From Halosimplex halophilum (GTDB lineage Archaea; Halobacteriota; Halobacteria; Halobacteriales; Haloarculaceae): a stretch of DNA of 64,000 nt. The position numbers were made by a program, and so were the translations under genes. A model generated the notes under the pieces. It saw only the letters and a program-made list of their open reading frames with translations. It made no database searches and was not told the origin of the DNA. Every line of letters begins with the position of its first letter. Positions within the stretch are counted from its first letter, which is position 1. Of this stretch, positions 1-64,000 are shown in pieces. The stretch lies in NCBI RefSeq assembly GCF_004698125.1, contig NZ_ML214298.1, positions 889,972 through 953,971 on the forward strand, given 5' to 3'.

Positions 1-886
1 CGAATGGGCCGCGGAAGTTCCACAGCGCCCAGCCCCAGCCGGCTTCCTCCCACAGCGAGAGGGCGTCCTCCATCCACGCGAGGGTCACGTCGTGGGGCGT
101 GCGGTTGTAGACGCCCCACTCGCCGACGTGGACGCCGACGCCCATCGACGCCAGACGCTCCCACTGGGCGACCCGGGTCGACCGCAGCCACGCGCGGTCG
201 CGGACCTTCCCCGCGTCGTCGACGCAGGGCCACGCCGGCGGCTCGTCGCGGTCCACGTCGGTCCACTCGGCCTCGTGGTGGGTCAGCGGGAACGGGTCGT
301 ACCCGCGGGTCGACTGCGCGCACTCCACGTCGGCGAGGTCGAAGACGGGTTCCCGACCGTAGCGCATCCCGTCGGCCACGACGAGCCGGTCGGGGTCGAC
401 CTCGTGGACGGCTCGGACGGTGTCGCGGACCACGTCGGCGTAGGCGCCGTGGCTCGTCTCGGCGGGCTCGTTGATCAGGTCGAAACTCAACTGCTCGCTG
501 GGGACCCCCTCGTAGCGCTCGGCGAACCGCCGCCAGTGCTCGGCGAACACGTCCTGGGTCTCGGCGTCGGCCCACAGATCCGTCTCCTCGGGCGGGTCGG
601 CGACGGTGAACCCCGGGCCGCGGTGGAAGTTGAGTTGCACGTGGACGCCGTGTTTCCGCCCGTACTCGACGGCCTCGTCGATCTCTTCGAGCGCGTCCTC
701 GTCGAAATCGCGCCAGTCCTCGCCCGTCCAGCAGCGGTAGTCCATCGGCAACCTGGCGAAGTCGAAGCCCCACTCGGCCATCCACTCGAAGTCTTCCTCG
801 CGGAAGCGCTCCTCGTCGTCGGCCATGAACTTCGCCTGCAGATTGAACCCGCGCCACCGCGGCAGCGAACTCGCGTTCACGTCCAT
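1..886 (-). CDS. GH5-family glycoside hydrolase (3' truncated by window)
   Basis: This is the first 295 codons of a reverse-strand gene that runs off the window start. The protein begins near residue 12 with the RGFNL segment typical of GH5 (cellulase/mannanase-fold) enzymes. The two expected catalytic glutamates are visible: Glu140 in a LINEP motif (acid/base) and Glu256 in a VGEWG motif (nucleophile). No signal peptide is present, so it is predicted to be cytoplasmic and to act on imported oligosaccharides. The start at 886 is supported by a TATA-like TTTAA at 912-916, about 26-30 nt upstream, which suggests a leaderless transcript. Family membership is well supported by the motifs. Substrate (cellulose, mannan, xylan or other beta-glycan) cannot be told from sequence alone. 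It fits the sugar-utilisation theme of the following 25 kb. Confidence 0.85.
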   Translation of the reverse strand, partial: MDVNASSLPRWRGFNLQAKFMADDEERFREEDFEWMAEWGFDFARLPMDYRCWTGEDWRDFDEDALEEIDEAVEYGRKHGVHVQLNFHRGPGFTVADPPEETDLWADAETQDVFAEHWRRFAERYEGVPSEQLSFDLINEPAETSHGAYADVVRDTVRAVHEVDPDRLVVADGMRYGREPVFDLADVECAQSTRGYDPFPLTHHEAEWTDVDRDEPPAWPCVDDAGKVRDRAWLRSTRVAQWERLASMGVGVHVGEWGVYNRTPHDVTLAWMEDALSLWEEAGWGWALWNFRGPF

Positions 887-1065
887 GACTCCCTGCCGGG
901 CCGCGTTCGAGTTAAATGCGCGACTCCCGGAACTCCCCGCCCGTTTCGGATACATGTCGGAATACATTTATAGATCGAAGTATGACTAGAACTCTCGCAG
1001 TGGAACGTACAGGCGGTAACGGTTGCGGTGAGCGGTCGCAGTGCGGTCGGCGCGCGCTGTCGTCT

Positions 1066-1526
1066 CGGAATCGCTTGCGATTCCGATGGGCCGTCAGAGC
1101 TTGCTCTGACGTTGGCGCGCTTTCATGCGCGCGAGGTCTTCGCGAGCCTGCGAGCGAAGGCTCGTCAGCGCGTGCTCTGACGGTGGATGAGACGCGCAGG
1201 AGCTTGCGACGAGCAGCGAGGGACCGGCGGTCCCTCGGCCGTGCGGGCGACACTCGGATCGCCCGCAGGCATCGAATCGGCTGGGGAGGTTCGTGGCCGT
1301 CTGCGGTGCTGTGCGGTTGCGGTGCTGTCCTGGCGGACTGAACGGGCGAGGCGCGCTCGCGCCGGGAGTCGCCTGAGCGGGCCACTATCCGAAGCGGCCC
1401 CTGGGCCGCGAGGATATCCCGCTTGGTTCGAGAGAGCGAAGCGCTCTCGTCACTGAGCGAATCGGAGATTCGCGAGGTCCGCAGGAGCTCCACTCCTGCG
1501 AGACCCCGAAAATCCTCGATTTTCGG
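1066..1526. repeat. Array of short perfect hairpins in noncoding DNA
   Basis: Between the GH5 and pirin genes (887-1767) no credible gene is seen. The interval instead carries a string of short, perfect inverted repeats with 2-5 nt loops. Examples are CGGAATCGC-TT-GCGATTCCG (1066-1085), CGTCAGAGC-TT-GCTCTGACG (1092-1111), a GAGGGACC-GGC-GGTCCCTC hairpin (1218-1236), GCGAATC-GGA-GATTCGC (around 1457-1475) and CCGAAAATC-CTC-GATTTTCGG (1506-1526). The density of hairpins is what is seen directly. Whether they form in RNA, or are remnants of a repeat element, is unknown. Confidence 0.6.
1274..1361 (+). repeat. Left copy of an inverted repeat flanking the pirin gene
   Basis: An 88-bp noncoding block starting GAATCGGCTGGGGAGG and ending GAGGCGCGCTCGCG matches, in reverse complement, the block at 2704-2781 with few mismatches and one 10-bp length difference (a GCGGTGCTGT duplication here). 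A second matching block further along (1530-1580, core ACCGTCGAGTGCGGT) pairs with 2589-2639. The repeats therefore bracket the pirin gene in opposite orientation over about 1.5 kb. Confidence 0.8.
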
Positions 1527-1767
1527 AGACAGCGACCGTGAGCGCGCAGAGGGTTTTCAGCGCGTACCGTCGAGTGCGGTCGCTTTCCATCTCGTTTCTT
1601 GCGCAGATACTCAACTCGAAACCCTACTCGACTCGCACGGGATCGGCGTGGAATTGAAATAACTGCTTTCTAGCTAATACTCGAACTAGACAGAATACGT
1701 ATCTTTTATTGGTACATTCGCCATCGACCGCCGGGTATTAGTCCGCCCGGAGTTTACCAGATGGTAA

Positions 1768-2523
1768 ATGAAAACGAACGGGAGCACGGACGGCGGCGTC
1801 GAGGTGCAGAGCGCAGAGGACATCACGCACCCGGGCGGGATGCGCGGGAATCGGGTGATGCCGACGCCGCGGCGGGACCACCTCGACCCGTTCGTCGTCT
1901 TCGAGCGCTTCTTCATCGCGGCCGACCAGGGGTTCGACACCCACCCCCATCGCGGGTTCGAGATCGTCTCGTACATGCTGGAGGGCGGGATGGTCCACGA
2001 CGACTCGCTGGGGGAGTCCCACACCGCCTACCCGGGCGACGCGATGCGGATCACGACCGGGAGCGGCATCCGCCACTCGGAACTCCCGGCCGACGGCGCG
2101 GCCTGCAACGGGCTCCAGCTGTGGGTGAACCTCCCGCGCGACCGGAAGGACGCCGATCCGGCGTTTCAGGACGTGCCCGGCGACGAGTTGCCGACCGAAG
2201 ACGCTGGGGACGCGACCGTCACGACCGTCGTCGGCGAGGGGTCGCCGGTCGAGCTGGCGACGGACGTGACCTACCTCGACGTGACCGTCGAGGGGTCGTG
2301 GACCTGGGGCCCGCCGGCGGGCTGGTCGGGCTTTCTCTACGGGGTCGACGGCTCGGGGACGGTGGAGGGTGAGGACTTCGCAGTCGAGGACTTCGCGGCG
2401 CTGGAAGGGATCGACGAGGGGACGAGAGTGGCTGTCGAGAGTGAAGAGGGGGTCCGGCTGGCGGCCATCGCCGGAGCGCCCCACGGCGACCCCATCGTCC
2501 AGCGCGGCCCCTTCGTGGAGTAG
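1768..2523 (+). CDS. Pirin family protein
   Basis: This 251-residue protein is a bicupin of the pirin family. Some members have quercetin dioxygenase activity and others act as redox-sensing co-regulators. The family's metal ligands are all visible in the N-terminal cupin: His59 and His61 in a THPHRGFE segment, and His103 and Glu105 in an IRHSE segment, matching the positions known from human pirin. The length agrees with short prokaryotic pirins. The start at 1768 was chosen because it gives the usual N-terminus just upstream of the HPGGMRGNRVMP segment. An AT-rich promoter region (TCTTTTATTGG near 1700) lies upstream. The gene is isolated, with noncoding inverted repeats on both sides, so the neighbourhood gives no clue to substrate. 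Confidence 0.9.
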   Translation: MKTNGSTDGGVEVQSAEDITHPGGMRGNRVMPTPRRDHLDPFVVFERFFIAADQGFDTHPHRGFEIVSYMLEGGMVHDDSLGESHTAYPGDAMRITTGSGIRHSELPADGAACNGLQLWVNLPRDRKDADPAFQDVPGDELPTEDAGDATVTTVVGEGSPVELATDVTYLDVTVEGSWTWGPPAGWSGFLYGVDGSGTVEGEDFAVEDFAALEGIDEGTRVAVESEEGVRLAAIAGAPHGDPIVQRGPFVE

Positions 2524-2703
2524 GTCGTGATGACGCAGTCGACGGCGTCGCGTGGACTTCCTCGGCCCGGTCACTAACTGTCGATTCCACCGCACTCGAC
2601 GGTGCGCGGTGAAAGCCCTCGCCGCGCTCGCGGTCGCTGCGCGGCATATCCGCGCTCTCCGCACCGCCCGCGCGGATAGGGGCCGCACAGACGACTGAAT
2701 AAA

Positions 2704-2781
2704 CGCGAGCGCGCCTCGCCCGTTCAGTCCACCAGGAACCGCACAGCACCGCAGACGGCCACGACCCTCCCCAGCCGATTC
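2704..2781 (-). repeat. Right copy of the inverted repeat flanking the pirin gene
   Basis: This 78-bp block is the reverse complement of the 88-bp block at 1274-1361. The matching extension at 2589-2639 corresponds to 1530-1580. The whole interval 2524-2866 between pirin and the alcohol dehydrogenase is occupied by this repeat material and shows no coding potential in keeping with the genome's codon use. Confidence 0.8.
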
Positions 2782-2866
2782 GCTCCGTCACTCCGTTCCT
2801 CCGCTCATCCCTCGCGCGGTGTCGTCGCGCGCATGGACGGGCGCTCCAGCGCGCCACCCCAGTTGT

Positions 2867-4099
2867 TCACCAAGCGTCGTCGAGGACGGCCTCGATGTCG
2901 TCGGCGGAGGGGTCCAGCCCCTCGGGCGTGGCGTCCATGAGGCCGTCGTCGCGGATCTCGGCGGCGATGGCCGGGAAGTCGTCCCGCGAGAGACCGTCGA
3001 GTTCGCGGAGCCGGTCGGGCAGTCCCAGGTCGTCGCTGACGGCGGCGACCGCGTCGACGACGGCGTCGGCGAGTTCCTCGTCGGTCGCCCTCTCGTCGGC
3101 GACGCCGAACGCTTCGGCGAGCAACTCCCGGCGGCCGTCGACCTCGTCGAAGACGTACCGGAGGACGTAGGGCGCGAGGATGCCGTGCACGGTCCCCTGG
3201 TGGGCGTCGTAGTCGTGGGAGAAGCCGTGGCCGAAGGCGTGAATGATCGAAGCTCGATATACCTCGGGCGTCGAGATGCCGTACTGCGCGACCACGACGC
3301 CCGCGACCGCCTCGTAGAGCTTCTCCTCGTCCATCTCCTCGTCGGGCAGCGTCTCGAAGCCCGAGCGCATGAGCGCGAGCGCGCGCATTGCGGTGCCGTC
3401 GGTGACGGGCGTGCGGTACGGCGAGTAGAGACACTCGACGGCCTTGTCGAAGCCGTTCATCGCCGAGGCGCAGAGCACGCCCTTCGGCGTCGTCTCGAAC
3501 AGCGCCAGGTCGTAGACCAGTGCCGTCGGCATCAGCCGGCGGTCGCCGACCGAGCCGTTGGGGATCTCGTCGTCGGGGACGCCCGTGGGGTCCAGCGAGA
3601 GGCTCACGCCCGCGATGACCGAGAGATCCGCGCCCGCCAGCGTCGTCGGGACGGCGACGACCGGCACGGGCTCGCGCCCGTCGGCGACGGTCACCTCGCC
3701 GGAGTCGAGCGCGTCCTCGGCAGCCCTCCGGAGGTCGTCGTGCGTCGACAGGGCGCTGGCGACCTTCGCCACGTCGAGGCTGCTGCCGCTCCCGACCGCG
3801 ACGACGGCGTCGATACCCGCCTCGCGGACGCGCTCGGCCGCGTCCAGGCCGGTCTTCAGGTACTTTTCGGGCGTCGTCTCGTCGAAGACGCCGGCGAGGC
3901 GGTCGCCCAGGCCCGCCTCGACCGGGTCCATCACGTCGCGGTTGGCGCCGACGTTCGAGCCGGTGATCACGAGCGCGTCGTCGCAGTCGCGGTCGGCGAG
4001 CACCTCGCCCAGATCCGCGACCGCGCCCCGGCGACACCGGAGTTCGCCGGGGTCGTAGTCGAACGCGAACTGCCGCTCGGAGTCGCCGCCGGGGGTCAT
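2867..4099 (-). CDS. Iron-containing alcohol dehydrogenase family protein
   Basis: The 410-residue product belongs to the group III (iron-type) alcohol dehydrogenase superfamily. An N-terminal NAD(P)-binding half carries a GSGSSLDVAK motif, and a C-terminal helical half carries the metal site. In the metal site Asp218 is conserved, but the residue four positions on, normally histidine, is Glu222 (FDKAVE). The later histidines are present in a cluster (His287, 291, 295, 300, 305). The start at 4099 was chosen over upstream in-frame ATGs because those run through the divergent VOC gene. A 94-bp divergent promoter space separates it from that gene. The reaction is NAD(P)H-linked alcohol/aldehyde interconversion. 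The exact substrate is not predictable. Confidence 0.85.
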   Translation of the reverse strand: MTPGGDSERQFAFDYDPGELRCRRGAVADLGEVLADRDCDDALVITGSNVGANRDVMDPVEAGLGDRLAGVFDETTPEKYLKTGLDAAERVREAGIDAVVAVGSGSSLDVAKVASALSTHDDLRRAAEDALDSGEVTVADGREPVPVVAVPTTLAGADLSVIAGVSLSLDPTGVPDDEIPNGSVGDRRLMPTALVYDLALFETTPKGVLCASAMNGFDKAVECLYSPYRTPVTDGTAMRALALMRSGFETLPDEEMDEEKLYEAVAGVVVAQYGISTPEVYRASIIHAFGHGFSHDYDAHQGTVHGILAPYVLRYVFDEVDGRRELLAEAFGVADERATDEELADAVVDAVAAVSDDLGLPDRLRELDGLSRDDFPAIAAEIRDDGLMDATPEGLDPSADDIEAVLDDAW

Positions 4100-4193
4100 A
4101 CCCCCAATTCGGTCGATCCGGGGAAAAGTCCACCGGGCCGCCGGCGACCGCGGTCGCAAGGTATATTCGCGCCCGCCCGTAGTCTCGGCCGTC

Positions 4194-4814
4194 GTGTCAG
4201 ACCCGACAGGCCCGCCCGTGGACGCCGAGCGACCCGACAGCGTCGTCGGCGTCGAGGGCACCGACCACATCACGATCGAGGGGACCAGCGTCGCCGACAC
4301 CGTCGAGTTCTACCGCGACATCCTCGGGATGGCGCTCGTGCTCCGCCAGCCCAACCTCGACCGCAGCGAGCTGACCCACCTCTACTTCGACACCGGCGAC
4401 GGCCGCCTGCTCACCGCCTTCGTCTCCGACGAGCGGGAGTCGACCGACGACCGCGAGCCCGACCGCGGCGACGTCCACCACGTCGCCTACCGGATCGACC
4501 ACCGCCGCGTCGGCGAGATCCGCGAGGGGCTCCGCGAGGCGGGCTACCCCGTCGACGAGTACGACCGCGGCGCCTTCCACGCGCTGTACACCGAGGACAA
4601 CAACGGCCTCACCGTCGAACTCGTCGCCGACAAGTTCGCGATCCCCGACGACCGCCGCGGCGAGGTCCTCGCCCGCGCCCACGCCCGCCGCGTTGACGAC
4701 GGCGCCGAGTTCGTCGCCTCGAAACACATGCGCGCCGCCCTCGACGACCTCGGGATCGACGCCGAGGAACGCGACATCCCAAACGCCGCCGCCGGCCGCG
4801 ACTACGGCGGCTGA
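4194..4814 (+). CDS. VOC family (glyoxalase/dioxygenase-fold) protein
   Basis: The 206-residue product has a vicinal-oxygen-chelate fold: a DHITIE first strand, an FYRDILGM helix typical of glyoxalase/extradiol-dioxygenase proteins, a VHHVAYRI second-half metal histidine and a GLTVELV glutamate. It is therefore probably a metal-dependent lyase, isomerase or dioxygenase. A C-terminal 50-residue tail is extra to a single VOC module. Translation starts at GTG 4194, which sits about 25 nt after a clear TATA sequence (GTATATTC, 4161-4168), as expected for a leaderless haloarchaeal mRNA. It is divergent from the alcohol dehydrogenase. A shared role in aldehyde handling is possible but unproven. Confidence 0.8.
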   Translation: MSDPTGPPVDAERPDSVVGVEGTDHITIEGTSVADTVEFYRDILGMALVLRQPNLDRSELTHLYFDTGDGRLLTAFVSDERESTDDREPDRGDVHHVAYRIDHRRVGEIREGLREAGYPVDEYDRGAFHALYTEDNNGLTVELVADKFAIPDDRRGEVLARAHARRVDDGAEFVASKHMRAALDDLGIDAEERDIPNAAAGRDYGG

Positions 4815-5259
4815 CCCGGCTGTCTCCCTCACGGAACTCTGCAAAAGTATCGGTTTGTCCTGTATGACAAATATGGATCGTACTATTTAGTGCGGTTCAG
4901 TGGGGGTATCGAAAAATTGCCGTATTAGGCGCTTTATCGGCCGTAATAGCGAATCGCCGGTGATTATCCCCGATCGTCGATGACGAACGGAAGCGTCCGA
5001 TCAAGCGGTTAGATGGGTGTTTTCGACCGTTTCGAGCGATAGATCGGGATCTGCGATTTTCTATACGGTGTTGGGTACGTCGGAAGAAATATCGGATATC
5101 TAGTTCGAAACGCGGTGATGACAAGGAGCGGTTCGGGACCCGGTCCCGCGGGGGTGGGGCGGGCGGTCGGGTCCGGGTGACGATGCGGATGTTCAGCGAG
5201 GTCGAACCCGGAGGAGTGTCAGCGGGGAGACTCCGGACGAGGCAGCCGGCTCTGCGGCG
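4815..5259. other. AT-richer convergent intergenic region, no gene seen
   Basis: This 445-bp space lies between the ends of two convergent genes. It is visibly poorer in GC than its surroundings (about 4840-5110). A 75-codon reverse-strand ORF (4897-5124) crosses it but has arginine- and asparagine-rich composition unlike the acidic proteins of this genome, and I do not accept it. I see no RNA gene or clear repeat. Confidence 0.5.
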
Positions 5260-7425
5260 TCACTCCGGCGCCTGGAACTCGGTGTCGTAGCTGGCCTCGA
5301 CGAGGCCGCCGAGGATCAGGGCGGTGCTGATCCCGAAGCCGCGCTCGTAGTCGAGGCCGCGGTGGCCGGGGTCGGGCCACTCGAAGTCACGGACGTTGCC
5401 CCAGGCGCCCCAGTTGTACTGGTGGAAGACGAAGTGGGGGAGGTAGTAGTTGTAGTAGCGGGCGCACTTGCGGTACAGCTCCTGGACCTCCTCCTCGGAG
5501 GTGCCGGGCTCGCGGATCTCGTGGACGATGCTGGCGAGGTTGATCTCCTCGCCGTCGGAGAGATCGGGGTTGATCCCCGCCTCGTCGGGGGCCTCGATGG
5601 AGCCGACCTCCGAGGGGATCTCGACCTGCAGGGGCTTGCCCTGCGCGTCGGTCTCGGTGTCGGGGTCGACCTGCTGGGTCGGGGCGTCGGCCTTGCCCAT
5701 CACGAGGGTCCCGGAGACCCAGCCGGGGCTGGAGTTGTAGTAGCCGAACGGCTCGCCGTAGCCGTGCCAGAAGATGGAGCTGTCGTAGTTGAGGCCGTTG
5801 TCGGCCCTGAGGTTGTTCGACCAGGTCGACCAGCCCTGGCTGGAGAAGTTGACGCCGAATCCGAAGTTCGAGAGGTTCGCCCGGATGGTCTGTGCGGCGC
5901 CGGCGTAGTCGGCGATCGACGAGGGGAAGATGACGTCGATCTCCGCGGGGTTCCCGCTGGGGTCGACCCACTGGTTGCCCTGCTTGCTGTAGCCGCCCCG
6001 GCGGAGGTACTCGGCGGCCGCCTCGGTGTCGGACTCCATCGGCCAGGCGTGGAGGCTGTCGAGGAACTCCCCCGAGAACACCGACTGCGACTGGGCGTCG
6101 AGCATGTAGGTGTGGTTCTCGATGGGGACCGACCGCTCCTGGCCCCAGCCGTTGGCCCCGGCCGCGTTCCAGTCGATCGCGGCGACCAGCGCCCGGCGCA
6201 CCCAGAGGTTCTGCAGGTGCGGGTTGTTCCAGTTGAGCCGCCACTTGTCGCCGCCTTCCGAGCGCAGCCACCGCGTCAGCTCCTGCATGTGGTCGGGCAG
6301 CGTCTCCCGCGAGTAGAGGCCGTTCGGCGCGACGATGTTGCCGTTGAGGTCGAGCGCGCCGTTGCCCGCGAGCGTCTGGCGCCGCTCGCCGTCGCCCCAC
6401 TTGATCGTCAGCTGCGGGACGTTCGTGTTGGCGGCGTTGGGGTGGGCGGTCTCCGTGTCGCCCGCGCTGGCGGCGGCCTCGTCGCGCAGGCGAAGCATGA
6501 GCTCCGCCGACCCGATGTCGTCCTCGGAGCGCAGCTCGTAGGGGCCGCTCCCCCAGCCGTTCTCCATCAGCCGCTGCAGCGAGATGCGGTCGCTCACCAG
6601 GTCGTCGGTGACCGACGACACCTGGTCCGTGCTGCCGGCGTCCCGGTAGCGCTCGAGGTACGGCTGTGTGAAGTCGGGGTGGATCGGCATGTCGCCGTCG
6701 TTGGGCGCCGCCTGCGACGCGAGGACGTGTTCGGCCTGCGCGTCGTCCGGCAGCCCGTCGCTCCCGTCGGTGTTCCACCAGTGGTACTCCCACTGACTGG
6801 CCGCCTCCTGGGTGAAGGCGGTGTCCTCGGTGAACTTGTTGCCCGCCTGGAAGTAGTCGACGTGGAAGTGCGTCTCCCGGGCCTCCGCGTCGAGGGGGTC
6901 CCCGTTCCAGTAGGTCGCCCGGTCGTCGTGTGTCTCGTAGACGTCGTAGGGCGCGTCGACCTCGTACCCGCTGTACCAGGTCATGACCGAGACGCCGTCG
7001 GTCCGGGGCTTCCACGGCGTCTCGATCTCCACGCCGCTGTAGGCCATCCGGCGCGTGTGGACGTTCCGGAGCGCCTGGAGGTCGGTCATGAACGCGACGC
7101 CGGTCGTGTTGTCCTGGGGCGCCCAGACGTTCGCGTCGAACACGTCCGGCGAGTTGGCCTGGAAGACCCGGATCTCCTCGGTCACCGGGTCGCCCAGCGG
7201 CGTCGGACTGTCCGTCTCCGTTTCGGTGTCGCCCGGCGACTCCGTCCCGTCGGCCGGCGTGGCCGTCGGTGTCGCCGCCGGGCCGTCCGTTTCGGTCGGC
7301 TCGTCCGTCGAATCGCCGCCGCTTCCCGACGGACACCCGGCCAGACCCGCGACACCCATCCCGGCCAGCAACTGTGCGTACTGACGACGTGACAGCTGGT
7401 CACGCAGATTGGTACTGTCCCGCAT
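5260..7425 (-). CDS. Tat-exported ABC transporter solute-binding lipoprotein (SBP_bac_5 type)
   Basis: The 721-residue product starts with a twin-arginine signal (SRRQYAQLLAGMGVAGLAGC). Its lipobox cysteine is at about residue 34, followed by a Gly/Ser/Thr/Asp-rich linker to about residue 80. The rest resembles the large periplasmic-type family 5 binding proteins that capture oligopeptides or oligosaccharides. It is unusually long for the family (commonly 550-620 residues). The start at 7425 gives the signal peptide directly, and a TTTATGTA box lies about 25-30 nt upstream. No permease or ATPase adjoins it, so it may feed the transporter encoded at 16.4-20.6 kb. A TTTCA-N5-TGAAA palindrome lies about 110 nt upstream of the start. 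Oligosaccharide binding is inferred from context only. Confidence 0.85.
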   Translation of the reverse strand: MRDSTNLRDQLSRRQYAQLLAGMGVAGLAGCPSGSGGDSTDEPTETDGPAATPTATPADGTESPGDTETETDSPTPLGDPVTEEIRVFQANSPDVFDANVWAPQDNTTGVAFMTDLQALRNVHTRRMAYSGVEIETPWKPRTDGVSVMTWYSGYEVDAPYDVYETHDDRATYWNGDPLDAEARETHFHVDYFQAGNKFTEDTAFTQEAASQWEYHWWNTDGSDGLPDDAQAEHVLASQAAPNDGDMPIHPDFTQPYLERYRDAGSTDQVSSVTDDLVSDRISLQRLMENGWGSGPYELRSEDDIGSAELMLRLRDEAAASAGDTETAHPNAANTNVPQLTIKWGDGERRQTLAGNGALDLNGNIVAPNGLYSRETLPDHMQELTRWLRSEGGDKWRLNWNNPHLQNLWVRRALVAAIDWNAAGANGWGQERSVPIENHTYMLDAQSQSVFSGEFLDSLHAWPMESDTEAAAEYLRRGGYSKQGNQWVDPSGNPAEIDVIFPSSIADYAGAAQTIRANLSNFGFGVNFSSQGWSTWSNNLRADNGLNYDSSIFWHGYGEPFGYYNSSPGWVSGTLVMGKADAPTQQVDPDTETDAQGKPLQVEIPSEVGSIEAPDEAGINPDLSDGEEINLASIVHEIREPGTSEEEVQELYRKCARYYNYYLPHFVFHQYNWGAWGNVRDFEWPDPGHRGLDYERGFGISTALILGGLVEASYDTEFQAPE

Positions 7426-7533
7426 ACTACCCACCGTTCCACGGATAGTACATAAACTTTTGCACGCGACCCGACGGCGACCGTGGCGGGCCCGGCGGAC
7501 CGCACGACGCGCCGAGGGGCCGGACGGCGACGG

Positions 7534-7548
7534 TTTCAGACTGTGAAA
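7534..7548. promoter_or_regulatory. Palindrome TTTCA-N5-TGAAA upstream of binding-protein gene
   Basis: This perfect 15-bp inverted repeat lies about 110 nt upstream of the reverse-strand binding-protein gene and upstream of its TATA box. The same arrangement recurs at 7696-7710 and, with one change, at 20941-20955 before the GH127 gene. A position upstream of the promoter suits an activator. Confidence 0.5.
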
Positions 7549-7635
7549 CACTCGACAGAGACAGAGCGCGCCGATTCAGCTCAGACGGACCGCGTGCGAG
7601 TACAGCGACGGGGACACCGAGATCGCCTTCCGGTA

Positions 7636-7652
7636 TTATACTTGTAATCTCT
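7636..7652 (+). repeat. TTATACTTGTAATCTCT motif, repeated at 7964-7982
   Basis: This AT-rich motif recurs 330 bp downstream with a 2-nt insertion. Both copies lie in the 695-bp noncoding interval (7426-8120) between the divergent binding-protein and xylose-dehydrogenase genes. That interval has no credible ORF but holds at least five palindromes. The copies may be duplicated promoter or operator segments. Confidence 0.4.
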
Positions 7653-7695
7653 TGCCACTGTCACAGCGCAACCCCACCAGCTGCACCGCGATTTA

Positions 7696-7710
7696 TTTCA
7701 AAACGTGAAA
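7696..7710. promoter_or_regulatory. Palindrome TTTCA-N5-TGAAA (second copy)
   Basis: Perfect 15-bp inverted repeat, identical in its arms to the site at 7534-7548. It lies in the divergent spacer between the binding-protein gene and xacA, 411 nt before the xacA start. Confidence 0.5.
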
Positions 7711-7761
7711 CGACTCGACGGCGGTCGATGCCTCGGGGATCTGTCGCCCCGATAGACGAGT

Positions 7762-7778
7762 GTCCGGAATAACCGGAC
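7762..7778. promoter_or_regulatory. Palindrome GTCCGG-N5-CCGGAC (candidate XacR site 1)
   Basis: A perfect 17-bp inverted repeat, itself inside a longer GTGTCCGG-N5-CCGGACAC palindrome (7760-7780). Three further sites of the form GTCCGR-N5-YCGGAC lie at 8013, 10461 and 11314, all in intergenic DNA of the pentose-oxidation genes. Assignment to the IclR regulator XacR is inference from this distribution. Confidence 0.6.
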
Positions 7779-7954
7779 ACGTCGATACAGGGTGTGAACG
7801 ACCAGTTTCCTCCCGATCCGGCGGGGAACCGCATCCGGCGTACCCCGCCAACCGACGCGGCCGTCACCGAAGGGGGCGGCACATCGCCGATAGCGGCGGT
7901 CGCCGGGCCCGAACGAGAGCGCGCCGGGTCACGCGTCGGGTCTCGTGCGGCGTG

Positions 7955-7980
7955 AGATTACAGTTATACTTGTGTAATCT
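7955..7980. promoter_or_regulatory. Palindrome AGATTAC-N12-GTAATCT
   Basis: Perfect 7-bp arms around an AT-rich 12-bp centre, upstream of xacA. It overlaps the second copy of the TTATACTTG...TAATCTCT motif. The regulator is unknown. Confidence 0.4.
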
Positions 7981-8012
7981 CTGCGTCGTGTCGCAGAGCC
8001 GATCCGCAGCTC

Positions 8013-8029
8013 GTCCGGTAATATCGGAC
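8013..8029. promoter_or_regulatory. Palindrome GTCCGG-N5-TCGGAC (candidate XacR site 2)
   Basis: A 17-bp inverted repeat with the same arm length and spacing as the site at 7762-7778. It lies about 90 nt before the xacA start and upstream of the TATA-like sequence near 8085-8093, a position suited to transcriptional activation. Confidence 0.6.
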
Positions 8030-8120
8030 AAAAACGAGTTCCGACCGACGGCGGGTAGAGCGACCCGGGCGGGCGGGGAGGGATACAGTTATGTCGGCTC
8101 GCGGGCGATGGCCGCACGCC

Positions 8121-9182
8121 ATGTCGAGTTCGCTCTTCGACTACGAGCCGAGAGACTGGCGAACGGACGCCGACGGGACCGTGCGGTTCGCGCTCGTCGG
8201 CATCGGGTGGTGGACGAGCGAGTACGTCCTGCCCGCCATCGAAACGACCGACCACTGCACGACGACGACCGTCGTCAGCAGTTCGACCGAGAAGACCGAC
8301 CGCGTCCGCGCGAACTACGGGACCGTCGAGCACGGGCTCACCTACGAGGAGTTCGCCGACGGCGAGGCCGCCGACGCCTACGATGCCGTCTACGTCTGCA
8401 CGCCCAACGCGACCCACCTCGAACACGTCGAGGCGGCCGCGCGCCACGGGAAGGCCGTCCTCTGCGAGAAGCCCATGGAGGCGACCGTCGAGCGCGCCGA
8501 GCGGCTCGTGGAGGCCGCCGCGGACGTGCCGCTGATGGTGGCCTACCGGATGCACACCGAACCGGCCGTCCGCCGGGCGCGCGAGCTGGTCCGCGACGGC
8601 GCCATCGGCGAGCCCGTCCTCGTCCACGGCGAGAACTCCCAGCCGCTCCTGGAGATGATCGACGACCCCGACCAGTGGCGGCTGAACCCCGACCTGACCG
8701 GCTACGGGACCTCCGTCATGGACCTCGGGATCTACCCGCTGAACACCGCACGATTCATTCTCGGCGCCGACCCCGTACAGGTGCAGTCGACGATGGCCTC
8801 CGACCACGAGGCCTTCGACGCGGTCCCCGACGAGGTGGCGACGTTCTCGGTCGTCTTCGACGACGGCACCCACGCCGCCTGCTCCTCGTCGCAGAACGCC
8901 CACGACCACACGCGCCTCGAAATCGTCGGGACGGAGGGCCGCATCGAACTCGAACCCGCGTTCCACATGGAGACCCAGCTGACGGTCGCACGCGGGGAGG
9001 ACACCGTGGAATTCGACACCGAGGGCGTCGACCAGATGGCCGAGGAGTTCGAGTACTTCGCCCAGCGGGTGCTCGCCGACGAACCCGTCTACGCCGACGG
9101 CGACCACGGGCTCGTGGACATGAAGGCGATCGCCGCGATCCACGAGGCGGCCGAATCCGGCGGGACGGTCGACGTCGAATAA
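8121..9182 (+). CDS. xacA: D-xylose 1-dehydrogenase (NADP+), Gfo/Idh/MocA family
   Basis: The 353-residue protein has an N-terminal Rossmann domain (VGIGWWTSEY dinucleotide loop) followed by the family's CEKPM catalytic lysine motif and the C-terminal GFO_IDH_MocA sheet. The whole length resembles the haloarchaeal NADP-dependent xylose dehydrogenase, including the shared GWW...YEEF...CTPNA...MVAYRMHTEPAVRRA and DQWRLN segments. That enzyme oxidises D-xylose to xylono-lactone as the first step of the oxidative pentose route. The start at 8121 (MSSSLFDYEPRDW) is preferred to the in-frame ATG at 8091 because it matches the family N-terminus and places the TATA-like element about 28 nt upstream. 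Two GTCCG palindromes precede it. xacD converges on it 30 bp away. Confidence 0.87.
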   Translation: MSSSLFDYEPRDWRTDADGTVRFALVGIGWWTSEYVLPAIETTDHCTTTTVVSSSTEKTDRVRANYGTVEHGLTYEEFADGEAADAYDAVYVCTPNATHLEHVEAAARHGKAVLCEKPMEATVERAERLVEAAADVPLMVAYRMHTEPAVRRARELVRDGAIGEPVLVHGENSQPLLEMIDDPDQWRLNPDLTGYGTSVMDLGIYPLNTARFILGADPVQVQSTMASDHEAFDAVPDEVATFSVVFDDGTHAACSSSQNAHDHTRLEIVGTEGRIELEPAFHMETQLTVARGEDTVEFDTEGVDQMAEEFEYFAQRVLADEPVYADGDHGLVDMKAIAAIHEAAESGGTVDVE

Positions 9183-9212
9183 AAAGAGCCGCTCGTCGTT
9201 TCTACCGCGCGG

Positions 9213-10388
9213 TCACCGCAGGTCGTCGGCGCGCTTCTCCCAGTCCTCCTCCCAGAGGTCGATGGTGTGGACGCGGTCCTCGGTGTACTCGTGCTCGCGG
9301 ACGACGTCCATGTCGAGTTCGATGCCGTAGCCCGGGCCCTCGGGGACCTGGACGTAGCCGTCCTCGACCTTCAGCGGGTCCTCCAGGAGCTCGTCGACCC
9401 ACGGCTCGTCGTAGGTCTGGAACATCTCCTGGATGCGGAAGTTCGGGATGGAGGTACAGAAGTGCGAGTAGATGGCGCCGGCGACCGGCCCCTGGGGGTT
9501 GTGCGGGGCGATGTCGACGTGGTCGGCCTCGGCGAGGCCCGCGATCTTCTTGCCCTCGGTGATCCCGCCGGTGTTCATCAGGTCCGGCTGGAACACGTCG
9601 ATGTCCGTCCGGGTGACCAGCTCGAAGAACTCGTGTTTGGTCATGTGACGCTCGCCGGTGACGACCGGGATCGGCGACTTGTCGGCGACCTCGGCGAGGC
9701 TGTTGATCGAGTCCGGCGGGCACGGCTCCTCGTACCAGGCCGGGTCGAACTGGTCGAGCTTGCGGGCGATGTCGACGGCCTGGGCGGCCGAGAAGCGGCC
9801 GTGACACTCGATGAGCAGCTCCACGTCCGGGCCGACGGCCTCGCGGACCGCGCCGACGATGTCGACGGCGTGGTTCTTCTCCGCGGTGGTCATCGACTGC
9901 CAGGCCGTACCGAAGGGATCGAACTTCATCGCGTCGTAGCCGTCGTCGACGACGCGCTCGGCGGCGCGGGCGAACCCTTCGGGCTCGCCCTCGGCGTCGG
10001 TGTACCAGCCGTTGGCGTAGGCGCGCAGCTCCGTCCCGTGGTGGGCACCGCCCAGCAGCTCGTAGACGGGCTTGTCCAGCACCTTGCCCTTGATGTCCCA
10101 GCAGGCCATGTCGACCGCCGAGCAGACGGTCGTGTTGATGACGTTCTTCGAGAACCACTCGTTGCGGTACATCTCCAGCCACAGCGACTCCGTGTCGAAC
10201 GGGTCCCGGCCGATGAAGAAGTCCGCCATCTCGTCGATGGCCGCCGCGACGGTGCGGGGCTTGTCGTGGGTCGTCGCCTCCGCCAGCCCCGTCACGCCGG
10301 CGTCCGTCTCCAGCTGGACGAACACCCACGGCTTCCACGGGTTGGCTACCAGGTACGTCTCGACGCCTGTGATTTCTACGTCTGACAT
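9213..10388 (-). CDS. xacD: Pentonate (xylonate/arabinonate) dehydratase, enolase superfamily
   Basis: The 391-residue product belongs to the mandelate racemase/muconate-lactonising branch of the enolase superfamily. Three metal-ligand glutamates appear in order in IECHGRF, YEEPCPPD and TGERHM segments, followed by the catalytic DVFQPDLMNTGG and PHNPQG (His) motifs. This arrangement is seen in sugar-acid dehydratases. In haloarchaea the enzyme of this family in the Xac pathway removes water from xylonate or arabinonate to give the 2-keto-3-deoxy acid. The context here (xacA, xacR, xacE) supports that assignment over galactonate or gluconate dehydratase. The start at 10388 has a TTTAAGTA box about 26-32 nt upstream. 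It is divergent from xacR across a 121-bp spacer with one GTCCG palindrome. Confidence 0.82.
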   Translation of the reverse strand: MSDVEITGVETYLVANPWKPWVFVQLETDAGVTGLAEATTHDKPRTVAAAIDEMADFFIGRDPFDTESLWLEMYRNEWFSKNVINTTVCSAVDMACWDIKGKVLDKPVYELLGGAHHGTELRAYANGWYTDAEGEPEGFARAAERVVDDGYDAMKFDPFGTAWQSMTTAEKNHAVDIVGAVREAVGPDVELLIECHGRFSAAQAVDIARKLDQFDPAWYEEPCPPDSINSLAEVADKSPIPVVTGERHMTKHEFFELVTRTDIDVFQPDLMNTGGITEGKKIAGLAEADHVDIAPHNPQGPVAGAIYSHFCTSIPNFRIQEMFQTYDEPWVDELLEDPLKVEDGYVQVPEGPGYGIELDMDVVREHEYTEDRVHTIDLWEEDWEKRADDLR

Positions 10389-10460
10389 ACTCAGTCGAGT
10401 AGCGCCCGAGAATCTACTTAAAGTTGCCGGTACGGGCCGAACGTCTCCGGTCGCAGGGCT

Positions 10461-10477
10461 GTCCGACGATGCCGGAC
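10461..10477. promoter_or_regulatory. Palindrome GTCCGA-N5-CCGGAC between xacD and xacR (candidate XacR site 3)
   Basis: A 17-bp inverted repeat (outer five bases of each arm perfect) immediately upstream of the ATTAAT TATA-like element of xacR, and about 73 nt from the divergent xacD start. One site could serve both promoters and allow autoregulation. Confidence 0.6.
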
Positions 10478-10509
10478 GATTAATGAGGGTCCGGTTCCGT
10501 GTGTCGGAT

Positions 10510-11271
10510 ATGCACGCCGAACGCGACCCGCCCATCAAATCGACCGCGACGAGCCTCGACGTCGTCGAGGCCGTCCACGCGATGGGCGGCGCGACGCTCT
10601 CGGAGGTCGTCGAGCAGTTCGAGAAACCCCGGAGCACGGTCCACGACCACCTGAAGACGCTGACCGACGCGGGCTACCTCGTCAAGGACGGCCGGGAGTT
10701 CCGCGTCAGCGTCCGCTTTCTCAACCTCGGGGGTCGCGCACGCGCGCAGTCACAGTTGTTTCAGGTGGCGGAGGCGGAGGTCCGCGAGCTGGCGAGCGAC
10801 ACCGGCGAGCACGCCAACCTGATGGTCGAGGAGAACGGCCGGGGTGTCTTCCTCTACAAGGTCAAGGGCTCGCAGTCGGTCCACCTCGACACCTACGAGG
10901 GGATGGAGGTCGACCTGCACACGACGGCGATGGGCAAGGCGATCCTCTCGGAGGTCTCCCGGGAGAAACGGGACGCCATCGTCGCGGAACACGGGCTCGA
11001 ACCGGTGACCGCCGAGACGATCACGGACCGCGAGGAACTGGAGACGGAACTGACCGAGATCCGCGAGCGCGGCTACGCCGTCGACAACGAGGAGCGCGTC
11101 GACGGCGTCCGCTGCGTGGCCGCCCCCATCACGACGGAGGAGGGCGTCGTCGGCGGCGTCAGCGTCTCCGCCCCGAAGAGCCGGATGAACGGCCAGCGCT
11201 TCGAGGAGGAGATCCCCTCCGAGGTGCTCAGCACCGCGAACATCATCGAGGTCAACCTCCAGCACGCCTGA
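10510..11271 (+). CDS. xacR: IclR-family transcriptional regulator, likely pentose-responsive XacR
   Basis: The 253-residue protein has an N-terminal winged helix-turn-helix (about residues 10-65, with an SEVVEQFEKPRSTVHDHLKTL recognition region) and a C-terminal IclR effector domain with the VDGVRCVAAPI segment. XacR of Haloferax is an IclR-type activator of the xylose/arabinose genes. The position of this gene between xacD and xacE points to the same role. ATG 10510 is chosen because a TATA-like GATTAATGA lies about 25-30 nt upstream. GTG 10501 or ATG 10483 would add 3 or 9 residues. The GTCCG palindrome just upstream suggests autoregulation. Confidence 0.82.
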   Translation: MHAERDPPIKSTATSLDVVEAVHAMGGATLSEVVEQFEKPRSTVHDHLKTLTDAGYLVKDGREFRVSVRFLNLGGRARAQSQLFQVAEAEVRELASDTGEHANLMVEENGRGVFLYKVKGSQSVHLDTYEGMEVDLHTTAMGKAILSEVSREKRDAIVAEHGLEPVTAETITDREELETELTEIRERGYAVDNEERVDGVRCVAAPITTEEGVVGGVSVSAPKSRMNGQRFEEEIPSEVLSTANIIEVNLQHA

Positions 11272-11313
11272 GCGGCCGTCGCCGGTCGCTGCGTGTGTCC
11301 CGTTCACACGGCC

Positions 11314-11330
11314 GTCCGAGATCGTCGGAC
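11314..11330. promoter_or_regulatory. Palindrome GTCCGA-N5-TCGGAC upstream of xacE (candidate XacR site 4)
   Basis: Perfect 17-bp inverted repeat in the 200-bp spacer between xacR and xacE, about 110 nt upstream of the TTTTATAT box of xacE. It shares arm sequence and 5-bp spacing with the sites at 7762, 8013 and 10461. Confidence 0.6.
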
Positions 11331-11471
11331 GACGGCGCGCCGGTCGGTCGGCGATCGGTCGACGACGCGGGGTCGACGGACTACGTCTCGCCGGCTCGTC
11401 GACCGCACCCGACCGGACGTGAAATCGATGCGATGGCAAATTTTATATTGGCTAGCTCACGATGGGGCTGT

Positions 11472-12341
11472 ATGCGTTACTACCGCAGCGAGCGAGGCGG
11501 ATCCATATCGCTGATCGCGGCAGACGACTCGGCGGCGTACGACCTCTCGGAGACAGAGGCGGGGCCGACGTCGTTTCTCGAACTCGCGTCGGCGGCGTCG
11601 CTGACCGACGGGACCGTCGACGACGTGGCGCGGGGGCTCGTCGACGAGGCGCCGACGGTCGAACTCGCGGCGGTCGAGGACCACCTCGTCCGGCCGCTGG
11701 ACCCCGACGAGGTGTGGGCGGCCGGCGTCACCTACTCCATCAGCCAGGAGGCCCGCCAGGAGGAGGGGGGACTCGCCGAGTCCTACCTGGAGGCCTACGA
11801 GGGCGAACGCCCGGAGGTGTACTTCAAGGCGACGCCCAGCCGGACCGTCGGCCCGAACGACCGCGTCGGGATCCGCGGCGACTCCGACTGGGACGCCCCC
11901 GAACCCGAGATGACGATCGTCCTCTACGACGAGGAGATCGTCGGCTTCACCGTCGGCAACGACATGTGTAGCCGCTCGATCGAGCGGGAGAACCTCCTCT
12001 ATCTGCCCCAGAGCAAGATCTACGCCAAGAACTGCGCCATCGGCCCCTGCATCGCCACCGGCGAGACCGTCGGCGACCCGCTCGACCTGGAGATGCACAT
12101 GTCGATCGAGCGCGACGGCGAGACGGTCTTCGAGGAGGGGACCTCGACCGACGAGCTGGTACGGACCTGCGAGGAACTGGTCGACTACTACACCCGCTAC
12201 AACGAGGTCCCCGAGGCGAGCGTCCTGCTGACCGGCACCTCGATCATGGTCCCGGACGACGTGTCCCTCGAGGAGGACGACGTGATCCGCATCGAGATCG
12301 AGGACATCGGCGTCCTCACCAACACCGTCGAACAGCTGTAG
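11472..12341 (+). CDS. xacE: 2-keto-3-deoxypentonate dehydratase, fumarylacetoacetate hydrolase family
   Basis: The 289-residue product has the fumarylacetoacetase C-terminal fold. An EVYFKATPSRTVGPNDRV segment, a PEPEMTIVL metal-binding pair of acidic residues and a GFTVGNDMCSRSIE loop are typical of 2-keto-3-deoxy-sugar-acid dehydratases. In the oxidative pentose route this enzyme converts 2-keto-3-deoxyxylonate or -arabinonate to alpha-ketoglutarate semialdehyde. The start at 11472 (MRYYRSERGG) is chosen rather than the longer frame from 11295. It has an ATTTTATAT box about 25 nt upstream, and the extra N-terminus is not acidic. The next enzyme of the route, a semialdehyde dehydrogenase, is not in this window. 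Confidence 0.83.
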   Translation: MRYYRSERGGSISLIAADDSAAYDLSETEAGPTSFLELASAASLTDGTVDDVARGLVDEAPTVELAAVEDHLVRPLDPDEVWAAGVTYSISQEARQEEGGLAESYLEAYEGERPEVYFKATPSRTVGPNDRVGIRGDSDWDAPEPEMTIVLYDEEIVGFTVGNDMCSRSIERENLLYLPQSKIYAKNCAIGPCIATGETVGDPLDLEMHMSIERDGETVFEEGTSTDELVRTCEELVDYYTRYNEVPEASVLLTGTSIMVPDDVSLEEDDVIRIEIEDIGVLTNTVEQL

Positions 12342-12455
12342 GCGAGCGGCGGACTTCGCCCGCCAGCTCGGAGGACGCATCGACCCGGAGCGAGACGCAT
12401 CGCCGGACGACGCGGGGTTCCGGCCGGCCCTACCGACCGATCGTTTTATAATACC

Positions 12456-12468
12456 GCTATCGGATAGC
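12456..12468. promoter_or_regulatory. Palindrome GCTATC-G-GATAGC over GH51 transcription start region
   Basis: A perfect 13-bp palindrome sits between the TTTTATAATA box (12443-12452) and the GH51 start codon (12479), close to where a leaderless transcript would begin. That position suits a repressor. It differs from the GTCCG sites of the xac genes. Confidence 0.5.
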
Positions 12469-12478
12469 ATACGACTGC

Positions 12479-13975
12479 ATGGCGAACGCCCACGTCACGG
12501 TTCACACAGAGGCAGGTATCGACCGGGTCGAACCCGAACTCCACGGCCACTTCGCGGAACACCTCGGACGCTGTATCTACGACGGCATCTACACGGACGA
12601 CTCCGTCGACGAGGACGGCTTCCGGGAGGACGTGGTCGAACTGCTCGCGGAGCTGGAGATGCCCGTCCTGCGGTGGCCGGGCGGCTGTTTCGCCGACGAC
12701 TACCACTGGGAGGACGGGGTCGGCCCCGCCGAGGACCGCCCGCGCCGCCGCAACCTCTTCTGGGGGCAGGGCCGCGAGATGATCCCCGAGGAGTCCAACC
12801 GCTTCGGCACCGACGAGTTCCTGGAGTTCTGCGAGCGGGTCGGCACCGAGCCGTACCTCGCCGCCAACGTCGGCTCCGGCGACCCCCAGGAGGCCGCCAA
12901 CTGGGTCGAGTACACCAACTACGACGGCGACACCGAACTGGCCGACCGCCGCCGCGCGAACGGCCGCGAGGAGCCCTACGGGGTGAAATACTGGGGGCTG
13001 GGCAACGAGAACTGGGGCTGTGGCGGCCAGATGTCCCCCGAGCAGTACGCCCGCGAGTACCGCCGGTTCGCCACCTACGTCGGCACCCAGAGCGCCCACA
13101 TGCTCGACCACGACCTCGAACTGGTCGCCTGCGGGTTCGAGAACCACGAGTGGAACCACCGCTTCATGGAGGAGGTCGCCGACCCCAAGTGGGGCGTCGA
13201 GTTCCCGCTCGACCACCTGACCCTGCACCACTACTACGGCCGCACGATGTCCGTCGACGAGGCCGACGCCGAGGACTACGACGAGTTCTTCCTCGAGGCC
13301 CTGGAGATGGACCACCACATCGAGCGGCTCGCCTCCGCGATCAACGCCTTCTCGACGACGCGTGACATCGGCGTCATCATCGACGAGTGGGGCGCCTGGC
13401 ACCCCGAGGCCCAGGGCGGGACCGGCCTCGAACAGCCCGGCACGGTGCTGGACGCGCTGTCTGCCGCCGCGGTGCTCGACATCTTCAACGACCACGCCGA
13501 CGTGATGACGATGTCCAACATCGCCCAGACGGTCAACGTGCTCCAGTGCCTCGTCGAGACCGACGGCGACGACGCCTTCAAGCGGCCCACCTACCGCGTC
13601 TACGACCTCTACGCCCCCCACAAGGGCAACGAGGCCGTCACCACGTCCATCGAGACGCCGACCCGCGAGGTCGACGACGACGAACTGCCGCTCGTGGGGG
13701 CGTCGGCCTCCGTCGACGACGACGGCGAGGTGTACGTCACCGCGACGAACCTCGACACCCGCGCGGCCCACACCGTCGAGTTCACCGTCGAGGACGCGAC
13801 GGGCGACGACGTCGACGCGCAGGTCCTCTTCGAGGGCCAGGAGCCGGACCTGGTCGTCGACGCCGACAACGCCGAGGCCTTCGCCGCCGAGGACCTCGAC
13901 GTGAGCGTCGACGGCGACGGTACCGTCACTGCGGAACTCGAGCCGGGCACGGTCGCCGGCATCTCCGTCGAGTAA
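12479..13975 (+). CDS. Intracellular alpha-L-arabinofuranosidase, GH51
   Basis: The 498-residue protein matches cytoplasmic GH51 arabinofuranosidases in length and layout: a TIM barrel to about residue 370 and a C-terminal beta-sandwich. Catalytic residues are Glu177 in a GNENWGCGG motif (acid/base) and Glu303 in an IDEWG motif (nucleophile), close to the positions in bacterial AbfA. An MPVLRWPGGCFADDYHWEDG segment forms the usual arabinose-binding loop. No signal peptide is present, so it is expected to release L-arabinose from imported oligosaccharides inside the cell. A clear TATA element and a palindrome precede the start. It lies directly after xacE, and with it would supply substrate to the pentose oxidation route. 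Confidence 0.93.
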   Translation: MANAHVTVHTEAGIDRVEPELHGHFAEHLGRCIYDGIYTDDSVDEDGFREDVVELLAELEMPVLRWPGGCFADDYHWEDGVGPAEDRPRRRNLFWGQGREMIPEESNRFGTDEFLEFCERVGTEPYLAANVGSGDPQEAANWVEYTNYDGDTELADRRRANGREEPYGVKYWGLGNENWGCGGQMSPEQYAREYRRFATYVGTQSAHMLDHDLELVACGFENHEWNHRFMEEVADPKWGVEFPLDHLTLHHYYGRTMSVDEADAEDYDEFFLEALEMDHHIERLASAINAFSTTRDIGVIIDEWGAWHPEAQGGTGLEQPGTVLDALSAAAVLDIFNDHADVMTMSNIAQTVNVLQCLVETDGDDAFKRPTYRVYDLYAPHKGNEAVTTSIETPTREVDDDELPLVGASASVDDDGEVYVTATNLDTRAAHTVEFTVEDATGDDVDAQVLFEGQEPDLVVDADNAEAFAAEDLDVSVDGDGTVTAELEPGTVAGISVE

Positions 13976-14135
13976 CGCCGCTTCGGTCGCCGAGCGGTCC
14001 CGCCGCCGAGCGGTTCTCCCGGTGGTCGCGGGGCTCTCCCGTTGTCGGTCCGTCCGGGCGACCGCTGTTTGCTACCGTTCTTCCGGTCCGCCGGCCGCAG
14101 AGCCGACGGTGCGGTCGCCGACGACTCCGCTGTCC

Positions 14136-14192
14136 ACCCGGTGACGGCTTCCCCTCTACCCGGTGACGACTCCCCCTCTACCCGGTGACCCC
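14136..14192. repeat. 22-bp tandem repeat, about 2.5 copies
   Basis: The unit ACCCGGTGACG(G/A)CT(T/C)CCCCTCT starts at 14136, 14158 and 14180. It is part of the 533-bp spacer 13976-14508 between the GH51 gene and the ABC operon. Apart from this repeat, a GATCCG palindrome and the promoter, the spacer holds nothing I can identify. Confidence 0.6.
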
Positions 14193-14414
14193 CTCCCACC
14201 CCGTTCGACGGAGGTCCGTCGTCGACCCGGCAGCGAGCCGGTCGGCCACCCAGCGCCGACTCGGCCGACGGTATCCGACCGGGGCGCGCGGTAGCGATCG
14301 GGGCCCGACGTGGGGGTCGGATCTCGAACCACAGTCCCGGTATGATGAACAAAAACACCCGTTTTCGGAACGCCGGTACACTATCGTATGACGGTCGGTC
14401 GGGATCCTGTGGGC

Positions 14415-14437
14415 GATCCGACACGTCGGGCCGGATC
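14415..14437. promoter_or_regulatory. Palindrome GATCCG-N11-CGGATC upstream of ABC operon
   Basis: Perfect 6-bp arms, with a nested CCGAC-AC-GTCGG palindrome, about 40 nt upstream of the TTATGTATGATTAATT promoter region of the binding-protein gene. The arms partly resemble the GTCCG sites but the spacing differs, so it may serve another regulator. Confidence 0.4.
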
Positions 14438-14508
14438 GGCGGTCGAGAGCGGGCCTGCGCTCCCGGTCACCGATGGATTTATGTATGATTAATTCGGTAC
14501 GATAGCCC

Positions 14509-16374
14509 ATGCCATCTGATGGCAAGCCAACGGGAAATGCAGCGAAGCGTCGACGGGTGTCGCGACGGCACGTTCTCCGCGCGGGTGCGATGGGTGGTGC
14601 CCTCGCACTCGCGGGGTGTTCGTCGAATGACAGCGGTGGTGACGGCGGCGACGGTGGCGACGGCGGCGACGGCGGCGGCGACGGCGGCGACGGCGGCGAC
14701 GGCGGCGACGGGACCGCCGGCGGCGACTTCCAGCCGGCGGACAACGCCATGACCGAGGGCGTCACCGTCAACCCGACCAACTACCAGTTCAACCCGCTCA
14801 ACCTGACCACGCCGTTCAGCCACGACATGCAGGTCGACTGGTTCCAGCGCTACAACATCGCCAACGAGGAGATCACGCCCTACGCGCTGGAGGTCACGGA
14901 GTTCGAGGGCGAGACGGCCACCCTGCAGGTCCGCGAGGGGCTCACCTGGCACAACGGCGACCCCGGCGACCCGGTCAACGCCGACGACCTCTACGCGAAG
15001 TTCGTGACCGACACCGTCACGAACGGGACCCTCGGGCGGCTGTGGACGGACATCAACCGCGCCGGCGACAGGTCCATCGAACTCGCGCTCGACGGGACGA
15101 TCGCCCGGGATCTGTTCGACGACGGCCTGAACTACTACCAGATCGACACGCCCTGGCGCAAGTACAGGGACTACGTCGAGCGCTGGGAGGACGCGACGAC
15201 GGCGTCGGAGACCGACAGCGTCCGCACCGACCTCCGGGGCGACGCCTTCGAGGAACCGCACGGCAACGGCCCCTTCCAGGTGTCGGACATCTCCAGCAGC
15301 CGCCTCCGGATGGAGAAGTACGAGCACCACCCGGACGCCGACAACATCAACTGGGACTACTGGGACCTGGAGAAGGTGTCGACCGACACCGCGAGCGTCC
15401 TGGTCGGGATGGAGGTCGACGCCTTCCGCAACTACAACCCGCCCCAGTCGGTGTTCGAGAACGTCCCCGACGCCATGGAGTCGGCGTCGCTGCCGGCCCT
15501 GTGGGGCCAGTCGCTGCCGTTCAACCACAACGACGAGGACTTCGGCAACGTCCGGGTCCGGCAGGCGATCTCCGAGTTCGTCGACCGCGGGGCCGCGGCC
15601 AACAACTACGGTCGCTGGGGCCAGCCCGTCGAAGCGCCGAGCGGTCTCGTCGGCAACATCAACGGCCAGAACGAGCAGAGCGACCGCTGGCGGAACAAGG
15701 TCTCCGACGAGATGGCCGACACGCTCCACCGCTACCGCAACCCCGAGCGCGGCCGGCGGCTGCTCCGCGAGGAGGGCTACCAGAAGGACGACGGCACGTG
15801 GTACAAGCCCAACGGCGACCCCTTCGAGTTCACGATCAAGGTGCCGACCTACAACGACTGGCACCCCCTCTACCAGACGTTCGCCGACAACCTCTCCAGC
15901 GAGGGCATCGACGCCTCGATGCAGACCATCGAGGCGGCCTCGTACTGGTCGGACCACTACCTCGCGAACAACTACAAGGTGGCCGCGACCGGCTGGACGC
16001 TCCAGCGGTCCAGTCCCTACTACGTCTGGGACCAGTACTACAACGTCGACGTGAACTTCCTCGGGATCGACCCGACCAGCGTGATGGCTCCGCCGGTCGG
16101 CGAGCCCGACGGCGAACTCCAGGAGCACGATGTCACGGAACTGCAGTCGGAGCTGCTGGTCGCCCGCGGCGACCGCTACCAGGAGCTGACCGACCAGCTC
16201 GCGTGGATCACCAACCAGACGCTGCCGATGCTGCAGATCCACGAGATCAACGACGCCACCTGGTACCGCACCGACAACTGGGAGATCCCGCCGACGGACG
16301 ACCCCGTCTACCAGGCGAAGTTCCCGCTGTGGTGGCTCCCGCGACTGGGTGAACTCCAGGCCAAGTCCGCCTGA
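14509..16374 (+). CDS. Tat-exported ABC transporter solute-binding lipoprotein
   Basis: The 621-residue product begins with a twin-arginine lipoprotein signal (RRRVSRRHVLRAG...ALALAGC) with the lipobox cysteine near residue 37. A Gly-Gly-Asp repeat linker follows to about residue 75, and then a family 5 extracellular solute-binding domain. Peptide/opine/nickel importers and many archaeal oligosaccharide importers use this family. It heads an operon with two permeases and two ATPases, so it is the dedicated binding protein of that importer. An AT-rich promoter region with a TTATGTATGATTAATT stretch lies 15-35 nt upstream. Surrounding arabinosidases suggest arabinose-containing oligosaccharides as ligand, but the sequence does not prove this. 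Confidence 0.9.
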   Translation: MPSDGKPTGNAAKRRRVSRRHVLRAGAMGGALALAGCSSNDSGGDGGDGGDGGDGGGDGGDGGDGGDGTAGGDFQPADNAMTEGVTVNPTNYQFNPLNLTTPFSHDMQVDWFQRYNIANEEITPYALEVTEFEGETATLQVREGLTWHNGDPGDPVNADDLYAKFVTDTVTNGTLGRLWTDINRAGDRSIELALDGTIARDLFDDGLNYYQIDTPWRKYRDYVERWEDATTASETDSVRTDLRGDAFEEPHGNGPFQVSDISSSRLRMEKYEHHPDADNINWDYWDLEKVSTDTASVLVGMEVDAFRNYNPPQSVFENVPDAMESASLPALWGQSLPFNHNDEDFGNVRVRQAISEFVDRGAAANNYGRWGQPVEAPSGLVGNINGQNEQSDRWRNKVSDEMADTLHRYRNPERGRRLLREEGYQKDDGTWYKPNGDPFEFTIKVPTYNDWHPLYQTFADNLSSEGIDASMQTIEAASYWSDHYLANNYKVAATGWTLQRSSPYYVWDQYYNVDVNFLGIDPTSVMAPPVGEPDGELQEHDVTELQSELLVARGDRYQELTDQLAWITNQTLPMLQIHEINDATWYRTDNWEIPPTDDPVYQAKFPLWWLPRLGELQAKSA

Positions 16375-16444
16375 GGTCGCCACTCCCTCACGACGTATCG
16401 AGCGAAACAGTTATGACATCTCATACCACCATTTTCGATAATCG

Positions 16445-17455
16445 ATGTACGTAGCCAAACGGGTGGCACAGGCGTTCGTCACGTTCGTGGCTGTGGTCAC
16501 CGTCACGTTCGCGCTGGTGCGGTCGATCCCGGGCGGGCCGGCCGACTTCATCAGGGCGCAGGTGATGCGCAGCGGCGGCTCGGACGAGATCAGTATGAGT
16601 GAGATCAACTCACTCGTCGAGTCGTACACGAACATCGACCCGTCGACGCCGCTACATGTCCAGTACTTCAACTACCTCACGAGCGTCCTGCAGGGGGACC
16701 TGGGACAGTCGATCTGGTACAACAAGCCGGTGTCGGATATCATCCTCGGCGCCGCGCCGTGGACGATCTTCCTGCTGTCCGTCTCGATCCTGTTGACCTT
16801 CGGGATCGGGATCGTCCTGGGGGCGGTCATGGCGTACCTCGAGGGGACCCGCTTCGACAACGGTTCGACCATCGTCTCGATGTTCCTGAACTCGGTGCCG
16901 TACTACGTCGCCGCGATCCTCTTCGTGTACGTCATCTCGATCCAGCTGGGGATGCTCCCCCAGTCCGGCCGCTACGCGTCCGGGCTCGACCCCGGGATGA
17001 ACCTCGAGTTCATCGTCAGCGCCCTGCGCCACGCAATCCTCCCCATCGTGTCGCTGGTCGTCACCGGGTTCGGCGGCGTCGCCATCACGATGCGGGGCAA
17101 CGCGGTCCAGGAGATCGGCGAGGACTACATCCGGGTGGCTCACCTGCGGGGGGTCCCCGGCAGGCGGATCGCGACCCGCTACGTCGGCCGCAACGCCGTC
17201 CTCCCGATGTACACGAACTTCATGATCGCCATCGGGTTCATGTTCGGCGGGTCGGTCATCCTCGAGGAGATCTTCGCCTACGAGGGGCTGGGGTACTACC
17301 TGCTGTCGGCGATCAACACGGGTGACTACCCGCTGATGATGGGCGGGTTCCTCATCATCGCGCTGGCGGTGCTGATCTGCATCCTCATCGCCGACCTCAC
17401 CTACAGCATGATCGACCCCCGCATCGAGGACCAGGGCTCCCGGGAGGCGTACTGA
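16445..17455 (+). CDS. ABC transporter permease, DppB/OppB type
   Basis: The 336-residue membrane protein has the DppB layout: one N-terminal transmembrane helix, an exposed region of about 70 residues, then five helices. The EAA-type loop that contacts the ATPase reads GEDYIRVAHLRGVPGRRIATRY, with the conserved glycine. It is the second gene of the importer operon, 70 nt after the binding protein and 1 nt before the partner permease. An AT-rich stretch in the 70-nt gap could be a secondary promoter. It acts in the cytoplasmic membrane. Confidence 0.93.
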   Translation: MYVAKRVAQAFVTFVAVVTVTFALVRSIPGGPADFIRAQVMRSGGSDEISMSEINSLVESYTNIDPSTPLHVQYFNYLTSVLQGDLGQSIWYNKPVSDIILGAAPWTIFLLSVSILLTFGIGIVLGAVMAYLEGTRFDNGSTIVSMFLNSVPYYVAAILFVYVISIQLGMLPQSGRYASGLDPGMNLEFIVSALRHAILPIVSLVVTGFGGVAITMRGNAVQEIGEDYIRVAHLRGVPGRRIATRYVGRNAVLPMYTNFMIAIGFMFGGSVILEEIFAYEGLGYYLLSAINTGDYPLMMGGFLIIALAVLICILIADLTYSMIDPRIEDQGSREAY

Positions 17456-17456
17456 C

Positions 17457-18443
17457 ATGGCCGAGCAGAACTCCTCGTTCAGTCAGTCCGACGGGGCGGC
17501 CGGCGGGCAGGGCGCCTCGCAGGCGGACATCTACCGCGAGTGGATCGACATGGCCGTGCTCACGCCGATCCGGGTCGCCTGGGACGACTGGCGCACCCAG
17601 GTCGGGTCTATCATCATCGCGTTCTACCTCCTGATGGGCACTGTCGGCGTCACACTGGTCGACCCGCCGACTCAGGGGCAGGGCGACCGGTACGTCCCCC
17701 CGTTCCAGGACTGGTCGGTCCCGCTCGGGACGAACAACCTCGGCGAGAGCCTGCTGTCGTCGACGGTCCACGCCACGCCGCCGATGCTCCAGATGATCGC
17801 CGCCGGCGCGGTGTTCTCGACGGTCCTGGCGACGGCCATCGGGACCGTCTCCGGCTACAAGGGCGGGGCCGTCGACCGGATCCTGACGGTGTTCACCGAC
17901 ATCGCGATGACGATCCCCGGGCTGCCGCTGATCATCCTGCTGACCGCGGTGTTCGAACCGACCAACCCCGCGGTGATCGGGATCATCATCACCATCAACG
18001 CGTGGGCGGGGCTGGCCCGGTCGATCCGCTCGCAGGTGCTGTCGCTGCGCGACCACTCCTACGTCGAGGCCTCCCGGATCATGGGTGCGCCGACCCGGCG
18101 GATCCTCGTCGACGACATCATCCCGAACATCATGCCGTACGTCCTGATCAACTTCGTCAACTCCGCGCGCAACGTGATATTCGGGTCCGTCGCGCTGTTC
18201 TACCTCGGGCTGCTCGGAAGCACGCACGAGAACTGGGGGATCGCACTCAACAACGCCTACAACGATGGCGCCATCTACTCGCTGGACGTGCTCCACTGGC
18301 TGCTCATCCCGATGTTCGCCATCGTCGGCCTCTCGTTCGGGTTCGTCCTGTTCGCACAGGGCACCGAGAAGCTGTTCAACCCGCGTATCCGGGCGCGCCA
18401 CGCCGAGACCGTCGAAGACGACACCGCTCCCTACCAAGAATGA
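17457..18443 (+). CDS. ABC transporter permease, DppC/OppC type
   Basis: The 328-residue permease pairs with the preceding DppB-type protein. It shows a first transmembrane helix near residue 50, the domain of the binding-protein-dependent transport family, and an EAA loop (DHSYVEASRIMGAPTRRILV). The start follows the previous stop by one base, and the stop overlaps the next start (ATGA), so translation of the operon is probably coupled. Confidence 0.93.
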   Translation: MAEQNSSFSQSDGAAGGQGASQADIYREWIDMAVLTPIRVAWDDWRTQVGSIIIAFYLLMGTVGVTLVDPPTQGQGDRYVPPFQDWSVPLGTNNLGESLLSSTVHATPPMLQMIAAGAVFSTVLATAIGTVSGYKGGAVDRILTVFTDIAMTIPGLPLIILLTAVFEPTNPAVIGIIITINAWAGLARSIRSQVLSLRDHSYVEASRIMGAPTRRILVDDIIPNIMPYVLINFVNSARNVIFGSVALFYLGLLGSTHENWGIALNNAYNDGAIYSLDVLHWLLIPMFAIVGLSFGFVLFAQGTEKLFNPRIRARHAETVEDDTAPYQE

Positions 18444-19495
18444 CGATGCAACAGACCCACACCGCCGCAGTCAGCGACCCGATATTCCAAGTGCGCGATG
18501 TCTCGGTCTCGTTCGACATGGACCGCGGTGAGTCCCGCGTGCTCGACCGCGTCGACATGGACATCGAGCGCGGGGAGATCCTCGGCGTCGTCGGCGAGTC
18601 CGGCTCGGGCAAGTCGATGTTCGCCTCGGCGCTGCTCGACGCGGTCGTCGACCCCGGCGTCCTGACCGGCGACATCAGCTTCGACCCGAAGGACGGCCGC
18701 CGGATCGACCTGCTGGACCGTGACGAGACCGACATCAAGGACATCCGCTGGCGGCAGATCGCCATGGTGTTCCAGGGGGCGATGAGCTCGTTCAACCCCA
18801 CGATGACCGTCGAGGACCACTTCCGCGAGACGCTCTCGATCCACGACTACGACGTCGAGGAGGGGATGGAGCGGGCCCGGGACCTCCTCTCGGACCTGTA
18901 CCTGGAGGCCGACCAGGTGCTCGGCTCCCACCCCCACGAGCTGTCCGGCGGGATGAGCCAGCGGGCGCTTATCGCGCTGGCGCTCGTGCTCGAACCGGAG
19001 GTGCTCGTGATGGACGAGCCGACGGCCGCGCTGGACCTGCTGATGCAGCGCTCCATCATCGAGCTCATCCGGGAGATCGCCGACGACCGCGATCTGACCA
19101 TCGTCTTCATCACGCACGACCTGCCGCTGGTCGCGAACCTCGCCGACCGCCTCGCCGTGCTGTACGCCTTCGAGTTCGTCGAGGTCGGCCCCGCCGACGA
19201 CGTGCTGACGGGGGCGAAACACCCCTACACCAGGGCGCTGCTGAACGCGACGCCGAACCTCGACACGCCGCGCGAGGAGATGCGGCCGATCGAGGGATCG
19301 GCCCCGGACCCGGTGAACGTCCCCGAGGGGTGTTCGTACCACCCGCGCTGTCCGCTGGCCGACGACACCTGCGTCCGCGAGGACCCGCCGCTGGACAGCG
19401 ACGGCGGGGACGGCCACGCGGCCGCCTGCCACTACGTCGACCGCGTCGACGACGAGGTGCCCCTGACGCTCCAGGAGGTGACCATCGATGAGTGA
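18440..19495 (+). CDS. ABC transporter ATP-binding protein, DppD/OppD type
   Basis: The 351-residue ATPase contains a Walker A motif (GESGSGKS, about residue 54), a signature LSGGMSQR, a Walker B VLVMDEPT, and the C-terminal extension typical of oligopeptide-type importers with HPYTRALL and a cysteine cluster (CSYHPRCP...C). The start at 18440 overlaps the permease stop by four bases. ATG 18446 is an alternative two codons in. It works as a heterodimer with the next gene product. Confidence 0.93.
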   Translation: MTMQQTHTAAVSDPIFQVRDVSVSFDMDRGESRVLDRVDMDIERGEILGVVGESGSGKSMFASALLDAVVDPGVLTGDISFDPKDGRRIDLLDRDETDIKDIRWRQIAMVFQGAMSSFNPTMTVEDHFRETLSIHDYDVEEGMERARDLLSDLYLEADQVLGSHPHELSGGMSQRALIALALVLEPEVLVMDEPTAALDLLMQRSIIELIREIADDRDLTIVFITHDLPLVANLADRLAVLYAFEFVEVGPADDVLTGAKHPYTRALLNATPNLDTPREEMRPIEGSAPDPVNVPEGCSYHPRCPLADDTCVREDPPLDSDGGDGHAAACHYVDRVDDEVPLTLQEVTIDE

Positions 19496-20588
19496 CGAAC
19501 CCGTCGTCGCCCTGGAGGACGTCGAGGTCCACTTCGAGTCCGACTCGACGATCCTGCCGTGGGGAGACGACCCCGACGTCGTCAAGGCCGTCGACGGCGT
19601 CTCGCTGGAGATCCCCGACAACGACGTGGTCGCCCTGGTCGGCGAGTCCGGCTGCGGCAAGACCACGCTGGGCAAGACCGCCATCGGCACCCAGCGGCCC
19701 ACCGGCGGACAGGTCAAGTACAAGGGCCAGGACGTCTGGAAGGCCAACGACGGCGAGGGCGACGTGGACATCCCCTTCGAGGAGATCCGCCAGTCCCTGC
19801 AGATCATCCACCAGGACCCCGGCTCGTCGCTGAACCCGAACAAGACGGTCCAGCACACGCTGGAGGCGCCGCTGAAACTGCGCCACGGGGAGATGGACAC
19901 CTTCGAGCGCCGCGAGCGCATCCACGAGATGCTCTCGCGGGTCGGCATGGAGCCGCCGGAGGACTACGCCAAGCGGTTCCCCCACCAGCTGTCGGGCGGG
20001 GAACAGCAGCGCGTCGCACTCATCCGCGCGCTGCTGATGAACCCCGACCTCATCCTCGCCGACGAGGCCGTCTCTGCGCTCGACGTGTCCCTGCGGATCG
20101 ACATGATGGACCTGATGCTCGACCTGCAGGACACGTTCGACACCTCCTTCCTCTTTATCAGCCACAACCTCTCGAACGCCAGCTACATCGCCGGCAAGGC
20201 CGACGGCCGCATCGGCATCATGTACCTCGGCGAGCTCGTCGAGCTCGGCCCGATCGACGAGGTGCTGGAGAACCCCCAGCACCCCTACACGAAGGCGCTG
20301 ATGTGGGCGACGCCGAACCTGAACCCGAAGGCCGACGACGGGGGCGCCTCGCCGCTGCGGAAGATCGACGTACCCGACCCGCGCAACCCGCCCGCCGGCT
20401 GCAAGTTCCACACCCGCTGTCCGGAGGCCCGCGAGGCCTGCACCGGCGAGATGCCCGACGCCGTCGACCTCGGGGACGGCCACGACGTGGCCTGCTACCG
20501 GGCCTACGACGACCACGACTACTGGTCGAGCCCCGAACTCTCCGACGAGGACGACCGGACCGGGACCGGCGAGTCCGCGGCGGACTGA
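19488..20588 (+). CDS. ABC transporter ATP-binding protein, DppF/OppF type
   Basis: The 366-residue ATPase has Walker A GESGCGKT, signature LSGGEQQR, Walker B LILADEAVSALD (alanine in place of the usual proline, common in this subfamily) and the C-terminal HPYTKAL and CKFHTRCP segments. Its start overlaps the preceding gene by eight bases and has a strong ribosome-binding sequence GGAGGTGA seven bases upstream, showing leadered translation within the operon. With its partner it powers uptake of the ligand held by the family 5 binding protein. Confidence 0.93.
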   Translation: MSDEPVVALEDVEVHFESDSTILPWGDDPDVVKAVDGVSLEIPDNDVVALVGESGCGKTTLGKTAIGTQRPTGGQVKYKGQDVWKANDGEGDVDIPFEEIRQSLQIIHQDPGSSLNPNKTVQHTLEAPLKLRHGEMDTFERRERIHEMLSRVGMEPPEDYAKRFPHQLSGGEQQRVALIRALLMNPDLILADEAVSALDVSLRIDMMDLMLDLQDTFDTSFLFISHNLSNASYIAGKADGRIGIMYLGELVELGPIDEVLENPQHPYTKALMWATPNLNPKADDGGASPLRKIDVPDPRNPPAGCKFHTRCPEAREACTGEMPDAVDLGDGHDVACYRAYDDHDYWSSPELSDEDDRTGTGESAAD

Positions 20589-20699
20589 CGACCCGCCGCT
20601 TCCGGGACCGTTTTCCTAGCCGCCTATCGTCGCCCGGTGGCGCTCCGCCCCGAGGCCCGTCCAGTAGTTCTTTACCGCACAGCGCGAAAGAGAGGGACG

Positions 20700-20915
20700 A
20701 TGAACGCGAGCGAGGGGATCTTCCGGGCGCTGCTCGCCGTCGGCCTGACACTGCTGGTGCTCACGACCGGCCTGTTCGTCCTGCAGGAGCCGGGGACCGC
20801 CGACTACGTCATCACCGTCCTCGCGCTGGTCGTCCAGGCCGTCATCGTCCTGGTCGCCGTGGCCGGCCTCTACCTCGGGGTCGACCCTCTGGCCCCGATC
20901 CTCGACGAGGAGTGA
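20700..20915 (+). CDS. Small two-helix membrane protein, unknown function
   Basis: A 71-residue hydrophobic protein with two predicted transmembrane helices (about residues 8-28 and 38-62) and an acidic C-terminus (ILDEE). A TTCTTTACC promoter-like stretch lies about 25-30 nt upstream, so the gene may be leaderless and separate from the ABC operon, whose last stop is 111 nt upstream. Codon use fits the genome. I do not recognise a characterised family. Confidence 0.6.
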   Translation: MNASEGIFRALLAVGLTLLVLTTGLFVLQEPGTADYVITVLALVVQAVIVLVAVAGLYLGVDPLAPILDEE

Positions 20916-20940
20916 ACGCCCGCCGACGCGACGGACCGCG

Positions 20941-20955
20941 TTTCACGATGTGAAC
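20941..20955. promoter_or_regulatory. Palindrome TTTCA-N5-TGAAC upstream of GH127 (third copy)
   Basis: TTCAC-GAT-GTGAA is a perfect 13-bp palindrome within this site, which matches the TTTCA-N5-TGAAA sites at 7534 and 7696 except for the last base. It lies 140 nt before the GH127 start and upstream of its TTATG promoter element. Confidence 0.5.
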
Positions 20956-21094
20956 CGGGCGGTCACGGCCCCCGAACCGGCCGTCGTCGCCCGTCGGCCG
21001 CGGTCGACCACCCGTCCGGCGATATCGAGGTGGCGACCGTCCCCGGTCCGACCAGTAGCGTTATGCTCCCGCTGGCGCAACCCCCGGTACTCTC

Positions 21095-23008
21095 ATGCCC
21101 AGCCAGTACACCGTCGGCGTCGACGAGGTGACCGTCGACGACCCGTTCTGGTCGCCGTGGATCGAGCGCAACCGCGAGGTGACCATCGAGTACCAGTACG
21201 AGCAACTGGAGGAGTCGGGGACCCTGGAGAACTTCCGCCGGGCCATCGACGGGAAGTCGGGCGGCTTCCAGGGGATGTGGTTCCAGGACAGCGACGCCTA
21301 CAAGTGGCTCGAGGCGGCGAGCTACGAGCTCGCGAAGGCCGACGACCCCGACCTGCGCGAGCGGGTCGACGAGGTGATCGACCTGGTCGCCCGCGCCCAG
21401 GAGGACTCGGGCTACATCAACACGTACTTCCAGCTCGTCGAGCCCGACAACCGGTGGACGAACCTCAACATCATGCACGAGCTGTACTGCGCCGGCCACC
21501 TGATCGAGGCGGCCGTCGCCCACCACGAGGCCACCGGCGAGACCTCCCTGCTCGACGTGGCCGTCGCCTTCGCCGACCACATCGACGACACGTTCGGCGA
21601 CGAGGTCGACGGCGTCCCCGGCCACGAGGGGATCGAACTCGCCCTGGTGCGGCTCTACCGCGTCACGGACGAGGAGCGATACCTCGACCGCGCGCAGTAC
21701 TTCGTCGGCCTCCGGGGCCACGACGACCGGCTGCAGTGGGAACTCGAACACTCCGACGAGATCGGCGGGGCCTCGTGGGACGACGGGGCGCTCATCCCAG
21801 CCGAGGGCGGCGGGAGCCTCCTGCTCGACGACGATGGCGAGTACGTCGGCACGTACGCCCAGGCGCAGGCCCCCGTCCGCGAGCAGGAGGCCGTTGAGGG
21901 CCACTCGGTGCGAGCGGCGTACCTCTACGCCGGCGTCGCCGACCTGCTCGCCGAGCGCGACGACGCGGAGCTGCGCGCGGCGCTGGACCGGCTGTGGGCC
22001 AACATGACCGAGAAGCGGATGTACGTCACCGGCGGGATCGGGTCGGCCCACCGACACGAGGGGTTCACCGAGGACTACGACCTGCCCAACAAGTCGGCCT
22101 ACGCCGAGACCTGCGCCGCCGTCGGGAGCGTCTTCTGGACCCAGCGGCTGTTCGAACTCGACCCCGACCCCGCCTACGCCGACCTGGTCGAGCGCACGCT
22201 GTACAACGGCTTCCTCGCCGGCGTCGGGATGGACGGCGAGGAGTTCTTCTACGTCAACCCCCTCGCCAGCGACGGCGACCACCACCGCAGCGGCTGGTTC
22301 ACCTGCGCCTGCTGTCCGCCCAACGCCGCCCGGCTGTTCGCCTCGCTGGGCCAGTACGTCTACTCGACGGCCGGCGGCGAGCTGTACGTCACCCAGTACG
22401 TCGGCAGCCACCTCTCGACGACGGTCGACGGGACCGCCGTCGAACTCGACCAGGAGAGCGCCCTCCCGTGGGACGGCGCGGTGACGCTCGATATCGAGGC
22501 CGACGGGACGGTCCCGGTCACCCTCCGGATCCCCGAGTGGGCCGGCGAGGCGACGGTCACCGTCGACGGCGAGAAAGTCGACCACGACGGGTCCGGGTTC
22601 GTCCGGCTGGAGCGCGACTGGGACGGCGAACGGGTCGAGCTGACCCTGGAGCAGGAGGCCGAGTTCGTCGCGGCCCACCCCGCGGTCGAGGCCGACGCCG
22701 GCCGGCTGGCCGTCGAGCGCGGCCCGCTGGTCTACTGCGCCGAGGCCGTCGACAACGAGCGGCCGCTGCACCACTACGCCGTCGACGAGACCGGGGCGAT
22801 CGAGGCGAGCCACGACGCCGACCGGCTCGGCGGCGTGACCGTCCTCGAAGCGGACGCGACGGTGCCGGACCTCGACGGGTGGGACGGGGAACTGTATCGC
22901 CCGGTGGGTGAAACCGACCGGGAGAAAACGGGTCTCGAACTGGTCCCGTACTACGCCTGGGACAACCGCGCCCCGGGCGCGATGGCGGTCTGGCACCGCC
23001 GGGCCTGA
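21095..23008 (+). CDS. Beta-L-arabinofuranosidase, GH127 family
   Basis: The 637-residue protein follows the GH127 layout of an N-terminal (alpha/alpha)6 barrel and C-terminal beta-sandwich modules. The zinc/thiol active site known from the bifidobacterial enzyme HypBA1 can be read: Glu338 and Cys340 in a YAETC motif, and Cys404, Cys406, Cys407 in an FTCACC motif. In this family one cysteine acts as nucleophile held by Zn2+. Substrates are terminal beta-L-arabinofuranosyl residues, as in plant extensins and some pectins. No signal peptide is present, so it should work in the cytoplasm on imported glycans. A TTATG box lies about 30 nt upstream. The last 15 codons are part of a 45-bp tandem repeat that continues past the stop. 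Confidence 0.9.
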   Translation: MPSQYTVGVDEVTVDDPFWSPWIERNREVTIEYQYEQLEESGTLENFRRAIDGKSGGFQGMWFQDSDAYKWLEAASYELAKADDPDLRERVDEVIDLVARAQEDSGYINTYFQLVEPDNRWTNLNIMHELYCAGHLIEAAVAHHEATGETSLLDVAVAFADHIDDTFGDEVDGVPGHEGIELALVRLYRVTDEERYLDRAQYFVGLRGHDDRLQWELEHSDEIGGASWDDGALIPAEGGGSLLLDDDGEYVGTYAQAQAPVREQEAVEGHSVRAAYLYAGVADLLAERDDAELRAALDRLWANMTEKRMYVTGGIGSAHRHEGFTEDYDLPNKSAYAETCAAVGSVFWTQRLFELDPDPAYADLVERTLYNGFLAGVGMDGEEFFYVNPLASDGDHHRSGWFTCACCPPNAARLFASLGQYVYSTAGGELYVTQYVGSHLSTTVDGTAVELDQESALPWDGAVTLDIEADGTVPVTLRIPEWAGEATVTVDGEKVDHDGSGFVRLERDWDGERVELTLEQEAEFVAAHPAVEADAGRLAVERGPLVYCAEAVDNERPLHHYAVDETGAIEASHDADRLGGVTVLEADATVPDLDGWDGELYRPVGETDREKTGLELVPYYAWDNRAPGAMAVWHRRA

Positions 23009-23113
23009 ACCCGCGCCCCGGGCGCGATGGCGGTCTGGCACCGCCGGGCCTGAACCCGCGCCCCGGGCGCGATGGCGGTCTGGCACCGCCGGGCCTGAAC
23101 CCGCGCCCCGGGA
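22966..23113 (+). repeat. 45-bp tandem repeat (3.2 copies) spanning the GH127 stop codon
   Basis: Near-identical 45-bp units begin at 22966, 23011 and 23056, with a partial one at 23101. The first unit encodes the last residues of GH127 (NRAPGAMAVWHRRA) and its stop. The others lie downstream. Because the unit is a multiple of three, each copy restates the same frame and its own stop. Recent slippage duplication is likely. Confidence 0.95.
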
Positions 23114-23146
23114 CCGGGGGCCGACCGAAACCGACCGAAGGCGCGC

Positions 23147-25720
23147 TCAGTCGCCGTCGGCTTCTTCGCCGCTCTCGTCATCGCCGTTTCCGTTGTTGCC
23201 GTTGTTGCCGTTCCCGCTGCCGTTCTCACGGCCGTTGCCGTTCCCGCTGCCGTTCCCACGGCCGTTGCCGTTCCCGGGACCGCCGCGCTCGTGGCCGCCG
23301 CCGCAGAAGTCCTCGTGGTAGGGTTCGCCGTCGGGCGCGACCTCGATGCCGTGCCAGACGCCGTCGTCGCCGACTCTGTCCGGCTGACCGCGGTCGTTGT
23401 CGACGTAACACCGGACGACCGCCGCCGGGGGGAGGTCGAGCGAGAGCGTCCCGTCGTCGCCGACGGTCTCGACCGTCGTCTCGGCGACGTAGTTGTCCGG
23501 CGTCGACCACGAGGTGGTGAACGCGTGGGGGAGCGGCCGCTCGTCGGCGGTCGGGACGACCGCGACCACCTCGACGGAGCTGCCGGCGTAGCGGTCGCCG
23601 ACCTCGACGGTCGCCCCGGCGGACTCCCGGAGGTTGCGGTTCGTGAGGAAGACGGCCAGCTCCTGTCCGCGACGATTTACTATCCCGGCGGCGTCGACGT
23701 AGGGCACGTCCTCCATGCGGTCGACGCGCGGGCCGGTCTCGGGGATGGTCCGCGAGTCGCCGTCGATACTCACGTCGGCGGCGTGCCACTCCGAGTGACC
23801 GTCGAACACCGCGCCGTAGAGGGCGGTGACGGTCCCCGCGGGCGCGAGCGGGTTCGGGTCCGGCGGGGCCTCCTCGTCGGCCGGCGGGAACATCCGCACC
23901 GGCCACCACGTCTGGGAGGCCTCCTTGACGGTGTCGCTGCGGCGGATGAAGGCGTTGAGCATCCCCGCGATGTACGACCCGCCGGGCATCGTCTCCGGCC
24001 CGGGGTAGGGCGCGCCGGCGTCGACCGTCGGGAACAGGCCGTACTCGCCGACGTTGACCCGGAAGTCGTCGATGCCCGCGTCGGCGGCCTTCCCGCTCAG
24101 GTCCGCCATCAGCCGGCCGAACTGGGTCGGGAACATCACCAGGGCCTCGTTGTAGTCGATGGGGCCGGCGCCGTTGCGCTCGTACCACTCGTCGCGGGCC
24201 TCCTGGCTCTCGATGCCCCAGTTGTAGCGGTGGAGGTCGACGCCGTCGAGGCGGTCGCCCGCCTCGTCGAACAGCGTGCCGTTCCAGGCGTCGGGGTCGG
24301 GAGTGTTGGCCTCGTCGTAGCCCGGGTCCATCGCGTCGGCGTAGACCACGATGTCGTCGTCGACGGCCGTCATCGCGTCGTAGTAGGTGGTGAACCCGAC
24401 CCGCTCGTCGGAGCCGCTGGCGTACTCGGAGGGGTCCCCCGTCGACCCGCGCTGCCAGGGGCCCCACACCTCGTTGCCGACCTCCCAGTGGGTCACGTCC
24501 CAGGGCTCCTCGTAGCCGTGCTCGGCCCGCAGGGCGCCCATCTCGGTGTCCGTCGAGCCGTTGACGTACTCGACCCAGTCGGCGGCGTCCTCCGGCAGGA
24601 TCTGCCGCTCCGAGGCCCACTCGGGCGGGTTGTCCCACCAGCCGACCGTGATGCGCGGCGTGAGGTCGGCCACCTCGCAGAGTTCGAGGTACTCGGCCGT
24701 CCCGAAGTAGTTGGGGTCGATGCCGCCCCAGGCGTGGTTGAACCGCACCGGTCGCTCCGACTTCGGGCCGACCCCGTCGCGCCAGTTGTACTGGCTGGTG
24801 AAGTTGCCGCCGGGCCACTTCAGCCAGGTGGTGTCCTGCTCGCGCATCAACTCGACCGTGTTGGGGTTGAACTTCCCGCGGACCGCGTCGTCGGCGGCGA
24901 GGTTCACCCAGTCGATGTCGACGTGGCCCTCCCCCTCCGCGGTGAACTCCAGGACGTACTTGCCGTAGGGGGTGTCGACGTTGGTGCCGCCGGCGACGTA
25001 CTGGTCGCCGCTGGCCGCGTCGAGTTCGAGGCCGACCTCATGGCGCGTCCACTCGCCGGTCGCGTCCAGGTCGGTCGCCGCCAGCTGTTCCCCGTCGAGG
25101 GTCGTCAGCGCGGCCCGGACGGTGTCGGGGCCGTCGCCGCGGACCGACACCGAGAGGTCATAGCCGTGGGTCCGGAAGTCCGGGAGGACGATCTTCTGTG
25201 AGATGCCCCCCCGGTCGCCGTCGAAGACGACCCGCTGGTAGTCGGTCGTGTCGACGGCCGCGACGCCGCCCGCCCGCTGCTCGAAGGCGACGCCGTCGCC
25301 GCCGACGGGCTCCCAGGGGAACGGGATCCCGTCCGCGCGCTCGATCTCCGACCCGGGGTAGAACGTCCGCGGTCCGAAGTAGTCGTCCTCGGACCACGAC
25401 CGCGGGTAGAACGCGGGGTTCTTGACGTGTTCGGAGTACACGCCCGGATAGATCGTCCCCGACTCGTAGTGCTCGGAGAGTCGGCCGAACAGCCCCTCGG
25501 AGACCGCCTCCTCCGTCCGGTCGTCCGGGTCCACGGTGACGGTGCCGGCGACGGTCGCGTCGGTGCCGCCCCCCTCCGTCGACGACGCGCTCGCCACCGA
25601 CCCCGTCCCGGCCCCGGCCACCACCGCCGCCTGCAGCGCCACGAACCGCCGCCGCGACAGACCGCTCGATTCGTTGCCGTCGCTACTCGCCCGTCCGCGA
25701 GCCTCGGGATCGCTACCCAT
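23147..25720 (-). CDS. Tat-exported alpha-L-arabinofuranosidase-like protein, GH51/clan GH-A
   Basis: The 857-residue product begins with a twin-arginine signal (LSRRRFVALQAAVVAGAG). A beta-sandwich region with carbohydrate-binding character comes next (about residues 60-290), then a TIM barrel in which Glu417 (VGNEVWG) and Glu559 (VGEYG) fit the acid/base and nucleophile of GH51 enzymes. A C-terminal beta domain and an Asn-Gly-rich tail (about residues 800-857) ending in acidic residues complete it. No lipobox or C-terminal membrane helix is seen, so it is probably released to the medium. It would debranch arabinan or arabinoxylan outside the cell. The gene converges with GH127. Two GGATA palindromes lie in its promoter region. 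Confidence 0.85.
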   Translation of the reverse strand: MGSDPEARGRASSDGNESSGLSRRRFVALQAAVVAGAGTGSVASASSTEGGGTDATVAGTVTVDPDDRTEEAVSEGLFGRLSEHYESGTIYPGVYSEHVKNPAFYPRSWSEDDYFGPRTFYPGSEIERADGIPFPWEPVGGDGVAFEQRAGGVAAVDTTDYQRVVFDGDRGGISQKIVLPDFRTHGYDLSVSVRGDGPDTVRAALTTLDGEQLAATDLDATGEWTRHEVGLELDAASGDQYVAGGTNVDTPYGKYVLEFTAEGEGHVDIDWVNLAADDAVRGKFNPNTVELMREQDTTWLKWPGGNFTSQYNWRDGVGPKSERPVRFNHAWGGIDPNYFGTAEYLELCEVADLTPRITVGWWDNPPEWASERQILPEDAADWVEYVNGSTDTEMGALRAEHGYEEPWDVTHWEVGNEVWGPWQRGSTGDPSEYASGSDERVGFTTYYDAMTAVDDDIVVYADAMDPGYDEANTPDPDAWNGTLFDEAGDRLDGVDLHRYNWGIESQEARDEWYERNGAGPIDYNEALVMFPTQFGRLMADLSGKAADAGIDDFRVNVGEYGLFPTVDAGAPYPGPETMPGGSYIAGMLNAFIRRSDTVKEASQTWWPVRMFPPADEEAPPDPNPLAPAGTVTALYGAVFDGHSEWHAADVSIDGDSRTIPETGPRVDRMEDVPYVDAAGIVNRRGQELAVFLTNRNLRESAGATVEVGDRYAGSSVEVVAVVPTADERPLPHAFTTSWSTPDNYVAETTVETVGDDGTLSLDLPPAAVVRCYVDNDRGQPDRVGDDGVWHGIEVAPDGEPYHEDFCGGGHERGGPGNGNGRGNGSGNGNGRENGSGNGNNGNNGNGDDESGEEADGD

Positions 25721-25758
25721 ACGGCTCGCACATAGTAAACACCATACAAAACTATTAT

Positions 25759-25778
25759 GGAATAAATATTATTTATCC
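25759..25778. promoter_or_regulatory. Imperfect palindrome GGAATAAAT-ATT-ATTTATCC before extracellular GH51
   Basis: AT-rich inverted repeat directly upstream of the TATA-like ATAGTTTTGTATGG (reverse strand) of the exported GH51 gene. A related sequence with GGATA...TATCC ends lies at 25823-25843. Confidence 0.4.
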
Positions 25779-25822
25779 GACTCGCCATCCGGCCGCGTCC
25801 TCCCGAAGTATAATCTTCACTA

Positions 25823-25843
25823 GGATAAATATAAGTACTATCC
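25823..25843. promoter_or_regulatory. Palindrome GGATA-N11-TATCC before extracellular GH51
   Basis: Perfect 5-bp arms around an AT-rich centre, about 100-120 nt upstream of the exported GH51 start. Both this and the 25759 site contain GGATAAAT on one strand, which suggests a paired operator. Confidence 0.35.
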
Positions 25844-26280
25844 GGGTCCAGTCCATCCCGGCAGGCGCGTACCGACCACTGTCAGACCGAACCACCCCTA
25901 CGTCCCCTCGTAGGACGACATCCCCACACCGGTACAACAACCATGCGTCACGGATCGCCTGCCACACTGGCCTCTCTCCCCTCTCTCGACCGCTGACCGA
26001 CGACAGTCGCGTCGGCCGCACGCTCGTCCGCTAGTACCAGCTGTAGATTATACACTGAGATATGGTAATTCGGGCCGCGGAAAGGCGCGTCGAACCGTCA
26101 CGGGCGACTGGATCGGGGAGCGGGCGGCGGAGAACTCAGCGGTTTCGAGGCGGAGCCTCCGGCCTCAAGGAGCGAGGACTTCCGACGCCGGTCGGAAGGA
26201 CGACACGAGTAGGCCGGGGAGGAAGCCGACAACTCCGCAATAGACCACAGACTGTAGCCGCCGTTTCTTCCTAACCCTAA
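25844..26280. other. Intergenic region with possible remnant of a mobile-element end
   Basis: No gene is accepted here. The part from about 26090 to 26215 is arginine-codon-rich and contains a TCCGAC-GCCG-GTCGGA hairpin and CTCAAGGAGCGAGGAC/GAGTAGGCCGGG phrases. These resemble the right-end region of haloarchaeal IS1341-type elements, such as the GAGCGAGTAGGGTGGGG at the end of the intact element downstream. It may be a remnant of an older insertion. This is low-confidence pattern reading. Confidence 0.3.
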
Positions 26281-26306
26281 TAAACTACCAGCCACACATC
26301 TGACGT

Positions 26307-27584
26307 ATGGGAATGCGGCGCACTGTCCCGGTCAAACTCGACGTGGACAGTGACGACGCCGCACTTCTCCGCGAGACAGTCGATGAGTTTCTGTGGGCCG
26401 CCAACCACGTCGTTGACCACGCCTGGCAGGGCGAATACAAGACCACGAGCAAGGCACAGTTGCAGGCAGAAACCTACGACGAGGTACGCGACCAGACGCG
26501 GTTGCACGCGAATCTCGTCCAGAACGCTCGCAACAAGGCCGCCGACGCCGTACAGAGCGTCGTCGCTCGCTGGAAGCAGGGCGAGTACGCTGGCAAACCA
26601 CACTTCTCAAAACCGACCGCCGTCTACGACAAACGATGTGCAACCTTCCACGACGAGCACGTGTCGCTGGCAACCGTAGATGGGCGTATCGAAGTCCAGT
26701 ACGTCCTACCCGACGAGCAACGGGACACACCCCACAGCCGGTATCTCGATAACGATGACTACGAGGTGACGGGTGCAGAACTCCATCACAAGCACGACGA
26801 GTGGTACCTTCATCTCCGCACAAAGGCGGAGATGGAGTCTGACACGCCGGAACAGGCAACGACCGGGCACAGTACAGTCCTCGGCGTTGACCTCGGCGTG
26901 AACCAACTCGCAGTCACCTCGACAGGGACGTACTGGAGCGGGAACGAGTTTGACCACTGGCGACGGGAGTACGAGAAACGCCGGGCATCACTCCAACAAT
27001 GCGGAAGTCGCCACGCTCACGAGAACATACAAGCAGTCGGGCGCAAAGAGACGGGTCGGTTCAAGATGATGCTCCACCGGATTGCCAACGGAATCATCGA
27101 AGAAGCCGCCGAAAATGGCTGTACGGTCATCGCGTTCGAGGAGTTGACCGGCATCCGCGACCGACTCTCTGGTGCGTCGTGGGGGCACAAGTGGGCCTTC
27201 GAGCGGTTGTACGAGTACGTCAAGTACAAAGCCGAGCCCCACGGCATCGGCGTGGAGCAGGTTGACCCGGAGAACACGTCACGGCGTTGCTCGCACTGTG
27301 GGTTCACACACCCGGACAACCGCGACAGCGAGGACTTCGAGTGTCTGAAATGCGGCTACGAGAACCACGCCGACTACAACGCCGCGAAGAACATCGGACT
27401 GCGGTATCTCCGCCGTAACCAAACTGGGGACGGCGGAGGCGCACCCGTAGGCGTGCGCCTGAATCGCGGGATGGTGAACGCGAACGGAGGATACAACCCT
27501 CCTGCCGGGGATTCCGGCCAGAGCGGGAGTCCACGCGAAAGCCCCACCCTCAACGAAGCGAACGGCGAAGCCGTGAGCGAGTAG
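26307..27584 (+). CDS. tnpB: RNA-guided endonuclease TnpB (IS1341-type)
   Basis: The 425-residue protein has an N-terminal helix-turn-helix region (OrfB_IS605 type), a split RuvC nuclease and a zinc finger. The RuvC acidic triad is intact: Asp195 (LGVDLGVNQ), Glu278 (IAFEELTG) and Asp356 (HADYNAAKN). The zinc finger has two Cys pairs, CSHC and CLKC. Intact catalytic residues mean it could be an active RNA-guided DNA nuclease that helps keep the element in place. The C-terminal 60 residues, after the RuvC domain, are disordered and overlap the guide-RNA scaffold region. ATG 26313, two codons in, is an alternative start. Codon use is less GC-rich than in neighbouring genes. Confidence 0.95.
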
Positions 27585-27598
27585 GGTGGGGTAGTTTA
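27430..27598 (+). ncRNA. Predicted omega RNA / sense-overlapping transcript of tnpB
   Basis: IS1341-type elements of haloarchaea make a noncoding RNA that overlaps the tnpB 3' end and runs to the right end, and TnpB uses such RNAs as scaffold and guide. Here the region holds an AGGCGCAC-N8-GTGCGCCT hairpin (27437-27460) and a larger stem CCCCACCCT/AGGGTGGGG (27542-27550 with 27583-27591) enclosing an ACGGC-GAA-GCCGT hairpin (27562-27574). The guide would be read from sequence past about 27598, inside the neighbouring IclR gene. The boundaries are estimates. Confidence 0.5.
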
Positions 27599-28387
27599 CA
27601 GCGCGTCTGACCACTCGGAGTAGGTGGTGTTGAACTCGACGACGCCGACGACGTTGCGGAGCTGGGAGGGGACCTCCGAGCGGAACCGGTCGTCGGGCAT
27701 GCGGTCGGCGGGGGCGGAGACGCTGATGGCGCCGAGCAGCTCGCCCGAGCGGTCGGAGACGGCGGAGGCGACGCAGCGGACGCCCTCGTCGCGCTCCTCG
27801 TCGTCGAAGGCGACGCCGCGCTCGCGGATGGTCGAGAGCGCGGCGCGCAGTTCGTCGGGGTCGGTGATCGTGTTCGGGGTCTGCGGTTCGAGGGGGTGGT
27901 CGGCGAGAACGGCTTCGAGCCGCTCCTCGGGGAGTTCCGCGAGGTAGGCCTTCCCGGCGGCCGTGCAGTGGAGGCCCTCGACGGTGCCGGCGTAGGTCGG
28001 CGGGTCGTCGACCGCGTCGCCGGTCGCCTGGTAGAGGGTGATCGCGCGGCCGTCGCGGACGACGACCAGCCGGGCCTGCTCGCCGGTCGTCTCCGCCAGG
28101 CGGTCGACGTTCGGCTTGGCCACGTGGTAGATCCGCTCGCCCGTCCGCGCGGTCGCGCCGAGCGTGAACAGCCCGAGCCCGAGCCGGTACCGGCCGTCCT
28201 CGGCGCGGAGGTAGCCGTCGTCGGCCAGCGTGGCGAGGTAGTGGTGGACGGTGCTCTTCGGGAGGTCCAGCGCCTCGGCGAGCTCGGTCACGCCCGCGCT
28301 GTCGCGTTCGCGCACCGCTTCGAGGATCCGAAAGGCCGTGCCGACCGAGGCGATCCGGTCCCCGCCTCGGGTGTCACCGTCGCTCAT
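27596..28387 (-). CDS. IclR-family transcriptional regulator
   Basis: The 263-residue protein has an N-terminal winged helix (residues about 15-75, PKSTVHHYLATLADDGYL) and the C-terminal IclR ligand domain (DEGVRCVASAV). It is a paralogue of the xacR product. The start at 28387 is preferred to ATG 28411: it has a TTAAC promoter-like element about 25 nt upstream. The stop codon lies inside the 9-bp terminal match of the tnpB element, so the insertion abuts or slightly altered the 3' end. The gene lies 151 nt downstream of a Gfo/Idh/MocA oxidoreductase on the same strand, which it may regulate. The effector is unknown, perhaps a sugar or sugar acid. Confidence 0.88.
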   Translation of the reverse strand: MSDGDTRGGDRIASVGTAFRILEAVRERDSAGVTELAEALDLPKSTVHHYLATLADDGYLRAEDGRYRLGLGLFTLGATARTGERIYHVAKPNVDRLAETTGEQARLVVVRDGRAITLYQATGDAVDDPPTYAGTVEGLHCTAAGKAYLAELPEERLEAVLADHPLEPQTPNTITDPDELRAALSTIRERGVAFDDEERDEGVRCVASAVSDRSGELLGAISVSAPADRMPDDRFRSEVPSQLRNVVGVVEFNTTYSEWSDAL

Positions 28388-28538
28388 GTCCCTCACTGTC
28401 GGGGCCCACACTTAACCGTGTCCCGCCGGCGCGTCGTCGCCCGGTCCGACGACGTGGAGTGTCCCGCCGGCGCCGCTCTCGACCGGACCCGGTCGGGGCC
28501 GCCGCCGGCCGGGTCGGGGGCTGTCGCCGCCGGCCGGG

Positions 28539-29630
28539 TCAGATCCCGTCGCGGTCGGCGGCCTCGTAGATGCGGTCGACGACGCGCTGGACGGCCAGCG
28601 CCTGCTCGGCGGTGCAGCGGTCGGGCGACTCGCCGGTCTCGACGGCCGCGAGGAAGGTCGCGAGCTCGTCCCGGAACGGGTCGTTGGCCGGCGGGACCAG
28701 CTCGCTGTCGACGTAGTGGTCGACCACGTCGGACCGGACCTCGTACAGCCGGAAGTCGCGGTGCTGGCCGTCGGAGGGGTCGACCGACTCCAGCGGCGTC
28801 GTGATGTCCAGGGAGACGCCGGCCTCCGTCCCGCGGATGTTGTACTCGTGGCGCCGGCGGGCGTTGGCCGCCCACGCGACCTCCAGGTGGGCGGTCCGGC
28901 CGCCCTCGAACTCGCAGAAGGCGGTCGCCGAGTCCTCCACGTCGTACATCTTCGCCTCGTCGTCCTCGCCCCACATCTCGAGGTAGGCGTAGTCCTCGCG
29001 GTCGCCGAAGTCCGAGCGGGTGGTCGCCACCACCGCCTCCAGCTCCGGCCAGCCGTAGAAGTCCAGCACGAGGTCGACGACGAACGACCCCACGTCGAGG
29101 AGCGCGCCCCCGCCAGCGATCTCCCGGGAGGTGTACCACGTGCCCAGCCCGGGGACGCCCCGGCGGCGCATGTACCGGGCGTCGATGTGGGTGACCTCGC
29201 CCAGTCGTCCGCTCTCGGCGTAGGCCTTCGCCAGCCGGCAGCGGTTGCGAAACCGGTGGAAGTAGCCGCACATGCAGATGCTGCCGGTCTCCTCGGCCCG
29301 TTCGACGATCCGCTCGGCGCTGGCCAGGTCGTGAGCCAGCGGCTTCTCGATCAGCACGTCCAGCCCCGCGTCGAAGGCCTTCAGCGCCGCCGTCTCGTGG
29401 AACTTGTTCGGCGTCGAGATGATCGCCGCGTCCATGCCCGCCGCGAACAGCTCGTCCAGCCCCTCGTACATCGTCGCGTCGTAGCGGTCGCGAAAGCGCT
29501 CTTTCGCCCGCGGGTCCAGGTCCACCGCGTGGACGGTGTGGCCCAGCTCCTCCAGGAACTCCGCGTGCGTCTCCCCGTGCTCGCCGAGCCCGACGAGTCC
29601 GATGTCCATGCGGGCGGCGTCGTCGTCCAT
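28539..29630 (-). CDS. Gfo/Idh/MocA family oxidoreductase
   Basis: The 363-residue protein has a Rossmann N-terminus (GLVGLGEHGETHAEFL), the EKPLAHD motif carrying the family's catalytic lysine, and the C-terminal sheet domain. It is more like inositol/sugar dehydrogenases and scyllo-inosose-type enzymes than like the xylose dehydrogenase at 8.1 kb. The start may be ATG 29630 or the internal ATG 29609 (MDIGLVGLGEHG), seven residues later. The partner IclR gene downstream suggests an inducible sugar or polyol oxidation. The substrate is not predictable. Confidence 0.85.
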   Translation of the reverse strand: MDDDAARMDIGLVGLGEHGETHAEFLEELGHTVHAVDLDPRAKERFRDRYDATMYEGLDELFAAGMDAAIISTPNKFHETAALKAFDAGLDVLIEKPLAHDLASAERIVERAEETGSICMCGYFHRFRNRCRLAKAYAESGRLGEVTHIDARYMRRRGVPGLGTWYTSREIAGGGALLDVGSFVVDLVLDFYGWPELEAVVATTRSDFGDREDYAYLEMWGEDDEAKMYDVEDSATAFCEFEGGRTAHLEVAWAANARRRHEYNIRGTEAGVSLDITTPLESVDPSDGQHRDFRLYEVRSDVVDHYVDSELVPPANDPFRDELATFLAAVETGESPDRCTAEQALAVQRVVDRIYEAADRDGI

Positions 29631-29847
29631 AGCCCACCCTCCGGGCGGACCGACGTATGGGTTTTGGTCACCGCCCCGCGCCGCCGCGACGCGCCGCCCG
29701 AACTCGGATAAAATTTCGAATCATTCGGTGGAATAGACAGCATCCGTATATATCTGCGATCGCTGGTACCGAGCGACGCCGAACCGGTCGACGGCGGCGG
29801 TGACGGGAGGGAAACGTTGACGGTGGTACGGCCGGATTCCCACCACC

Positions 29848-30294
29848 ATGGGCGAGTCGTACTTCAGGGGGCACGTGACCCAGCGGGGGATCGTCTTCGG
29901 CCCGGAGGGTGACGTGTTGCTCGTGACGAGCGGGCTGCGGCCGTGGACGTTCCCGGGGGGTCGGATCGAGGCCGAGGCCGACCCCGAGGCGTCGCTCCGG
30001 CGGACGCTCCACGAGCGGGTGGGACTGCACACGACCGTCGAGGAGCCGGTCAAGACGGTGACCGACATCTGGGGGAGCGGCGACGAGCCGGTGTACGCGG
30101 TGCTGTACCGGGTGCAGGCCCGCAGCCGCGACGTGCAGCTGGGGGAGAAACACGACGACTACTGCTGGTACACGCCCGACGGCGCCGTCGAGGAGATGCA
30201 CTTCAAGTCCCTCGAACAGGCCGTCGAGCGCGCGGTGGAGAACCACCGGGCCGCCGAGTGGACCGGGGAGAGCGACGGCCCCGACGGGGAGTGA
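29848..30294 (+). CDS. Nudix-fold protein with degenerate Nudix box
   Basis: The 148-residue protein aligns to the Nudix hydrolase fold. The box region reads GGRIEAEADPEASLRRTLHE followed by RVG: the initial G and the first E are kept, but the catalytic RE-U-x-EE core becomes RR-T-L-HE, losing two of the metal-binding glutamates. It may bind a nucleotide without hydrolysing it, or use other ligands. The gene stands alone, 89 nt before mutL on the same strand, and could be co-transcribed with it. Confidence 0.75.
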   Translation: MGESYFRGHVTQRGIVFGPEGDVLLVTSGLRPWTFPGGRIEAEADPEASLRRTLHERVGLHTTVEEPVKTVTDIWGSGDEPVYAVLYRVQARSRDVQLGEKHDDYCWYTPDGAVEEMHFKSLEQAVERAVENHRAAEWTGESDGPDGE

Positions 30295-30382
30295 ACCGAC
30301 CGGGGCAACCCGGCCCGGTTCGGGTCGTGTCCCGGCCGGTGCTCCGGGAGTGTTTTGAGGGCGCCGCCCCGACGGGGTGGTG

Positions 30383-32683
30383 ATGGTCGATATACGCCGG
30401 CTCGACGAGGCGACCGTCGAGCGCATCGCGGCGGGCGAGGTGGTCGAGCGCCCGGCCTCGGTCGTGAAGGAGCTCGTCGAGAACAGCCTCGACGCCGACG
30501 CCACCCGGGTCGACGTGACCGTCGAGCGCGGCGGCAAGGACGGCGTCACCGTCGCCGACGACGGCGTCGGCATGACCGAGGAAGAGGTCCGCCGGGCCGT
30601 CGAGGAACACACCACCTCGAAGATCCGCGACATCGACGACCTGGAGTCGGGCGTCGCCACCCTGGGATTCCGCGGCGAGGCGCTGCATGCCATCGGCGCC
30701 GTCTCCCGGCTGACGATCACGACCCGCCCCCGGGCCGACCGCGACGTGGACAGCCACCGCGGGACGGAACTCACCGTCGAGGGCGGCGAGGTGACGGGCG
30801 TCGAGCCCGCCGGCTGCCCGGAGGGCACCACCATCGAGGTCGACGACCTCTTTTTCAACGTCCCCGCCCGCCGGAAGTACCTCAAGCAGGACGGCACGGA
30901 GTTCGCCCACGTCAACACCGTCGTCACGAGCTACGCGCTGGCCAACCCCGGCGTGGCCGTCTCGCTGACCCACGACGGCCGCGAGACGTTCGCCACGACC
31001 GGTGGGGGCGACCGCCGCGAGGCCGTCATGGCCGTCTACGGCCGGGAGGTCGCCGAGTCGATGGTCGAGGTCTCGATGGGGAGCGGCGACGGCGCGGACG
31101 GCGGCGACGGGGAGACCGCCGACCTGCCGGAAGGCCCGCTGGACGGGGTGTCCGGGCTGGTGAGCCACCCCGAGACCACCCGGAGCACCCGGGAGTACCT
31201 GTCGACGTACGTCAACGGCCGGTACGTCACCGCGGGCGCCGTCCGCGACGCCGTCATCGACGCCTACGGCCACCAGCTGGCGCCCGACCGCTACCCCTTC
31301 GCCGTCCTCTTCCTCGACGTGCCCGCCGGCGACGTGGACGTGAACGTCCACCCCCGGAAGCTGGAGGTCCGGTTCGCCGACGAGGCAGGCGTCCGCGAGC
31401 AGATCGAGACCGCCGTCGAGTCGGCGCTGCTCGACGAGGGGCTGCTCCGCAGCGGCGCCCCCCGCGGCAAGTCCGCGCCCGAACAGGCCGAGATCGCGCC
31501 CGAACGGAGCGATTCCGACGCGAACGTGAAGGCCGACGCCAACGACGGCCGGGGCGCCACTGACGGGTCGGCGAGCCCGGACGACTCGTCCGGTGTGGCC
31601 GAACCGTCCCGTGGAACCGCGTCGACGGCCGCCGGCGAGTCGACCGCCGGATCGAGCGAGTCCGGGACCGACGAGACGGTCGACTCGACCACCGAGTCGA
31701 CGACCGGACCGACCTTCTCCTCGGATCCCTCTGCGCCCTCGCCCCGCTCGACGCCTCCGGGAACCGATCCGTCGAGGGAATCGGCCACGGAGAACGGCGG
31801 GGACGCGGCTGCCGCGGACGCGAGCACGGAGTCCGAAACGGAACCGGACGACGGCCGGACGGCTTCGGCGTCGACTGCCGACGGGGCGACCCCGGAGTCG
31901 TCGGACGCCGGGCCCGCGTCCGGTTCGGCGAGCGACGGGGCGTCCGCCGACTCGACGGCGGAGCGCGACCGGGACGACCGGGGTCGCAAGTTCGCCGGCG
32001 GGCACGACCAGGCGCGGCTCGGCGACGGCGAGCCGGTCGAAGCGGACGCAGACGAAGCGTCGGCGTTCGACGCGTTGCCCTCGATGCGGGTGCTGGGCCA
32101 GCTCCACGGGACGTACGTCCTCGCGGAGACCGACGAGGGGCTGGTCATGGTCGACCAGCACGCCGCCGACGAGCGGATCAACTACGAGCGGCTGCGCGAG
32201 CGGTTCGCCGGCGAGACGACGACCCAGGCGCTCGCACAGCCCGTCGAGCTCTCGCTGACGGCCCGGGAGGCGGAACTGTTCGAGACCTACGGCGAGGCGC
32301 TGTCGACGCTGGGTTTTCGGGCCGAACGCGTCGGCGACCGGACCGTCGAGGTGCGGACGGTGCCCTCGCTGATGGCCGACACCGCCGACCCCGACCTGTT
32401 GCGGGACGCGCTGGCGGCGTTCGTCGAGGGCGAGGGGTCGGCGGCCGAGACGGTCGAGGCCGCCGCCGACGAACTGCTGGCCGACCTGGCCTGCTACCCC
32501 TCTATCACCGGCAACACCTCGCTGACCGAGGGATCGGTCACGGATCTCCTCGAACGGCTGGACGACTGCGAGAACCCGTGGGCCTGTCCCCACGGCCGCC
32601 CCGTCGTCGTCGAGTTCGACGCCGACGAGATCGAGGCCCGCTTCGAGCGGGACTACCCCGGCCACGGCGGACGACGGGACTGA
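30383..32683 (+). CDS. mutL: DNA mismatch repair protein MutL
   Basis: The 766-residue protein has a GHKL ATPase N-terminus with ENSLDAD, DDGVGM and GFRGEAL motifs (residues about 30-105), the MutL fifth domain to about residue 330, a long acidic Ser/Thr/Glu linker (about 370-560), and a C-terminal dimerisation/endonuclease domain. The endonuclease signature DQHAADERINYE begins at Asp591 and a CPHGRP motif lies near the end, so this MutL should nick DNA itself, as in organisms without MutH. ATG 30383 is preferred to two upstream in-frame GTGs. No mutS is seen in the window. The linker composition is typical of halophiles. Confidence 0.95.
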   Translation: MVDIRRLDEATVERIAAGEVVERPASVVKELVENSLDADATRVDVTVERGGKDGVTVADDGVGMTEEEVRRAVEEHTTSKIRDIDDLESGVATLGFRGEALHAIGAVSRLTITTRPRADRDVDSHRGTELTVEGGEVTGVEPAGCPEGTTIEVDDLFFNVPARRKYLKQDGTEFAHVNTVVTSYALANPGVAVSLTHDGRETFATTGGGDRREAVMAVYGREVAESMVEVSMGSGDGADGGDGETADLPEGPLDGVSGLVSHPETTRSTREYLSTYVNGRYVTAGAVRDAVIDAYGHQLAPDRYPFAVLFLDVPAGDVDVNVHPRKLEVRFADEAGVREQIETAVESALLDEGLLRSGAPRGKSAPEQAEIAPERSDSDANVKADANDGRGATDGSASPDDSSGVAEPSRGTASTAAGESTAGSSESGTDETVDSTTESTTGPTFSSDPSAPSPRSTPPGTDPSRESATENGGDAAAADASTESETEPDDGRTASASTADGATPESSDAGPASGSASDGASADSTAERDRDDRGRKFAGGHDQARLGDGEPVEADADEASAFDALPSMRVLGQLHGTYVLAETDEGLVMVDQHAADERINYERLRERFAGETTTQALAQPVELSLTAREAELFETYGEALSTLGFRAERVGDRTVEVRTVPSLMADTADPDLLRDALAAFVEGEGSAAETVEAAADELLADLACYPSITGNTSLTEGSVTDLLERLDDCENPWACPHGRPVVVEFDADEIEARFERDYPGHGGRRD

Positions 32684-32787
32684 AGTGAGTTTTCACGGCG
32701 GAGCGGCCGGAACGGTTCGGCGGGCGTCGCCGATCGCGCGACCCCGCCCCCCAATGAACTAAACCGGATGCTGTCCATGGACGGGGT

Positions 32788-33729
32788 ATGACAGAGCTGG
32801 TGACGTTCGGCGAGACCTCGCTGCGGCTGTCGCCGGCGGGCGACGAACGGCTGGAGACGGCCGAGGACGTGCGGATGCGGGTATCGGGCACGGAGAGCAA
32901 CGTCGCGGTGGCGGCCAGCGCGATGGGGGCCGACGCGACGTGGCTGTCGAAGCTGCCGGACTCGCCGCTGGGCCGGCGCGTCGAGCGGACGCTGCACGCC
33001 CACGGCGTCGACACGGAGATCGCGTGGGCCGACGGGGCCCGGCAGGGGCTCCAGTTCGCCGAACAGGGGCCGGCGCCGCGGACCGAACGGCTGGTCCAGG
33101 ACCGCGAGGGGGTCGCCGCGGCGTCGGTGACGCCCGGCGAGTTGCCGATGGACCGGGTCCAGCGGGCCGACGCCACGTTCGTCGCCGGGAGCACGCTGTC
33201 GCTGTCGGGCGACATCGTCGAGACCGCCGAGGCGGTCCTGCGGGCGGCGGGCAGCGGGCTGGTCGCGATGGACCTCGACTTCCAGCCCGGCCTCTGGTCG
33301 GTCGAAGCGGCCCGCGAGACGCTGGAGGGCGTGTTCGACGCCGTCGACGTGCTGATCGCGAACGAGGACCAGGCCCGGGCGGTCTTCGACCGGACCGACG
33401 AACCCCGGAAGTTCGCCCACGCCATCGCCTCGAAGCGGGACTTCGACACGGTCGTCGTCACGCGCAGCGAGCGTGGCGCGCTGGTCTGCAGCGACGGCGT
33501 GATCCACGAGCAGGACGGGGTCGAGGTCGACGCGGTCGACCCGGCCGGCCAGCACGAGGCCTTCACCGGCGCCTTCCTCGAACGGGTCCTCTCGGGGGCG
33601 GGTGCGAGCGAGGCGCTGACCTACGGCGTCGCGAGCGCGACGCTGGCCCGGACGATCCCCGGAGCGATGACGACCGCGACCCGCGCGGAGGTCGAGTCGC
33701 TGGCCGCGGATCTCGACGACGGCCGCTGA
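32788..33729 (+). CDS. PfkB-family protein with altered active-site motif
   Basis: The 313-residue protein resembles haloarchaeal 2-keto-3-deoxygluconate/galactonate kinases over its N-terminus (VTFGETSLRLSP, GTESNVAVAASAMGA, LSKLPDSPLGRRV). Near the C-terminus the PfkB signature D-x-x-G-A-G-D-x-F, which carries the catalytic aspartate and anion hole, reads DPAGQHEAF: Gly254 is kept but the A-G-D part is Gln-His-Glu (255-257). Phosphotransfer may be lost or changed. The N-terminal substrate side looks conserved, so it might bind a sugar acid as a sensor. It is not in an operon with sugar genes. The start at 32788 fits the family. Confidence 0.8.
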   Translation: MTELVTFGETSLRLSPAGDERLETAEDVRMRVSGTESNVAVAASAMGADATWLSKLPDSPLGRRVERTLHAHGVDTEIAWADGARQGLQFAEQGPAPRTERLVQDREGVAAASVTPGELPMDRVQRADATFVAGSTLSLSGDIVETAEAVLRAAGSGLVAMDLDFQPGLWSVEAARETLEGVFDAVDVLIANEDQARAVFDRTDEPRKFAHAIASKRDFDTVVVTRSERGALVCSDGVIHEQDGVEVDAVDPAGQHEAFTGAFLERVLSGAGASEALTYGVASATLARTIPGAMTTATRAEVESLAADLDDGR

Positions 33730-33856
33730 CGGCGGTCTTGTCGCCGGACGGCCACAGCGGGCCGAGCGGCCGCGCGGTCACCGGCGCCCGGATCCCCCGG
33801 ACGGCGGTGAGATGCCAACAGAGATATGAGGCCGCCAGCCGAGGGTCCACCCAGCT

Positions 33857-35083
33857 ATGTCACGGGCACACACGCGCGCGGTCACGGTCGCGTTCGCGGT
33901 GTTCGTCGCCAGCGCGTCGTTCGTCGGGGGCGTCGGCGCGGGGTCGGACGACACCGTCACGCTCACCGTCACCGTCGTCGACGAGGGGGGGGACCCGCTC
34001 TCCGACGCGGAGCTGTCGGCCACCTGGGACGGCGGGGGGCCGGTCAACCGCACCACCGCCGGCAACGGCAAGGCGTTCGTCGACGTGGCCGAGGGGGCCG
34101 ACGTGACCGTCCGCGTCGACCACCCGAACTACGTCCGCAACCACCCCTACGTCGTCGAGAACGCCAGCGAGGGGGACGTGACCATCGAGGTCGCCCGGGC
34201 CGGCCGGGCGACGGTCACCGTCGAGGGCAGCGAGGGGCCGCTCGGCAACGCGATCGTCCGCATGTTCCACGACGGCCGGCCGGTGCTCAACGAGCGGACG
34301 GCCGCCGACGGCCAGTACAGGACCCCCGAGATCGAGCGGGGCAACTACACGCTCGTCACGTTCAAGGAGGGGTACCTGCGCAACCGGACGACGCTGACCG
34401 TCGACGGGGAGGTCGGCGAGACCATGCAGGTCCGCCAGGAGTCGGTGCTGGTCACCTTCACCGTCCGCGACGACCACTTCGACCCGCCGCGGGCGGTGAC
34501 GGACGCGAACGTCACCGTCCCGGGCGTCGCCGACGTGACGACCCAGGGGACCGGTACCGTCAGCGTGAGCGTCCCCGTCAACGACGCCTACGAGGTGACG
34601 GTCACGAAGCCGGGCTACGAGTCGGTCACCGAACGCCTCCGGGTCCAGGAGTCGGAGACCTCGCTGAACGCGACCATCCAGCGGACGCCGGCCATCAGCC
34701 TCCGCGCCGACAACGACCGTGTCGTCGTCGGCGAGTCGGTCCGGGTGACCGTCACCGACGAGTACGGCAACCCGGTCCCCAACGCGTCGGTCAGCCGGGC
34801 GGGCACGACGGTCGGCGAGACCGACGACACCGGGGTCCTGGGCGTCCCCGTCGAGAGCGCGGGCAACGTCACCATCTCGGCCGAGGCCGACGGGCGCGAG
34901 GCCGCGATCACGGTCGAGGGCGTCCAGCCCGGCGGCGCGTCCACGCCGACCGCGACCGACTCGCCGACGGCCACCGACACCGCGACCGGCACGTCGAGCG
35001 GACTCGGTCCGGGGGTCGGGGTCGCCGGCACGGTGGTCGCGCTCCTGGTCGCCGGCTTGCTCGCCGGCCGCCGCGGCGAGTGA
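33857..35083 (+). CDS. Secreted cell-surface protein with carboxypeptidase-regulatory-like repeats
   Basis: The 408-residue protein has a Sec signal peptide (about residues 1-28) and several beta-sandwich segments of the carboxypeptidase-regulatory/Big type (VVDEGGDPLSDAELSATWDG, VTDEYGNPVPNASVS). A Thr/Ser/Asp-rich stretch (about 365-385) and a C-terminal hydrophobic helix with RR at the end (GLGPGVGVAG...LLAGRRGE) follow. The tail resembles the PGF-CTERM sorting signals processed by archaeosortase, although the PGF motif here reads PGV. Many NxT/S sequons suggest N-glycosylation. Role unknown, probably envelope structure or adhesion. Confidence 0.75.
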   Translation: MSRAHTRAVTVAFAVFVASASFVGGVGAGSDDTVTLTVTVVDEGGDPLSDAELSATWDGGGPVNRTTAGNGKAFVDVAEGADVTVRVDHPNYVRNHPYVVENASEGDVTIEVARAGRATVTVEGSEGPLGNAIVRMFHDGRPVLNERTAADGQYRTPEIERGNYTLVTFKEGYLRNRTTLTVDGEVGETMQVRQESVLVTFTVRDDHFDPPRAVTDANVTVPGVADVTTQGTGTVSVSVPVNDAYEVTVTKPGYESVTERLRVQESETSLNATIQRTPAISLRADNDRVVVGESVRVTVTDEYGNPVPNASVSRAGTTVGETDDTGVLGVPVESAGNVTISAEADGREAAITVEGVQPGGASTPTATDSPTATDTATGTSSGLGPGVGVAGTVVALLVAGLLAGRRGE

Positions 35084-35229
35084 CCGCGACCGCCGGAGCG
35101 TAGCCGCCGGCCGCTGGTTCCCGGTGGCCCTATATAGCGGAACGGTCGGGAACGTCCCGCAGGGGAGTCCAAACCGGAAATCGTCGCCGCCTCGCCGGGG
35201 TTTAGGTCCGGGGGAGTGAACCACCGACC

Positions 35230-36591
35230 ATGGCCGCGGAGTCGCCGAGCGTCCGGTCGACGGTCCGGCAGTTCCTCTCGCTGGAGCGGGACGTGCTCGT
35301 CCTCTCGGTCGCGATGTTCGCGTTCAGCCTCGGCTTCCAGATGACCGGCCGCTACCTCTCGGAGTACCTGGTCGTCCTCGGCGCCTCTCCCTTCGTCGTC
35401 GGCCTCTACGGCTCGTTCGGCAACATCATCAGCGCGGTCTACCCCTACGCCGGCGGCGTCTTCTCCGACCGGGTGGGCTCGCGGTACGCCCTGACCCTCT
35501 TCGGCCTGCTGTCGACGCTCGGGTTCCTCGTCTGGCTGGTCGCGCCGCTCGTCGGCCCTATCGGTCTGGGCGCCCTCGTCCTCGAACCGTGGGTCTGGAT
35601 CTTCGTCGGCCTCGTGCTCGCCCAGGCCTGGAAGTCGTTCGGACTGGGGGCGACGTTCGCCATCGTCAAGCAGAGCGTCCCCGACGACCGGCTGGCCCGC
35701 GGGTTCGCCAGCACCGAGACGTTCCGCCGGACGGCCTTCCTCGTCGGCCCGCTGCTGGCCGCCGGACTCCTCTTCGTCTTCTCCGGCGGCGCCGCCGGTG
35801 AGGAGATCCTGCCGGGGTTCCTGTACGTGCTCGGCGTCGCCGTCGTCTTCGGCGTCGTCGCCACCGCGGTCCAGCACGTCAGCTACGAGGCCGACGCCGA
35901 CTCGTTCGGCACGGAGTTCGCGGGGATCGACCAGATCCGCTCGGACCTGGCCGACCTGCCCGAGCCCCTCCGGCCGCTGCTGGTCGCGGACACGCTGGTC
36001 CGGTTCGCCAACGGCATGGTCTACGGCTTCTTCATCCTCGTGATCACCCGCATCTGGGAGCTCGACGCGACCGTCTTCGGGTTCTACCTCAACCCGGCCG
36101 TCTTCTTCGGCGTCCTGCTGGGCGTCGAGATGGTCGTCGCGCTGGCCTCGATGGCGCCGGCGGCGGTCGTCGCCGAGCGGGTCGGCCTCAAGCCCGTCGT
36201 CGCCCTCGGCTTCGCCGTCTACGCGGTCTTCCCGGTCCTGCTGATCTTCGCGCCGGCGGACCCGCTCGTGGTGACGCTGCTGTTCGCGTTCTCCGGGCTG
36301 CGCTTCGCCGGCCTCCCCTCCCACAAGGCGCTCATCGTCGGCCCCGCCGAGCGCGACGCCGGCGGTCGCGTCACAGGGGCGTACTACCTCCTGCGGAACA
36401 CGATCGTCGTCCCCAGCGCCGCCCTGGGCGGCTACCTCTACGACAGCGACTGGACGGTCGCGCTGCCCGCCGGCCCGCTCGACGCCGTGACCGCCGGCCC
36501 GGAACTCGCCTTTTCCGTCGCGACCGTCGTCGGCGTCGTCGGCGTCGCGTACTTCCTCGCTTTCGGCGAGGAGTTCGCCGCCTACGCCTGA
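35230..36591 (+). CDS. Major facilitator superfamily transporter
   Basis: The 453-residue membrane protein has about twelve hydrophobic helices, an MFS loop (GVFSDRVGSRYALTLFG) between helices 2 and 3, and a charged central loop (about residues 220-245). The related loop in the second half reads AERVGLKPVVALGF. The substrate cannot be inferred: the local neighbours are a surface protein and a hypothetical. A CTATATAG promoter box lies about 95 nt upstream (near 35132), so the mRNA may have a leader. Confidence 0.88.
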   Translation: MAAESPSVRSTVRQFLSLERDVLVLSVAMFAFSLGFQMTGRYLSEYLVVLGASPFVVGLYGSFGNIISAVYPYAGGVFSDRVGSRYALTLFGLLSTLGFLVWLVAPLVGPIGLGALVLEPWVWIFVGLVLAQAWKSFGLGATFAIVKQSVPDDRLARGFASTETFRRTAFLVGPLLAAGLLFVFSGGAAGEEILPGFLYVLGVAVVFGVVATAVQHVSYEADADSFGTEFAGIDQIRSDLADLPEPLRPLLVADTLVRFANGMVYGFFILVITRIWELDATVFGFYLNPAVFFGVLLGVEMVVALASMAPAAVVAERVGLKPVVALGFAVYAVFPVLLIFAPADPLVVTLLFAFSGLRFAGLPSHKALIVGPAERDAGGRVTGAYYLLRNTIVVPSAALGGYLYDSDWTVALPAGPLDAVTAGPELAFSVATVVGVVGVAYFLAFGEEFAAYA

Positions 36592-36672
36592 TGGACGAGT
36601 GGTTCGAGGGGTTCGCCGCCTACGCCCGGGGCCGGCGACAGCCCTTTCTCCGCGGACGTGGTACGTCATCGC

Positions 36673-37080
36673 ATGGCAATCGAGGACGACCGTCCGGGCA
36701 GCGACATGACCGACCGGGAGGTCGAGGCGCTCCACGAGGTGGAACTCGGCGTCGAGTGGTTGCGCCGCGCCCACGGCAAGCTCGTCGCGTTCCACCACAA
36801 CACCGGCCACGCGATGGAGCACTTCGCCGAGGCCGAACAACTGCTCCGCGAGACCGGCCACGAGACGCTGGCCGACGAGATCCGCGACAGCCACCTCCCA
36901 CGGGGCGTCGTCGACGAGCACCGCTGGTCGTACGACGTGCTGGAGTCGTTCGAGGACGACTTCATGGACGACGTGACCGGGCTGGCCGACCGCGCCCGCG
37001 CCGACCTGGCCGACGGCCGCCGCCACGTCGCCGAGCGCCGCCAGGAACGCGAGTGGAAGCGCGACGCCGACCGGGAGTGA
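36673..37080 (+). CDS. Conserved hypothetical helical protein
   Basis: A 135-residue charged, mainly helical protein with many His and Glu residues in its first half (HEVELGVEWLRRAHGKLVAF, HHNTGHAMEHFAEAE) and a basic-acidic C-terminal helix. The histidine-glutamate spacing is reminiscent of small helical-bundle metal-binding proteins, but I do not recognise a family. It starts 81 nt after the MFS gene. An in-frame ATG at 36658 would add five residues. Confidence 0.65.
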   Translation: MAIEDDRPGSDMTDREVEALHEVELGVEWLRRAHGKLVAFHHNTGHAMEHFAEAEQLLRETGHETLADEIRDSHLPRGVVDEHRWSYDVLESFEDDFMDDVTGLADRARADLADGRRHVAERRQEREWKRDADRE

Positions 37081-37137
37081 CCGCGAGGAGCCGGGCGCGT
37101 CGCTCTCCGGTGTCGCGGGCGCTCCGGTCCGGACCCG

Positions 37138-37713
37138 TCAGTGGTTCTGGATCGCGTCGATGACCATCGCCGCGGCGACGATGGGCTCTCTCGGTACGCC
37201 GGTGGCGTCGTCGATGGTGATGTCGTAGCGGTCCCGGAGGGAGACGTGGCCCTGGATCGTGCCGACGTGGTCGCCGTCGGCGTCGGTGATCTCGTACTTG
37301 TGGGGAATGAACGCGCCCAAGGGGAGGTAGTGGCGCGCGACCGTGTAGAGGGCGCCCCGCGAGTCGATCTGGGCGAGCTGCTCGCCGGTGTCGGCGTCCC
37401 GCACCGTCCAGGTGTCCTGGAAGATCGAGAAGTCGTTGTCGAGGACGACGACCTCCTCGTCCGTCTCGGCGTCGATCAGGGCGTAGTTGCCGGCCACGTC
37501 CATGATCCCGCCGGCCTTGACCGTGAACACGTCGTTTCCGTCCCCGTCCGTGAACGGGAACTCCTCTTTCATCTTCATCAGCTTCTGCTTGCCGCGCAGA
37601 ACCACGTTCCCGGCGGCGTCGGTCGCCTTGTACTTGTTGCGGATCAGCGACTGTTCGACCGTGTAGCTGTCGTCTCCCAGCTCGATCCCCGCGATGTCGT
37701 ATGTCCCAGCCAT
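37138..37713 (-). CDS. LURP-one-related / scramblase-fold protein
   Basis: The 191-residue protein matches the LURP-one-related family (tubby/phospholipid-scramblase-like beta-barrel). It has a YTVEQSLIRNKYKATDAAGN N-terminus, a short LRGKQKLMKMKEEFPF segment and alternating beta strands built around DxDG turns. The biochemical role of the prokaryotic members is not established. Lipid or membrane association has been suggested. The reverse-strand start at 37713 has a TATTTAAAT box (37740-37748) about 27-35 nt upstream. Confidence 0.8.
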   Translation of the reverse strand: MAGTYDIAGIELGDDSYTVEQSLIRNKYKATDAAGNVVLRGKQKLMKMKEEFPFTDGDGNDVFTVKAGGIMDVAGNYALIDAETDEEVVVLDNDFSIFQDTWTVRDADTGEQLAQIDSRGALYTVARHYLPLGAFIPHKYEITDADGDHVGTIQGHVSLRDRYDITIDDATGVPREPIVAAAMVIDAIQNH

Positions 37714-37918
37714 GTTCGCCCTAGCTGTTCCGTCCCTGGTATTTAAATCTCGGCGCCAGATGCCCCCCCAGCGGGGGACCCGCGGCCGGGTCGAGCGGCC
37801 GTCAGCCGGCGGAGGGAGTGGCCGCGGACGCGGAGACTCGCCGGCGGGTCGAGCGGGGCGGTCGGGCGGACCGGGAAATCGACAGCGTTTCACGCGACCG
37901 GACCCTGGCGAGGGATAG

Positions 37919-40939
<3,021 letters not shown>

Positions 40940-41056
40940 GAGCCACCTTTCACTTCGACGGGTCGGACCCGGAGAGCCTGTCTACGCCGCACGGGTATCA
41001 GATATGAGACTCGCGCGGATAGCTATAACTGCTGACAGACGAGTGACCCGCTCGTC

Positions 41057-42253
41057 ATGGGACTCGCACGAACGGGCGCCGTGCTCTCGGGGCTCGCGGG
41101 CGTCGGGTTCGGGCTGCTGGGGCGGCTGCTTCCGCCGCCGGGCCCGTACAGCCCGCGACCGGACTGGGCGACGACGCTCTCGGGGCTGGCCGCCCCGCTG
41201 GTCGTCCTCGCGGTCGCCCTCTACCTCTACGACCGCGGGGTCGTCGGGCGACTGCTCGGCGGGCGCGGCGACGGCGTCGGCGGCGTGCTGGGCGGGTCGG
41301 GCGCCGTCCCGCTGAACCGCTACGAGATCATCGAGGCGACCAACTGGAAGCGGCTCAACTGGATCCGGCTGCGCCGGTCGCTGGGCGTCGCGCTGACCGT
41401 CGCGGGGACGGTCGCGCTGATCGTCTCGGTCGCCTTCGGGGACGCCGAGGGGCTGAGCGGCGAGTTCGGCGCAGCGATGACCGCGCTGTGGTTCGGCGCG
41501 ATCCTGCTGGGGCTGGCGGTCGTGGCGACCTCCCGGACCGACGGCGAGGAGGTGGCGATGGACCACACCCACCGCGTGTCGGTCCGCATCCCCGATCTGT
41601 TCTCGCTGCACTCCTTCCACGTCCACCTCCGGCAGATCGCCGAGGACCTCGGGTACGTCCCGACCAACGACACCTCGCCCGGTCGGGGCGGCGCCGCGGC
41701 CGCCTTCGACGAGGAGGTGTACCTCTCGAAGGGCGGGTTCAAGGTCCGAAAGCGGCCGTTCGAGGCGTCGCTGAGTCCGCTGCCCGAGGGGTCGCCGATG
41801 GCCGAGGTGGTCAACCTCACGACCGCCAGCCTGTCGCTGGTCGCCGTCGGCGTCTCGCTGCTCGTGACCGGTCCGCGGGTCGCCGGCGCCCCGCTCCTGC
41901 TGGTCGGCGCCGTCGCCTTCCTCTACGACTACGTCCGGCGGACCCGCCAGTGGGCGGAACTCTACTGCATCGAGGAGGGCACCGTCTACACGCCGACGGC
42001 GGCGGTCCACGACGGCGAACCGCCCGGCGAGGGCGTCGTCCACCACGAGCCGGCCGTCTCGGCCGCAGAGTCCTCGACGGAGCTGCTCGTCACGCTCGGC
42101 GCCAAACACTCGGTGTACTTCGAGGGCGACCGCCTCGAAGCCGACTTCGAGGCCCTCGTCGAGCGGCTCGACGACGTGGCCGCCGAGAACAGCTACACCG
42201 TCGTCGACGAACCGACCCGCGAACGCGTGAGCGCCCGGACGAATGGCCGCTGA
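41057..42253 (+). CDS. Hypothetical membrane protein
   Basis: A 398-residue protein with about six hydrophobic helices in two groups (residues about 5-60 and 110-155, then a pair near 255-295) and soluble segments between and after. The central segment (SVRIPDLFSLHSFHVHLRQI) and the C-terminal beta-rich 90 residues are conserved-looking, but no known family is recognised. GATAGCTATAACT (41019-41031) provides a TATA element about 30 nt upstream. It overlaps the next gene by 11 bases, implying a shared transcript. Confidence 0.75.
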   Translation: MGLARTGAVLSGLAGVGFGLLGRLLPPPGPYSPRPDWATTLSGLAAPLVVLAVALYLYDRGVVGRLLGGRGDGVGGVLGGSGAVPLNRYEIIEATNWKRLNWIRLRRSLGVALTVAGTVALIVSVAFGDAEGLSGEFGAAMTALWFGAILLGLAVVATSRTDGEEVAMDHTHRVSVRIPDLFSLHSFHVHLRQIAEDLGYVPTNDTSPGRGGAAAAFDEEVYLSKGGFKVRKRPFEASLSPLPEGSPMAEVVNLTTASLSLVAVGVSLLVTGPRVAGAPLLLVGAVAFLYDYVRRTRQWAELYCIEEGTVYTPTAAVHDGEPPGEGVVHHEPAVSAAESSTELLVTLGAKHSVYFEGDRLEADFEALVERLDDVAAENSYTVVDEPTRERVSARTNGR

Positions 42254-43211
42254 CCCCGACCCCGCGGACGAGTCCGACGACTACCCCGTCGACCCCGCGG
42301 ACCTGGGCGGCGCCAGCGACGCGGACCTGGCCGCCCTCGTCGCCGACGCCTGGGCCGCAGAGGGCTACCGGACGACCGTGAAAGAACACGGCTCGCACGT
42401 CTTCGTCTTCGCGAAGCGGCGGGTCGACGGAGAGATTCGGGGCGAGATCGTCTGGGTCGCCGGCGAGCGGGCCGTCGAGTCCGCGCAGCTGGAGCAGCTC
42501 CGCGCGCTCGCCGAGAAGACGGGCGCCGACTCGGCGGCCTGCCTGACCGTCGGCTCCGGCGGCGTCGCGGGGTCGGCCGCCGCGACCCACGACGTGACCC
42601 CGCTCGACGGCGACGACCTCCGGGCGAAACTCGGCGTCGACGAGGGTTCCGACCTCGACCAGGCCCCGGACACGCCGGCGAACGACCCGCCGGTCGGCTC
42701 CGGAGAGAGCGACGGCGGACCGGACGGACTGGGGGACCTGGACGCACCGGGGGACAGCGACCCGTCGTCGGCCGGTGAGGGCGGCCTGGCCGCGCCCGGC
42801 GACGGGGTGGGACCGCCGGACGACGAGACAGGCGGCGCCGCCGACGGCCCAGTTCCGGGAGCGGATGACGGCGGCGAGCCGGACCTGGACGGGGACGGTG
42901 CCGCCGGCCTCGACGGTCTCGGCGATGTCGGCGACGGTTCGGCCGACGCGGCCGTCGACGACGGTCCGACCGGAGCGGCTACCGACGACGGTCCGACGGG
43001 CGCGGCTACCGACGACGGTCCGACCGGAGCGACCTTCGACACTCCCGTCGGGTCGGGAGCGGGCCGGCGGCGTCTCGACGCGTGGGACGGGCAGACGACG
43101 GGCGCGGACGTGGACCGGCCGCCGTTCGACGGGCTCTGGGCGGCGGTGACCCGCGGCGACGCCGTCGAGACGGTCGCGGACCTGTCGGTCTGGGACGGGA
43201 CCTCGCGCTGA
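42243..43211 (+). CDS. Hypothetical protein with restriction-endonuclease-like N-terminus and acidic repeat linker
   Basis: The 322-residue protein has a folded N-terminal domain (about residues 20-125: LVADAWAAEGYRTTVKEHGS, VFVFAKRR, EIVWVAGERAVESAQLEQL) whose pattern is reminiscent of Mrr/PD-(D/E)xK-type nuclease-fold domains. The catalytic residues are not certain. A very acidic low-complexity linker follows, containing three tandem DDGPTGAAT units (about residues 238-265, 27-bp DNA repeats at 42958-43038), then a short conserved C-terminal segment (PFDGLWAAVTRGDAVETVA). It overlaps the upstream membrane protein gene and probably works with it. Confidence 0.6.
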   Translation: MAADPDPADESDDYPVDPADLGGASDADLAALVADAWAAEGYRTTVKEHGSHVFVFAKRRVDGEIRGEIVWVAGERAVESAQLEQLRALAEKTGADSAACLTVGSGGVAGSAAATHDVTPLDGDDLRAKLGVDEGSDLDQAPDTPANDPPVGSGESDGGPDGLGDLDAPGDSDPSSAGEGGLAAPGDGVGPPDDETGGAADGPVPGADDGGEPDLDGDGAAGLDGLGDVGDGSADAAVDDGPTGAATDDGPTGAATDDGPTGATFDTPVGSGAGRRRLDAWDGQTTGADVDRPPFDGLWAAVTRGDAVETVADLSVWDGTSR

Positions 43212-43283
43212 TCGCGGGTGCGACGCCGGCTTCGATACCCGCTCGAATCGCCGGAGCGCGGGTCCCGCCTTCGACTCCAGTCC

Positions 43284-43299
43284 CTGAAATCGATTTCAG
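43284..43299. promoter_or_regulatory. 16-bp perfect palindrome CTGAAATCGATTTCAG
   Basis: A self-complementary 16-mer 36 nt before the start of the next gene, where a promoter would lie. It is the most AT-rich stretch of this spacer. It could bind a dimeric regulator or form part of a termination signal for the upstream gene pair. Confidence 0.4.
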
Positions 43300-43334
43300 C
43301 GAGCAGTCAAGTGTCTCCCGTCCCTCCGTCCGGT

Positions 43335-44438
43335 ATGAGCGACGCCACCGCCTACGCCGCTCTCGACGACCGCGTGCTCGTCGTCCGCAGCGAGGGAGAC
43401 GACCCGACGGCCGTCGGCTCCGAGCCGAGCGCGACCGACGAGTGGACCGCCGACGAGCGGCTCGTGGGGACGGACTTCGAGTCGGTCGCCACGAGCCCCG
43501 ACCGGCCGGACCGCGCCTTCGCCGGCACCGTCGAGTCGGGGATCCACCGTACCGTCGACGGCGGCGACACCTGGGAACGGGTCGCCCCGGATATCGACGA
43601 CCGCGTCACCGCGCTGGCGGTCAGCCCGCACGACCCCGACGTGGTGTGGGCCGGCACCGAACCCTCCGCCGTCTACCGCTCGACCGACGGCGGCGACACG
43701 TGGACTCCCCTGCCGCCCCTCTCGGACCTCCCCTCGGAGTCGGAGTGGTCGTTCCCGCCGCGGCCGCACACCCACCACGTCCGCTGGCTGGAACCGGACC
43801 CGGGCGACCCCGGGCGGCTGTACGTCGCCATCGAGGCCGGCGCACTCGTGCGGACCGACGACGCGCTCGCGGCCACGGCGGCCGACGGCGCGGACGGCAC
43901 CGAGACCTGGCAGGACCGCCCCGAGGGCGCCCGCTACGACAACCACACGCTCGCCACCCACCCCGACGCCGAGGGGCGGGTCTACACCGCGGCCGGCGAC
44001 GGCTACGCCCAGTCCGAGGACGGCGGGGACACATGGACGTACCCGCAGGAGGGGCTCGACCACGGCTACGTCTGGGGGCTGGCCGTCCCGCGGGCCGACC
44101 CGGACACCGTCGTCGTCTCCGCCGCGGGCGGCGCCCGGAGCGCCCACAGCGTCTCGACCGCCGAGGCGTACGTCTACCGGACGACGAACGCGGGCAACGG
44201 CGACGGCGACGCCAGTCGGGAGGCCTCGACCGAGTGGTCCCTCGCGATGGACGGCCTGCCGGATCCCGAGGGGACGGTCAGATCGATCCTCGCCGCAGCC
44301 GGCGGGTCGGTCCTGTTCGCGCTGAACAACCGCGGGCTCTACCGCTCGGCCGACGCCGGCGCCTCGTGGGATCGGGTCCCGCTGGAGTGGCCCGACGCCT
44401 ACGAGTCACAGACGCCCCGCGGGCTGGCCGTGGTCTGA
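43335..44438 (+). CDS. Asp-box (BNR) beta-propeller protein
   Basis: The 367-residue protein carries repeated S-x-D-x-G-x-T/S-W Asp-box motifs: RTVDGGDTW, RSTDGGDTW, QSEDGGDTW and RSADAGASW. These are spread through a six- or seven-bladed propeller like those of sialidases and photosystem-assembly factor HCF136-type proteins. There is no signal peptide, so it should be cytoplasmic. No catalytic sialidase residues are evident. A binding or scaffold role is likely but unspecified. Confidence 0.75.
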   Translation: MSDATAYAALDDRVLVVRSEGDDPTAVGSEPSATDEWTADERLVGTDFESVATSPDRPDRAFAGTVESGIHRTVDGGDTWERVAPDIDDRVTALAVSPHDPDVVWAGTEPSAVYRSTDGGDTWTPLPPLSDLPSESEWSFPPRPHTHHVRWLEPDPGDPGRLYVAIEAGALVRTDDALAATAADGADGTETWQDRPEGARYDNHTLATHPDAEGRVYTAAGDGYAQSEDGGDTWTYPQEGLDHGYVWGLAVPRADPDTVVVSAAGGARSAHSVSTAEAYVYRTTNAGNGDGDASREASTEWSLAMDGLPDPEGTVRSILAAAGGSVLFALNNRGLYRSADAGASWDRVPLEWPDAYESQTPRGLAVV

Positions 44439-44488
44439 ACACCGGGGGGAGCGAGCGAAGCGGGCCGGCGACTCGCCGGTCCCGCCGG

Positions 44489-44875
44489 TCACAGCGCCGC
44501 GCCGACGCCGTAGACGGCCATCGTCGTCACCACGGCCGCCGCGGCCGAGACGGCGATCACCTGGAACGCCCTGATCCGGTCCTGTTTGACCGCTTCCGCC
44601 TCTGCGACGGGCCCGGCGGTGCCGCCCGACCCCGAGAGGTCGTAGCGGGCCAGCGCGCCGAAGCCCGCACAGAAGCCCATCCGGTCCTGGACGAGACCCA
44701 TGAATCCGCCGAACAGGAGCGGGAACGTCCCCAGCAACAGCCCCGCTGGTCGACCCGTCGCGAGGACGGCGCCGACGTAGGCCGCCGCCGCGAGGAACGA
44801 GGCCGCTCCCAGCGCGCGCCGCTTGCGCCGCTCGTCGCGCCCGATGTTGCAGACGCCCGGCTGATACTCGCTCAT
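44489..44875 (-). CDS. Small multi-helix membrane protein, unknown function
   Basis: A 128-residue protein with three or four hydrophobic helices. A CNIG motif lies before the first helix (residue about 9), and a conserved-looking MGFCAGFGALARYD segment sits in the middle. The two cysteines might bind metal or haem, though there is no direct evidence. The start at 44875 is chosen over longer frames because these overlap the promoter of the divergent reductase gene. Family not recognised. Confidence 0.6.
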   Translation of the reverse strand: MSEYQPGVCNIGRDERRKRRALGAASFLAAAAYVGAVLATGRPAGLLLGTFPLLFGGFMGLVQDRMGFCAGFGALARYDLSGSGGTAGPVAEAEAVKQDRIRAFQVIAVSAAAAVVTTMAVYGVGAAL

Positions 44876-45005
44876 GGCGGTGACTGGCACCGGTCCGACA
44901 TAAGGCCACCAGCAAACAGCGTCGGTACGGACCGTGGGACCGACCGCCGTCGCCCGCGAACTGCGGACTGAAAGATATTTCATCGCGACACGCCACGGGG
45001 CGTGT

Positions 45006-46211
45006 ATGCACGATTTCGTCGTCGTGGGCTGTGGGCCCGCGGGCTCGCGGTTCGCCCGCCGCGCCGCCGAGCGGGGCTACGACGTGCTCGCCTTCGAACA
45101 GGGCGAGGTCGGGAAACCCCTCGCGTGTTCGGGCCACGTCTCAACCGACATCTGGGAGTACACCCCCGAGGGCGCCCGCGACCGCCTCCTGCAGAACGTC
45201 GTCTACGGCGCCCGCTTCCACCTCGGCGGCCCCCGCGGCGACCCGCCGGGCGACCCACGGTCGAACGGTCACGTCCGCTCCGGCGGACACGCCTCAGCCG
45301 ACGGAAACGTGGCCGGCGACGACGGACACGGCTCGAACGGCCGCGACGGCGACTTCCCGGCCCGCACCTACCCCTTCTACAAGGACGATGGGGTGTCGAA
45401 CGTCATCGACCGCGTGGGCCTCGACCGGGAGCTCGCCGACGCCGCCCGGGAGGCGGGCGTCGACCTCCGGGAGGACCACACCGTCGTCGGCGTCACGGAA
45501 CACCGCGACCGCGTCGAACTCGAAGTCCGAGGTCCGGAGGGCGTCGAGACCCACGAGGCGCGGATGGTCGCGGGCTGCGACGGCCCGAAATCGCGGGTCC
45601 GGCGCGAACTGGACATGCCCGAACCCGACGAGTTGCTCCACGGCGTCCTCGGGTTCTCCGACGAGGACGACGGCTCCGATTTCGTCGACGTGCACCTCAC
45701 CGTCCCGGACTTCTTCGCCTGGCGCATCCCGCGGGGGGCGGCGGGCGTCGAGTACGGCCTCGCGACGCCGCCGAGCGCGGACGTGCGCGACCGCTTCGAC
45801 CGGTTCACCGCCGACTACGGCGTCGAGACCGACCGCCGGTGTTCCGGCCTGATCCCCGTCGGTCCGCCCGACTCGGTGACGAGCCGCCGGGCGTTCCTCG
45901 TCGGCGACGCCGCCGCCCAGACCAAGCCGTTCACCGGCGGGGGCATCCTCTACGGGATGACGGCCGCCGACCACGCCGCCCGGCAGGTCGACCCGCGCGA
46001 CCCCGCGACACTGGCCGACTACGAGCGCGCGTGGCGCGACGACCTCGAACGCGAGATCGAACTGGGCCACTGGATCCGCCGGGCCTACTCGCTGCCCGAG
46101 CCGGTCCAGCGGGTCGGCCTCCGGGCGTTCTCCGGGGAGATCGGCGTCCACATGGACCGGCCGACCACCGTCTTCTCGCTCGACCAGCTCGAGTCGCTGC
46201 TGCGCGGGTGA
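45006..46211 (+). CDS. Geranylgeranyl reductase family FAD-dependent enzyme
   Basis: The 401-residue flavoprotein has an N-terminal FAD-binding motif (VVVGCGPAGSRFARRAAERG), a CSGHVS active-site cysteine segment, and a second FAD motif (AFLVGDAAAQTKPFTGGGI) typical of geranylgeranyl reductases. These enzymes saturate isoprenoid chains of archaeal lipids or quinones. An unusual hydrophilic insertion (about residues 80-115, rich in Gly, Asp, His and Asn) separates the active-site segment from the next strand. The start at 45006 gives the dinucleotide motif at once, and AAAGATATTTC about 25 nt upstream is the likely TATA element. Confidence 0.88.
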   Translation: MHDFVVVGCGPAGSRFARRAAERGYDVLAFEQGEVGKPLACSGHVSTDIWEYTPEGARDRLLQNVVYGARFHLGGPRGDPPGDPRSNGHVRSGGHASADGNVAGDDGHGSNGRDGDFPARTYPFYKDDGVSNVIDRVGLDRELADAAREAGVDLREDHTVVGVTEHRDRVELEVRGPEGVETHEARMVAGCDGPKSRVRRELDMPEPDELLHGVLGFSDEDDGSDFVDVHLTVPDFFAWRIPRGAAGVEYGLATPPSADVRDRFDRFTADYGVETDRRCSGLIPVGPPDSVTSRRAFLVGDAAAQTKPFTGGGILYGMTAADHAARQVDPRDPATLADYERAWRDDLEREIELGHWIRRAYSLPEPVQRVGLRAFSGEIGVHMDRPTTVFSLDQLESLLRG

Positions 46212-46296
46212 GCGCCGGTCGGTCGGGGTTCGAGCCCCGCACGGCCGGGTGAGAATCCCCGCAACGCTGATTTGGGGAGCTTCCGAACCCCCTGCC

Positions 46297-46497
46297 ATGG
46301 AACTCGACCTGCCGAAGACGGCCGCGGCGTTCGTCGTCCTGATCGCGGTCGGCGTGGGCGGACTGATCGGCGCGCCGATCCCGATGGGAACCGACACGAT
46401 CCTGATGATGGTCGCCCCCTCGATGGTCGTCTTCGGCCTGATCTGTCTGGCGATCGGCGTCGCACACGGGCAGTACCGGGCCGGCGCGACGCGGTGA
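46297..46497 (+). CDS. Small two-helix membrane protein
   Basis: A 66-residue protein with two transmembrane helices (about residues 8-27 and 33-55) and a short basic tail. It lies 105 nt upstream of the ygfZ-like gene on the same strand. Haloarchaeal genomes often keep small membrane proteins like this next to core genes, but I know of no function. Confidence 0.65.
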   Translation: MELDLPKTAAAFVVLIAVGVGGLIGAPIPMGTDTILMMVAPSMVVFGLICLAIGVAHGQYRAGATR

Positions 46498-46601
46498 GCG
46501 CGACCCGCTGACGCGAGCGGTCCGACGGCGGACCCCTGCTCCGGGGACCGTCGCCCCCCGCTCCGCAAGACGTAACCGGCCACCGGCCCCACGTCGGGGC
46601 A

Positions 46602-47747
46602 ATGACGGTCATCGAGTCGGTCCACGGGGACCACGGCGCGACGTTCGAGGAGCGGGGCGACCGCCGGGTGGTGGCCCACTACGGCCGCCCCGAGCGGACC
46701 CACGTCGCCGTCCGCAACGTCGTCGGCGTCACCGAGCGCGGCTACGGCGTCCTCACCGTCGAGGGCGACGACCGCGTCGAGTTCGTCGACAACGCCGTCT
46801 CGAACCGCGTCCCGGCGGAGGACGGCGAGGGCTGCTACGCCCTCCTGCTCGATCCGCAGGGGAAGATCGAGACGGACATGTACGTCTACAACGCCGCCGC
46901 CGGCGACCGCCTGCTCGTCTTCCTCCCGCCGACCGAACACGAGCGGGTCGCCGAGGACTGGCGCTCGAAGACGTTCATCCAGGACGTGGAGATAACGGAC
47001 GCCTCCGACGATTTCGGCGTCTTCGGCGTCTACGGCCCCCAGGCCACCGAGAAGATCGCGAGCGTCCTCAACAAGGCCGCCTCGCCGGACCGCCCCCTAT
47101 CCTTCGTCCGCGGGACGATGGCCGACGCCGGCGTCACCGTGATCCGCGACGACGGACTGGCCGGCGAGGAGGGCTACGAGGTGGTCTGCGCCGCCGAGGC
47201 GGCCGCCGAGGTGTTCGACACCCTGGAGAACCGCGGGAACGCGGCCGCCCCCTTCGGCTACCGCACCTGGGAGACGCTGACGCTGGAGGCCGGCACGCCC
47301 CTCTTCGAGACCGAGCTCGCCGGCCGGATCCCCAACGTCTGCGGCGTCCGCAACGCCCTGGACTTCGAGAAGGGCTGTTACGTCGGCCAGGAGGTCGTCT
47401 CCCGCGTCGAGAACCGGGGCCGGCCGAGCCAGCGGCTCGTGGGGCTGGTCGTCGACTCCGACGCGAACGCGGAGAGCGAGACCGATCCCGTCCCCGACGC
47501 CGGCGCGGCGGTGTTCGCCGGCGACGCCGCCGTCGGCGAGGTGACCCGTGGGGCCGTCAGTCCGACCCGCGACGAGCCGGTCGCGCTGGCCGCCGTCGAC
47601 AGCGACGCGACGGAGGGTGAGAACCGCGACCTCGCCGTCCGGGTCGACGGCGAGGAGCGCCCCGCCGAGCGGGTCGCGCTCCCGTTCGTCGAGGGCAGCG
47701 ACGAGTCGGCACGCCGGCCGCGCTACCCCGACGCGGACGCCGCGTAG
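46602..47747 (+). CDS. ygfZ: YgfZ/GcvT-like folate-binding protein
   Basis: The 381-residue protein has the aminomethyltransferase (GcvT) fold but carries the KGCYVGQEV signature that marks YgfZ/IBA57 proteins. These use folate in assembly or repair of iron-sulfur enzymes rather than glycine cleavage. The cysteine of the signature is near residue 262. A bona fide gcvT is separately encoded at 62.7 kb, which supports the assignment. Length is typical, with an acidic C-terminal extension. Confidence 0.87.
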   Translation: MTVIESVHGDHGATFEERGDRRVVAHYGRPERTHVAVRNVVGVTERGYGVLTVEGDDRVEFVDNAVSNRVPAEDGEGCYALLLDPQGKIETDMYVYNAAAGDRLLVFLPPTEHERVAEDWRSKTFIQDVEITDASDDFGVFGVYGPQATEKIASVLNKAASPDRPLSFVRGTMADAGVTVIRDDGLAGEEGYEVVCAAEAAAEVFDTLENRGNAAAPFGYRTWETLTLEAGTPLFETELAGRIPNVCGVRNALDFEKGCYVGQEVVSRVENRGRPSQRLVGLVVDSDANAESETDPVPDAGAAVFAGDAAVGEVTRGAVSPTRDEPVALAAVDSDATEGENRDLAVRVDGEERPAERVALPFVEGSDESARRPRYPDADAA

Positions 47748-47874
47748 CGGGCCCGCCGGCCCCGCACCCGGTCGCTACCGGCCGGACGAACGACCGGCGT
47801 CGACCGTTCTCGTACGTGATACTGGCACGAAACGCTCAATATTCGTGGGGCGGAAGGGTGTCCTAACGCCGCCC

Positions 47875-48744
47875 ATGTCGGAATCAGTCATCGCGGACTT
47901 CGTCGCTACCTTCAACTCGGAGGCCTCGGCCCGCGCCGAGCCGGTCAAGGGGCGGATCCTCCTCAGCGAGAAGCGGCTCGTCCTCGCCGCCGACGAGGGG
48001 AAGGTGACGATCCCCCTGTCTTCCGTCTTCGACGTGGCCGTCGGTCAGGTCCCCGACGACCTGGGCGACTTCTTCAACTCGACGGTGACGGTCGCCTTCG
48101 AGAGGGGCGGGGACCGCATGGTCGCCGCCGTCGAGGCCGACGACGACAAGATCGAGAAGTTCACCACCGTCCTGTTCAAGGCCGTCCTCAACGGTACCGA
48201 CGTGACCGTCAAACACCCCGCCCGCGTCGGGGGGCGCGTCACCGACGAGTCGTTCGTCCCCGCGAAGCTGTACCTCAAGCCCGGGACCGTCCGGTTCCGC
48301 CGCGCCGACGACGCCGTCGAGATCGACCTCTCGACGGTCAGCGACTTCGAGCGGACCTCCCGCGAGATCGGCGGCACCGACCGGTCGGTGCTGGCGGTCC
48401 GGCACCTCTCGGGCGGGCAGTCGAGCCTCTCGCTGGCCGCGCTGGAGTCCCCGCGGAAGATGTCGATCCTCGGCCGCTACCTCCGCCTGGAGTACAGCGA
48501 CCTCATGGCCGACCTGGAGGACGTGTCCCTCTCCGAGGAGCAGGTCGAACTGCTCGTCGCCGTCTACTCGACCGGCCCCGGCGTCTCGCTCGCGAACGTC
48601 CTCGACATGGAGAGCAGCCAGCTGACGATGGTCCTCAACGACCTCCGGGCCGACGACCTCGTCGTCGACGGGGAAGACGGTCCGAAACTCACCCCCAAGG
48701 GCCGCGTCGTCGTCTCCAACCACCTCGAAGACGTGAACGCCTGA
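47875..48744 (+). CDS. cheF: Archaeal chemotaxis adaptor protein CheF
   Basis: The 289-residue protein matches the archaea-specific CheF (DUF439) family, which links phosphorylated CheY to the archaellum switch. The N-terminal two-thirds is beta-rich (KGRILLSEKRLVLAADEGKV, KHPARVGGRV). The C-terminal third is a winged-helix-like domain (VELLVAVYSTGPGVSLANVL). Usually it lies in a che/arl cluster; here it stands alone between ygfZ and nth, so it may be an isolated paralogue. Start ATG 47875 matches the common MSESVIADF N-terminus. Confidence 0.85.
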   Translation: MSESVIADFVATFNSEASARAEPVKGRILLSEKRLVLAADEGKVTIPLSSVFDVAVGQVPDDLGDFFNSTVTVAFERGGDRMVAAVEADDDKIEKFTTVLFKAVLNGTDVTVKHPARVGGRVTDESFVPAKLYLKPGTVRFRRADDAVEIDLSTVSDFERTSREIGGTDRSVLAVRHLSGGQSSLSLAALESPRKMSILGRYLRLEYSDLMADLEDVSLSEEQVELLVAVYSTGPGVSLANVLDMESSQLTMVLNDLRADDLVVDGEDGPKLTPKGRVVVSNHLEDVNA

Positions 48745-48834
48745 ATCCGGCCGGCCCGCGTGCCGACCACTCCCGTTCGGCCTCGCCGCGGCCGCCTCGT
48801 CCCGTCGGCCGTCCCGGATTCGCCGCTCGCTCCG

Positions 48835-49524
48835 TCAGGCGTCCCAGGGCTCGCCGCTCGCCAGGTCCACCTCGGAGTCGCCCTTCTCCGAGGGGCAGAT
48901 GTCCGCCAGCACGCACTCGCCGCAGTCGGGGTTGCGCGCCGTGCAGACCTCGCGGCCGTGGCTGATCAGCAGGTGGGTGTACCACTTCCACTCGTCCTCC
49001 GGAACGACCGGGAGCAGGTCCTCCTCGATGGCCTCCGGGCGCTCTTCCTCGGTGATCCCCAGCCGTCGGGAGAGTCGCTGGACGTGCGTGTCGACGACGA
49101 TGCCCTCCACGAGGTCGTAGCCGTGCTGGAGGATGACGTTCGCCGTCTTCCGGCCGACGCCCTTCAGGTCGGTCAGTTCGTCCATCGTGTCCGGCACCTC
49201 GCCGTCATGTTCCTCGACGATCGTCTGCGCCGAGGACTTGAGGTAGTCGGCCTTGCTGTTGTGGTAGGTGATCGACCCGATGTCCTCGGAGAGTTCGTCC
49301 ACGTCCGCCTCGGCGTAGTCTTCGGGGGACCGGTACTTCTCGAAGAGGTCTTCGGTCTCCTTGTTCACGCGCTCGTCGGTGCACTGCGCGGAGAGGACGA
49401 CGGCGACGAGCAGTTCGAGGCGGTTCGAGAAGTTCAGCGAGATGGTGGCGTCGGGGTACTCCTCCCAGAGCCGTTCGATGACCTCCTCGGCCTGCTCGGC
49501 GCGCGAGGGGAGCGGCGTGCCCAT
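48835..49524 (-). CDS. nth: Endonuclease III (DNA glycosylase/AP lyase)
   Basis: The 229-residue protein shows the complete endonuclease III pattern: a helix-hairpin-helix LKGVGRKTANVIL with the catalytic lysine, the catalytic aspartate in VVDTHVQRLSRRLG, and a C-terminal [4Fe-4S] site with spacing C-x6-C-x2-C-x5-C (CTARNPDCGECVLADIC). It removes oxidised pyrimidines in base excision repair. It is transcribed convergently with cheF. Confidence 0.96.
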   Translation of the reverse strand: MGTPLPSRAEQAEEVIERLWEEYPDATISLNFSNRLELLVAVVLSAQCTDERVNKETEDLFEKYRSPEDYAEADVDELSEDIGSITYHNSKADYLKSSAQTIVEEHDGEVPDTMDELTDLKGVGRKTANVILQHGYDLVEGIVVDTHVQRLSRRLGITEEERPEAIEEDLLPVVPEDEWKWYTHLLISHGREVCTARNPDCGECVLADICPSEKGDSEVDLASGEPWDA

Positions 49525-49624
49525 TGTGGGCGATCCATCGGCCGAATCGCGCTTGAGTGGTTCGGTCTCGGGCTTCGGGTCGGGAGCCCCCCGTCGGAAG
49601 CCTCCACCGGGGCCGCCGGCGGAG

Positions 49625-50971
49625 TCACTCGACGTAGGTGTACTTGCGCTCGCCCATCCGGCCCCACCCGTCGAAGACGAACTCGGAGTCGGGCGTGGTG
49701 AACTGGTCCACGTCGGAGGCGCCGGCGTCGGCGTCGTGGTTGTGCACGTCGTGGACGTCCTCGTACTCCTCGAAGCTCAGCTCGTAGCGGGCGGCCAGCT
49801 GGTCGTCCACGTCGAGCGCCTCGATCTCCGCCGCCCAGCCCGGCTGGACGGTCTCGGCGTGGATCTCCGCCTGGGCGCCCGACCCGTAGGAACCCACGAG
49901 CAGCCGCTCGCCGGTCAGGTCGGCGCCGTCCTCGTAGGCGGCCTTCAGCCCGGACAGGCGGGCGAGGTGGACCGAGCCGGTGTACCAGTTGCCGACCTCG
50001 CGGGAGATCGTCAGGGTGGGCTCGACGGTCTCGGCGTACCACTCGCGGTAGGTGTCGGTGTCGGTCAGCTCGTCGGTGTAGTCGGCGGCGGCCTCGCGGA
50101 ACGCCTCCTCGCTGTCGAACGCCTCGCGGCGGGGCTGGCGGCCGATCTCGCCGGCCAGTTCCTCCTCGATCTCGGTGTCGCGGCTGACGTGGCGGAAGGC
50201 GAGCGCGGCGGCCTTGCGGACCATCCCCGGGAACGGGGTGTGGAAGGGGATCAGCGCCGCGTCGTCGGGGTGGATCTCCCCCGCGACGGACTCGAAGTCC
50301 TCGACGGCTTCCCGCATCCGCGCGAGGTACACCTGCACCGAGCGCTTGCCGTCGACGCTCGGGAACTGCTGCTGGGGCTTGAGGAAGTCCGTCTCGTCGG
50401 CGCTGCCGTAGCCCTGCTCCGCGGAGAGTTCGACCAGGTCGGGGTCCTCGCTGACCAGCAGCGCGACCGCGCCCGCGCCCTGCGTGGCCTCGCCGGGGTC
50501 GTCGCGGGCGTACAGCGCGGTGTCGGTGGCGATCACCAGCGCCGAGCGGCCGCGGTTGCGGCCCGCGCGGATCCAGTTGTACGCGTCGTCGAGGCTCTGG
50601 GTGCCCGAGATGCAGGCGAACTTCCGCTCGCCCTTGTTGGCGTGGTGGAAGTCGCCGTCGTAGACCTGTTCGAGACAGCCGGCGATGTACGTCGAGACCG
50701 GCTTGGAGTTGTCGAACGCCGACTCCGTCGCCACGTCGATCCGGCCGATGTCCTCGGGTTCGAGCCCCTTGCGCTCCATCAGGTCGTGGGCCGCGTTGGC
50801 CCCCATCGTCACGATGTCCTCGTAGACGTCCGGGAACGAACTGGCGGTCAGGCCGAGCCCCTTCGTGTACTTCCCCGGGTCGTCGCCCTGCGCCGGCGCG
50901 AACGTCTCCGGCAGGTCCAGCCTGAGCTTCCCCGTCCGGATCTCGACGGCGTCGATACCGACCGATGTCAT
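49625..50971 (-). CDS. hmgB: Hydroxymethylglutaryl-CoA synthase
   Basis: The 448-residue enzyme condenses acetyl-CoA and acetoacetyl-CoA to HMG-CoA for the mevalonate route to archaeal lipids. Catalytic residues are visible in order: a glutamate in VATESAFDNSKP, the acyl-accepting cysteine in FACISGTQ, and a histidine in IPFHTPFPGM. ATG 50971 gives the usual MTSVGIDAVE N-terminus. An in-frame ATG three codons upstream (50980) is less likely. The length is typical of the eukaryote/haloarchaea-type enzyme. Confidence 0.95.
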   Translation of the reverse strand: MTSVGIDAVEIRTGKLRLDLPETFAPAQGDDPGKYTKGLGLTASSFPDVYEDIVTMGANAAHDLMERKGLEPEDIGRIDVATESAFDNSKPVSTYIAGCLEQVYDGDFHHANKGERKFACISGTQSLDDAYNWIRAGRNRGRSALVIATDTALYARDDPGEATQGAGAVALLVSEDPDLVELSAEQGYGSADETDFLKPQQQFPSVDGKRSVQVYLARMREAVEDFESVAGEIHPDDAALIPFHTPFPGMVRKAAALAFRHVSRDTEIEEELAGEIGRQPRREAFDSEEAFREAAADYTDELTDTDTYREWYAETVEPTLTISREVGNWYTGSVHLARLSGLKAAYEDGADLTGERLLVGSYGSGAQAEIHAETVQPGWAAEIEALDVDDQLAARYELSFEEYEDVHDVHNHDADAGASDVDQFTTPDSEFVFDGWGRMGERKYTYVE

Positions 50972-51057
50972 AGGCCCCACTTGCGCGCGACTCGTATAAG
51001 GGCCTGTCGACTAGCGTATCGACGAGCGTCGAACGCAGTGTGGACGGAGAGCGCGAG

Positions 51058-53946
51058 TCACGGAGCGCCGTCGACGACGCTGCCGCGGTCGGGGGTTCCG
51101 TCGACTTCGACCCGGTCGACGTTGTAGAGTTCGCCGTTGTTGCCGTTGGTGTTGCCGACGTAGAACTCCGCGTCCTGGACGAACAGGTCGGCACCACTCG
51201 TGTCGGCCCCGTAGGCAAGCAGGTTCCCGCTGGAGGTCGTCGCCATGACCGTCCGCTCGACGACCATGTCGCCCGTCGTCGCGCGGAGGACGATATCGCT
51301 GCCGTCGCCGTTGCCGTTCTGGTAGTTGTTCAGCGACCCGTCGGACAGGTCCAGCGTCGACCCCTCGACCTCGATGGCGCTGGCCGAGTCCAGCGCCGCG
51401 TTCGTCCCGGTGACCGCGTCCGACCCGGTGACCGTCAGCGAGCCGTACCCGTTGCCGTTCTGGTAGTTGTTCAGCGTCGCGCCCGAGATGTCGACCGCCG
51501 TGCCCGCGAGGTCGACGTCGTTGGCCGACGCGACCAGGCTCCCGCTCCCCGCGACGCTCCCCGAGGCGTCGACCGTCAGCGTCCCGAACCCGTTGCCGTT
51601 CTGGTAGTTGTTCAGCGTCGCGTCCGTGACGTCGATATCCGACCCCGAGAGCGACACGTCGCCGGCGGCCGCGACCGTCGACCCGGCGGCGTTCACGTCG
51701 CCGCCGGTCGCCGCGACGGTCAGCGGCCGCCCGTCGCCGTTCCCGTTCTGGAAGTTGTCCAGCGAGGCGCCCGACACGTCGACGCTCGCGCCCGTCACGT
51801 CGAGGGTCCCCGGCGTGTCGAGGGTCGCGCCCGTCGCGGCGACGGACCCGGACCCCGAGACCGACAGCGACCCGAACCCGTTGCCGTTCACGAACCCGTC
51901 GAGGACCGCGTTCGAGAGGTCCACGTTCGACCCCGTCACCGACAGGTCGTTGGCCGTGACAGCGGTGAACCCCGCCGCGCTCACGTCGCCGCCGGTCGCC
52001 GCGACGGTCAGCGGCCGCCCGTCGGCGTTCCCGCTCCGGTAGTTGTCGGCGGTCGCGCCGGTCACGTCGACGCTCGCGCCGCGGAGTTCGAGGTCGCCCG
52101 TCGAGTCGAAGCGCCGGTCCGGGGCGGTGAGCGCCCCGTTCCCGGCGTCCAGCAGGACATCGTCGCCGGTCACGTCGACGCCGACGCGGATCCCGTCGGC
52201 GTTCCAGTCGACGGTCCCCGCGTCGATGGCGCCCGTGCTCTCCGGGACGACCAGCCCGTTGCCGTCCGCGGCGGTGTAGCTCCCCGACACGTCGGCCTTC
52301 GTCAGCGCGATGTCGGTCCCCTCCTGGTAGCGGCCGTCCTGGTTGACGTCCTCGTAGGGGAAGCCGGGGTCGCGCTCGCCGGTCATGTTCGTCACCGTCA
52401 CGTTCAGCACGTCGCTCGCGCCGCCGGCGGTCGCGTACAATCTGACCGTCCCCTCGTTTTTCGCCTCGAAGGTCGTCGCCACCTCGCCGTTCGCGTCGGT
52501 CGTCCCCCGGTACGTCGACAGCTCCCCGACCGTTCCGTTGTTGAGCGCGAACCCGACCGCCGCCCGGTCGACCGCCGTCGGGGCCACGTCGCCGCGGGCG
52601 TCGGTCAGCGCCGCCCGGACGTCGAACTCGCTGCCGGCCGCGGCCACGTCGAGCGTGTAGTCCGGACCGGTCGTCGGCGCCTCGAACCGCAGCTCGTAGG
52701 GGGAGGCGCCGCCGCCCCCGCCGACGCCACCGCCGCCCGTCTCCCGGACGTTGACCGTCATCCCCACGTCCTCCGGGTCGCCCGCGGCGAACGCCGGCTC
52801 CGTCGCGTCCTCGTAGCTGAACTGCAGCGAGTAACTGTCCCCGCCGGCGTCGTCCCCGGCGGCGTACACGAACTGCGCGCGGCCGTCCGAGCCGGTGGTG
52901 ACCGAGCCGTCCTCGAACGTCCCGCCCGCGGCGACGCCGCTCACGGTCACCCCCGGGACCGGGTTGTTGTACGCGTCGCGCACCTCGACGGTCACCTGCG
53001 TCGACCCGCCCTCCGGCACCGCCGACCCGTTGCCGTCCACTTCAGTCATGTACGCGGCGGACGTGCCGGTCACGCGCGTCCCGACACCGGCTTTCGCCAT
53101 CCGCAGCTCGTACGTGCCGGGACGCAGGTCGATCGCCAGCGTCCGGTACCCCTCGACCGCCAGCGGGCTCGTCCGCACGCCGGTCACGTTCCCGCCCTCG
53201 GCCGCGAACTCGCCGGCCAGCAGCTCCTCCCAGGTCGACTCCGGTAACCGCGTCGCGGTCCGGACGGTGATCGGGTCGCCCGACGCCCGGTTGGTCACCG
53301 CGACCGTCGTGCTGGAGGCGCTCACCGGTCGTACGTCGACCGACGCCGCGTCCGACGACGACCGCTGTAGCGACCCGTTCAGCGCCACCAGCGAGACGGT
53401 CGACCCGTCGACCATGGTCTGGCCGCTGCGGGCCAGCGTCGCCCCCTCGAAGGTGAAGTTGTCGTACAGCACCGTCGAATCGTAGACCGTCCGCGGCGGC
53501 TGGCCGTACTCGTTGTACCGCGGTCGGTAGACGACCGACCCCGTCGAGTAGGTCCGCGGCGACCCGCCGGCCTCCCAGAAGTCGTCCGTCTCCTCGTCCA
53601 GCGCTTCGACGTTCGCCAGCGAGAACGACACGTCCCCGTCGGCGGTCCCCGCCGTCGACAGTGACCCCGACACCGGCGGCGGGTTCACCGCGAGCACCCG
53701 CGAGGGGTAGGTCGTCCCCAGCTGGACCGACACCGCGCGGCTCGCCGACTCGCCGAACGTCGACACCACCGCGTTCCGCAGGTCCAGCAGGTCCGCCTGC
53801 ACCTGCTGGCTGTGGTCGAACTCGACCCGCTCGTTTTGCTGTGGGACGACCGTCGCCTGGTACAGCGACAGCAGGAGGATCAGCGCCGCGAACAGGAGCA
53901 CGGCTCCGATCTGGATGGACTGGCCCCTGTCGTCCCACGGCTCCAT
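51058..53946 (-). CDS. Large pilin-like-anchored surface protein with 47-residue repeats
   Basis: The 962-residue protein begins DDRGQSIQIGAVLLFAALIL, a charged stretch then a hydrophobic helix as in archaeal type IV pilin-like proteins. A globular region follows (about residues 40-310). Next come a Big-type Ig domain (about 310-400, VRDAYNNPVPGVTVSG), a glycine linker, and a second Ig-like domain (about 420-530). An EF-hand/dockerin-like DVNQDGRYQEGTD loop lies near 545. A repeat region (about 595-920) has six copies of a 47-residue unit with an N-x-x-N-G-N-G motif at about 641, 688, 735, 782, 829 and 876. The repeats look like a beta-solenoid. It is probably exposed at the cell surface. Function unknown. 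Confidence 0.8.
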   Translation of the reverse strand: MEPWDDRGQSIQIGAVLLFAALILLLSLYQATVVPQQNERVEFDHSQQVQADLLDLRNAVVSTFGESASRAVSVQLGTTYPSRVLAVNPPPVSGSLSTAGTADGDVSFSLANVEALDEETDDFWEAGGSPRTYSTGSVVYRPRYNEYGQPPRTVYDSTVLYDNFTFEGATLARSGQTMVDGSTVSLVALNGSLQRSSSDAASVDVRPVSASSTTVAVTNRASGDPITVRTATRLPESTWEELLAGEFAAEGGNVTGVRTSPLAVEGYRTLAIDLRPGTYELRMAKAGVGTRVTGTSAAYMTEVDGNGSAVPEGGSTQVTVEVRDAYNNPVPGVTVSGVAAGGTFEDGSVTTGSDGRAQFVYAAGDDAGGDSYSLQFSYEDATEPAFAAGDPEDVGMTVNVRETGGGGVGGGGGASPYELRFEAPTTGPDYTLDVAAAGSEFDVRAALTDARGDVAPTAVDRAAVGFALNNGTVGELSTYRGTTDANGEVATTFEAKNEGTVRLYATAGGASDVLNVTVTNMTGERDPGFPYEDVNQDGRYQEGTDIALTKADVSGSYTAADGNGLVVPESTGAIDAGTVDWNADGIRVGVDVTGDDVLLDAGNGALTAPDRRFDSTGDLELRGASVDVTGATADNYRSGNADGRPLTVAATGGDVSAAGFTAVTANDLSVTGSNVDLSNAVLDGFVNGNGFGSLSVSGSGSVAATGATLDTPGTLDVTGASVDVSGASLDNFQNGNGDGRPLTVAATGGDVNAAGSTVAAAGDVSLSGSDIDVTDATLNNYQNGNGFGTLTVDASGSVAGSGSLVASANDVDLAGTAVDISGATLNNYQNGNGYGSLTVTGSDAVTGTNAALDSASAIEVEGSTLDLSDGSLNNYQNGNGDGSDIVLRATTGDMVVERTVMATTSSGNLLAYGADTSGADLFVQDAEFYVGNTNGNNGELYNVDRVEVDGTPDRGSVVDGAP
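51310..52080 (-). repeat. 141-bp tandem repeats encoding a beta-solenoid-like array
   Basis: The DNA motif TTGCCGTTCTGGTAGTTGTT starts at 51311, 51452 and 51593, exactly 141 bp apart, with more diverged units beyond to about 52050. Repeats keep reading frame and encode alternating V/L-x strand patterns between Asn-Gly turns. Confidence 0.9.
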
Positions 53947-54049
53947 GTCGCCGGACTACCGGCTCGGCGTGCAAAAACCTGCGTCCCCGATTTTCCACCC
54001 TGATAACGCCCACCCGCCGAGCCGGGGTCGGCCGACGGCGGCCGCGCGC

Positions 54050-54631
54050 CTACTCGTCGTCCTCTTCGACGACTTCGGGGTCTTTCATCGCCGTCTGGAG
54101 GCTGTCGAGCCCGTTGACCCACTGGACGACCAGCCCGGGTTCGACCTCCTCGGCGATGGAGGGGTCGAACTCCGCGCCGTCGATGACCAGCGTCCCCGCC
54201 TGGACGCAGTAGGACAGCGCCGTGTCCAGGTCCTCCTCGGCCTCGGCGTCGGCCGCGGCGCCGACGTACTCGCCGATCTCGGCGTCCTCGGCGGTGCCGC
54301 CGACGACGAACTCCTCGGCGGCGTAGAACACGCAGACCAGCGAGGTCTGGACGCTGTCGACCAGCATCAGCGCCTCCTCGTCGTCGAACGCCGGCTCGGC
54401 GAGGACGACCTCGCGCATGTCCTCGATCTCCGAGAGGGCCTCGTCCTCGTCGAGGATGCCCTCCTCGAAGTCGGAGACGACCTTGACCACGGCGATGGCC
54501 GTGTCGTCCTGCATGTTCCACAGCAGCTGCGCCGTGTCGTCGTCCTCCGGGTCCAGGTCCTCCTCGTCGATCCTGTCCAGCCAGTTCTGCCAGCGTTCGG
54601 GCGTGTAGTACTCCCCCGGCTGATTGCTCAT
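54050..54631 (-). CDS. DUF2150 family protein
   Basis: The 193-residue acidic protein begins GEYYTPERWQNWLDRI, the hallmark of the archaeal DUF2150 family, and is helical throughout. Function is unknown. The start at 54631 is supported by a CCATATGA element (reverse strand, about 54653-54661) roughly 25-30 nt upstream. A long stem-loop lies just beyond that promoter. Confidence 0.88.
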   Translation of the reverse strand: MSNQPGEYYTPERWQNWLDRIDEEDLDPEDDDTAQLLWNMQDDTAIAVVKVVSDFEEGILDEDEALSEIEDMREVVLAEPAFDDEEALMLVDSVQTSLVCVFYAAEEFVVGGTAEDAEIGEYVGAAADAEAEEDLDTALSYCVQAGTLVIDGAEFDPSIAEEVEPGLVVQWVNGLDSLQTAMKDPEVVEEDDE

Positions 54632-54668
54632 ACAACGTCGTTCGTCGCTCCGGTCATATGGCTTTCGA

Positions 54669-54743
54669 CCCACCTTTTTTCGCCGGGGGTGTCCTCGCGC
54701 GCCGTGGGCGCGCTGCGGGTACCCCGCGGCGAAAAAACGTGGG
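54669..54743. terminator. Long T/A-tract inverted repeat, possible bidirectional terminator
   Basis: Left arm CCCACCTTTTTTCGCCGGGG (from 54669) pairs with right arm CCCCGCGGCGAAAAAACGTGGG region (54722-54743) with two mismatches over about 20 bp. A GCGCGCC...GGCGCGC hairpin sits in the loop. A second A6 tract follows at 54746-54751. On either strand a T6 run follows a GC-rich stem, suiting transcription stop for the reverse-strand zinc-ribbon gene upstream of DUF2150. It could instead be a degraded small mobile element. Confidence 0.5.
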
Positions 54744-54907
54744 CGAAAAAAGCCGGACGACTCGGTCGCTTCGCTCCCTCGCGTCCGGGGAACCGGCGCC
54801 ACGGCGCCGGACGTTCGGGAACCGCCGCTTCGGCGAGCCTGCCCTTCCCCGGGTCGCGCGGCCCGCGCCGATGCGCGGGCACGCGCTCCCGGCCACCGCA
54901 CCACGGC

Positions 54908-55048
54908 CGCAACCGCACCGCTCTGCACCGCTCCGCAACCGCACCGCTCCGCAACCGCACCGCTCTGCACCGCTCCGCAGCCGCACCGCTCTGCACCGCT
55001 CCGCAGCCGCACCGCGGCCGCAACCGCACCGCTCTGCACCGCTCCGCG
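54908..55048. repeat. Imperfect 26-bp tandem repeats, noncoding
   Basis: Units of CGCAACCGCACCGCTCTGCACCGCTC and shortened 16-bp forms follow each other about six times. The 455-bp spacer 54632-55086 therefore holds a promoter, the stem-loop, several GC-rich short hairpins and this array, but no gene. The core words (CCGCAACCGCAC, GCACCGC) also occur in the noncoding repeats beside the pirin gene. Confidence 0.8.
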
Positions 55049-55086
55049 ACTACGCCCGCACCGAAACCGCGCCGTACGGCCCGACT

Positions 55087-55308
55087 TCAGTACGGTTCCT
55101 CGTCCTCGTCGATGTCGGCGTAGAACCGAAGCAGACCGCACTCGGGACACATCAGCGTCGTCACGTCCTCGGTCTCGCCCATTCCGAGCTTGCCGAGCAC
55201 CCCCTCGCGCTTCTCGCCGGTCCTGACGTGGGGGTTCCAGGCGTCGCTCATGCCGAACTCGACGGACTCCATCGAGACGCCGCAGTCGGGACAGCGGTGG
55301 TCGTCCAT
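55087..55308 (-). CDS. Small zinc-ribbon protein
   Basis: A 73-residue protein with two CPxCG knuckles, CPDCG near the N-terminus and CPECG about 45 residues later. Together they form a four-cysteine zinc ribbon. A glycine-rich GVLGKLGMGE loop lies between, and the tail is acidic. Similar short ribbons occur in haloarchaeal proteins of unknown role. It is followed by a low-complexity spacer and preceded, 38 nt away, by the TatD gene on the same strand. Confidence 0.8.
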   Translation of the reverse strand: MDDHRCPDCGVSMESVEFGMSDAWNPHVRTGEKREGVLGKLGMGETEDVTTLMCPECGLLRFYADIDEDEEPY

Positions 55309-55346
55309 ACCCCGCCGTTCCCGTCAGCGAGTGAAAAGGTATCGGC

Positions 55347-56195
55347 TCACTCCAGCGTCGCCTCGGTGTCGATGCCGTAGACCGCCGCGGGCGTGTCGAC
55401 GTGCGCGCGCTCGATTGCCTCGTCGTACCCCTCCTCGCGCAGCCAGCGCACCCGCGAGGGGACCGTCCCGACGCCCAGCACCGCGCCCGGCCGGTCGGGG
55501 TCGTCGATGAAATCCGTCTCCATCATGAACGGCTCGTCCTCCTCGATGGCGAGTTCCAGTTCGTCCTTGTGGGAGATGACGCTCTTGGTGATCCCCGCCA
55601 GCCGGCCACCGGCGTAGTGTTTGACGACGCGCTCGGGCGGGAGCCCCCGCGCCTCGGCCCACTCGGCGACCTCGGTGAAGTCCTCGCTGCTCTCGGCGTG
55701 GAGCTGGATCGCGCAGCCCGTCTCCGCCGCGAGGTCGAACCCGTGTCTCATCACGTCGTTCGAGGCGTCCCAGACGGCGTCGCTCACGTCGTAGTGGGGG
55801 CGGCCGGACTTCAGCGCCAGCGCCGGCCCCTCGGCGACGTACTCGGCGGCGGTGTCCAGCCCCGTCTGCATCAGGTCCCGCGCGTCCTCGGGGTCGCGCC
55901 CGTCGTCGACCAGTTGCGAGACGAGTCCGGGGTGGACGCCCAGCACCGGCCAGGCCCGTCCCGGCAACTCGTCGCTCGCCCGCTCGACCACGTCGACGGT
56001 CAGCTCGAACACCTTGCGGAAGTCCTCGGCGCCCTCCGGCAGGGAATCGAGGAGGTGCCAGGAGGGTTTGTTGACGACGAGCAGGTGCGTCCCGCCGCTG
56101 TCGGCGAACTCCCGCGCGGCGTCGACGCCGCGGCCGTGGACGGGGTCCAGGTGCATGTGGTCGTCGAGGACCGGGCCGTCGATCTCGGCGTTCAT
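55347..56195 (-). CDS. TatD-family metal-dependent hydrolase
   Basis: The 282-residue protein is a TIM-barrel amidohydrolase of the archaeal TatD-related branch. Metal ligands are visible in DDHMHLD (first His pair), in the glutamate near LALKSGRPHYD, in QLHAES and KHYAGG histidines, and in METDFIDDP (aspartate). TatD proteins are often nucleases or deacylases, but the archaeal branch is not characterised. It may share a transcript with the downstream zinc-ribbon gene. Confidence 0.85.
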   Translation of the reverse strand: MNAEIDGPVLDDHMHLDPVHGRGVDAAREFADSGGTHLLVVNKPSWHLLDSLPEGAEDFRKVFELTVDVVERASDELPGRAWPVLGVHPGLVSQLVDDGRDPEDARDLMQTGLDTAAEYVAEGPALALKSGRPHYDVSDAVWDASNDVMRHGFDLAAETGCAIQLHAESSEDFTEVAEWAEARGLPPERVVKHYAGGRLAGITKSVISHKDELELAIEEDEPFMMETDFIDDPDRPGAVLGVGTVPSRVRWLREEGYDEAIERAHVDTPAAVYGIDTEATLE

Positions 56196-56252
56196 GTCCG
56201 GCCCTCCGGCGCGCGGCCGAAAAAACCGTTCGCTGTCCGGCGCCGGCCCCCC

Positions 56253-57119
56253 TCAGTCGGAGCCGGAGACGCCGCAGACGTTGCCGGTCACGTACACCTC
56301 GTTGTCCCGGGTGGTCTCGATCCCGATCCCGAGCCGGGTGGCGTTGGGGTAGGCGAGCCGCTCGCTGAACACCCGGTTGGTCCGCCACTCCTCGAAGATC
56401 GCGCGGGCGACCGCCGACTCGTTGCCGTTGTAGCGGGGCCCGTCGGGGCCGCGGTAGGTCACCCCGGCGTAGGTCCTGCCCAGCACCTCCATGCGGTTGC
56501 GCGTCGGCGTCACGATGTACTGGGCGCCCGACCGCTTGAACTTGCACGTCTCGAACAGGCCGTGGTCGCGGTAGCGCCCGGCGCTGGAGCGGTTGTCGAT
56601 CCGGTGGATCGTCTGACCGATGTCGGCCATGTCGACGCTGTGGGCCGTCGCCATCCTGTCGAGCCGCTCGACGACCCGCCCGTCGGCCTGCGCGAACGGG
56701 TCGAGCCCCCGCTCGACGCGCCAGTCGTTGATCAGCCCGCGGAGGCGGTGCTCGATCCGCTCGGTGTCGAACCGCCGGATCAGCATCGGCGTGCGCGTCG
56801 GCGTCGCCGTCGGCTCGGGCGTCAGCGTCGGCGTCGCCGTCGCGGTCGGCGTCGGCACGGCCGTGGGGGTGGCCGTCGGGGTCGCCGTGGGAACCGGCGT
56901 CAACGTCGGCGTCGCGGTGGCAGTCGCGGTGGGCGTGGCGGTCGGCGCAGGCGAGGGCGTCGGTGAGGGTACGGCGCCGTCGCCCGGACCGGCGTCGGTC
57001 GGCGTCGCCGGGACGCCGGGCGCGCCGCTCCCGCCGCCGACGGCGAACCCGACGAGCGCGCCGACGAGGAACACGCCGAGCACGGACGCCGCGAGCACGC
57101 GCCCGTCGATCCGGAGCAT
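56253..57119 (-). CDS. CAP (SCP-like) domain surface protein
   Basis: The 288-residue protein has an N-terminal membrane anchor ([20 protein letters not shown]), a Thr/Pro-rich stalk (about residues 40-112) that is probably O-glycosylated, and a C-terminal CAP/SCP domain (about 120-285). That domain includes [24 protein letters not shown] and an EEWRTNRV segment. It faces the cell exterior. CAP proteins have protease-inhibitor, lipid-binding or unknown roles. Two cysteines in the CAP domain may form a disulfide. Confidence 0.85.
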
Positions 57120-57196
57120 GTCCGGGGATTCCCGCTCGCCCGGTTAAAGACTCGCCCCCGATTATCACGGGCTGAACGCGACCCACCGAGACGCGC

Positions 57197-57292
57197 TCAC
57201 AGGACCACTGCGAGCGCGTACCCCACGAGGAGGCCGACCAGCAGCGCCGCGACCAGCCCGGCAACGAGCTTCCGACCGTCGACTCTGCGCAT
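57197..57292 (-). CDS. 31-residue membrane microprotein related to the CAP-protein anchor
   Basis: This short frame encodes MRRVDGRKLVAGLVAALLVG and eleven more hydrophobic residues, ending with a TGA stop. The first 25 residues align with the anchor of the CAP protein immediately downstream ([20 protein letters not shown]): the M-x-R-[IV]-D-G-R-x-L-x-A pattern is shared. A single transmembrane helix with a positively charged N-terminus would span the membrane. Either it is a real small protein or a decayed duplicate of the CAP gene's start. Translation is unproven. Confidence 0.5.
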   Translation of the reverse strand: MRRVDGRKLVAGLVAALLVGLLVGYALAVVL

Positions 57293-57374
57293 ACCGGCCG
57301 GTACGCCCCCGGCGAGTTAACTCTTGGCGAGCGGCGGGACGCCCCCGGGTCCCCCCGTCACCACTCGGTCGCCG

Positions 57375-57926
57375 CTACAGCGTGATCGACTCGTGGGCGG
57401 TGTTGCGGAGCGCGTCCGAGCGGCCGTGTTCGCCGGGGGCGACGGCGATGGTCGCCAGGCCGCGCTCGGCGGCCGCCTCCAGCACCGGCTTGAAGTCCGT
57501 GTCCCGGGAGGCGACGACGAGCACGTCGATGGCCTCCTCGACGGTCGCCGCCGCCGCGTCGACGCCGAGTTTCACGTCCACGTCGCCGCTGGTCGTGACC
57601 ACCTCGAACCCCCGCGCCTCCGCTGCCTGGATCAGCCCGGCGGGCGCGTTCTCGTCGAGGTAGAGGCGGCCGAAGGATAGCTGGCCGTACCGCTCGGCGG
57701 CCGCCCGCACGTCGTCCAGGTCCACGTCGAACTCGTCGCGCAGGACGTTCGGCCCGTCGACGAACAGCCCCACCCGCGGCTGGTCGTGGCCGCGCGCTTC
57801 GAGGTCAGTTCCAGCCTCGGCCGCGGCGTCTCCGACCGCGCCCGACGGTCCCGGCCCGTCCGCGCCCGCCGACCCCTCCGCGCCCGCCGCCTCGTCGCCG
57901 CCGAACAGCCGCCCCAGCCAGCTCAT
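57375..57926 (-). CDS. NYN-domain (PIN-like) putative ribonuclease
   Basis: The 183-residue protein has a low-complexity acidic N-terminus (to about residue 50) and a NYN domain: GLFVDGPNVLRDEF (first acidic residue), a VKLGVDAAAA segment, and VVASRDTDFKPVLEAAAERG (acidic pair). These are the metal-binding positions of PIN-like nucleases of this group. It probably acts on RNA. The start at 57926 gives MSWLGRLFGG, a common N-terminus for haloarchaeal members. Confidence 0.87.
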   Translation of the reverse strand: MSWLGRLFGGDEAAGAEGSAGADGPGPSGAVGDAAAEAGTDLEARGHDQPRVGLFVDGPNVLRDEFDVDLDDVRAAAERYGQLSFGRLYLDENAPAGLIQAAEARGFEVVTTSGDVDVKLGVDAAAATVEEAIDVLVVASRDTDFKPVLEAAAERGLATIAVAPGEHGRSDALRNTAHESITL

Positions 57927-58119
57927 ACCCCGCCGTTCCCCACCGCCGAGTATAGGCGTGACGTTTCGCGGGGGCCGGCTGCCGACCGCGTCCGAGCGAG
58001 CGGCCGCGCCGGTGGTCGCCGCCGCGGCCAGACGAACCGTCCCCGGCCGCCGTCGCGGCCGTCGCGACCCGCCGGGGAGTCGTAACGGAGTTAACCGCCT
58101 CGGTCGATACCCCTGACAG

Positions 58120-59601
58120 ATGCGAAGAACCGTCCTCCCTACGCTGTTCGTCGCGCTCCTGCTGGCGGTCCCGGTCGCCGGCGCCACCGGCGGCCTCGCG
58201 GGCGCGGATCCCGGCGCGGGCGCCGCGCCCGGCGCCGGTCTCGCGACCGCGGGCCTCCAGGGGGCGTCGAACCCGTGTGTCGGCACGGTCGAACGGACGC
58301 CCGAGCGGACGACCCTGTTCTCGATCCAGGGCGCCTACCAGGGCGAGAAGACCTCGGCGATGGTCGTCGGCGCGCGGCCGAACGGCTCCATCGTCGGCGT
58401 CCACAACGACACCGCGGCCGGCCGCTGGTGGAGCTACGACATCGACGTGCTCGACAACGGCAACATCCTCCAGGCGACGACGTACCAGCGAGACACCCAG
58501 ATCGAGGAGATCGACCCCGAGACGGGCGAACACGTCTCGGTCCGTCACTTCGACGAGGTCTACGACACCCACGACGTGGACCTGATCAACGGCGACGAGT
58601 TACTGATGAACGACATGAGCCAGGACGGCGAGGACCGCGTCCTGATCTACAATCTCACCCGGGAGGAGATCACCTGGGAGTACTACTTCGCCAACTACAC
58701 CGAGCACTACCCGAAGTCCGGCGGCGGCGAGTTCGGCGGGGACTGGACCCACAACAACGACGTCGAGCAGATCGGCGACGGGACCATCATGGTCTCGGTC
58801 CGCAACTTCGACAAGGTGGTCGCCATCGACCGCGAGACGAAGGAGGTCGAGTGGACGCTCGGCAGCGACGACAACACCTCGATCCTCCACGAGCAGCACA
58901 ACCCCGACTACCTCGAGAGCGAGGACGGCAACGCCACGGTCATCGTCGCCGACAGCCTCAACGACCGGGTCGTCGAGTACGAGCGCGAGGGCGACGAGTG
59001 GAACCGGACGTGGGTGCTGCGGGGCGGGAACCTGGACGAACCGCGGGACGCCGACCGCCTGCCGAACGGCAACACGCTGGTCGCCGACCGGCGGGCCCAC
59101 CGCATCGTCGAGGTGACGCCCGACGGCGAGGTCGTCTGGGAGGTGTACTCGCCGTACCAGCCCTACGACGTGGAGCGGGTCGGCACCGGCGACGAGTCGT
59201 CGGGCCCGACGATGGCCGACATCGGCGCGGGCGGCGTCGCCGAGGCGACCGGCAGCGCGGACTTCGATGCCGACGCCATCGCGGCCTGTTACGACCACCT
59301 CACCGGGTTCGAGGACACCCGGCTGATCCCCGACGAGGACCTGGCGGCCATCGGCGCGTCGGGGACCGCGACGGGCGGTGACGGCGACATCGCCGACGGC
59401 TCCGGCGGTGACGGGGCGGACGGCGAGGGCGACACCGCCGACGGCGGCGACGGCGACGACACCGAATCGGGCTCGGGCGACGACAGCCTGCTCGGCACGA
59501 CCACCTCGGGGTCGGGACCGACGCCGCTCGGCGCCGTCCTCGCGGTCGTCGCGGTCGTCGCGGCCGTCGCGGGAGCGCTCGCTCGGCGCCGGCCGGAGTG
59601 A
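58120..59601 (+). CDS. Arylsulfotransferase-family secreted beta-propeller
   Basis: The 493-residue product has a Sec signal (residues about 1-22), a beta-propeller like those of aryl-sulfate sulfotransferases (ARPNGSIVGVHNDTAAGRWW, HDVDLINGDELLMND, WTHNNDVEQIGDGTIMVSVRN, PRDADRLPNGNTLVADRRAH), a long acidic Gly/Asp linker (about residues 420-460) and a C-terminal transmembrane helix with RRR. Repeated D-x-L-x-N-G-N-x-L turns mark the blades. The true substrate of archaeal members is unknown. It would sit on the outer face of the membrane. Confidence 0.8.
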   Translation: MRRTVLPTLFVALLLAVPVAGATGGLAGADPGAGAAPGAGLATAGLQGASNPCVGTVERTPERTTLFSIQGAYQGEKTSAMVVGARPNGSIVGVHNDTAAGRWWSYDIDVLDNGNILQATTYQRDTQIEEIDPETGEHVSVRHFDEVYDTHDVDLINGDELLMNDMSQDGEDRVLIYNLTREEITWEYYFANYTEHYPKSGGGEFGGDWTHNNDVEQIGDGTIMVSVRNFDKVVAIDRETKEVEWTLGSDDNTSILHEQHNPDYLESEDGNATVIVADSLNDRVVEYEREGDEWNRTWVLRGGNLDEPRDADRLPNGNTLVADRRAHRIVEVTPDGEVVWEVYSPYQPYDVERVGTGDESSGPTMADIGAGGVAEATGSADFDADAIAACYDHLTGFEDTRLIPDEDLAAIGASGTATGGDGDIADGSGGDGADGEGDTADGGDGDDTESGSGDDSLLGTTTSGSGPTPLGAVLAVVAVVAAVAGALARRRPE

Positions 59602-59635
59602 GCTCCGGACGGCCACCGAGAGCCGGGGCGGCCCG

Positions 59636-62164
59636 TCAGTCCTGCGCGACCGGCCGGTCGCGAGCGGACGACTCGCTGCGGACGGCGTCGGGGCTGCCGT
59701 GGTTCGCCCACAGGAGCAGCAGGCTGGGGAGGACGAACACGGCGACGACGAACGACAGCGACAGCGCGAGGACGACGAGCGTCCCGAAGCTCGTGATCTG
59801 GGGGTGGGGGTGGAGCAGCAGGGCGCTGAACGCGCCGACGGAGGTGAGCGTGCTGCCCAGCAGCGCGCCGCCGGTGCCGGTCACGGCCGTCCGCAGCGCG
59901 CCGGTGACCGTCTGTCCCCGCTCCAGCTCCTGTGCGAAGCGGTCGCTGACGTGGATGTTGTAGTCGATGCCGAGCCCGACGACGAGGCTGAGCAGCAGCG
60001 AGGTCAGCAGGGTCAGCGGGACCGAGAGCAGGTACATCCCGCCGACGACCAGCGCCGTGACGAGGGCGATGGGGACGGCCGTCACCACGCCGAGCGCCGC
60101 GCTCCCGGTGGCGACCCGGTAGACCAGCGTCAGCAGGACCCCGACCGCCGCGAGCGCGACGGTCAGCGTCGTCAGGATGCTGTCGGCGGTCTGGCCCAGC
60201 TCGGCCTCGTTGAGCGTCCCGACGCCGACCGCGGTGGCATCGACGCCGTCGGCCGAAACGCCGCTCGCGACCGCCTGCATGGCGTCGGCCTGCTGGGCGA
60301 TGGTCGTACCGCCCTCGATCGGGACGACGACGCGCAGCGAGCGGTACTCGCCGTCGGTCCGCTCGACCACCTGACTCGCCTCTTCGGGCGCGGCGGCGTA
60401 GAGCGCGTCGTACACCTCGGCCACGTCGCGGTCGGGGACGCCGTCGCCGTCGGTGTCGGCCTCGGCGACCGTCGCCGCGAACTCGTCGTTCTCGGCGGCG
60501 ACCGACTCCATCACCGACAGCGGCGAGCGCAGCGGGACCGAGCCCGCGCGCTGGAACACCGCCCCCTGCTCGCCCGCGCTGTCGTGGACCGTCTCGACGG
60601 CGGCCAGCGCCGACGGCGAGGTCACGTCGCCCTCCAGGAGCACCTGCGAGCTGCTCCGGGCGTCCTCGTCGGCCGCGCGGTAGTGGGCGTCGACGTAGTC
60701 GGCGCGGGCGTCGTACTCGCTCGTCTCCCAGCCCAGCGGGCCGGGCAGGTTCTGCTTCCACTCGGCGATCCCGTCGGTGTCCTGCTGGACCGACTGGCGG
60801 TCCAGGTCCGTCCACGCGACGGCGCCGGCCGACCCGGCGATCAGGGCGAGGACGATCACGGCGGGCGCGGCCCGCTTCGCGAGGCGGACGCCGCCGGTGA
60901 GGAACGGTTCGAGCAGACGCGTCTCCCCGAGCGGCTGCTTGCGCCGGTCGAGCCCGACCCGTTCGAGGAGGCGGTCGACGGTCACCTTCAGCGCCGGGAC
61001 GAGCGTCAGCGAGACGACGAACGTCGAGACGACGCCCAGGGTGATGCCGATCGCGAGCTGCTCGATGATCGCGAACTCGTTGGTGACGTTCGACATGAAC
61101 CCGACCGCGGCGGTCAGCGTCACCAGCCCGAGCGCGACGGCGACCGACGAGAGCCCGCGGGCCATCGGCTCGCGGACGTCCTCGCTCTCGCCGCGCTCCT
61201 CGCGGTAGCGCATGAACACGTGCAACCCGTAGTCGACGCTGAGTCCGACGATGAGCACGGGGCCGATGATCATCGTCATGCCGGCCGGGATCTGCATCCA
61301 GCCGAGGATGCCGAACATCCACAGCACCGAGAGGACGACGCCGGCGAACCCGACGACCACGTCCACGAGGTCCCGGTAGGCGAACGCCAGCACTGCGAGG
61401 ATCGCAAGCAGCGCGACCGGGACGATCAGCTGCATCGTCTGCCGGTTGAAGTTGGCGTTCGATTCGGCGACCGCGTGTTCACCGAGGGTGAAGTATTCGG
61501 GGCCCTCGCGGTCGCCGGCGAGCTCGTACAGCGCCGCGGTCGCGGCCGCGCGCCGCTCGGCCGCGGCGTCGCCGGCGTCGGCGCTCTCGAACCGGAACAG
61601 CATCCGGTGGCTCTCGGCGGTCGCGGTCCCGGGCTCGTAGTCGCCCGGGAGCAACCGGGCCGCGGCCGAGCCCGCGGAGAGGGTCTCCGCGACGAGCGAC
61701 TCGACCTCGCTCGCGCTCGCCGATTCGAGCGCGGCGGTCTGCTGGTCGAGCGACGCGTCCCGGTCGCCGGCCGCGCGCGCCGCGACGAGGTTCGCGACGC
61801 CGACCGGCTCGCGGTCGCCCAGGGCGGCGGCGACCGACTCGTTGTCCAGCGCCCGTTGCTGGAACTCGAGCGAGTCCAGCAGGGCGGCCTTCGAGAGGGC
61901 GTTGTCGTCGCTCCGGACGTAGACCGGCGCCGGCCTGACCTCGGGGGCGTCGGACTCGCTGTCGTTCGTCCCGTAGTTCGCCCGGATGTAGTCCAGTTTC
62001 TGGGCGACCTCCGTGTCGCCGACCGCGCTGGACCCGTTCATCTGGCTCTGGGTCTGTAGCTGACCGATCCCGGCGACGACGCCCGCGCTCACCAGCAGCA
62101 TGACCAGGAGCACGAGGAGGTTGTGCTCCGTGACGAACCGGAACGGGCGGTCGAAGCGGCTCAC
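59636..62164 (-). CDS. RND superfamily / MMPL-type exporter
   Basis: The 842-residue membrane protein has the two-fold RND layout. It contains one N-terminal helix, a large outer loop (about residues 45-235), a five- or six-helix block with GLSVDYGLHVFMRYREE, a second helix and loop (about 430-630), and a final helix block with GLGIDYNIHVSDRFAQE. The GxxxDY motif in each half is the hallmark of MMPL/SSD proteins. The start is GTG 62164 with a GGAGGTG ribosome-binding sequence six bases upstream. The promoter (TTTATATG, reverse strand, 62281-62288) lies about 120 nt further up, so the mRNA has a leader. Cargo unknown, perhaps lipid or hydrophobic compounds. Confidence 0.88.
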   Translation of the reverse strand: MSRFDRPFRFVTEHNLLVLLVMLLVSAGVVAGIGQLQTQSQMNGSSAVGDTEVAQKLDYIRANYGTNDSESDAPEVRPAPVYVRSDDNALSKAALLDSLEFQQRALDNESVAAALGDREPVGVANLVAARAAGDRDASLDQQTAALESASASEVESLVAETLSAGSAAARLLPGDYEPGTATAESHRMLFRFESADAGDAAAERRAAATAALYELAGDREGPEYFTLGEHAVAESNANFNRQTMQLIVPVALLAILAVLAFAYRDLVDVVVGFAGVVLSVLWMFGILGWMQIPAGMTMIIGPVLIVGLSVDYGLHVFMRYREERGESEDVREPMARGLSSVAVALGLVTLTAAVGFMSNVTNEFAIIEQLAIGITLGVVSTFVVSLTLVPALKVTVDRLLERVGLDRRKQPLGETRLLEPFLTGGVRLAKRAAPAVIVLALIAGSAGAVAWTDLDRQSVQQDTDGIAEWKQNLPGPLGWETSEYDARADYVDAHYRAADEDARSSSQVLLEGDVTSPSALAAVETVHDSAGEQGAVFQRAGSVPLRSPLSVMESVAAENDEFAATVAEADTDGDGVPDRDVAEVYDALYAAAPEEASQVVERTDGEYRSLRVVVPIEGGTTIAQQADAMQAVASGVSADGVDATAVGVGTLNEAELGQTADSILTTLTVALAAVGVLLTLVYRVATGSAALGVVTAVPIALVTALVVGGMYLLSVPLTLLTSLLLSLVVGLGIDYNIHVSDRFAQELERGQTVTGALRTAVTGTGGALLGSTLTSVGAFSALLLHPHPQITSFGTLVVLALSLSFVVAVFVLPSLLLLWANHGSPDAVRSESSARDRPVAQD

Positions 62165-62294
62165 GGCGCCACCTCCGCGGGCGGGTGCGGTGCGCCGTCC
62201 GGCGGCTCGCCGGACGGGAGGGCGTTCGATCGTGCTGGCGGTGCGGGAACCATTGCGTTCGAGCCGAGAACCGGGACCAGCATATAAAGGGGAA

Positions 62295-62319
62295 CACAGT
62301 TTCAGGGTCGGAAACTGTG
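62295..62319. promoter_or_regulatory. Palindrome CACAGTTTC-N7-GAAACTGTG upstream of the exporter promoter
   Basis: Perfect 9-bp arms lie directly upstream of the exporter's TATA box (62281-62288, reverse strand). This is a strong operator candidate for control of the exporter. No regulator gene adjoins it. Confidence 0.6.
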
Positions 62320-62377
62320 GGAAACCGACCGGCAACCGGCCGCACGCGGCGGATCGGTGAGCGGACCGGGAGGGCGC

Positions 62378-62494
62378 GATCCGGAGCGTCGACCGCGGGG
62401 ACCACCGATCCGGAGCGTCGACCGCGGGGACCACCGATCCGGAGCGTCGACCGCGGGGGCCACCGACCCGGAACTGTCGACCCAGGGGGCGCCG
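62378..62494. repeat. 29-bp tandem repeats, four copies, noncoding
   Basis: Units beginning GATCCGGAGCGTCGACCGCG start at 62378, 62407 and 62436, with a diverged fourth at 62465. They are contiguous without spacers, so they are not a CRISPR array. The rest of the spacer 62165-62714 holds the exporter leader and promoter and nothing else I can identify. Confidence 0.9.
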
Positions 62495-62714
62495 ACTCGC
62501 GGATGCGGGCGACAGCCGCGCGGCTCTCCGCGTCGGACCGCTGTTTGATATAGCGGCTGTCGGTTGAGAGCGTCAGACGCAGGGTCGACGGGAGGGCTCC
62601 GTCGAGGCCGGGATCCGTCGCTTGGGGGTGGAGTCTGTCGGTGCGGACGGGAAACGCGAGCGCGCACGCGAGCGCGACGGCAACAGTTACGTCGCTGGCA
62701 GGCGGGGATCGGAT

Positions 62715-63809
62715 ATGGCGCTCAGACAGCCGCCGCTCGCGGAATCGCACGAGGCGAGCGGCGCGACGCTCACCGAGTTCGGGGGCTGGGAGATGCCCGT
62801 CGAGTTCGACTCCATCCGGGCGGAACACGAGGCGGTCCGCGAGTCGGTCGGGCGGTTCGACGTGTCGCACATGGGCCAGCTGGCCGTCACCGGGCCGGAC
62901 GCCGGCCGGCTCACCAACCGGCTGGTGACGAACGACGTGTCCGACCTCGACCCGGGCGAGGCGAACTACGCCGCGATCACCGACGACCGCGGGGTGATGC
63001 TCGACGACACCGTCGTCTCCCGTCCGCCCGCGGACTGGTCGGTCGAGGCCGACTACCTCGTCGTTCCCAACGCCGGCCACGACGCCGAGATGGCCGACCG
63101 CTGGGTCGACCACCGCGACGCCTGGGAACTCGACGCGACCGTCGAGAACCGCACGGAGTCGCTGGCGATGGTCGCGCTCCAGGGCCCCGACTCTCGGGAT
63201 CTGCTCGCGGCCGAGACGGACGCCGACCTGGGGGAACTGGGGCGATTCGAGACGACCGTCGGGTCGGTCGCGGGCGTCGAGACGTTGGTCTCCCGCACGG
63301 GCTACACCGGCGAACCCGGCTACGAACTGATCTACCCCTGGGACGAGGCCGAGACGGTCTGGTCGGCCCTGGACTGTCAGCGCTGCGGGCTCGGCGCCCG
63401 CGACACGCTCCGACTGGAGATGGGCTTTCTCCTCTCGGGGCAGGACTTCGACCCCGAGGACAACCCCCGCAACCCCTACGAGGCGGGCGTCGGGTTCGCG
63501 GTCGACCTCGACAGCGAGTTCGTCGGCCGCGACGCGCTGGAGGGGGTCGACGTGGAGGGCGTCGAGGAGAAACTCCGGGGGATCGAACTCGTCGACCGCG
63601 GCGTCCCCCGGGAGGGCTATCCCGTCGAGTCAGCCGACGGCGAGCGCCTGGGGGAGATCACGAGCGGGACGATGAGCCCGACGCTCGGTCGGGGGATCGG
63701 CCTGGCGTACCTCCCGAGCGAGGTCGGCCTCGACGAGCCCGTCCGCGTCTCGGTGCGGGGCGAACCGAAGAAAGCACGTACCACCGCGACCCCATTCCTC
63801 GACAGATGA
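62715..63809 (+). CDS. gcvT: Aminomethyltransferase, glycine cleavage T-protein
   Basis: The 364-residue protein is the T-protein of the glycine cleavage complex, which transfers the methylene group from the lipoyl arm of H-protein to tetrahydrofolate. The N-terminus [13 protein letters not shown] and the VSHMGQ segment contain the conserved folate/substrate residues, and an [12 protein letters not shown] segment follows. ATG 62715 is chosen over the longer frame because it gives the family N-terminus. The stop overlaps the gcvH start (ATGA), so the two are translationally coupled. Confidence 0.95.
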
Positions 63810-64000
63810 GCTTCGACGTTCCCGACGACCTGCGTTACCTCGACTCCCACGAGTGGGCGCGGGTCGACGACGGCAGCGCGCGCATCGGCATCTCCGAGTT
63901 CGCCCAGGACGAGCTGGGCGACGTGGTCTTCGTCGACCTCCCGGCCGAGGGCGAAGAAGTCGCCGCCGGCGAGGACTTCGGCGTCGTCGAGTCGATCAAG
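63806..64000 (+). CDS. gcvH: Glycine cleavage H-protein (5' part, truncated by window)
   Basis: The first 65 codons of the H-protein are present: [30 protein letters not shown] and the lipoylation site ESIK, whose lysine (Lys65) is the last codon of the window. It starts inside the gcvT stop region (ATGA overlap). The remaining glycine-cleavage genes probably continue downstream, outside the window. Confidence 0.95.

Follow-up and report, generated by a model that had tools for sequence, protein, structure and literature searches.

A probable modular pilin with an exchangeable ectodomain at a conserved haloarchaeal locus

The gene at positions 51058 to 53946 of the window (the whole 64,000-nucleotide stretch of Halosimplex halophilum DNA that was analysed) probably encodes a modular minor pilin, likely to sit at the pilus tip, whose exchangeable ectodomain acts as an adhesin or recognition module. 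The arguments for a modular pilin are a prepilin motif, a long helix and a head in the AlphaFold2 (AF2) model, homologues linked to PilB and PilC, adjacent second pilins, a fixed locus at which tails are exchanged, binding-type tails in relatives and a confidently predicted solenoid. The arguments against a modular tip pilin are the missing Pilin_N match of the window protein, transmembrane-like ends in three Halosimplex relatives, a window locus that has neither a second pilin nor nearby assembly genes, and the failure of Foldseek to find a significant match for the solenoid. A preliminary description, made from the sequence, had proposed a novel mix of parts. The mix is not a one-off: its first half appears to be part of an old pilin family. 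More interesting than the mix is that the tail is exchangeable while the locus stays fixed.

Domain layout and the pilin family

The 962-residue protein of the preliminary description is encoded by one minus-strand frame that starts with an ATG at 53946 and has a stop ending at 51058. The gene is present as a single copy in its own genome. It and its conserved neighbours are arranged as follows.

51058-53946, minus strand: putative modular pilin gene, an open frame of 962 codons plus stop
53764-53946, minus strand: residues 1-61, class III signal-type N-terminus and long N-terminal helix (motif and AF2)
53077-53763, minus strand: residues 62-290, beta-rich pilin head, the conserved family part (AF2; phylum-wide homologues)
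52735-53076, minus strand: residues 291-404, Ig-like domain 1 (Big_1), the last conserved part before the swap region (Pfam)
52699-52734, minus strand: residues 405-416, glycine-rich linker (sequence; AF2 pLDDT <50 at 405-413)
52381-52698, minus strand: residues 417-522, Ig-like domain 2, found in many relatives, not all
52159-52380, minus strand: residues 523-596, solenoid entry region with DxNxDG (DVNQDG, 533-538)
51301-52158, minus strand: residues 597-882, six solenoid repeats of 47 or 49 residues, a GN[GA]-type loop ending each
51061-51300, minus strand: residues 883-962, last solenoid strands and C-terminal cap (AF2; alignment with other solenoid tails)
54050-54589, minus strand: DUF2150 gene, conserved upstream neighbour (Pfam; synteny)
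49625-50980, minus strand: HMG-CoA synthase gene, conserved downstream neighbour, gap 77 bp (Pfam; synteny)

The N-terminus reads DDR-G/QSIQIGAVLLFAALILLLSLY (DDRG/QS, the slash marking the predicted cut after R7-G8) and is followed by a hydrophobic stretch, which fits the archaeal prepilin motif. Position -1 before the hydrophobic domain holds glycine, one of the two residues (G or A) suited to prepilin peptidase. The motif R[GA][QV][STA] is present in 79 of 80 relatives, and R-[GA]-[QV]-[STA] followed by x-Q-[IV]-G is nearly invariant across them. It resembles the archaeal pilin sites RAVS, RAQI and KGQV, which have been studied experimentally (PMC4371748). The AF2 model of residues 1-530, built with 31 relatives, has a pLDDT of 87.8 and consists of a single helix (6-61) and a beta head reaching to about residue 290, with pLDDT mostly above 90 in the helix and in the strands up to 290. 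A long N-terminal helix joined to a beta-rich head is the architecture of an archaeal type IV pilin. In architecture and sequence the window protein therefore has the features of an archaeal pilin, the Pilin_N match excepted, and the type IV pilin-like N-terminus proposed earlier is supported.

Pfam Pilin_N (PF07790) has no match in the window protein; among relatives it matches weakly in 2 of 32 and, again weakly, in one PilB-PilC-linked homologue. Since Pilin_N represents a single branch of the archaeal pilins and others need not match it, the pilin reading rests on the other features. In the Pfam scan of the protein Big_1 is over cut-off in two stretches, with nothing else above cut-off, and AF2 places two Ig-like beta domains at about 297-401 and 417-519, in agreement with the two Ig-like domains described before. 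An NCBIfam scan of the protein gave nothing, and searching the PDB by sequence yielded no convincing relative, either of the whole protein or of the solenoid. With the N-terminal half as query, Foldseek returned so many Ig and macroglobulin matches that the search is uninformative on the pilin head. N-X-S/T sequons are confined to the head and the Ig part, leaving the solenoid without N-glycan sites.

Judged by sequence comparison, the N-terminal 300 or so residues and the first Ig domain appear to form a widespread, old euryarchaeal pilin family. Relatives of the protein occur in 48 of 59 near genomes, most of them matching the first 300-520 residues, and weaker homologues of the N-core are found throughout the phylum. 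Sixteen loci outside Halobacteria were chosen by E-value, without regard to gene context; in seven the homologue lies beside or between PilB and PilC, and Pfam confirms T2SSE and T2SSF in both of the PilB-PilC-linked loci checked. All six non-haloarchaeal homologues scanned by Pfam contain Big_1, some just under cut-off, and one has DUF7289 over cut-off. Adjacency to PilB and PilC, a feature of archaeal type IV pilins, is seen in these homologues; in the window genome PilB and PilC are encoded elsewhere. The organism has a PibD-type peptidase gene. PilB and PilC are matched together at four of its loci, and Pilin_N exceeds its cut-off twelve times; none of these matches lies beside the modular pilin gene. 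The PilA pilins of H. volcanii are likewise encoded in trans (PMC4858521).

The locus and its exchanged tails

The locus sample comprised 80 haloarchaeal loci in named records, one genome being sampled per species, and neighbours were sought in the fetched flank. DUF2150 and/or HMG-CoA synthase was found at 74 of the 80 loci, and both at 59; these counts depend on reading frames called in the raw sequence. A contig end or a frameshift truncates some of the tails, as at loci L102 and L170. At 13 haloarchaeal loci a second gene with a class III signal lies on the same strand between the modular pilin and HMG-CoA synthase. Of ten second genes tested, eight score above the cut-off of Pilin_N, and the majority of those scanned have PKD, PA14, Ig-like or other tails. 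At the window locus, where the gap is only 77 bp, neither a second pilin nor any neighbouring assembly gene is present. Second pilin-type genes, on the strand of the modular pilin gene, are found at the following positions.

L101, 2709-3185: second pilin-type gene
L103, 8463-8921: second pilin-type gene
L105, 9298-11097: second pilin-type gene
L108, 8064-9935: second pilin-type gene
L109, 7998-9383: second pilin-type gene
L112, 8514-8978: second pilin-type gene
L122, 7693-9357: second pilin-type gene
L165, 7681-10008: second pilin-type gene
L169, 7676-9718: second pilin-type gene

Several second pilins have long variable tails (PKD, PA14, fn3), and the tail of L165 resembles the window solenoid. 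One strain of Halospeciosus flavus carries the locus, HMG-CoA synthase and DUF2150 included, on its chromosome and in two copies on a plasmid of 87 kb (L133, L134, L135). The gene of Haloferax sulfurifontis (L170, 5638-8655) is split by a stop or frameshift, its second ORF matching the C-terminal portion of the intact protein from H. massiliensis at 99.7% identity. In the window a gene for CheF, the archaeal chemotaxis-archaellum adaptor (PF04283; 47830-48744, plus strand), lies two genes from the pilin and adjoins endonuclease III. A dense GC-rich tandem array with units of 16, 26 and 42 bp (54895-55047) is situated just past the start of the DUF2150 gene, and a perfect 45-bp tandem repeat of 3.3 copies (100% match) is situated at 22966-23112.

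The N-core has a length of 295 +/- 6 residues and the remainder one of 490 +/- 213. Comparison of the loci indicates that lineages exchange the whole part of the protein beyond Ig domain 1. The window and its congener at L032 (Halosimplex) share 95% identity in HMG-CoA synthase and 86% in the N-core, and past Ig domain 1 there is no detectable similarity. Between the window and Halorussus halobius (L132), the corresponding identities are 74% and 48%, and 99% of the window tail is covered; a solenoid tail of the window type thus stands at the same locus in a distant Halorussus. Among 65 locus pairs in which HMG-CoA synthase is at least 90% identical, the tail past Ig1 is less than 35% shared in 19 and at least 70% shared in 27. 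To account for the five loci with the window solenoid type, the HMG-CoA synthase tree requires five changes, at least four of them forced by well supported branches, and the loci are as scattered on it as shuffled labels. This distribution fits repeated exchange, the alternative being an old polymorphism with many losses. The tails of other relatives match PKD, PA14, CARDB, FG-GAP, LTD or cellulose-binding-protein domain. BLAST matches of the tail obtained with uncorrected composition were compositional and were discarded.

In three Halosimplex orthologs (L097, L098 and L032) the C-terminus is a transmembrane-like segment with basic residues after it, which sets them apart from the other 75 tails. 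Such ends fit poorly with a free pilus tip.

It may be, and we suggest this tentatively, that the site is a haloarchaeal cassette site, a conserved pilin gene in which the ectodomain past Ig1 has repeatedly been replaced, across genera, by unrelated modules; in some cases a second pilin with a variable tail adjoins it. Each lineage would thereby have a differently tipped pilus, of use in choosing substrates, recognising kin or escaping viruses.

The repeat solenoid

The tail had been described as an NGNG solenoid of six repeats of exactly 141 bp. The repeat finder does find six copies, but their start-to-start spacings are 141, 141, 147, 141 and 147 bp, and NGNG is present in five of the six loops, the first, degenerate copy having RSGNADG. 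The loops at residues 635, 684, 731, 780, 827 and 874 read, in order, NYRSGNADG, GFVNGNGFG, NFQNGNGDG, NYQNGNGFG, NYQNGNGYG and NYQNGNGDG. Anchored on the loops, the spacings are 49, 47, 49, 47 and 47 residues, and the solenoid has a higher-order period of 96 residues (288 bp). The self-identity of 0.33 at lag 47 and 0.41 at lag 96 exceeds the shuffle maximum of 0.196 (all lags, 1000 shuffles), showing that the periodicity is not due to chance.

The AF2 model of residues 523-962, built on six aligned sequences (the window protein and five relatives), has a pLDDT of 89.5 and a pTM of 0.88 and contains short strands in a regular array. The repeat loops are coil breaks and the least confident part of the model. 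A Foldseek search against PDB and viral structures gave no significant match, only solenoid neighbours; the best PDB neighbours, themselves non-significant, are for the most part solenoid or beta-helix proteins (hemopexin-binding protein, phage tailspikes, PL6 lyases, EtpA, pertactin). The strand array and these neighbours together suggest a beta-solenoid, most likely a right-handed beta-helix. Because the neighbours are non-significant, no function is taken from them. The regular array expected by the preliminary description is thus confidently predicted as a beta-solenoid and disorder is not predicted, while surface location with pilin-type anchoring is supported by the N-terminal motif, the AF2 model and the PilB-PilC-linked homologues. 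Neither a disordered repeat nor a cytoplasmic location, the two outcomes that had been named as counting against the description, was therefore encountered.

The DxNxDG loop at the solenoid root (DVNQDG, 533-538) is the sole Ca2+-like motif of the protein and recurs in related solenoid tails. The Asn-Gly loops match no known Ca2+ or sugar binding motif, and the earlier suggestion that they bind either is speculation. RTX Ca2+-binding repeats are tandem nonapeptides, GGxGxDxUx. They were rejected here, since the nonapeptide is absent, there is one GNG-type loop per 47-49 residues and Pfam gives no RTX match.

Also rejected was a solenoid unique to the window genome. Close versions occur in two Halorussus and looser ones in Halomicrococcus and others, and the number of loops varies from six in the window protein to five and ten in the two Halorussus. 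Paralogous pilins elsewhere (L095, 6045-8096; L056, 5157-7505) have loop-less versions of the beta-solenoid tail, suggesting that the solenoid module travels between pilin genes.

Proposed function and relation to known systems

The precursor of the modular pilin would be inserted by Sec and cleaved by PibD after R7-G8, and its helix would then enter a type IV pilus built by the PilB-PilC machinery encoded elsewhere in the genome. The bulky Ig-Ig-solenoid ectodomain would be displayed at or near the pilus tip, beyond the S-layer, ligand recognition being the likeliest role of the exchangeable part. The solenoid would present a row of six similar loops, each repeat contributing one, at intervals of about 1 nm if there are two rungs per repeat. 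Such a row would lend itself to the multivalent binding of a polymer or surface with a repetitive structure. Tip position and ligand binding are proposed by analogy with Streptococcus sanguinis PilB; an adhesin role of the window protein is, again by analogy, plausible.

A different reading is that of a pilin-like protein outside any filament, trimmed by PibD or not, which as a single membrane-anchored stalk carries the binding domain through the S-layer. The ectodomain is very large, some relatives have the C-terminal transmembrane-like segment, and adjacent assembly genes are lacking in haloarchaea. This reading is nevertheless unlikely in view of the homologues beside PilB-PilC, the adjacent Pilin_N genes and the conserved cleavage motif; in H. 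volcanii, too, there are other pilins encoded in trans (PMC4858521). That the solenoid is a stalk-displayed enzyme, a polysaccharide lyase or hydrolase, is very improbable: PL6 alginate lyases, polygalacturonases and phage depolymerases are among the weak Foldseek neighbours, but every match is non-significant, Pfam finds no enzyme family in the window protein, and the repeats are regular with glycine loops.

Another possible use of the tail, already suggested for VARTIG and for polymorphic systems, is kin discrimination, inter-strain contact or virus-receptor variation in place of surface attachment. Such a diversifying recognition module is favoured by the single locus at which conserved cores bear unrelated tails, by the scattered position of the solenoid tail on the host tree, where four or more changes are forced, and by the adjacent second variable pilin in 13 loci. 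We consider it unlikely, however, as no immunity gene or silent tail cassette was found, about as many close pairs retain one tail, and the tail modules found are ordinary binding domains.

The modular pilins of bacteria, such as PilB and PilC of S. sanguinis, have an N-terminal pilin module onto which a larger non-pilin module is grafted; many different modules are used across species, and a tip position has been proposed (PMC8179133). The window protein likewise has an extra, non-pilus-specific part, the Big_1 domains and solenoid, grafted after a pilin head, with other tails in relatives. It differs in its archaeal PibD-type motif, its head, the Ig stalk and the beta-solenoid, and its family differs in occupying a conserved chromosomal locus with exchanged tails; binding is here a prediction. 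Similar by description is arCOG02911, the signature minor pilin common to euryarchaeal type IV pilus systems that is FlaFind-positive, all-beta, of variable length (250-550 aa) and duplication-prone, with which the N-core homologues beside PilB-PilC agree. The window protein, in contrast, has 962 aa, and its family shows locus conservation and tail exchange, which are not mentioned for arCOG02911 in the part of the source used (PMC4858521).

VARTIG proteins of Thermococcales are large Ig-domain surface proteins with a conserved N-terminal and a recombining variable C-terminal part; they are arCOG07710 proteins followed by a set of variable downstream genes, and no counterpart was found by the authors outside Thermococcales (PMC8416519). 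The window family shares the Ig domains and the conserved N-terminal and variable C-terminal parts, but it exchanges whole unrelated domains and its N-terminus is a pilin. The gene organisation is also different, the haloarchaeal HMG-CoA synthase following directly or after one extra pilin. The Ig part resembles invasin and intimin in its Big_1 match and, structurally, the domains of InvE and intimin; there is no outer-membrane barrel, and the type of stalk domain is all that is common. The solenoid is repetitive and predicted to be surface exposed like the beta-helix adhesins (hemopexin-binding protein, EtpA, pertactin), its best though weak structural neighbours, from which it differs in having no significant structural or sequence match and in secretion and anchoring.

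The literature searched, whose coverage was incomplete, contained no description of the haloarchaeal locus, the tail exchange or the solenoid, nor of the Haloferax ortholog near mvaB (HVO_2419), and novelty is stated with that caution. The family provides a haloarchaeal parallel to the VARTIG proteins of Thermococcales. It names, in most haloarchaeal genomes, a candidate gene for the subunit that sets the binding specificity of archaeal pili, and its conserved base, fixed locus and naturally exchanged outer domains make pilus specificity directly testable.
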